Positions 1-32,163 of a DNA stretch of 32,163 bases are shown piece by piece. Positions within the stretch are counted from its first letter, which is position 1, and each line of letters opens with the position of its first letter. Origin of the DNA: Hyphomicrobiales bacterium (GTDB lineage: Bacteria > Pseudomonadota > Alphaproteobacteria > Rhizobiales > Rhodomicrobiaceae); contig JAHQVI010000094.1 of assembly GCA_019634405.1 (NCBI GenBank), positions 1-32,163 on the forward strand, in the 5' to 3' direction. Under the pieces are notes generated by a model. It was not told the DNA's origin, did not search any database, and was given only the letters and a program-made list of their open reading frames with translations. The translations under genes and the position numbers were made by a program.

Positions 1-351
1 CACCACCATCTTATCCAGCCCATAAGACAGGTTGGACATCGCAACCAGCTTAATTGGAACGCCGCCGGCCCGCGCCAGCATAACGGTGTCAACGGTGTTG
101 TTCATGCATTGAAGCTGCCCGGACGAGATTGCAGCATTTTTTTCGGCGATACCCTCGATGACCTGGATATCGAGATCTATATCCTTGGCCAGATTTCTCT
201 CTTTCACGATGTACCAAGCTGCGTAAGGAGAAAAAGAGATGATGGCCACCGATACTTTCTCTACGGCCATGGCTTGGGTACGCCCGCCGGCAAGCATTGC
301 CGCGGCAATTAGAAATGTAAATAGGAAATAAATAATACTGCGTGCGTGCAT
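1..351 (-). CDS. ABC transporter substrate-binding protein, NMT1/SsuA-like (truncated by window start)
   Basis: My translation from the ATG at 351 on the minus strand: MHARSIIYFLFTFLIAAAMLAGGRTQAMAVEKVSVAIISFSPYAAWYIVKERNLAKDIDLDIQVIEGIAEKNAAISSGQLQCMNNTVDTVMLARAGGVPIKLVAMSNLSYGLDKMV. Signal peptide plus NMT1-like pattern, directly downstream of the NitT/TauT-type ATPase and permease. Frame is open to the window edge. Confidence 0.75.
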   Translation of the reverse strand, partial: MHARSIIYFLFTFLIAAAMLAGGRTQAMAVEKVSVAIISFSPYAAWYIVKERNLAKDIDLDIQVIEGIAEKNAAISSGQLQCMNNTVDTVMLARAGGVPIKLVAMSNLSYGLDKMVV

Positions 352-430
352 TTTTAACACTCTCCATTCTGAACAAGATAACTATTGCTATCTACGTTGA
401 TGAGACGCTTCTATTTATAATGCAAAAAGA

Positions 431-1225
431 CTAGATTTGCTTGCGCGATGTAGTAATTTCTTCCCGCATCATTGAGAATAACTGTTTCTCTAATTCATGA
501 TATTCTTTGAAGTCAAATATTGCTTGCTTGTCTTTTATGCGCTTGCCTTTTTTGAAGTTTAAATCAATGTCCGCTTTGATCCGGCCAGGTTGGCGGGTAA
601 AGAACAGAATGCGGTCAGCTAAATAGAGAGCCTCTCCTAAGTCATGTGTGATGACGACTACGGTTCGCGGCTCTGCCTCGATCAGTTCGATCAGAAGTTC
701 CTGCATCTCCCATCTGACCTGGGCGTCGAGAGCGCCGAACGGTTCATCCATCAAGACAATCCGCGGCTTTTGAGCCAGCGTTCGCGCCAGAGCAATCCGC
801 TGTTTCATGCCCCCCGAAAGCCCGCCGGGATACTCGTCGGCGACATGATCAAGGCGAACACGCTCCAGGATTTCCATTGCGCGCGAACGCCGGTCACTCC
901 TGCTCATGCCGAGTATATTCAATCCGTATTCGACGTTTTTCCGCGCGGTCAGCCAGGGGAACGAGGTGTAGGTTTGAAAAACCATGCCTCGCTCGGGACC
1001 AGGGTTCTCGATAGATTTGCCATCGAGCGATAAGGTGCCGCGCGTTGGATGATCCAGCCCCGCGATCATTCGGAGCATCGTTGTCTTGCCGCAGCCGGAC
1101 GGCCCCACAAACGCGGTAATTTGATTTGTGTCCAGATCGAAGGACACGTTGTCGAGGGCCTGAACTGTGCCTTTATTGAAATCTTTGCTTACGGATCTCG
1201 CCTGAATAAGCGGTATCGTGGACAT
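431..1225 (-). CDS. ABC transporter ATP-binding protein, NitT/TauT (SsuB/TauB-like) family
   Basis: Walker A GPSGCGKTT, Q-loop VFQTYTSFPW, signature LSGGMKQR, Walker B IVLMDEPFGALD, H-loop THD. Confidence 0.95.
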   Translation of the reverse strand: MSTIPLIQARSVSKDFNKGTVQALDNVSFDLDTNQITAFVGPSGCGKTTMLRMIAGLDHPTRGTLSLDGKSIENPGPERGMVFQTYTSFPWLTARKNVEYGLNILGMSRSDRRSRAMEILERVRLDHVADEYPGGLSGGMKQRIALARTLAQKPRIVLMDEPFGALDAQVRWEMQELLIELIEAEPRTVVVITHDLGEALYLADRILFFTRQPGRIKADIDLNFKKGKRIKDKQAIFDFKEYHELEKQLFSMMREEITTSRKQI

Positions 1226-1231
1226 TACCGA

Positions 1232-2167
1232 TCAACCTCCCAGCTTCTGCCCTGCCCTCGCCCACGGCAGCAAGAAGCGGGCGGCAATGCGGAACACAAT
1301 GTCGGTAAGAACGCCAAGCATACCGATCGTCAAAATTCCGGCCATGATCATGTCCACCGATAAAGTACGGCCAGCCCGCATCATCATTGCGCCAATGCCA
1401 TCTACGGCCCCGACGATTTCGGCGATAACAAGATAGGTCCAGCCAACCGCGATCATGTTTCGCATCGAGTCGATAATCGCCGGTGCGGACGCCGGTACGA
1501 CGATGCTTGTGACGACGCCCCATCGGGACGCGCCCATCGTGAGCGAGGCCTCGACGAATTCGTTGGGTACGGCTTCGACATTGTCGAGTATCAACGCCGT
1601 CAGAAAAAAAATAACGCCAATGAAGAGCAGCGCGAGTTTGGCCATATCCGTCGGGCCGAACCAGACCAGCAGAAGCGGCATGAATGACGAGGCTGGCAAA
1701 TATCTCGATCCGGAAAGGACAGGGTTCAGAAGCGCCTTGACATTCCCGAAGCATCCCATCAGCACGCCCAGGGGAAAAGCAATCGCAGCAGCTGCGAAAA
1801 AGCTTGTAAAAATCCGGATGCAGCTCGTAATGACGTCATCAAGGAAGTTGCGCTCGCGGAACAGAACCATGAGCGCACCGAAGACATCTTCCACTGAGGG
1901 CAAAAACCTGCGCCCCGCCTCGGGCGTCAGGTAATGACCTGCCTCCCAGACGCCGATAAAGATCGCAGCGCCGAGAATGCCCAGCATTATTACATTATGC
2001 CGCGGCGGTGCGTGGCGCAGTTCGAGAAATTTCCGGCGGGCCGGGCGAAAAAGCGGCGCTTCGCTTGCATCGCCTTTGGTCGCCACGATGAGGGCTCTGT
2101 TGGTATCGTTCTTAACATTCGCACTATCGTCCGCCACGTTCCGCCTTTTCAATGAAATCTGCGCCAA
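1232..2167 (-). CDS. ABC transporter permease, NitT/TauT (SsuC/TauC-like) family
   Basis: Multi-TM protein with the typical EAA-loop-like stretch FVEASLTMGASRWGVVTSIVVPASAPAIIDSMRNMIAVGWTYLVIAEIVGA; start is 6 nt upstream-adjacent to the ATPase gene. Confidence 0.93.
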   Translation of the reverse strand: MAQISLKRRNVADDSANVKNDTNRALIVATKGDASEAPLFRPARRKFLELRHAPPRHNVIMLGILGAAIFIGVWEAGHYLTPEAGRRFLPSVEDVFGALMVLFRERNFLDDVITSCIRIFTSFFAAAAIAFPLGVLMGCFGNVKALLNPVLSGSRYLPASSFMPLLLVWFGPTDMAKLALLFIGVIFFLTALILDNVEAVPNEFVEASLTMGASRWGVVTSIVVPASAPAIIDSMRNMIAVGWTYLVIAEIVGAVDGIGAMMMRAGRTLSVDMIMAGILTIGMLGVLTDIVFRIAARFLLPWARAGQKLGG

Positions 2168-2192
2168 TCATTTCAGTATGCGAGCCAGGCCG

Positions 2193-3218
2193 TTATTGGT
2201 TGCAACATGGGTCGGCCCGTAATCTGCCGTAGGCGCGCATAAGCTGCCCGGCGACGTCACCGGCTTCGGTCATGAACGATTCCACAATGGAGGAACTGCA
2301 GACCCGCCAATCGGAAATGTCGTCTGAGGTCAGTTCCTGAATCTTCATGCCTTTCTCTCCCGCAATCGCGTAGGTATCGGCTTCAAGGAGGGCGTACCAA
2401 CGCCATATGCTCTGCTCTACCTGTTTTGCGGCGCCAAGGATGAGCTGTTGCTGATCCTTGCTAAGGCCCGCCCAGCTTTGTTCGTTGATGACGACAACAA
2501 ACAAAATCTCGGAATGTCGGAGTTTCGTTATGGTATCCCTTACGCGCCAGAGCTCACGCTCTTTGAGGCTGAGAATGCCGGTCATGCTCACAAGCGCGGC
2601 GTTGCTTTCCAGCGCCTTGAATGTCTCCGGTGCGGAAATCTGATGCGCTTTTCCCCCGCAGATCGAAATGAAGTTCGCCATACCGGCATCGATAACCGTG
2701 ACGTCCTGGTCGGCCATGATCGAAGGATTCGTCATGGCGGCTTCATTGGATAGAAGAACGGTTCCGCCATAGGGTTGCCAATACAGGACCCGCGCGCCGG
2801 CCTTATTCAGGATCTCTTGCTCGATGATTGTACGAATAGGAGTTTCTGGCCGTGTCGCGGCCAGAACAAGAGGCTTCAGATCAAACAAGAACGGCTGCTG
2901 AAAGAGACCGGTTGCCGGTATATCCTCCGCATAGTCGCCAAGAGGCACAACAGCAATGTCAATTTCGCCTGAGCTGGCGGCAATACGTCCTTCCGTTTCC
3001 GAATAACGCTGGCCATTGTCGAAAATTTCTACTCTAAGAGATCCAGACGATTTCTTTTCTATTATTTCCTTGAAGTCGACAAGATTCTGGTTGAGTGGAT
3101 TTCTTACGGACTTAGCAAGTGTTGCCTGAAGCGTTGTTGAGGGAATGACTTTCGCCTCATCCGCTGCAGCCGAAAGATGAGTGACAAAAAGAGCAAGTAT
3201 TGTCAGAAGCATCCGCAT
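2193..3218 (-). CDS. TRAP transporter substrate-binding protein, DctP-like
   Basis: Signal peptide MRMLLTILALFVTHLSAAADEA, then DctP-like pattern NQNLVDFKEIIEKKSSGSLRVEIFDNGQRYSETEGRIAASSGEIDIAVVPLGDYAEDIPATGLFQQPFLF. Confidence 0.8.
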   Translation of the reverse strand: MRMLLTILALFVTHLSAAADEAKVIPSTTLQATLAKSVRNPLNQNLVDFKEIIEKKSSGSLRVEIFDNGQRYSETEGRIAASSGEIDIAVVPLGDYAEDIPATGLFQQPFLFDLKPLVLAATRPETPIRTIIEQEILNKAGARVLYWQPYGGTVLLSNEAAMTNPSIMADQDVTVIDAGMANFISICGGKAHQISAPETFKALESNAALVSMTGILSLKERELWRVRDTITKLRHSEILFVVVINEQSWAGLSKDQQQLILGAAKQVEQSIWRWYALLEADTYAIAGEKGMKIQELTSDDISDWRVCSSSIVESFMTEAGDVAGQLMRAYGRLRADPCCNQ

Positions 3219-3405
3219 TATATTTATCCAACCACTATCTTATCAAAGCCGATGAATCGAGGCATAGGCTCGGTTCTGCAAAATGAACGATATGCGAAAA
3301 GTAACTCGATGCATGCATTCCTCCCGGCTACGCCGTCTTGCATACGGTTTTTGCGGAGATGAAAACGTCGTCGGCAATTTCTATAGACAGGCAGCGCTGA
3401 TCCCC

Positions 3406-4593
3406 CTAGCGGCTAACCGCCTCTTCCGTATCCCCTTCAGGCTCCGTCGAATTTTCTTTCGGTGACGATGTTTGCTCCAGGTTGGTCCAAAAACGATCCA
3501 GATGGCCGGAGACAATTTTGTCGTACTGCCCCGTCTCCCGAAGCCTCGCGAATGAGCTATTGATATAGTAGAGAATGGTTCGCGCATGCGGATGGGTTTT
3601 GGCCATAACGGCATGTAGGGTCTCGATATGAACGGGCCGTTCCGCAACATGAATGCGATCAAGAATCCCCATCGACGCAGCAATGGCCCGCCCGGTCAGG
3701 TCCGAGATTACGACAGCGTTGACAGTCCCGTCACTGAGTAGCCGGAAGCACTCCTGAGGCGTCTGAGGCTGCATGAGGACGATCCTGTTATCCGTCAGCC
3801 AACCGCGCCCTTCCTTGTTGAGATGAAAGGTTGACGATCCTCTTGTTTGGCAAAGTGTTTTTCCCAGGACATCTTCGTCGGTTCTGAAGTTTATGGACGA
3901 GTCATTTCTGAGAAATAGCGCCGTGACATCCTCGTAAAGCGGATCGGAGAAAAAGAACTTCTCGCAGCGATAGCGGCTATTGGTGTCAAGCGTCGCAAGG
4001 ACGGAACAATCGGGTTTCGTCCATGGTATCCCGACATCGAATGCGCGGGTGATAAGGAGCGGGTTGAGGTGTGCGGCCCAGTCATTGACCCATGAAATAT
4101 TGTGGCTGAAAGATCCTTGCGACTGATCTTCAATCTGCCCCATCGAGGATGTCAGGAGATCAAGCAGGAGACCGCCATTTTGCAGCGTGCGGTCTGCATA
4201 GGGCGTGTAACCTTCCGCTGTCAGAAACTCGATATGACTGATCATGTTCGACAGCACAAATTTTGCCGGAGCGGAGCTGGACGCTGGCGCGCTTTCGTCA
4301 ATGCCAGGTCCCTGCACAGAGCCGGTGCAAGGAATTCTTATCGCCTGTCCGGGAACAAGCAAGGTCATGTTCGAGCCGAGCCGGTCCTGGTTGGCATAGA
4401 ATATGAGACTCCACTGCGAACGGTCTCCATAGACCTGTTGCGCGATCCCCGCCAGTGTCTCGCCTTCTTGAATGACATAGTCCGTGCCGCAGGTTTGAGA
4501 GGCCGCGGGACCGGAGACAAAATACAATATCGTAAAAGCTGTAAGTAGACGAAGATGCCGACTTAGCGATCGTGCGCTGAAAACCGTCTCCAT
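3406..4593 (-). CDS. LysM-domain / SBP_bac_3-like (transporter substrate-binding) fusion protein
   Basis: ORF extends to 4698 but METVFSARSLSRHLRLLTAFTILYFVSGPAASQ (ATG at 4593) looks like the real start with signal peptide. LysM: YVIQEGETLAGIAQQVYGDRSQWSLIFYANQDRL...LLVPGQAIRIP; then SBP-like domain with SDPLYEDVTALFLR. Confidence 0.83.
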   Translation of the reverse strand: METVFSARSLSRHLRLLTAFTILYFVSGPAASQTCGTDYVIQEGETLAGIAQQVYGDRSQWSLIFYANQDRLGSNMTLLVPGQAIRIPCTGSVQGPGIDESAPASSSAPAKFVLSNMISHIEFLTAEGYTPYADRTLQNGGLLLDLLTSSMGQIEDQSQGSFSHNISWVNDWAAHLNPLLITRAFDVGIPWTKPDCSVLATLDTNSRYRCEKFFFSDPLYEDVTALFLRNDSSINFRTDEDVLGKTLCQTRGSSTFHLNKEGRGWLTDNRIVLMQPQTPQECFRLLSDGTVNAVVISDLTGRAIAASMGILDRIHVAERPVHIETLHAVMAKTHPHARTILYYINSSFARLRETGQYDKIVSGHLDRFWTNLEQTSSPKENSTEPEGDTEEAVSR

Positions 4594-5033
4594 CTGGCTT
4601 ATCTTCAACCGGAAAACAACAAGATCAGTCAGCCGCTTTTCTGTAATTGCACAGTTACGAACGCTCCCTATTTGCCGCCCTATCCACCGCAATCTCATAA
4701 CCGCTACTTTCTAAAGCTTTACTACCAAAGGCGCCATTGTATGCAATAGATCCATGTTTAAAAGAAATATACATCAGCTCTGCAACACATCTATTATATG
4801 CAAAATTATCAAATTATCTCAACGCTATAGATATGTTGAACCAAAACAACTACCTAAAATTGCATTCGAAAGTTTGTTTTATTTATCCCACTTAAAATAT
4901 GGCGAAATAATGTCTAGGAAATTAATAAAAATGCCCTTGAATGCTTGAGTAAAAAAGGCTGAACTAGCCCTAGCGTTTCCGGGATGGAAATAGGACAGGG
5001 AACGCGATCTAGCGCGAGGGGAGACCTAGTCCG

Positions 5034-6806
5034 ATGTGCAAAACCCGGCTTGCCGCATCGCTTTATGCTGTGATTGCGCTCGCCGCCGCGTTTTGCGGAA
5101 GTTCGGCCGGTGCACAGTCGCCAGTTAAGGGCGGGGTTACGATCTTTACCGACGGGTTGGCATATCCGGATGGTGAGATTTCAAAAGGGATTACCGAACT
5201 GGCTGCCGAGCTGGACAAAAACAGCAAGCTCAGACTCTTACCCATCATGGGCAGCGCCGGCGCCGCTAATGTTCGTGATCTGCTGCGTTTTCGCGGTGCG
5301 GACCTTGCCGTCATTAACAATGACGTTTTTGCATCTGAGGAAATCTTCGATCTCTATCCCGAAGCAAGCGAAAAGCTTCGTTACATCACAAAGCTCAAGA
5401 CACAGAAGGTCGTATTGCTGGCCCGCAAGAACATCAATACGTTAGACGAGCTGACCGGGACGAAGATACTCGTTTATGGCCCGGAAACGATCGCCATGCG
5501 CTCGGCTGTGACAATATTCGATCTTTTGGAGATCAACGCTGAAATTACGCATGTCCCGGATGCGAGCACTGACGGTCCTGCCGGGGACGCCGCCGCAATC
5601 TTCTTCTTTCACACCGACGCACGCTGGTTGCCCCGGGATCTTGCCAAGTTTGGCGAATTTGCCCCCATCCCTGTCCCCATGACCGAAGCGCTTTCCGCAT
5701 TTTACCGGAAAGCCGAAATACAGATCGGCGAGCTGGGCGTCTATTCCAACAGCAATACAATCGCAACGATTCAGACCGATACAGTTCTGGCGTCATTTGA
5801 CTGGTCGCCAAGACACGGCCGTTTCGCAGATGTGACGGCCTTTATCGATGACTTTTTTGCAGCCATACCGAAATTCCGGGACCGCGGACGATTGGCCATC
5901 TGGGAAGAGACCGACCCGCATGCGGAGGTGCTTGGCTGGAGCCAGCACGCCTATGCCGCAACAGCAAAAGAAAGCGTAGCGCAGCCTCAAAAACAACCGG
6001 AAGCCTTCGTGGTGACGAACAAGGTCACAGAAAATATTTCGGCTCAGCTTAAGCTATCGATCCTTTCACAGCCGCCGCTGACGAACAGGCAATCGGAGGG
6101 TGGCGGCCTTCTTCCCGAACTTGCAAAAGCCGCGCTGGAGCGATCCTCCTGGCTTGCCATGCGTGGGACCGAGATCCATTGGGATGAAAACAGGGGCGAT
6201 CAGGCAAACAGCGTCGTGGCCCGAAACGCTGCCGATCTTGTATTACCCTGGATGGGTGGAGCGTGCGAAACCACAGACATCTCGGATAACGCCTCAGCTT
6301 CCGCCTGCGAAGATATTCTGGGGTCGGATCCACTCTTTACGGTCCTGGTCGCATTTTTTTCCCGGGCGGATAACGGCTTCGCCCCGAAATCTGAAGACGA
6401 TCTGATCGGGCGCACTATATGCATGCCCGCAGGGCTGGAAATGTCTCTACTCGGTGAACAGTCGCAGAAGCTTGTTCGCGACGGCGATCTCACACTTGCG
6501 CGACCGCCCTCGCTTATCGACTGTCTCAGCCAGGTTGACCGCAACGCGGCCGATGCGCTTTTTGTCAATGAACTGGAAGGCAAGTTTACGATTGCGCAGC
6601 TGGGGCTGTCCGACGCGTACCATATGATCGAAGATATCGTGTCCGTTCAGGAAATTCGTATCGGCATTGCTAAAAATAGGCCAGCAACCGATGAATTGCT
6701 GGCGGCGCTGAATGAGGCTATTGGAAAGCTGAAGACGGAAGAGGAATATTCCCGGATTATTGTGAAGCATCTTACGCCGGCCCCAATGCTTGGCGCCACA
6801 AAATGA
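5034..6806 (+). CDS. TAXI-type solute-binding domain fused to a C-terminal SBP_bac_3-like domain
   Basis: Signal peptide; N-terminal TAXI-like region GSAGAANVRDLLRFRGADLAVINNDVF...LDELTGTKILVYGPETIAMRSA; C-terminal region DLVLPWMGG...SDPLFTVLVAFFSR...DDLIGRTICMPAG like SBP_bac_3. GGGGAGA ribosome-binding site upstream. Confidence 0.82.
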   Translation: MCKTRLAASLYAVIALAAAFCGSSAGAQSPVKGGVTIFTDGLAYPDGEISKGITELAAELDKNSKLRLLPIMGSAGAANVRDLLRFRGADLAVINNDVFASEEIFDLYPEASEKLRYITKLKTQKVVLLARKNINTLDELTGTKILVYGPETIAMRSAVTIFDLLEINAEITHVPDASTDGPAGDAAAIFFFHTDARWLPRDLAKFGEFAPIPVPMTEALSAFYRKAEIQIGELGVYSNSNTIATIQTDTVLASFDWSPRHGRFADVTAFIDDFFAAIPKFRDRGRLAIWEETDPHAEVLGWSQHAYAATAKESVAQPQKQPEAFVVTNKVTENISAQLKLSILSQPPLTNRQSEGGGLLPELAKAALERSSWLAMRGTEIHWDENRGDQANSVVARNAADLVLPWMGGACETTDISDNASASACEDILGSDPLFTVLVAFFSRADNGFAPKSEDDLIGRTICMPAGLEMSLLGEQSQKLVRDGDLTLARPPSLIDCLSQVDRNAADALFVNELEGKFTIAQLGLSDAYHMIEDIVSVQEIRIGIAKNRPATDELLAALNEAIGKLKTEEEYSRIIVKHLTPAPMLGATK

Positions 6807-6819
6807 AAAAGACGCGTCT

Positions 6820-7743
6820 TCAACCCGCCAAAGCTGTATCGAAGCGATCGAGCGCATTTCCTGCTATTTTGCCGATAAGAGACTGTGCCTTCCGCAGCCG
6901 CCTGAGGCGCATTTCCAGCATAAGCCGCCCGACCTGCTCGTGCAGGTCTGCAGCCCCGCTATTTCGCCAGGCGTCATCTTCCTGCACGTGGCCGTCGCCA
7001 TTCAAGGCTTTCAGCGCATCCAATGATGCAAGACAAGCAACATCCTGGAAATCCGGTCGCGCGACCTGCTCAAGACGCGCCTTTACCTTGGCGAGTTGTT
7101 TAGCATTAAGGCGATCCTTATTGGTTAGCGCCAGAAGCCCGTACTCTCGTATCCGCGCCGGAACGTTACGCCATACCAGGGCTTCACTCTCTTTCCACGC
7201 CTGCGTGCTGAACGTACACCAAATGGCCGCATCGATCCGATGGCTGAACATGCTTGCGCTCTCATATCCCAGCAGCGGATCGGACAGGCCCGGAAAATCA
7301 AGAATTTCGCAAGCCCGTAACACCGCGACGGGCAGCTTAACCCGGACATATGATATTTTGTCAGATGTCGGTGTTTTTGACGCGAGCGGCAAAGTTTCTC
7401 CATTATCCATGACGGCTGCAACAGCAGGCTCCAATCCGTGGCAGATCAATGTCGGCACACGTGTATTGGCGATCTGCAATGTCGGCAGGATGTTCACGCC
7501 CAACAAGAGATTCGCCACGGTGGATTTGCCCGAATTCGACTCGCCGATCAGCGCCAATTGGATCGGACGGCGCAACAGCCGCTCCGTCCGGCGTATAGCG
7601 CGAATTGCCGCTGCCAAATCCGGCAGCTCCCTTTGCGCGCCGGTCAGATCCGTGCTTACCCGGCTTAGTTTATACAAAAAATGCTCGCAAACGCCCTGCC
7701 CCCGATTCAGTGATGTGCTAACACTCTCTGAGTGATTTTTCAT
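6820..7743 (-). CDS. Dynamin-like / TRAFAC GTPase (short, 307 aa)
   Basis: G1 GESNSGKS, switch-region T, G3 DFPG (ILDFPGLSDP), G4 TNKD (LALTNKDRL). Confidence 0.82.
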   Translation of the reverse strand: MKNHSESVSTSLNRGQGVCEHFLYKLSRVSTDLTGAQRELPDLAAAIRAIRRTERLLRRPIQLALIGESNSGKSTVANLLLGVNILPTLQIANTRVPTLICHGLEPAVAAVMDNGETLPLASKTPTSDKISYVRVKLPVAVLRACEILDFPGLSDPLLGYESASMFSHRIDAAIWCTFSTQAWKESEALVWRNVPARIREYGLLALTNKDRLNAKQLAKVKARLEQVARPDFQDVACLASLDALKALNGDGHVQEDDAWRNSGAADLHEQVGRLMLEMRLRRLRKAQSLIGKIAGNALDRFDTALAG

Positions 7744-7994
7744 ATTAACCTAAGAATATTTGATATTATAGATAGGTAATCCAACACATTCTTTTAATAT
7801 TATGTCTTATTTTTGTAAGTTTAGAGAAAAATTTTTATTTCATTTTACTATGTTATTCGATATAAATTATGTGATGTATACATATTTCAACAATGTTTCC
7901 TTTATGGAAAACATCACTTGCGAGTTCAAGATGCAATTTCAACGACCGTTGTCAAACCCGTTGAATGTGTTGAGTTTATAGGAGCGTTCTAATT

Positions 7995-10385
7995 ATGAGG
8001 GAAGGAATATCGGAGATCCTCCGTTCGATCTTTTTGGGAAGGAAAAAGACGACAGACACCCAATTACTCCCGGAAATTGAGTTGTCATTTAACGGCGCTT
8101 CCTCAGGTATCTATTCCCTCAGCCAGCACGCTTTGATCTCCAGAAGCGTTATATCCCCGCAACGGACGATTGATATTGACCGAAGCGGCAACCCGCTGCC
8201 CGGTTCAGTCGAGACTGGACGGGACAGGTCATCGGCCTCGAAAAAAATCGCCATTGGCGAAACGCTGAAAAGCGCGCATGAGACGATATCCCTTGCCAGT
8301 CAGATGCTTTTGAAACTCTCTGATAAGGCGACGTCTGAATATGTAGAACGCGTCGCGGCCATGACCGAAGGTCAATTGTGTCAGATCGCATTTATCGGAC
8401 AGATGAACGCGGGCAAAAGCACTCTTATCAACGCGATTATCGGTGCGCCTGATTTTCTGCCGACTGAAATTACCCCCTGGACAACGGTTGTTACGAATAT
8501 CTATTTCGGCGTTCCGGATAAACCGGCGGAGGGCGCGTTCTTTGAATTCTTCGATGAAGCAGAATGGCGCCAGCTTGCCGAAGGCGGGGGACGGGTCAGG
8601 TCCCTGACAGAACGCACAATCCCCAATTTCCCCTGGGAAGCTATTCACAAGCAAGTCAGCGATATGAGGAGCCGGGCAGAAAGCAAGCTCGGCCCGCGTT
8701 ATCAAACGTTACTCGGCAAAAATCATAGTTTTGAGACGGTGATACCCGGCTTGCTTGAAAGATATATCGCCGCCGAATCTCCACTTGGCGATGATGATAC
8801 AGCCACTGCAGGCGAATTTTCTACCATTACCAAGGCCGCTCACATCTACTCCGGTCTCACAAGCTTTCTTTACCCGACCGTTGTTATTGATACACCTGGC
8901 ATCAATGACCCCTATCTCATTCGCGACGAGATCACGCGGCAAAATCTCGAACGGGGGAACATCTTTGTCATCGTCATAACAGCGCGCCAGGCGCTTTCCA
9001 ACGCTGACCTTGATTTACTACGGATTCTTCGTGGCCTCAGAAAAGAAAACATCATTATTTTTATCAATAAGATCGATGAAATCGATGATTTCGAGAACCA
9101 CAAGCCGGCGATCGTTGGACGTACGAAATCATTACTAAGCCGCGAATTTCCGAACCGGGAAATACCGGTCATCGCCGGAAGCGCATATTGGGCCGAGGTC
9201 GCTCTGAGCAATGATGTCGATGAACAACGGGAGTTGATCGAAGCTGACGGCTTCGGCTTGTCTTCGTCCTCGCTTTCTGTCAACGGTCATACCTCATTCT
9301 GGCTCTCTGATCCTGCCGCGGCGCAGGCTGTGATGGCGGAAACCATTCTGGGCCGTTCTGCAATACCGGATCTGGGCGTTGCTATTTCAGACATGCTGAG
9401 CACCGGTCCGGTCGCATCAACCATGCAATATGCCGCCGCCTCCTTGCTGATTCTCTCAAAAAACGGACTGACCCGGACGGAAAAGAATGCGGAGCTTGTG
9501 AAAACTCTCATGACACATAGTGAGAGCGATCCCGCAACTGCCGCGAAAATTGCTGTCGAGCAGCAGGCCAAACTCGATGAGATATCCGCAGTTCAGCAAT
9601 ATATTGATGAAACGATCGGTCAGGCCCAGGCGAATAATGCGTCCATCATTGATGGGACGGTATGCAGCCTTCTCGATAATCTGAACGCACTTCTGCAAGA
9701 GCGGTTGGACGCCTCGCAGGAGCAGCCGGACACTGCCGGTCATACGCCATCAGAAACCATCCGTTTGCCGATCATTTCGAAGCTGCGAAGCCATATCGAA
9801 GAAGATTTCTCAAATCAGTTCCAGAGCGCATTGTCGCGAATAAATGCTGTCGTACATGATGCCGAACGTGAGCTGCAAGACAAGCTGAGCGGCGCGGCTG
9901 ACGCATTGGATTTGCGCATTGAATATCCATTCCTGCCTGCACTTGACTGCACACCGTCACTGGCAGCTCTTAGCGATCCGATCGCAACGGAATTCGGCGG
10001 CGCGGTTTTCGCGTCTTCTTGGACCAAACGCCTTTCTCCCGCCGAACAGGATAAGCTTAAATCCGTCATTAAATCGCAATTCGAGACGACCATTGAAAGA
10101 TTGTCCCAATCGGCGCGGGAAGAGCTGGAAAAAACAACGCATTTCATCATGGACCATTTCCGTTGCCATGTGGCGCACAGTCTGAAGCTTGCGGTTGATC
10201 AAAAACAGGCAATCCTTGCAATTACGCCTTACCTTTCGGACCCGGCCAGCCATGCAACCGATGTGTCAGTGTGCGAAAGGCTTGGAAAAGAACTCAAGAA
10301 AATTGAGCTGGAAGCGGGCGGTTACGAAGGCGTTCTGGCAGAGATTGTCGCGACAAATATTGACGAGGATGGGCAGGCTGAATGA
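7995..10385 (+). CDS. Dynamin family GTPase (large, 796 aa)
   Basis: G1 GQMNAGKS, G3 DTPG (VVIDTPGIND), G4 NKID (IIIFINKIDEIDDF), long helical C-terminal region typical of bacterial dynamin-like proteins. Confidence 0.88.
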   Translation: MREGISEILRSIFLGRKKTTDTQLLPEIELSFNGASSGIYSLSQHALISRSVISPQRTIDIDRSGNPLPGSVETGRDRSSASKKIAIGETLKSAHETISLASQMLLKLSDKATSEYVERVAAMTEGQLCQIAFIGQMNAGKSTLINAIIGAPDFLPTEITPWTTVVTNIYFGVPDKPAEGAFFEFFDEAEWRQLAEGGGRVRSLTERTIPNFPWEAIHKQVSDMRSRAESKLGPRYQTLLGKNHSFETVIPGLLERYIAAESPLGDDDTATAGEFSTITKAAHIYSGLTSFLYPTVVIDTPGINDPYLIRDEITRQNLERGNIFVIVITARQALSNADLDLLRILRGLRKENIIIFINKIDEIDDFENHKPAIVGRTKSLLSREFPNREIPVIAGSAYWAEVALSNDVDEQRELIEADGFGLSSSSLSVNGHTSFWLSDPAAAQAVMAETILGRSAIPDLGVAISDMLSTGPVASTMQYAAASLLILSKNGLTRTEKNAELVKTLMTHSESDPATAAKIAVEQQAKLDEISAVQQYIDETIGQAQANNASIIDGTVCSLLDNLNALLQERLDASQEQPDTAGHTPSETIRLPIISKLRSHIEEDFSNQFQSALSRINAVVHDAERELQDKLSGAADALDLRIEYPFLPALDCTPSLAALSDPIATEFGGAVFASSWTKRLSPAEQDKLKSVIKSQFETTIERLSQSAREELEKTTHFIMDHFRCHVAHSLKLAVDQKQAILAITPYLSDPASHATDVSVCERLGKELKKIELEAGGYEGVLAEIVATNIDEDGQAE

Positions 10386-10520
10386 TGTATGGACTATAAA
10401 CTTTTCAGATTATGCGTACGGGCAATGAAAAGCGCTATAGCGTACTAAGATTACTGTGGCCCTCCTGAAGCGTCAGGACGTGTTCGGGCAGGGTGGGCTT
10501 GTCTTGCCGAAACAACCCGA

Positions 10521-11390
10521 TCACCTTCCAAGCGTCTCGATATTCCGCTTATGAATTGCTTCATACGGCTCAAAATAGACAATTGAGCGGGAGTCAATTT
10601 CGGGCGCAACAAACTCTTCGAGAGACACAGAGGCGTTGTTGGGTTCCATTACAAGCCGTTCCAGATAGCTTTTATTCGCCTCTATCAGGCTTGGCCCATA
10701 ACCACCAGCAGCAATCATCCGCTCATCACCATGATTGGGCAGAATGCGCTCAATTTGCCAAGTTTGAAGACGCCGAAGGTCCTGAATATGCTTAGCAATA
10801 TTCTCCGGCTCGGCGATATAGGTGATCGTGTCTTCCAGCGTGTCGCCGGCAATCAGCACCTTGCTTTCAGGCAGCCAGAGAACGTTCCCGTCCGCGCTAT
10901 GAATATCGAAATGATGCAACTCGATCCTGGTTTGTCCGATCTGGAGATCGATCCGGCCCTCGAATAACCGGTTAGGCATAATAACGGGCGAGATCGGAGG
11001 CGTACCCGTCTCAATCTCTTTGCAATGCCTGGAGAGAGCTTCGGCGGTCAGCTTTAGCGCAATGATTTCGTAATCGGCAAAGACCGCATTGCCTGCAATG
11101 TGATCGTCGTGCCAGTGACTGAGCACAACGCGTATCGACGTAACGCCAAGAGCTTCGAGATGGGACCTTATAAAGCGCGCATGAGACAGAGAAATATGTG
11201 TGTCATAGACGAGAGCTTCACGGCCGCGAACGATCGAGTAAGAAGCGATTCCTAAACTATATGCACCGTCATCGACCCAATTCGGATGCTGCGAATATAA
11301 CCGCTTTCCTGGTACCCGTCCGTCGTAATACGCGAACACTCCCGGATAAGGCTCAAGAACTCTCAACGTATCGATGGAAAGATCAGACAA
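10521..11390 (-). CDS. MBL-fold metallo-hydrolase
   Basis: Metal-binding motif LSHWHDDHIAG, further motifs HFDIHSADGN, VLIAGDTLED, ILPNHGDE. Confidence 0.9.
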   Translation of the reverse strand: MSDLSIDTLRVLEPYPGVFAYYDGRVPGKRLYSQHPNWVDDGAYSLGIASYSIVRGREALVYDTHISLSHARFIRSHLEALGVTSIRVVLSHWHDDHIAGNAVFADYEIIALKLTAEALSRHCKEIETGTPPISPVIMPNRLFEGRIDLQIGQTRIELHHFDIHSADGNVLWLPESKVLIAGDTLEDTITYIAEPENIAKHIQDLRRLQTWQIERILPNHGDERMIAAGGYGPSLIEANKSYLERLVMEPNNASVSLEEFVAPEIDSRSIVYFEPYEAIHKRNIETLGR

Positions 11391-11647
11391 TGCGGTCAGC
11401 CCCCACGAAGTGGTCCATGCAGAATATTAGTGCAAGGTTGGTCGTATGGCTAGGTCGAGCATTGCTCTCGGAGCCGCTACGAAGGGGGAGCGTCCGCGAA
11501 AAACGAACACATCGCCCGAGAACGGAGCCATTCTCAGCACAGCTTGCCCCCCGCTCCGCCAGACCATCAAAACCGCGCCGCATATCAGCCGCACCTGCCG
11601 CCGGTCCGGCCTTCGCTTTCCTTATGGTCAAGGCAGGGCCGCCTGCG

Positions 11648-12616
11648 TTATTGCTGCGGAAACAGATCCGCGGGAAGCTGCCCTGTTCCGATGAAATAGA
11701 GTAGCAGCGAGACGGTGAGTACGGACCCGATCGTTGAGAGCAGGATGCTGGCTGAAGCCCGTTCGACCCAGACGCCATATTGCTGCGCCATGACGAAGAC
11801 ATTGGTAGCTGTCGGGAGCGCGGCAAGCAGGACCGCCGTCATGGTCCACACCGGATCGAAATCCCCGGCACAGGACAGAACCAGATACATCAGCGCCGGA
11901 TGCAGCACGAGCTTGATCGGCACAATATAGAAAAGCGCCGCAGGCACGCGTCTCAGTGGCCGCAGCGCCAGCGTGACCCCCATGGCGAACAGCGCGCAAG
12001 GCGCCGCGGCCTGAACGAGATAGTCGATCAGGCGTTCCAGCGGAGCCGGAGGAGAAAAGCCGATCGCCGCAGAACTCACGCCAGCTGCGGTGGCGATTAT
12101 GAAGGGATGGGTTACAATCCTGCGCAAGACATCGGCAACCAGCCGAAATACGCTGCCCTTCTTCCTGCCCGACAGAGCCATCATGGCGGGCGTCAACGAG
12201 AAATGCATAACATTCTCGAAACAGAAAATCAGCGCGACCGGAATTGCCGCGGCGTCTCCAAGCGCAAGAATGGCCAGGGCCGGCCCCATATAGCCGATAT
12301 TCCCGTAGGCCGCCGCGAGCGCCTGTATCGTCGAATCGGCCACGACGCCGCGCGTCGCAATCAGCCCCAGACAGAATGTCAGCACGAGGATTAAGAAAGT
12401 CACACCGATATTCACGCCGATGAAATCCCAGCTCGCGAGCTGTTCTATGGGCGTGCGCGACAGCATACGGAAAAACAGGGCCGGCAAGGCCACATAGACG
12501 ATAAAGGTGTTCAGCCAGCCAAGCTCGTCGAGCGGACGTCCTGTCAGGCGCGCTTCGATATATCCAAGGAGGATGAGCCCGAACAGCGGAAAAATCAGGC
12601 CGGAGATTTCATACAT
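11648..12616 (-). CDS. AEC (auxin efflux carrier) family transporter
   Basis: Ten-TM-like hydrophobic protein; YVALPALFFRMLSRTPIEQLASWDF near the N-terminus and PTATNVFVMAQQYGVWVERASASILLSTIGS near the C-terminus are typical of the AEC family. Confidence 0.9.
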   Translation of the reverse strand: MYEISGLIFPLFGLILLGYIEARLTGRPLDELGWLNTFIVYVALPALFFRMLSRTPIEQLASWDFIGVNIGVTFLILVLTFCLGLIATRGVVADSTIQALAAAYGNIGYMGPALAILALGDAAAIPVALIFCFENVMHFSLTPAMMALSGRKKGSVFRLVADVLRRIVTHPFIIATAAGVSSAAIGFSPPAPLERLIDYLVQAAAPCALFAMGVTLALRPLRRVPAALFYIVPIKLVLHPALMYLVLSCAGDFDPVWTMTAVLLAALPTATNVFVMAQQYGVWVERASASILLSTIGSVLTVSLLLYFIGTGQLPADLFPQQ

Positions 12617-12753
12617 TGCAAAGCCCGGGACTCAAGACGCCGTGGCGGCGCATAGTGGGAGCCCGGCGCAAATGCCCTGTTGACGACGCGACGTAGCGCC
12701 CGCCTGCGCCTGCTCTCGCGCAGCCAAAGCACGGCGGACGTGCAACCGCGCCT

Positions 12754-14571
12754 TCAACCACCCTCGATCTCCTCGCGCAGCATCTCCAGTTCGAGCCATT
12801 CTTCCTCCGCCGTCGCAAGCGCCATCTGTGCGTCGGTCAGTTTCGCCGTTGCGGCCTCGAATGCTTTCGGATCGCGTGAATACAGACCGGCGTCGGACAG
12901 TTTTTCCTGAAGTACAGCGACCTCCGCGTGAAGCGAATCCATCCGCGCGGGCAGGGTTTGAAGCGCATGCTTCTGCTTGAAGCTCAGCTTCTTGCGATCA
13001 GGTTTGCGTGGACCTGCAGACTTTGTCTTTGCCGGTTTTACCGCACTTCCAACCGCACCCTCCCCCCGTCTCCAGCTGAGATCGCCGCCGCGCTGGGCAA
13101 GCATATCCGCATAGCCCCCGGCATATTCCGTCCAGCGCCCATCACCTTCCGGTACGATGACCGAGCCGACAATGCGGTCGAGAAAATCGCGATCATGGCT
13201 GATCAGGATCACGGTCCCCTGATAGTCGCCGAGCATTTCCTCAAGCACATCAAGCGTTTCCAGATCAAGATCGTTGGTCGGTTCGTCAAGCACCAGCACA
13301 TTGGACGGCTTCGCCAGCGCGCGCGCCAGCATGACCCGCGCACGCTCGCCGCCTGAAAGCACCTTGAGCGGGGTTCGCGACTGTTCCGGCGAGAAGAGAA
13401 AATCCTTCATATAGCTAACGACATGGCGCGACTGGCCGCCAAGAATGACATGATCTCCACGTCCGCCTGTCAAGGCCGCCGCCAGCGTCCACTCCGGATC
13501 AAGCTTTTCGCGGAGCTGATCCAGTGTCGCCATTTCCAGATTCGCGCCGAGCCGTATCGCACCGCTATCGGGTTCCATCGCGCGGGTTATCAGGTTGACG
13601 AGCGTCGTCTTGCCTGCCCCGTTCGGACCAACACTGCCAAGCCGGTCGCCGCGCATGACGCGCAGCGAAAGATCGGAGACGATAGGGCGTCCGCCATAGG
13701 TTTTCGATGCGCCCTTGACCTCGATGACCAGCTTTGACGACTGTTCTGCTTCGGATGCCCCGAGCGCAGCCTTGCCCTGTGAGGCGCGATAATCACGCCG
13801 GGCCTGCCGCAAGGCCGCCAGACCGTCCACACGCCGGACATTGCGCTTACGCCGCGCCGTCACACCATAGCGCATCCAGTGTTCCTCGGCGGCGATCTTG
13901 CGGTCAAGCTTATGCTGCGCCAGCTCCTCCTGGGCCAGATAATCATCGCGCCACGCTTCGAAGCCGCCAAAGCCAGACTCCACGCGCCGGGTTTCGCCGC
14001 GATCCAGCCAGACCGTGATGCGGGAAAGATTTTCCAGGAACCGCCGGTCATGGCTGATGAGCACCAGCGCACAGCGCTGCTGTTTCAGCCGCGCTTCCAG
14101 CCATTCGATCATCGGCAGGTCAAGATGGTTGGTCGGTTCATCCAGCAGCAGGATCGTCGGATTGGACACAAACGCATGCGCAAGGGCAGCACGCCGCGCT
14201 TCACCGCCGGAAAGCGTAGACGGATTTTCGGCGCCGCCAAGTCCCATTTCTTCAAGAAGAAGCTGCGCCTGATAAGGATCATCAGTCGGCGTCAAACCGG
14301 ATTGCACATAGGATAGCGTCGTTTCATGACCGCTCATTTCCGGTTCCTGCGCGAGATAGCGCACAACCGCGCCCGGCTGCAGAAAGATCTCGCCGCTATC
14401 GGGTTCGACGGTCCCGGCGGCAATCTTCAAGAGGGTTGATTTCCCGGAGCCGTTCCGCCCGACAAGACAGACACGTTCACCCTCGGAAACGGATAGCTCC
14501 GCACGTGTCAGGAGCGGCGTGCCGCCAAAGGTCAGGGCGATGTCTTTAAGCTGAAGAAGTGGTGGAGACAT
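12754..14571 (-). CDS. uup: ABC-F family ATPase, Uup-like
   Basis: Two ABC domains (GRNGSGKST / GPNGAGKTT; LSGGEARRAALA / LSGGERARVMLA; LLLDEPTNHLD / LVLDEPTNDLD) and a C-terminal coiled coil as in Uup. Confidence 0.9.
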   Translation of the reverse strand: MSPPLLQLKDIALTFGGTPLLTRAELSVSEGERVCLVGRNGSGKSTLLKIAAGTVEPDSGEIFLQPGAVVRYLAQEPEMSGHETTLSYVQSGLTPTDDPYQAQLLLEEMGLGGAENPSTLSGGEARRAALAHAFVSNPTILLLDEPTNHLDLPMIEWLEARLKQQRCALVLISHDRRFLENLSRITVWLDRGETRRVESGFGGFEAWRDDYLAQEELAQHKLDRKIAAEEHWMRYGVTARRKRNVRRVDGLAALRQARRDYRASQGKAALGASEAEQSSKLVIEVKGASKTYGGRPIVSDLSLRVMRGDRLGSVGPNGAGKTTLVNLITRAMEPDSGAIRLGANLEMATLDQLREKLDPEWTLAAALTGGRGDHVILGGQSRHVVSYMKDFLFSPEQSRTPLKVLSGGERARVMLARALAKPSNVLVLDEPTNDLDLETLDVLEEMLGDYQGTVILISHDRDFLDRIVGSVIVPEGDGRWTEYAGGYADMLAQRGGDLSWRRGEGAVGSAVKPAKTKSAGPRKPDRKKLSFKQKHALQTLPARMDSLHAEVAVLQEKLSDAGLYSRDPKAFEAATAKLTDAQMALATAEEEWLELEMLREEIEGG

Positions 14572-14821
14572 AGATGAGCTACAAAGGTTGATTCGCTCCA
14601 GTTCGCCAAAAAATGGCGTACAATCGGAAGCATTTGGACTTCAGCTTCTATAGCGGATTTGGAGGCGCGCCACCAATAGCCAATCATACTTCTTTGATAA
14701 TTATGGAAAAACAGCCTGTTAACAGTCTTCGCTCTTAAGCCTGAGCAGGAATGGTATTTTTTGAATATATTTTAGCTTACGTTATTGTTATATCTGAGCG
14801 CAAGATCTTAAAGAAAACATT

Positions 14822-15760
14822 ATGCATACAGATGGGGATAAGAAGATGAAGTGTCTGTTTCAGTATGCGCATAAAACTGAAAAATTTTTTTTCTTTATTG
14901 CTTGCATGGTTTTATTGAGCATGCATTTTCAGATTGAGATTTCGAAAGCGCAGGATTTTTATGTCTTTCCAAACGATCTCGTCTTGAATTCAACGATGAC
15001 AGAAATCGCCTCCGGGACTACAGGCGGCGCGACTGTTACAGATCCGTGCAATCTGCATATCATCAATATTGATGGCGCAAGCATTCTGTTTTCACCGATT
15101 GTGCTTTCCGCTATGAACAAGGTACTGGCCGAAACAATTCTCGGCAGGAAGCGCCTTGACGATTGCTCCGTTGAAACGCACGAACTCACCAATGAGGCGT
15201 CAAAGATTCTGATCGCCGGGGAACGCACCCGCCAAACGAATGCGCATATCTTCCAGATCATCTATATCCCGATTGCCGGTAAAGTTGTCGCCTATGCAAG
15301 CTTTCGCGACGGGACCGGTCGGATTGGCGCCGGCAAACGCTTCGACATGCCTGTCGCAACCAATCAGCAAATCCTCACCACTGCGGCGTTTCTGCCCAAA
15401 CCCAAGGTCAGGACGAAGCTGCTGACCGAGGTGCATTTTGACTCCGGCGGCGTAAATATCACCTATGTCGGCAAACATAAGATCGCCAAGGCGATCGAGG
15501 CCATCAAGGAGCAGAACCCGGTTGAAATCCGGATCTTCGGCTTTAGCGATTCGCTGGGCGACCCTGTCTCGAACAAGGCGACATCGCAGACGCGCGCCGA
15601 CAATGTTGCGCGTATCATCAAGGAGTCCGGACTAGATGTGCCGATGGTCGTGGAGGGGCGTGGAGAAGGCGCCGGGCCATATCAAACCCCGGATGGCGTG
15701 TCGGAGCCTCTCAATCGTTGCGTCGGCATCATTGCGGTCTTTCATGATCCGGCGGAATAG
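14822..15760 (+). CDS. OmpA-domain envelope protein
   Basis: N-terminal hydrophobic signal; C-terminal OmpA-like region VHFDSGGVNITYVGKHKIAKAIEAIKEQ...IRIFGFSDSLGDPVSNKATSQTRADNVARIIKESGLDVPMVVEGRGE. Confidence 0.82.
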   Translation: MHTDGDKKMKCLFQYAHKTEKFFFFIACMVLLSMHFQIEISKAQDFYVFPNDLVLNSTMTEIASGTTGGATVTDPCNLHIINIDGASILFSPIVLSAMNKVLAETILGRKRLDDCSVETHELTNEASKILIAGERTRQTNAHIFQIIYIPIAGKVVAYASFRDGTGRIGAGKRFDMPVATNQQILTTAAFLPKPKVRTKLLTEVHFDSGGVNITYVGKHKIAKAIEAIKEQNPVEIRIFGFSDSLGDPVSNKATSQTRADNVARIIKESGLDVPMVVEGRGEGAGPYQTPDGVSEPLNRCVGIIAVFHDPAE

Positions 15761-15836
15761 ATCCGTCCCGCTGGCAACTGCGCCCATTCGCTCCATATGT
15801 TGCTGAAACACGGATCATTCATATGAGAGAACGATC

Positions 15837-16166
15837 ATGGCGTATCTCTATCTCACCTTGGCGATTATAGCCGAAGCTAACGGCACCATCGTCGCTCAAC
15901 GCGCAGGACGGCTTCAGCAGGCTCGGCCCGATGGACAGTGCCGCCATTTCCTGTGCCACGGCAATCTTCTTTCTGTCGATCGCGCCGCGCACGATACCGG
16001 TCCGGCGTAGCTTATGCGATATGGTCCGGCCCAGCGACAGCGCTCATCGTGTTAATCGGCGCAGCGATGTTTCGGGCAGATGCCAGACGCCGCAGCGATC
16101 GCAGGAATCCCCCTCATCATTGCCGGTGTTATCGTCATCAATCCGGCATCGAGCATGATGCATTAG
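15837..16166 (+). pseudogene. Frameshifted SMR (EmrE/QacE-like) multidrug efflux transporter remnant
   Basis: Three frames in succession give an SMR protein: MAYLYLTLAIIAEA.GT, then GFSRLGPMDSAAISCATAIFFLSIAPRTIPV, then GVAYAIWSGPATALIVLIGAAMFR, then AAIAGIPLIIAGVIVINPASSMMH*. First frame stops early at TAG. Confidence 0.85.
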
Positions 16167-16318
16167 AGCGCCAGATCTTTAGCCGGTCACCGCTGAGACG
16201 CTCTATCGATCTGTTTTGGCATCGGACCCAAAGCCGGTGTCCACTTTTCCATCCGATGCTCTCTTTGCTGAAGCATCGGATTTATCCGAAAACCGGCATC
16301 CACTTTTCGGTCCGATGC
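16165..16318 (-). repeat. Composite palindromic repeat, copy 1 (three hairpin modules)
   Basis: Modules 16165-16204 (AGAGCG...CGCTCT, 40 bp), 16219-16259 (GCATCGGA...TCCGATGC) and 16273-16318 (GCATCGGATTTATCCGAAAACCGGCATCCACTTTTCGGTCCGATGC). Inverted relative to copy 2 at 24238-24395, with the same module order. Confidence 0.92.
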
Positions 16319-16350
16319 AGTAGCCACGCTCACGCTTTAGCGTCCAATCA

Positions 16351-18045
<1,695 letters not shown>

Positions 18046-18072
18046 TTAAGATGCGGCTTCAAACCCTTAAAA

Positions 18073-18627
18073 TCAGGGCAGCATCCGTTGTAGAACACCA
18101 TCACGACGAATAATGCCGTGATATAATGCCGCACCTATATGCATAAGGACGAGAGCCGTTATCGCCAGACCGATCCAGAAATGGGCGGCAAAGAGGAAAC
18201 CGGACAAGGGCTGATCCTTGTCGACCAGATCCGGCACCGTAAAGAGCCCGAAGAACGAAATTGCCGCACCGAACGCCGAGGTGCCAACCCAGCCGATCAG
18301 CGATTGCGCTATGAGCAGCACATAGAGCGCCATATGCACGATATGAGAAACCACGCGCTGCATCACCGTCAATGTCGGCTCGGGCGGCGGCGCTCCCGCG
18401 ATCAGACGGTTCAGAAGCCGGACGATCATCAATATGAGCACGAGCACGCCAAGTGATCGGTGAACCGTATAAAGACCATTTTGAAGATCGCCGGGACCAA
18501 CCAGATTCATGGTAAAGCCTGCCGGTATCATGATGAGAACACAGATAGCGACAAGCCAATGCAGAAGCTTCGACATTCCCGAATATTGTTCGGTCGGAAC
18601 CGTGCTGCTTTCAGCGGTATGAGACAT
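18073..18627 (-). CDS. Cytochrome b561 family protein
   Basis: KLLHWLVAICVLIMIPAGF...VHRSLGVLVLILMIVRLLNRL...MALYVLLIAQSLIGWVGTS...AHFWIGLAITALVLMHIGAALYHGIIRRDGVLQRMLP. Confidence 0.93.
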   Translation of the reverse strand: MSHTAESSTVPTEQYSGMSKLLHWLVAICVLIMIPAGFTMNLVGPGDLQNGLYTVHRSLGVLVLILMIVRLLNRLIAGAPPPEPTLTVMQRVVSHIVHMALYVLLIAQSLIGWVGTSAFGAAISFFGLFTVPDLVDKDQPLSGFLFAAHFWIGLAITALVLMHIGAALYHGIIRRDGVLQRMLP

Positions 18628-18649
18628 GGTACTCGCCTTTATATCTGTT

Positions 18650-19345
18650 CTAATTCTTAAAACAGCAATCGAATAACACGTCTCCGTCGCCCAAACTATA
18701 GCAGCGTGTCGTCGGCCGCAAAGCTTCGTCGAGAGTATCGATCGGAGGCATCATAAGACCAGTCTGGCCGGAGCCAAGCAACATTGGCGCGACCAGCAGA
18801 TACAGTCGATCGACGACACCTGCGGCAATAAATCTGGAGACAGTATTTGCCCCGCCCTCGACAAGAATCCGACGCAAACCTCTGTCAAACAGAGAGTTGA
18901 CAATCGCACGAGGATCAATCCCATCTTTAGTCGACGGAACATGAAGCAGTTTCAAAGCGTTGATGTCGTAATTCTGCCTATTAGACACAACATACACATC
19001 GGCGTCTTCGCAGGACAAGCACTTGGCGGTGCGCGGGAGACGCCCGTTCGGATCAATAATGATGCGAGCCGGGTTTTTACCGCTTACGCGCCGGACCGTT
19101 AAAAGAGGATCATCAGCCAGAACGGTGCCGACACCGACGATCACGGCGTCGACATTTGCACGGATGTGATGAAGAAAGTCGAGTGCGCCATGTCCGTTTA
19201 TGTATTTCGAAGCACCAGTTGGCGTAGCAATCCTGCCATCAAGAGATTGACCTAGCTGGGCGACGACATAGGGCCTTGATGAATCACTCTGTATAAGTGG
19301 CGCCAAAGCGTCCGTTGGGTTGTCATTCATCATAAAGCTACACAA
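18650..19345 (-). CDS. RibD C-terminal-type reductase (stand-alone dihydrofolate/pyrimidine reductase family)
   Basis: VAQLGQSLDGRIATPTGASKYINGHGALDFLHHIRANVDAVIVGVGTVLADDPLLTVR ... RILVEGGANTVSRFIAAGVVDRLYLLVAPMLLG. Confidence 0.88.
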   Translation of the reverse strand: MCSFMMNDNPTDALAPLIQSDSSRPYVVAQLGQSLDGRIATPTGASKYINGHGALDFLHHIRANVDAVIVGVGTVLADDPLLTVRRVSGKNPARIIIDPNGRLPRTAKCLSCEDADVYVVSNRQNYDINALKLLHVPSTKDGIDPRAIVNSLFDRGLRRILVEGGANTVSRFIAAGVVDRLYLLVAPMLLGSGQTGLMMPPIDTLDEALRPTTRCYSLGDGDVLFDCCFKN

Positions 19346-19385
19346 TGTCCGCGAAAATCCCAGGGAAGAAGTGCATTAGGTATAA

Positions 19386-19425
19386 GGTGAACGCGACAAA
19401 ATTTCGAATGAAATCAGCGTTCGCC
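19386..19425 (+). promoter_or_regulatory. Nested inverted repeat upstream of ribA (operator or 5' UTR hairpin candidate)
   Basis: Outer arms GGTGAACGC (19386-19394) / GCGTTCGCC (19417-19425), 8 of 9 pairing; inner arms ATTTC-gaat-GAAAT (19401-19414). Confidence 0.35.
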
Positions 19426-19463
19426 GTGTTAATCATGCTATCCGGAAAGGGAGCAAAAGTGAG

Positions 19464-20576
19464 ATGAAGAACTCAGATCTGACGCAGTTGACCGGCAAAC
19501 CGGAAGAGGTGGCCGTTGATCGCGCTTTGGCTGAATTGCGTTCAGGGAGGCCTGTCTTGCTGACTGACGGACAAGATGTAAATCTGGTCCTATGCGCAGA
19601 AACCATTGAAGATCACATGCTGGGCCCCGTCAGGGACGTAAGCGAAGGCCAGGCCCGGCTCATTTTAGCTCCCAAGCGTCTACTCGCCCTTGGGCATAAT
19701 GTCGCAAGCTCAGGCACGATCCCGCTGGACGACCTCGACGCTCATAAAATTCACGACATCATTTCGCAGACGGACGAACGCCTGAACGGACCTGCTCCCA
19801 AACCGGCAACCTCGCTCGATGAAAGCGCGCTCGATCTGATGCGCATGGCCATGCTGCTACCAGCCGCCATTACCATCCCTGTTCGCGAGGACAGTGCAGT
19901 CCGGAGCACCGGTCTGGCGACGGTCGATACGGAATCGATGAAACATTACCGGGCGCAGTTCATCAATACACCGCGCATCGTCTCGCGCGCACCTGTGCCG
20001 CTCGACGATATCGGCGACTCGGAATTCGTCGTTTTCCGTGGTGGCGAAGGTATGCGCGATCAGGTCGCAGTGGTCATCGGCAATCCGCCCACTGACCAGC
20101 CTGTTTATGTCCGTCTGCACTCCGCCTGTCTGACCGGCGATCTGTTCGCCAGCCTGAAATGCGATTGCGGCGACCAGCTTCGCGGCTCGGCAAAATACAT
20201 GGCGGAGAATGGCGGCGGCGTGCTGCTTTATCTGGACCAGGAAGGTCGCGGCAATGGCATTGCGAACAAAATCCGTGCCTATCGCCTGCAACATGCTGGA
20301 TATAGCACATATGACGCCGACGAGATCCTCGGCTTCGATCTTGACCAGCGCGGCTTCCAATTTACGGCCGCCATGTTGCGCCAGCTTGGTTACACATCCG
20401 TCAAGCTGCTCACCAACAACCCCATCAAGGTTGCGGCGTTGAGCGAAGCCGGTCTCAATGTTGTCTCCAACCATCGCGCAAAAGGGCGCTTCACCCTTCA
20501 CAACGTTGCCTATCTCGCCGCCAAGCGCGATCGCGCCGGACACTTTATCGAGGACGATATCGAGTGCCGAGAATGA
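19464..20576 (+). CDS. ribA: GTP cyclohydrolase II with degenerate RibB-like N-terminal domain
   Basis: VRLHSACLTGDLFASLKCDCGDQLR...LLYLDQEGRGNGIANKIRAYRLQ...YDADEILGFDLDQRGF...VKLLTNNPIKVAAL. Confidence 0.94.
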   Translation: MKNSDLTQLTGKPEEVAVDRALAELRSGRPVLLTDGQDVNLVLCAETIEDHMLGPVRDVSEGQARLILAPKRLLALGHNVASSGTIPLDDLDAHKIHDIISQTDERLNGPAPKPATSLDESALDLMRMAMLLPAAITIPVREDSAVRSTGLATVDTESMKHYRAQFINTPRIVSRAPVPLDDIGDSEFVVFRGGEGMRDQVAVVIGNPPTDQPVYVRLHSACLTGDLFASLKCDCGDQLRGSAKYMAENGGGVLLYLDQEGRGNGIANKIRAYRLQHAGYSTYDADEILGFDLDQRGFQFTAAMLRQLGYTSVKLLTNNPIKVAALSEAGLNVVSNHRAKGRFTLHNVAYLAAKRDRAGHFIEDDIECRE

Positions 20577-22114
20577 GTGCTGGCGGTCTTGACCGCCGCT
20601 CCTTTCTGAAAATATTGGGACTGGCTGGGCTGGCCACACTGATAAATCGGCCAGCCCATGGAGCTCTGCGCGGCCGCGATGTCGGCCGCTTTTCCTGGGA
20701 TCGCCTGAAGGATCAAGCCAGGGACCTCGCCGCATCTTCATACGCGCCGCCTGACCGCACCGTTTCCGAAACGCTCGCGAAACTGGATTACGATCAGTAT
20801 CGCAACATTGCCTTCAGACATGACCGCGCCCTCTGGAAAGACGGCCCATTCCCGTACCAGATGGAACTGTTTCATTCAGGCTACCTTTACCGCGCCCCGG
20901 TCCAGATCCACGTCATCGAGAACGAACGGGCCGAACTGCTCGAATATGACCGGTCGCTATTTCACTTCGGCCCGGCGGAAGAGCAGGTCGAAATTCCATC
21001 AAATGCCGGCTATTCGGGCGTGCGTCTGCTCGCGCCCGAGGCGCAATCAGATACATATAGCGAGTTTGCCGTCTTTCAGGGCGCAAGCTATTTTCGCAGC
21101 CGTGCGGCAACCCAGGTCTACGGACTTTCAGCACGCGGCCTGTCCCTGAATACCGTTCAGCCGGGCGGTGAAGAGTTCCCGGCATTTACAGCCTACTGGG
21201 TTGAAAAGCCCGCGCCAGGCGCCAGCACCATTTCGCTCTACGCCTTGCTCGACAGCAAGAGCGTCACCGGCGCCTATCGCTTCGCTATCGAACACCACAC
21301 CAATACAGTCATGGACATTGAATGCGAGCTATATCCGCGCCGGGAGCTGACCCATGCCGGCATTGCGCCATTCAGCAGCATGTACTTCTTTGGCCCGGCC
21401 GATCACACGCGCTGGGAAGATTTTCGCCCGCGCGTCCATGATTCCGATGGCCTGCTGATGCATACCGGCGCTGGTGACTGGATCTGGCGTCCTGTCATAA
21501 CCGGCGGACCAATCCTGTATTCGGCCTTTTCGGACAGATCACCGCGCGGTTTCGGTCTCATGCAGCGCGAACGCAGCTATGAAGCCTATCAGGACATCAA
21601 TGCCGGTTACGACAAGAGGCCGAGCGCATGGGTCGAGCCGCTGTCGGATTGGGGCGATGGCACGGTCGACCTGATCGAGTTGCCGACAAATAATGAGTAT
21701 GCGGACAATATCATTGCATTCTGGCGGCCTGCCGAACCGATGCAGCCCGGCAAAGCATACAATTATCGCTACAGGTTGAGCTGGGTGGAGGATGTACCAA
21801 CTGACCGAACCGTCGCAAGCGTCGTCAATACGCGAGCCGGCAAGGGATTGGAGCCAAACAGCCGCTATTTCGTCGTCGATCTGCAGGGCGGCGATCTCCA
21901 TGCTGATGCGGTGACGGAATATTGGGACTATGAGGTCACTGCCAGCACCGGGCTGATCTGGGCCTATACGGTCGGACCGAACCCCTATCTGGACGGCAAG
22001 CGCATCTCGATAGAATTTCGCCCCAACGGCAAGGAAGAAGCCGACATAAGCTTCCAGATCAGTCAGTCCGGCAAACCCTTGACCGAACGCTGGGTCTATC
22101 GCTGGGCGCCCTGA
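20573..22114 (+). CDS. opgD: Periplasmic glucan (OPG) biosynthesis protein, OpgD/MdoD-like, with Tat signal
   Basis: Twin-arginine leader LDRRSFLKILGLAGLATL; OpgG/OpgD family stretches FPYQMELFHSGYLYRAPVQIHVIE, SSMYFFGPADHTRWEDFRPRVHDSDGLLMHTGAGDWIWRPV, NEYADNIIAFWRP. ORF opens at GTG 20564; the ATG at 20573 overlaps the ribA stop (ATGA). Confidence 0.92.
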   Translation: MSAGGLDRRSFLKILGLAGLATLINRPAHGALRGRDVGRFSWDRLKDQARDLAASSYAPPDRTVSETLAKLDYDQYRNIAFRHDRALWKDGPFPYQMELFHSGYLYRAPVQIHVIENERAELLEYDRSLFHFGPAEEQVEIPSNAGYSGVRLLAPEAQSDTYSEFAVFQGASYFRSRAATQVYGLSARGLSLNTVQPGGEEFPAFTAYWVEKPAPGASTISLYALLDSKSVTGAYRFAIEHHTNTVMDIECELYPRRELTHAGIAPFSSMYFFGPADHTRWEDFRPRVHDSDGLLMHTGAGDWIWRPVITGGPILYSAFSDRSPRGFGLMQRERSYEAYQDINAGYDKRPSAWVEPLSDWGDGTVDLIELPTNNEYADNIIAFWRPAEPMQPGKAYNYRYRLSWVEDVPTDRTVASVVNTRAGKGLEPNSRYFVVDLQGGDLHADAVTEYWDYEVTASTGLIWAYTVGPNPYLDGKRISIEFRPNGKEEADISFQISQSGKPLTERWVYRWAP

Positions 22115-22594
22115 TCAGGGTGAACGCGGCGGGACGGTCCAGAGCTTGTCCGCAAGCTGCATGAGCTTTTCGATCGTGCGCGCAAGAATGGCGACGGTCA
22201 CGGCCCCTGTGAGCACGGGGACAATCAGAAAATCCCAATCGAACGTGGAAGCGTAGAGGACGAAAGGCGTAATGCCTGCAGGCGGATGAAATGCGTCGAC
22301 TGCCAGCATGATAACAACGCTTGCGGCAACCGCTATGGCGACGGCCCAAGGCGATTCCAGCCCGCTGAAATGCATCAGCACCCCCATCCCACCGCAAATC
22401 AAGTGTCCGAGAATTATGGCGCGATTTCGCGCAGGCGCGGCTGTCGGCGTGCCCGCTACGAGCACGATGGACGTCGCAAAAGGGATTGCGCTTAACGGAA
22501 CTGAAGAGATTTCGCCGAGTTTAAACATGAGCATTACCCCGACGCACGCGCCCAGACCGGAGATAACGCCTTTAATGAGTGTGAGTTTGTTCAT
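22115..22594 (-). CDS. HPP family protein
   Basis: Four-TM-like protein with LMFKLGEISSVPLSAIPFATSIVLVAGTPTAAPARNRAIILGHLICGGMGVL...DAFHPPAGITPFVL, the HPP motif. Confidence 0.9.
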   Translation of the reverse strand: MNKLTLIKGVISGLGACVGVMLMFKLGEISSVPLSAIPFATSIVLVAGTPTAAPARNRAIILGHLICGGMGVLMHFSGLESPWAVAIAVAASVVIMLAVDAFHPPAGITPFVLYASTFDWDFLIVPVLTGAVTVAILARTIEKLMQLADKLWTVPPRSP

Positions 22595-22907
22595 TTTTCA
22601 TCATTTAACGTGAGTATTATTTTTAATTAAATTCAAATTGACGCATGTATGAAGTCAAGGTCTTGTTACCACGCCAATTTTTGCCGGCAAAGATGTGGTG
22701 ATCATCTTGTGAATATTTTGCCGGTCAGGGCGACTTGATATAACGTGTGTACGTCGGAATCGGTAAATTATGGCAATCTCGCCACAGTTGGTAGATATGA
22801 AGCTTGCTGGTCACAATCGCCGAGACGTGATGAACGTTGGAGATTTTGAAAAGACACTGCCGGAACCGAACGGCAGCATTTGGGCGCGCCTCTCAAGGAG
22901 CATGGGC

Positions 22908-24236
22908 ATGAACACGTTGGCTTACACCACTGTTGCCATATTCGCATTTTTGATCGTTTCAACGTCAATTGGCGTGACACAGGCCCGAGCCTGTACGGCT
23001 GAGGATTTCGGCACCGTCGTTGACGACACAGCGCGCGCGCTTCGCGAGCTGAACGTCGACGGTGCGAAACGCTACAATGCCAAGCTGCTGGAATATCAGG
23101 AAAAACACAATCTCAGCCAGGATGAGATTCGCGCCAAAGCGGCCGAGCTGCAGGATGAACGCGTCGAGGAATTCAATCGTGAGATCGAGAAGCTGGTCAA
23201 CCTGATGGACAATCTGAGTCGCACGCCGATCGCTCAGATCGACTGCGCAAAACTCGATCAACTCAAACATGTGCGCGACCGGATGTTGACTGTCATGGGA
23301 CAGAAATCCGGCTACATGCTCGCCAATGCCGATGTCGCCCTGAAGGCGGCTCCACAGAAAGCCGACCAAGTTCAGCGCGAAGCGAAAACGCACCGCCAGC
23401 AACTGGCAGTTGTGCCGCCTCCAACGGAAGCGCCCGTCAGTTCCGAGCCGGAGTACACGCCGTCATACCAACCCCAACCAACGCAAGAACAGCAGGTCAC
23501 GACTTCGGCGTCTCCGCAGCAGGCAACGCCGCAGGAAACAGCGCCCCCCGTCCCCGGAGCCGAGCCGGATTTTCCTGAACGCCGTCCGCAAGCAACACAG
23601 GAAATAGCTGCGAACACGCCTGCCTTCGAGGAAACGACGACCGAAAATTCATCGTATCTCGATGAAGATGTCATGGCGCGCGCCGAGCCGCAAAATCTTC
23701 AGCCGCCGGCGATGCCGGAGGAACTGGATTTACCTGCGCCCGCCACGCAGGATGACAGCTTCACGATCGATGAAATCCGCAGCGCCGGGCGCGGCGTGTT
23801 CGGCACGATCACGGCGGAATTTGCTGGCGCGATCAACTACGCCTTCCAGCAATATGGGCGTCCCAACGCCTATATCACCGGGAGCGAGGGCGGCGCAGCC
23901 TTCCTTGCGGGCTTACGCTATGGCAAGGGCGATCTGCACCTGAAGAACGGCCAGATTTCTGAAATATACTGGCAGGGGCCCTCGCTTGGCACCGATGTCG
24001 GCGCGGAAGGGTCAAGCACGCTGTTTCTGGTCTATAATCTCAAGGAACATGACGACATTTATGGCCGCTTCACCGGTATTGGCGGTTCCGCCTATGTCGC
24101 GGGCGGTTTCGGGCTGAACGTGCTGGGCAAGCGCGGAATGGTCATGGTTCCCATCCGGACTGGGATCGGCCTGCGTCTCGGCGCAAGCCTTGCTTATCTG
24201 AAATTCACAGAGCGCCAGACCTGGAACCCGTTCTAA
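22908..24236 (+). CDS. DUF1134 (EipA-like) envelope protein with extra N-terminal coiled-coil region and Pro/Gln/Glu-rich linker
   Basis: C-terminal DUF1134: FTIDEIRSAGRGVFGTITAEFAGAINYAFQQYGRPNAYITGSEGGAAFLAGLRYGKGDLHLK...QIYWQGPSLGTDVGAEGSSTLFLVYNL...GFGLNVLGKRGMVMVPIRTGIGLRLGASLAYLKFTERQTWNPF. Start at 22908 chosen for AAGGAG at 22895-22900 and signal peptide MNTLAYTTVAIFAFLIVSTSIGVTQARA; supplied ORF starts at 22770. Confidence 0.85.
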   Translation: MNTLAYTTVAIFAFLIVSTSIGVTQARACTAEDFGTVVDDTARALRELNVDGAKRYNAKLLEYQEKHNLSQDEIRAKAAELQDERVEEFNREIEKLVNLMDNLSRTPIAQIDCAKLDQLKHVRDRMLTVMGQKSGYMLANADVALKAAPQKADQVQREAKTHRQQLAVVPPPTEAPVSSEPEYTPSYQPQPTQEQQVTTSASPQQATPQETAPPVPGAEPDFPERRPQATQEIAANTPAFEETTTENSSYLDEDVMARAEPQNLQPPAMPEELDLPAPATQDDSFTIDEIRSAGRGVFGTITAEFAGAINYAFQQYGRPNAYITGSEGGAAFLAGLRYGKGDLHLKNGQISEIYWQGPSLGTDVGAEGSSTLFLVYNLKEHDDIYGRFTGIGGSAYVAGGFGLNVLGKRGMVMVPIRTGIGLRLGASLAYLKFTERQTWNPF

Positions 24237-24237
24237 C

Positions 24238-24395
24238 GCATCGGACCGAAAAGTGGATACCGGTTTTCGGACAGATCCGATGCTTCAGCAAAAGAGTATC
24301 GGACTGAAAAGCGGATGCCGGTTTTCGGGCAAATCCGATGCTTAGGCAAAGCAACAGAGCGTCACCATCGCGACCGGTTAAAACTCAGGCGCACT
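24238..24395 (+). repeat. Composite palindromic repeat, copy 2 (three hairpin modules)
   Basis: Modules 24238-24283 (GCATCGGACCGAAAAGTGGATACCGGTTTTCGGACAGATCCGATGC), 24296-24341 (GTATCGGACTGAAAAGCGGATGCCGGTTTTCGGGCAAATCCGATGC) and 24356-24395 (AGAGCGTC...GGCGCACT). Begins 2 bp after the stop codon of the DUF1134 gene. Confidence 0.92.
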
Positions 24396-24485
24396 AAACG
24401 CGGTGCACAACCTTCTACAAGATCATGATCTCATCCCCGCCTTCCATGGGGATCGCACGCAGCGGCTCTTTCCGAAGGGCTTTTG

Positions 24486-25739
24486 TTATGATGTCGGGCC
24501 GAGCTTGCGCGTCAGATTTTCAAATTCGCGCCGCAGTGTTTCATTCTTGAAGACCTGATCGAAGCCGGGCGCTTCAAGCTTCTGCAACGCCTCGAACGAG
24601 GTGCGCGCGTCCTGCATCAACTCATGGAGCTGGAAACTGGCCTCGACCGTCTCGAACGTATTGTCCGCAATTGCAAGATCGCGCAGTGTCCGCTCCCGCG
24701 CCTCGGCAATCTGCCGACGTTGCGTCAACAGATAATCCCGATAGAAACTCGCGACCTTTTCGGCGAAATTCTGAGCCTCGATATTGGCCTCCAGGGCGCG
24801 CTGCTGGTCCGACCGGTTCTGTTCTTCAAGCAAACGCTGAGTCCGGCTCCTGGTCTTACGGATATCGGCGATAATACCATGCAGCTTCGTGACATAGACC
24901 GCGTCGATCTTGTCGATGAGAAGGTCCTGCGCGTGGACCATCATGGCAAACAGCGCGGCATGCATCGCAAAATAGCGGCGAGCGGCCTTGATATCATTAT
25001 CGGAAGCGCTGAGCAGCTTGGCGAGTTGGTCGTCAACGGCGCGGGCGGCCTGAAACGCCGTTACCAGCTTGATGAGATCGCCGCCCAGCACGCTGTCGAG
25101 CAGGAGGTCCGCCTGCTCATTGCTAAGCTCGATGCCTGCCTGCGCCAATGCGGCCTTGATGTCCTGCTTTGTCCGGGCGATCGCGTCTTCATTCCGCTTG
25201 ATCCGCGCCTCAAGCTCTGCGATCTGGTCATCTATAGAGCCCTGCGTTTGCGAAAGAATTCCCGGAAGCATACCGTCCTCCGGCGCGCGCATGCGCTGCT
25301 CACGCAGGGAAATGATCTGGTCCTTCATTGACGATATTTGGTCGCGGCTCTGGCGGAGCTTCTTCTGCATTTCGATAACCGGAGCATCGGTTACAATCTC
25401 CAATACCGACCCCAGAAGCTCCTCGACATCGTTTTCCCTGTCCTCCCGGGTTTCCTGCCACAATGGGGGGATGACATAGCGCTCCCGGCTCGGCAGATCC
25501 TTCATCTCGGCGCGTTCCTTCGCCGCGCGGCTTAGAAGGCTATCGATCGCGGAGAGCAACTCACCGGCGCGCTGATCGTTGAGATAAGTCCGTCGGTCTT
25601 CCTTGGCTGCAGGTTCCATACTGACCGAGGGCGCATCAGTCTTGTCCTGCGCGCTGGCGGGTCGTACGGCCTGCAGCGCAAACGCCAACACCACCGAGCA
25701 CGACACCACAGCCAATGATGGAAGATGTTGAGGAGACAT
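24486..25739 (-). CDS. Secreted/periplasmic coiled-coil protein of unknown function
   Basis: 417 aa, signal peptide MSPQHLPSLAVVSCSVVLAFALQAVRPASAQ, extended charged heptad-like stretches (EMQKKLRQSRDQISSMKDQIISLREQR...QIAELEARIKRNEDAIARTKQDIKAAL). Confidence 0.7.
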   Translation of the reverse strand: MSPQHLPSLAVVSCSVVLAFALQAVRPASAQDKTDAPSVSMEPAAKEDRRTYLNDQRAGELLSAIDSLLSRAAKERAEMKDLPSRERYVIPPLWQETREDRENDVEELLGSVLEIVTDAPVIEMQKKLRQSRDQISSMKDQIISLREQRMRAPEDGMLPGILSQTQGSIDDQIAELEARIKRNEDAIARTKQDIKAALAQAGIELSNEQADLLLDSVLGGDLIKLVTAFQAARAVDDQLAKLLSASDNDIKAARRYFAMHAALFAMMVHAQDLLIDKIDAVYVTKLHGIIADIRKTRSRTQRLLEEQNRSDQQRALEANIEAQNFAEKVASFYRDYLLTQRRQIAEARERTLRDLAIADNTFETVEASFQLHELMQDARTSFEALQKLEAPGFDQVFKNETLRREFENLTRKLGPTS

Positions 25740-26175
25740 CGCGGTTCCTTTCAGCCCACAAATGCAAGAACATTATTCCTGAATTTCCATCAGGCGGTCA
25801 CTTTGAGGCCATCTTAGCGCTAACAGGCCTTTGGTGAACATTCCCTGCCAATACCACTTTTTTACGCAAATTTGATGCGACGCAAGCAGGGGTTGTGCAA
25901 AAGAACAAATCAGCAACATGGCGGAAACATTCCAAGTCGCAGCCGAATTAACTTTCTGCATAATTATGCTTCTACTCAATTCGTTCTTACGGCATTATAA
26001 GCGTTATCAGACTGAGCTGCTAATCCACCGTCAATGAATGTCTCAATTTACCGGCTACCTGAATAACTGATTGAATATGCGGTGTTCGGAGTGGGCCTGA
26101 ATGCTTCGCCGGATTGTCAGCTGCTTTTGAGAAATTGGTCATATTGACGCCAGCTTGCGTTTGGGAGCGCAAAAC

Positions 26176-27363
26176 ATGACATACCGCGTCTTGTTCAGCC
26201 GAGCATTGGCGATCACCGGGTTTCTGTTATCCGCGTGCATTTTTCCGGCGCAAGCCGCAGAGAGCTGGCGTATTATCGAGATTCAGCCTGAAGGCCGCGT
26301 ACATCTTCGCGAGGCTGCGACCAGCCGGTCGCGTATCCTGGCCTATATTCCCGGAGACGCCCGGGGTCTCAGACATCTTGGTTGTTCCAAGAAATGGTGC
26401 AAGACGGAGTTTCGCGGGATGAAGGGCTGGGTATACAGCCGCTATCTCGCGCCGGATGAGACGACGACTGAAATCACCACGCCCCGAAGGCGGGATAATT
26501 CCAGAAACGCCAGCAACAGTCGATCCGCCAATAGCAGACAGTTCGATCAACGCGACATGGCAGCCTTGTCGGAAGCCAAGATCCTTCGCGTGTTCAATCC
26601 TGTTGGCAAAGCGGTCTCCGTCTATGCTTTTCCCAGCAATACGCTCCCCATTGCCGGGAAACTGAATGAGGGGACCACCAGCGTCGAAGGGCTCGGGGCA
26701 TGCGTGAAAGGCTGGTGCTATATACGCTCGGGGCCGCTGATCGGGTGGCTGCCATCTCTGATCCTTACGCCGGCGCATGACGGTTCCTCGACGAATGGGG
26801 AAACCACGGCGGCGATCCGGCTGAACTTGTCCCAGGAGCTATCGAACGAACAGGCCATCAACGGCACCATCAATACGGCGACGCAAGCGTTGCCCGACAC
26901 ACCCTATGAGACGGCCCGGCTCGTGCCGCAGGAGGGCAACAAATATTACTCGCTCGCCGGGCTTGCCGGCAAGGAAACGCTAGATATCCGGTCGAAGCCT
27001 AGCGAACGCTCCAGGGTTTTAGGCCAGCTCGACAAGAATGAAGACCGGATTGAGGAATTGAAAGACTGTTCGGGCAAGTGGTGTCTGGTTCGCGCCAACG
27101 GTATTCGCGGCTGGATCGAGAGACGGCACATGGCCGACCCGGAATTGTCGAAATCGCTCAGTTACAAGGTAAGCGGTCTGCCTTTGTGGACACCGCTCGA
27201 CGTGCTCGACCAGCCACGACAGGACGCCGACATTATCGGTGAAATTCCCTCCTACGCGGCCAGCATCGCCCCGATCGGAGAATGCAATCAGGACCTTTGC
27301 CATGTCCGCTATCTGGGAATCGCCGGTTGGGTTCAGCGCAAATATCTCCGGGCGCAGCAGTAA
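26176..27363 (+). CDS. Secreted protein with four bacterial SH3-like domains
   Basis: Signal peptide MTYRVLFSRALAITGFLLSACIFPAQAA (ATG 26176, GGGAG upstream); four repeats ending CSKKWC-x8-GW, CVKGWC-x8-GW, CSGKWC-x8-GW, CNQDLC-x8-GW. Confidence 0.85.
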   Translation: MTYRVLFSRALAITGFLLSACIFPAQAAESWRIIEIQPEGRVHLREAATSRSRILAYIPGDARGLRHLGCSKKWCKTEFRGMKGWVYSRYLAPDETTTEITTPRRRDNSRNASNSRSANSRQFDQRDMAALSEAKILRVFNPVGKAVSVYAFPSNTLPIAGKLNEGTTSVEGLGACVKGWCYIRSGPLIGWLPSLILTPAHDGSSTNGETTAAIRLNLSQELSNEQAINGTINTATQALPDTPYETARLVPQEGNKYYSLAGLAGKETLDIRSKPSERSRVLGQLDKNEDRIEELKDCSGKWCLVRANGIRGWIERRHMADPELSKSLSYKVSGLPLWTPLDVLDQPRQDADIIGEIPSYAASIAPIGECNQDLCHVRYLGIAGWVQRKYLRAQQ

Positions 27364-27426
27364 CGAAAAGGGAAGACGTGATTCGGCTTCCGGGGGCCGG
27401 ACTGTGAACCGGGATCGGCAGTCGCC

Positions 27427-27804
27427 ATGGCGGTGAACAAGAAACATTCCCGGCCGATTTCGGTTGCCGACCGCCGGTTCCGCTGGTCATTTCGATCCTG
27501 GTTGCTCGATCAATCCGAGAGGGGCTCAGGTGTTAAAGGGCAGGTCGCCCGAAGCGCTCTCATTGTACAGGCAATGCACGGAAAAGGCGCAAAGCTTATT
27601 GCAATCAGCGATCATTTTGGCCACGGCTCCAGTTGGGTCTGGTGGATACCGGGCGAGGAGGGCTGCGAACCCAGTTGCACGCCCGCAATGGTGCGCGCCG
27701 TGATCATTGAAGCGCTTTCGCAAGGCTGGTGCCCGGACCAGGCAGGAGCAGATTTCCGCTGTCTTTGGCGCGATCCTTCGCGCCCGCATCTCAGCCGAAT
27801 CTAG
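27427..27804 (+). CDS. Hypothetical protein
   Basis: 125-aa ORF with protein-like composition (GKGAKLIAISDHFGHGSSWVWWIPGEEG...TPAMVRAVIIEALSQGWCPDQAGADFRCLW); no family confidently assigned. Confidence 0.45.
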   Translation: MAVNKKHSRPISVADRRFRWSFRSWLLDQSERGSGVKGQVARSALIVQAMHGKGAKLIAISDHFGHGSSWVWWIPGEEGCEPSCTPAMVRAVIIEALSQGWCPDQAGADFRCLWRDPSRPHLSRI

Positions 27805-28096
27805 CCCGGACTGCCGAAGCTGTCATCGCCCCGCCCTCTGCCTGTCTGGAAAAGATCAATAGCGGCGCGGAAAAGATTTACGGCGGATCAGGTCACCGGG
27901 ACACTGCTTGAGGCTGAGGTTCGTCTGAGCCCGGGCGAGACAACCTGTTCGATTTGTCAGGGCTGGGGGTCCCGCGCAGAGTTCCCATCGCTGGCGGCGT
28001 TGCCGTCCTCGCAAAGATCTTTATCGGACGCGTAAACCTCCCGCTGGTTCTTTTTCCCGTGAACAAATGGGGCAAGGTGCTGGACAGATCCCTAAA

Positions 28097-28111
28097 GTTC
28101 TGCTTTTGTTC
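28097..28111 (+). promoter_or_regulatory. Candidate alphaproteobacterial LexA (SOS) box
   Basis: GTTC-TGCTTTT-GTTC, exact GTTC-N7-GTTC, about 95 bp upstream of the Y-family polymerase ATG. Confidence 0.65.
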
Positions 28112-28205
28112 TTAGCGTTGCTAACGGAGATCTCTGCCACACGCCTGTGCGGGAGGAAATCGGAATTCCGATGCGGCGGAGGTCTCCAACGAGAAGACAC
28201 CGGTC

Positions 28206-29579
28206 ATGACGGACGCCGCAAACAAGCCGCTGCGCTATCTGTTCATCGATTTCAATAGCTACTTCGCGAGCGTGGAGCAGCAGGAAAATCCGTTGCTGCA
28301 GAATCGCCCGGTGGCCGTCGCGCCCGTCATGAGCGACACGACCTGCGCCATTGCCGTCAGCTACGAAGCCAAGCGCTTCGGCATTCGCACCGGAACGAAG
28401 ATCGCCGATGCAAAAAGACTTTGCCCGGACTTGCTGGTCGTTCCCGCGCGCCACGAGCTGTATGTCGACTATCACCACCGGCTGATCGAGGAGATCGACC
28501 GGCACATCCCTGTCCACAAGGTCTGGTCCATTGACGAGATGGCCTGCAAGCTCGACCGCACCGAGGCGCACCCGGACGCCGCCATCGATCTGGCGCACCG
28601 GATCAAGCAGGGAATCGCAGAACGAGTCGGCGCACATCTCAAAAGCTCGATCGGCCTTGCGCCGAGTAGCCTGCTCGCCAAGATCGCGACGGACATGGAA
28701 AAACCGGACGGCCTTGTCGTGCTGCGCGGGCGGGATCTGCCTGGACGTCTGCTGGATCTTGATTTAAGGGATCTGCCCGGCGTTGGTCCCCGTATGAACC
28801 GGCGGCTTGATAATGCGGGCGTCAGGTCTGTCGTCCAGCTCTGGCGGCTATCGCCGAAGCAGGCGCGCGCGATCTGGGGCAGCGTCGGCGGCGAGCGGTT
28901 CTGGTACGCGCTGCACGGCTTCGACATTCCCGACCAGGAAACGCAGCGCAGCGTCATCGGCCATAGCCGCGTGCTAGATCCTGACAGCCGGGTTGCGCAT
29001 AAGGCGCGTTTCGTCGCCCGTACGCTGACATTGAAGGCGGCTTTGCGCCTGCGCCGCTACGGGCTTGCGGCGGGCGGTTTCATGCTGGCTGGCGACAAGT
29101 GGGAAAAGGGGTGGGCGAGCCATGTCCGTTTTCCCCCGACGCAGGACAGCTTCGTCTTTCTGCGCTGGCTCGACGCCATGTGGCCGGGCCTCGTTGCCAA
29201 ATCGGGCGCACGCGCCAGCTTCCGGCATGTACAGATCGGGCTGTTCGACTTCGTGCCCGTCGCGCATCGCCAGCACGATCTTTTCCTTCACGCCGACAGC
29301 AAAAACTCCGTGGCGCATCGTTGCGAGGAATTGTGGGGCGTCATCGACAAGATCAACGATCAATATGGCGGCGACACGCTGACGCTTGCCTCACAGCATG
29401 GCCAGAACCTGCAATATGCCGGAACCAAGATCGCCTTCAGCCGCGTACCTGACCGTTTCGAATTCCAGCAATCGCAACGGGACAGCGCCGAAGCGCGCCG
29501 CGCCGCGATCCACGTGCAAAAAGCGATCAAACCCCGTGCTTCGGCTCGTTGGGGACGGCCGGCGTGGGCGGAGGGATGA
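28206..29579 (+). CDS. Y-family (error-prone) DNA polymerase, DinB/UmuC-like
   Basis: LFIDFNSYFASVEQQ (catalytic Asp, UmuC-like D-x-N), YEAKRFGIRTGTKIADAKRLCP, VWSIDEMACKL (SxDE), SSIGLAPSSLLAKIATDMEKPDGL, LRDLPGVGPRMNRRL. Confidence 0.88.
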   Translation: MTDAANKPLRYLFIDFNSYFASVEQQENPLLQNRPVAVAPVMSDTTCAIAVSYEAKRFGIRTGTKIADAKRLCPDLLVVPARHELYVDYHHRLIEEIDRHIPVHKVWSIDEMACKLDRTEAHPDAAIDLAHRIKQGIAERVGAHLKSSIGLAPSSLLAKIATDMEKPDGLVVLRGRDLPGRLLDLDLRDLPGVGPRMNRRLDNAGVRSVVQLWRLSPKQARAIWGSVGGERFWYALHGFDIPDQETQRSVIGHSRVLDPDSRVAHKARFVARTLTLKAALRLRRYGLAAGGFMLAGDKWEKGWASHVRFPPTQDSFVFLRWLDAMWPGLVAKSGARASFRHVQIGLFDFVPVAHRQHDLFLHADSKNSVAHRCEELWGVIDKINDQYGGDTLTLASQHGQNLQYAGTKIAFSRVPDRFEFQQSQRDSAEARRAAIHVQKAIKPRASARWGRPAWAEG

Positions 29580-29596
29580 TTTTGAGCGGATAAGAC

Positions 29597-29629
29597 GGAC
29601 GATCCCGCTTGCAAAGCGCGGGACCGTCC
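29597..29629. terminator. Candidate bidirectional hairpin terminator between convergent genes
   Basis: GGACGATCCCGCTT-GCAA-AGCGCGGGACCGTCC; long GC-rich near-perfect stem in the gap between the polymerase stop (29579) and PepSY gene end (29638). No clear T-tract. Confidence 0.45.
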
Positions 29630-29637
29630 TCCCATCC

Positions 29638-31044
29638 TCAAGACAGCGCGCGCTTCAAGACCGGCAAGCGGGAAATGGCGATCGCATCCAGCAGCATCAC
29701 GGTGAGCAATGTCAGCCCGGCCATCGGGAAGGCCAGCGAAACCGCGAGCCCGGCAAACACCGCACCGCGCCATAAGGGCAGATTGTCGGGCATCGGCGGG
29801 GCGGCAAGCCGGGCCAGCTTCAGCGGGCGGCGCTTCCACCACATGACAACGCCGCTGACACAAAGCAGGACGACTGAAAGGCACACCACGCTATTGGCCA
29901 GCACGCTCCAGAGCCCCATTGTTCCCATATGCAGTGCAATGCCAACAGCCATCGCCTTGCCTGCAAGCGAGCAATCCTCGTAACGCACATCGGCCAGTAT
30001 TTTGCCGGTATACTGATCGATGTGGGTGGTGCGGTCCGACGTGGGATCGACGCTGTCGGTGCTCATCGAATCGCGGCTGAAAGTCCACACGCCGCTCTTC
30101 CCCGTGGGCAGGTTCAGCTGATAGCGCTCCGTAAACCCGATCTGGCGCGCCAGCCCGTCCATCGTATCGATAGTCACCGGCGTGTTGCCTGGAAGCCCTG
30201 CGATCCCGGCATCGCTCCCGGAAGCAGGCATCGGCGTCTGTTCCAGCGCCCAGGGAACTTCCTTGGGGCCATGGTTCATACTGCCATGGGTCGTATCGGA
30301 GAGCGGAACATTGTCCCATTTTTCCGCCGGAAACTGGCTCCACGCCTGCACGAATTTTCCGCCCCAAATGCCTGCCCATGCCAGACCGGATATCAGGAAA
30401 AACAGGAGAAACAGACAGACCCAGAACCCGAAGACGCCATGCAGCGATTTCCATAATGCGCGGCCACGCCCCAATGAAGGAACCAGCGCCGCCCGCCAAT
30501 GGCTGTTACGCGGCCACCACATATACAGCCCTGTCGCGATCAGCACGATCCCCAGCGAAGCGGCAATTTCGATCATGCGATCGCCAATCATGCCCAGCAT
30601 CAGCTCGCCATGCAGATTCTCCATCGTGTCATACAGACCGCTGCGGCGCGGATATTGGGCAAGGATCTGCGCCGTGTAAGGATCGACCGCAATCATCGTC
30701 GCTGTCCCGTCGCGATCGACGCGGAAGATTGCGGCAAGATGTTCGGCGCGCGGCGCGACATATTGCACAAGCGCGCCACCAGGAATTGCCGCAAGGGCGG
30801 CATCGGCCTGAGCGGAAACGGCAAGCGGCGCCTCTTTCGGCGTCACGGAGATATATTCGCCATCACGACCGTCAATAAAGGCGATCCACGCCATCGCCAT
30901 GCCGGTAATGGCGAGCATGACGAAGAAGGGGATGACATAGAGCCCGGCGTAAAAATGCCAGCGCCATGCCGCGAAATAAAACTTGTTGGGCGCAGTGGCG
31001 GACGCAGCCTGCGCAGGCGCTTGGGCAGGGTCAATCGAGACCAT
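29638..31044 (-). CDS. PepSY-associated TM helix domain protein
   Basis: WRWHFYAGLYVIPFFVMLAITGMAMAW, DPYTAQILAQYPRRSGLYDTMENLHGELMLGMIGDRMIEIAASLGIVLIATGLYMWWPR, typical of the PepSY_TM family. Confidence 0.92.
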   Translation of the reverse strand: MVSIDPAQAPAQAASATAPNKFYFAAWRWHFYAGLYVIPFFVMLAITGMAMAWIAFIDGRDGEYISVTPKEAPLAVSAQADAALAAIPGGALVQYVAPRAEHLAAIFRVDRDGTATMIAVDPYTAQILAQYPRRSGLYDTMENLHGELMLGMIGDRMIEIAASLGIVLIATGLYMWWPRNSHWRAALVPSLGRGRALWKSLHGVFGFWVCLFLLFFLISGLAWAGIWGGKFVQAWSQFPAEKWDNVPLSDTTHGSMNHGPKEVPWALEQTPMPASGSDAGIAGLPGNTPVTIDTMDGLARQIGFTERYQLNLPTGKSGVWTFSRDSMSTDSVDPTSDRTTHIDQYTGKILADVRYEDCSLAGKAMAVGIALHMGTMGLWSVLANSVVCLSVVLLCVSGVVMWWKRRPLKLARLAAPPMPDNLPLWRGAVFAGLAVSLAFPMAGLTLLTVMLLDAIAISRLPVLKRALS

Positions 31045-31086
31045 AAGATGTTCCTCTGACAGATTTATGAGTTCAGTTTGCGTGCG

Positions 31087-31533
31087 TCAGAGGATATGAG
31101 GCGGTGCGCGCGGACGATTCTGGTTGGATTGAAACTGATCGGCGACCGCGATCTCAATCGGTGTGTCGATCAGCGTCGCATGAAAATCTATGCTTGTCGT
31201 CTCTGGCAGGTCGCGGACGATGTCGGCTGCGCTCGTATGAATGGACCAGACGCATGCGCGCTGTTCTTCATCGACCGGCTGACTGTCCCCATCAGGGCGT
31301 AGCTGGACAAGCCCGTCTCCGGTACAGATGACAATGGTCAGCCCGCCCGAACGGACCGTCGGCATCACTCCCGGGGCCACCATGGACGACAGCGTGAATA
31401 CCGCAATCAGGGTCCAGGACAGCATCCACCGCAGCGGGTTCGCCTCGCCTTGTCGCGCAAGGACGGACAAGGCGCGAAACAGCGCAATTTCGCTCGATAG
31501 TATCTTGGCGGTGCCGCGGAGGTGCATAATCAA
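31087..31533 (-). CDS. DUF2946-like hypothetical protein
   Basis: Short protein with one TM near the N-terminal half and VVICTGDGLVQLRPDGDSQPV-like pattern (TIVICTGDGLVQLRPDGD); adjacent and co-directional with PepSY gene, a common context. Confidence 0.6.
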   Translation of the reverse strand: MIMHLRGTAKILSSEIALFRALSVLARQGEANPLRWMLSWTLIAVFTLSSMVAPGVMPTVRSGGLTIVICTGDGLVQLRPDGDSQPVDEEQRACVWSIHTSAADIVRDLPETTSIDFHATLIDTPIEIAVADQFQSNQNRPRAPPHIL

Positions 31534-31658
31534 AGTTTTGCAGAGAATTTTGCGACGATTATGCTAAAGGATCAGTGACACTGCCAGATCAAATTTGTCG
31601 CAGAGCATGATAAATGCTCTTAATCCTGTCGGTGTCCACAACCGTCGGGCGGGCGCTC

Positions 31659-31982
31659 CTAGTCCAGATTGGTCCGGCCCCAATCGCGCAGCGCCAGCAA
31701 AATCGGCTCCAGCGTCCGGCCTCGCTCTGTCAGGCTGTATTCGACATGGGGCGGGACGACCGGATAAACCTGTCTTTCGATCAGCCCGTCATTTTCCAGC
31801 TCTCTGAGCTGTTTGGTCAGCATGCGCTGCGTGACCGTGCCAACGCTGCGCTTCAACTCATTGTAGCGCAGCGGGCCTTTAAGCAAATGGAACAGTGCGA
31901 TCCCCTTCCACTTGCCGCCAATCCGCTCCAATGCAGCTTCGACAGGACAGCCGCCCGAACAATCATATCGATCGTGGCGCAT
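31659..31982 (-). CDS. HxlR-family transcriptional regulator
   Basis: [84 protein letters not shown]. Confidence 0.95.
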
Positions 31983-32005
31983 GAGATCTCCAAAAGGAAC
32001 ATTTT

Positions 32006-32033
32006 TGTGCCTATAGCACAGTTATGTACGTAC
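32006..32033. promoter_or_regulatory. Candidate HxlR-family operator region
   Basis: TGTGC-ctata-GCACA inverted repeat (32006-32020) followed by GTACGTAC palindrome (32026-32033), just upstream of the HxlR start and before a divergent ORF. Confidence 0.35.
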
Positions 32034-32145
32034 TTGGCATTTTGGTCCTTAAGTAATAGTTGGGGAACATCGCAATGACAAGCAGCGCCGCAAGCAGGTC
32101 GCCGCCACAATCAAAAGCCATGCAAAACTGGGAACTTCTTGATTC

Positions 32146-32163
32146 ATGAAAACAATTCTGATC
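32146..32163 (+). CDS. Possible start of a divergent gene (MKTILI..., truncated at window end)
   Basis: ATGAAAACAATTCTGATC; MKTILI resembles starts of Rossmann-fold/flavodoxin-like oxidoreductases commonly divergent from hxlR genes, but only six codons are visible. Confidence 0.2.

Follow-up and report, generated by a model that had tools for sequence, protein, structure and literature searches.

The proteins Cj-DLP1 and Cj-DLP2 of Campylobacter jejuni constitute a dynamin pair (PMC6104087), and the dynamins of the LeoABC system of E. coli are encoded together (PMC4159319). In TAXI-GltS (Bordetella BP0403), a TAXI SBP that lacks its usual permease serves another transporter (PMC12344293). The type-3 SBP fold is also used for sensing, in BvgS VFT2, the sensor domain 3h7m, and the cores of bacterial ionotropic glutamate receptors, and the SsuABC and TauABC importers combine an NMT1-type SBP, a permease, and an ATPase in one operon. 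Here, we analyzed a 32,163-nucleotide stretch of DNA from a Hyphomicrobiales bacterium of the family Rhodomicrobiaceae (contig JAHQVI010000094.1; hereafter, the window), which encodes the following proteins:

1..351, minus strand: NMT1-type SBP gene, 5' part, truncated at the contig end (4e-53 to the full Rhodomicrobium homolog, L039:2448-3629, which matches NMT1 of Pfam with E = 4.9e-14)
431..1225, minus strand: ABC ATPase (E = 1.4e-34; nearest named models SaoA/TauB, below cut-off)
1232..2167, minus strand: ABC permease (E = 2.6e-21; nearest named models TauC/SaoP, below cut-off)
2193..3218, minus strand: DctP-family SBP, without a TRAP permease (E = 4.8e-28)
3406..4593, minus strand: secreted protein with LysM (3.1e-4) and SBP_bac_3 (2.3e-3) domains (Pfam), denoted LysM-SBP
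5034..6806, plus strand: double binding protein with a signal peptide and TAXI (NMT1_3, 4.3e-3) and SBP_bac_3 (0.034) domains, denoted TAXI-SBP
6820..7743, minus strand: small dynamin-family GTPase, 307 aa (Dynamin_N of Pfam, 5.7e-9)
7995..10385, plus strand: large bacterial dynamin-like GTPase, 796 aa (Dynamin_N of Pfam, 7.2e-16)

This inventory bears out the sequence-only reading of the locus, which had placed two dynamin-like GTPases within 10.4 kb of sequence together with four secreted SBPs and the ATPase and permease of an ABC transporter.

The window shares with Cj-DLP1/DLP2 two adjacent, unequal dynamin-family genes, the larger of which encodes a G domain and a helical stalk, but the window pair is divergently transcribed, its small partner is stalkless, and it is adjoined by genes for secreted ligand-binding proteins. 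LeoABC also comprises co-encoded bacterial dynamins, and the LeoA and LeoBC models weakly match the window; however, the similarity is confined to the G domain, and LeoABC lacks the LysM-SBP, the TAXI-SBP, the putative Sel1/TPR adaptor, and the kinase, FHA, and PP2C proteins that accompany SBP-linked dynamins in one genome or another. Among the PDB fold neighbors of the LysM-SBP are SBP-domain sensors, namely a histidine-kinase sensor domain (3h7m), BvgS VFT2, and bacterial ionotropic glutamate receptor cores; unlike in these sensors, the SBP of the window is a separate, secreted LysM protein that is not fused to an output domain. Like its counterpart in TAXI-GltS, the TAXI-SBP is long, has several domains, and is not accompanied by TRAP permease genes, but its TAXI domain occupies the N-terminus of a fusion with a second SBP, no GltS is encoded nearby, and its neighbors are dynamins. 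The ABC genes share their operon organization with SsuABC/TauABC, but they reach none of the named cut-offs, and their operon includes a DctP SBP in addition. The reading that we tentatively prefer, at slightly less than even confidence, is that the core of the locus consists of the LysM-SBP, the TAXI-SBP, the small GTPase, and the large dynamin, and that this core links a dynamin pair to the sensing of ligands in the periplasm. This reading builds on the observed genes and folds and on the co-localization of the genes, which recurs in reshuffled form across two orders.

Dynamin-like GTPases and SBP fusions

The large GTPase contains the dynamin-family motifs GQMNAGKS, DTPG, and NKID, and the alignment of the small one identifies the motifs GESNSGKS (G1), DFPG (G3), and TNKD (G4). 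In the AlphaFold model of the large dynamin, for which the mean pLDDT is only 67, the G domain is followed by a helical stalk with long helices at residues 472-787; its fold matches in the PDB are IniA, SynDLP, BDLP, and Cj-DLP1/2, and, by sequence, its top-scoring PDB entry is 5owv (1.4e-10). The small GTPase has no dynamin stalk because its length leaves no room for one. Dynamin genes are paired in the window, elsewhere in its genome (three pairs in all), and at most of the loci fetched.

The LysM-SBP consists of 395 aa when translated from position 4593, a likelier start than position 4698, where the longest ORF begins, because only the former places the signal peptide at the N-terminus. 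The AlphaFold model of this protein (pLDDT of 86.8) matches the folds of amino-acid SBPs (type 3) in the PDB. The carboxylate-binding Arg of amino-acid SBPs, which aligns with the clamp Arg of ArgBP, is present in 160 of the 170 LysM-SBP sequences, and the amino-group-binding position is occupied by Asn in 127 of them and by Asp in 21. The LysM-SBP is a predicted peptidoglycan-anchored ligand-binding protein and belongs to the conserved core, with the tethering suggested by the presence of the LysM domain. The TAXI-SBP is part of the conserved core in Hyphomicrobiales; its Pfam matches are weak, but the assignment is backed by NCBIfam TRAP_TAXI (6e-5) and by homologs. In all six TAXI-SBPs examined, the carboxylate-binding Arg is absent from the SBP_bac_3 domain, which is the C-terminal SBP of the fusion.

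The strands of the last three genes alternate (TAXI-SBP, plus; small GTPase, minus; large GTPase, plus), so these genes do not form one operon. A single operon encompassing the locus was rejected on the basis of this alternation and the variation of gene order between genomes. Searches of the window with Rfam models and for tRNAs yielded no matches.

Recurrent linkage of SBP and dynamin genes

According to the sequence-only reading, the linkage would be due to chance if homologs of the GTPases and of the SBP fusions were rarely or never neighbors in other genomes. On the contrary, analysis of genomic neighborhoods revealed recurrent adjacency of the SBP fusions and paired dynamins in other genera, other families, and another order. 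All eight genes are retained in Rhodomicrobium R_RK_3, a member of a different genus, in which the block of TAXI-SBP, small GTPase, and large dynamin is flipped as one unit relative to the window. Several Hyphomicrobiaceae encode a reduced core in which the LysM-SBP and the dynamin pair are joined by a membrane-anchored Sel1/TPR-like protein and, in most cases, by the TAXI-SBP. At four such loci (L047, L066, L067, and L130), the LysM-SBP, the TPR/TM protein, and the large dynamin are kept, with order and strand varying, and the TAXI-SBP and a recognized small GTPase are each found in three of the four. In genome G004, the LysM-SBP, the TAXI-SBP, and a divergent dynamin pair reside at separate sites. 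In Rhodomicrobiaceae and L066, the Sel1/TPR-like protein has an N-terminal helix with the motif KLDEVRxxLxxLQ, spans the membrane, and has a Sel1-like end; elsewhere, it is more divergent. A homolog is present in the genome of the window, unlinked to the locus. Among the loci examined, dynamin pairs without an SBP had no additional neighbor in common.

In Rhodobacteraceae, the same LysM-SBP family adjoins dynamin pairs that are accompanied by a Ser/Thr kinase, an FHA protein, and a PP2C phosphatase, mostly with two or three LysM-SBP copies per dynamin-linked site. We identified 22 kinase-dynamin loci in this family, 9 of which combine the LysM-SBP with the kinase, FHA, and PP2C proteins and two dynamins (L060-L062, L135, L138, L139, and L143-L145), with no LysM-SBP in the other 13. 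No kinase is encoded near the locus in the window, and the related kinase of the genome is on another contig. The kinase module was rejected as a component of the window's locus because the related kinases of Hyphomicrobiales are not encoded beside dynamins.

Of 298 sampled genomes of the order, six encode the full-length LysM-SBP, nine the large dynamin, and four both. Chance linkage is disfavored by the co-occurrence of the two proteins in this sample with the window's genome excluded (hypergeometric p = 1.3e-4) and by their location within 5 kb of each other in three of the four genomes holding both. In a class-wide sample of 190 genomes, the sole match was the window's own genome; the family is therefore narrow. 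The large dynamin as the sole query produced no match in the named genomes, and the LysM-SBP alignment succeeded as a query. Overall, SBP-dynamin co-localization is well supported, but co-localization is not proof of joint function.

A neighborhood without a common function, in which a multi-SBP ABC importer would lie beside an independent dynamin pair and the linkage elsewhere would reflect co-transfer in accessory regions or plasmids, appears unlikely, although several observations are compatible with it. The Ruegeria and Leisingera copies are plasmid-borne, the ABC/NMT1/DctP part of the locus resembles a common type of importer supplemented by a further SBP, and many SBP and dynamin copies are found apart; about 60 Rhodobacteraceae carry tandem LysM-SBP genes without a dynamin within 10 kb. 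However, the linkage is well above the expected rate and is found on chromosomes as well as on plasmids, and a single LysM-SBP family is linked, across two orders and in varied gene arrangements, to dynamins from five or more lineages of their tree, whereas a fixed island spread by co-transfer would preserve the gene order and the association with sister dynamins. In the SBP tree, the dynamin-linked members occur in both main clades.

Transport, defense, and a possible sensing function

The proposal in the sequence-only reading of one apparatus comprising the ABC pair together with all four SBPs was not supported. The ABC/NMT1/DctP operon is common only to the two Rhodomicrobiaceae genomes and therefore looks peripheral; it was rejected as a core part because it is missing from the Hyphomicrobiaceae and Rhodobacteraceae loci and because, among 199 genomes of the order, an ortholog of the DctP protein was found only in the other Rhodomicrobiaceae genome (70% identity; next best, 36%). 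The SBP, permease, and ATPase of an ABC importer are encoded together at 1-2167, within this peripheral operon only.

It is improbable that the locus encodes a nutrient importer in which several SBPs feed one ABC permease and the dynamins merely adapt the membrane. A complete ATPase/permease pair does adjoin the NMT1-type SBP, with the same set present in R_RK_3, and SBPs lacking their usual permease may serve another transporter, as in TAXI-GltS (PMC12344293). Nevertheless, ABC genes are absent wherever the LysM-SBP and dynamins are linked outside Rhodomicrobiaceae, and no relative of the window's ABC permease was found beside the LysM-SBP or TAXI-SBP at the dynamin-linked loci of Hyphomicrobiaceae or Rhodobacteraceae. 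Furthermore, DctP, TAXI, and SBP_bac_3 proteins are usually partners of different transporter types, and, despite the presence of DctP and TAXI SBPs, none of the window's main ORFs encodes a TRAP permease (DctQ/DctM or fused). The loss of the ligand Arg from the TAXI fusion also argues against import. For the two SBP fusions, the suggestion of sensors rather than importer components is consistent with the lack of a conserved permease, the LysM domain, and the kinase/FHA/PP2C neighbors in Rhodobacteraceae.

The phage-defense-like role also raised from the sequence, whereby SBP ectodomains would detect infection at the envelope and dynamins would seal or sacrifice the membrane, is highly improbable: PADLOC models include bacterial dynamins and Ser/Thr kinases, and the LeoA and LeoBC models match the large dynamin (5.8e-16 and 1.1e-11, respectively), but these and the kinase matches are generic, at the family level only, the locus is flanked by housekeeping genes (including those for CTP synthase, GTP cyclohydrolase II, and MdoG) rather than a defense island, and no phage-specific feature was found.

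For the preferred reading, in which the dynamin pair responds to ligands sensed in the periplasm, we infer the ligand class, the tethering, the signaling path, and the membrane outcome as follows. The LysM-SBP would be exported and held on peptidoglycan via its LysM domain, where its clamshell domain would bind a small carboxylate-bearing ligand, and the TAXI-SBP might serve as a second, partly degenerate receptor. A single-pass adaptor, putatively the Sel1/TPR-like membrane protein in Hyphomicrobiales and the membrane-spanning Ser/Thr kinase, with its FHA and PP2C partners, in Rhodobacteraceae, would relay the ligand state through the inner membrane. This signal would switch the cytoplasmic dynamin pair, such that the inner membrane might be tethered, fused, or patched, with envelope damage being the most plausible trigger. 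Weighing against this reading are the LysM-SBP genes and kinase-dynamin loci of Rhodobacteraceae that occur without each other, the separate sites in G004, the predominance of Asn at the amino-group-binding position, and, in the window, the alternating strands, the unlinked adaptor homolog, and the lack of a nearby kinase. It is possible, although we consider it somewhat doubtful, that this arrangement represents an undescribed mode of alphaproteobacterial transmembrane signaling, in which peptidoglycan-tethered SBPs gate a dynamin pair through either of these two relays. No description of the LysM-SBP/dynamin arrangement was found in the open-licence literature. If true, the gating of dynamins by tethered SBPs would amount to ligand-controlled membrane remodeling in bacteria. 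The SBP link, together with the kinase/FHA/PP2C module of Rhodobacteraceae, provides a concrete, testable candidate input for the dynamin pair, with named genes in bacteria that can be cultured, among them Ruegeria and Leisingera.

Linkage of the SBP fusions with a dynamin pair

The sequence-only reading placed several SBPs, an ABC pair and two GTPases within positions 1-10385, and all of these features are present in the window, which is contig C82 of a 2.79-Mb genome that is 82% complete:

1-3218, minus strand: NMT1-type SBP (5' end only), ABC ATPase, permease and DctP SBP (ABC/NMT1/DctP operon)
3406-4593, minus strand: LysM + SBP_bac_3 protein (LysM-SBP)
5034-6806, plus strand: TAXI + SBP_bac_3 fusion (TAXI-SBP)
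6820-7743, minus strand: small dynamin-family GTPase
7995-10385, plus strand: large dynamin-family GTPase

Putative N-terminal signal peptides were read from the sequence in the LysM-SBP, TAXI-SBP, DctP and NMT1 proteins. Intergenic gaps within the ABC operon measure 6-79 bp; LysM-SBP and TAXI-SBP are divergent (440 bp apart), as are the two GTPase genes (251 bp), and TAXI-SBP and the small GTPase gene converge with 13 bp between them. Elsewhere in the window, the envelope integrity protein encoded at 22770-24236 is of the EipA type and carries a long extension at its N terminus, the EipA domain occupying only residues 330-488.

The linkage of the SBP fusions with the dynamin pair is real: the sequence-only reading would have given it up had these genes rarely been neighbours in other genomes, and they do adjoin there. 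The best conserved syntenic relative, Rhodomicrobium sp. R_RK_3 (G002; loci L039 and L063 are one record), has all eight genes of positions 1-10385, with the TAXI-small-large block inverted as a unit and one polysaccharide deacetylase inserted. Identities to the window are ~70% for DctP, ~54% for LysM-SBP, ~41-45% for the GTPases and ~39% for TAXI-SBP. LysM-SBP lies at most ~6 kb from a large dynamin in the Hyphomicrobiaceae loci L066, L067 and L130 and in G045 (L047), which belongs to another family; a Sel1/TPR-like membrane protein is encoded between or next to the two at all four loci, and TAXI-SBP is present at three of them. Of 298 genomes in one sample of the window's order, 6 contain full-length LysM-SBP (E < 1e-70), 9 the large dynamin (E < 1e-50) and 4 both, with the genes less than 5 kb apart in three of these. 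Among 44 genomes picked on the SBP alone, 7 carry a dynamin within 10 kb, where ~1% would be expected. The corresponding p-values (hypergeometric 5.7e-6 for the 298-genome sample, rising to 1.3e-4 once the window's genome is left out; 8e-5 for at least 5 of the 44) are only indicative because L067 and L130 are near-copies.

In a tree built by a quick method and containing some long branches, SBP-linked large dynamins fall into at least five lineages with seven label changes (window and Rhodomicrobium; L047; L066/L067/L130; a deep branch of L061/L062; other Rhodobacteraceae). LysM-SBP proteins split into two main clades in their own tree, which also shows seven changes; dynamin-linked members occur in both clades. 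An association of this kind, arisen more than once or long ago and accompanied by shifts in gene order, is as expected from selection for shared function and is not what joint transfer of a single fixed island would leave. Adjacency of the ABC/NMT1/DctP operon to the SBP-dynamin core is confined to the two genomes from Rhodomicrobiaceae, and the operon is therefore best seen as a family-specific neighbour. Of the single envelope apparatus originally proposed, the association of SBP fusions with dynamins stands, and the multi-SBP importer part is incidental to the locus.

Properties of the GTPases and binding proteins

The large dynamin (796 aa) has a complete set of G motifs, a helical stalk in its predicted structure (pLDDT 67) and fold matches to IniA, SynDLP, BDLP and Cj-DLP1/2; the small GTPase (307 aa) is a dynamin-type G domain too short for a stalk. 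Bacterial dynamins usually occur as operon pairs (PMC6104087), whereas the window pair is divergent. Two further pairs in the window's genome, L002 (G000:C156) and L003 (G000:C209), are in tandem rather than divergent, and no SBP neighbour was seen at either.

The AlphaFold model of LysM-SBP is a confident clamshell (pLDDT 86.8), which Foldseek groups with arginine, glutamine and glutamate SBPs and SBP-type sensor domains. In the HMMER alignment, an arginine of LysM-SBP matches the conserved arginine of Thermotoga maritima ArgBP, which in this family forms the alpha-carboxylate clamp. Because this residue is kept in 160/170 LysM-SBP proteins and absent from 6/6 TAXI-SBP fusions, and the amino-group position is Asn in 127/170 LysM-SBP proteins, LysM-SBP has probably retained binding of a carboxylate ligand, perhaps other than a standard amino acid, and the second domain of the TAXI fusion probably does not bind a ligand in the same way. 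Elsewhere in the window's genome (L175:4956-7073, G000:C126), another TAXI protein is encoded on its own, and the gene immediately after it specifies a secreted Sel1-like protein.

Kinase-dynamin clusters and a candidate mechanism

The association extends to a second order: on Ruegeria and Leisingera plasmids and in the genomes of L135, L138 and L139, LysM-SBP (2-3 copies; one at L139) accompanies a Ser/Thr kinase, an FHA protein, a PP2C phosphatase and two dynamins. When the 44 SBP-bearing genomes were searched for dynamins and the surroundings of the matches fetched, kinase-FHA-PP2C-dynA-dynB emerged as a stable cluster by itself at 22 Rhodobacteraceae loci (L060-L062, L135, L138, L139, L143-L150, L152 and L154-L160), mostly without LysM-SBP, which is present in 9. 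At most of these loci there is also a third dynamin-like protein, a P-loop protein that matches Dynamin_N weakly. The kinases of the cluster span the membrane and have a periplasmic portion; the one in L138 has a PDZ match. We found no description of this Rhodobacteraceae cluster. Kinase, FHA and PP2C genes were not found beside dynamins in Hyphomicrobiales genomes, though the modules exist there. The Sel1/TPR membrane protein has a homologue on another contig of the window's genome, unlinked to the window (L174:688-1350, G000:C68); it lies close to a gene reading as glyceraldehyde-3-phosphate dehydrogenase.

The genes, folds, conserved residues and recurrent linkage are established, and among the readings considered, that of the SBPs as sensors is the best. 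LysM-SBP, tethered to peptidoglycan, would bind a carboxylate ligand; a membrane-spanning partner, either the Sel1/TPR protein or the Ser/Thr kinase with FHA and PP2C, would read its bound state; and the cytoplasmic dynamin pair would be recruited or released and then act on the inner membrane. Phage defence, also raised from the sequence, is possible, but no specific evidence for it was found. The locus is a new arrangement around a protein pair of known kind, not a categorically new system.

LysM-SBP genes without dynamins

Tandem LysM-SBP genes with no dynamin within 10 kb occur at L059:9847-12987 and at ~60 Rhodobacteraceae loci among L072-L134, and constitute a conserved small operon. In 28 loci they lie directly 3' of the gene for P_hyp, a putative membrane protein with a single span. 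One Rhodobacteraceae-type locus, L111, comes from an assembly titled Nocardioides marinus, which is probably mislabelled or contaminated.
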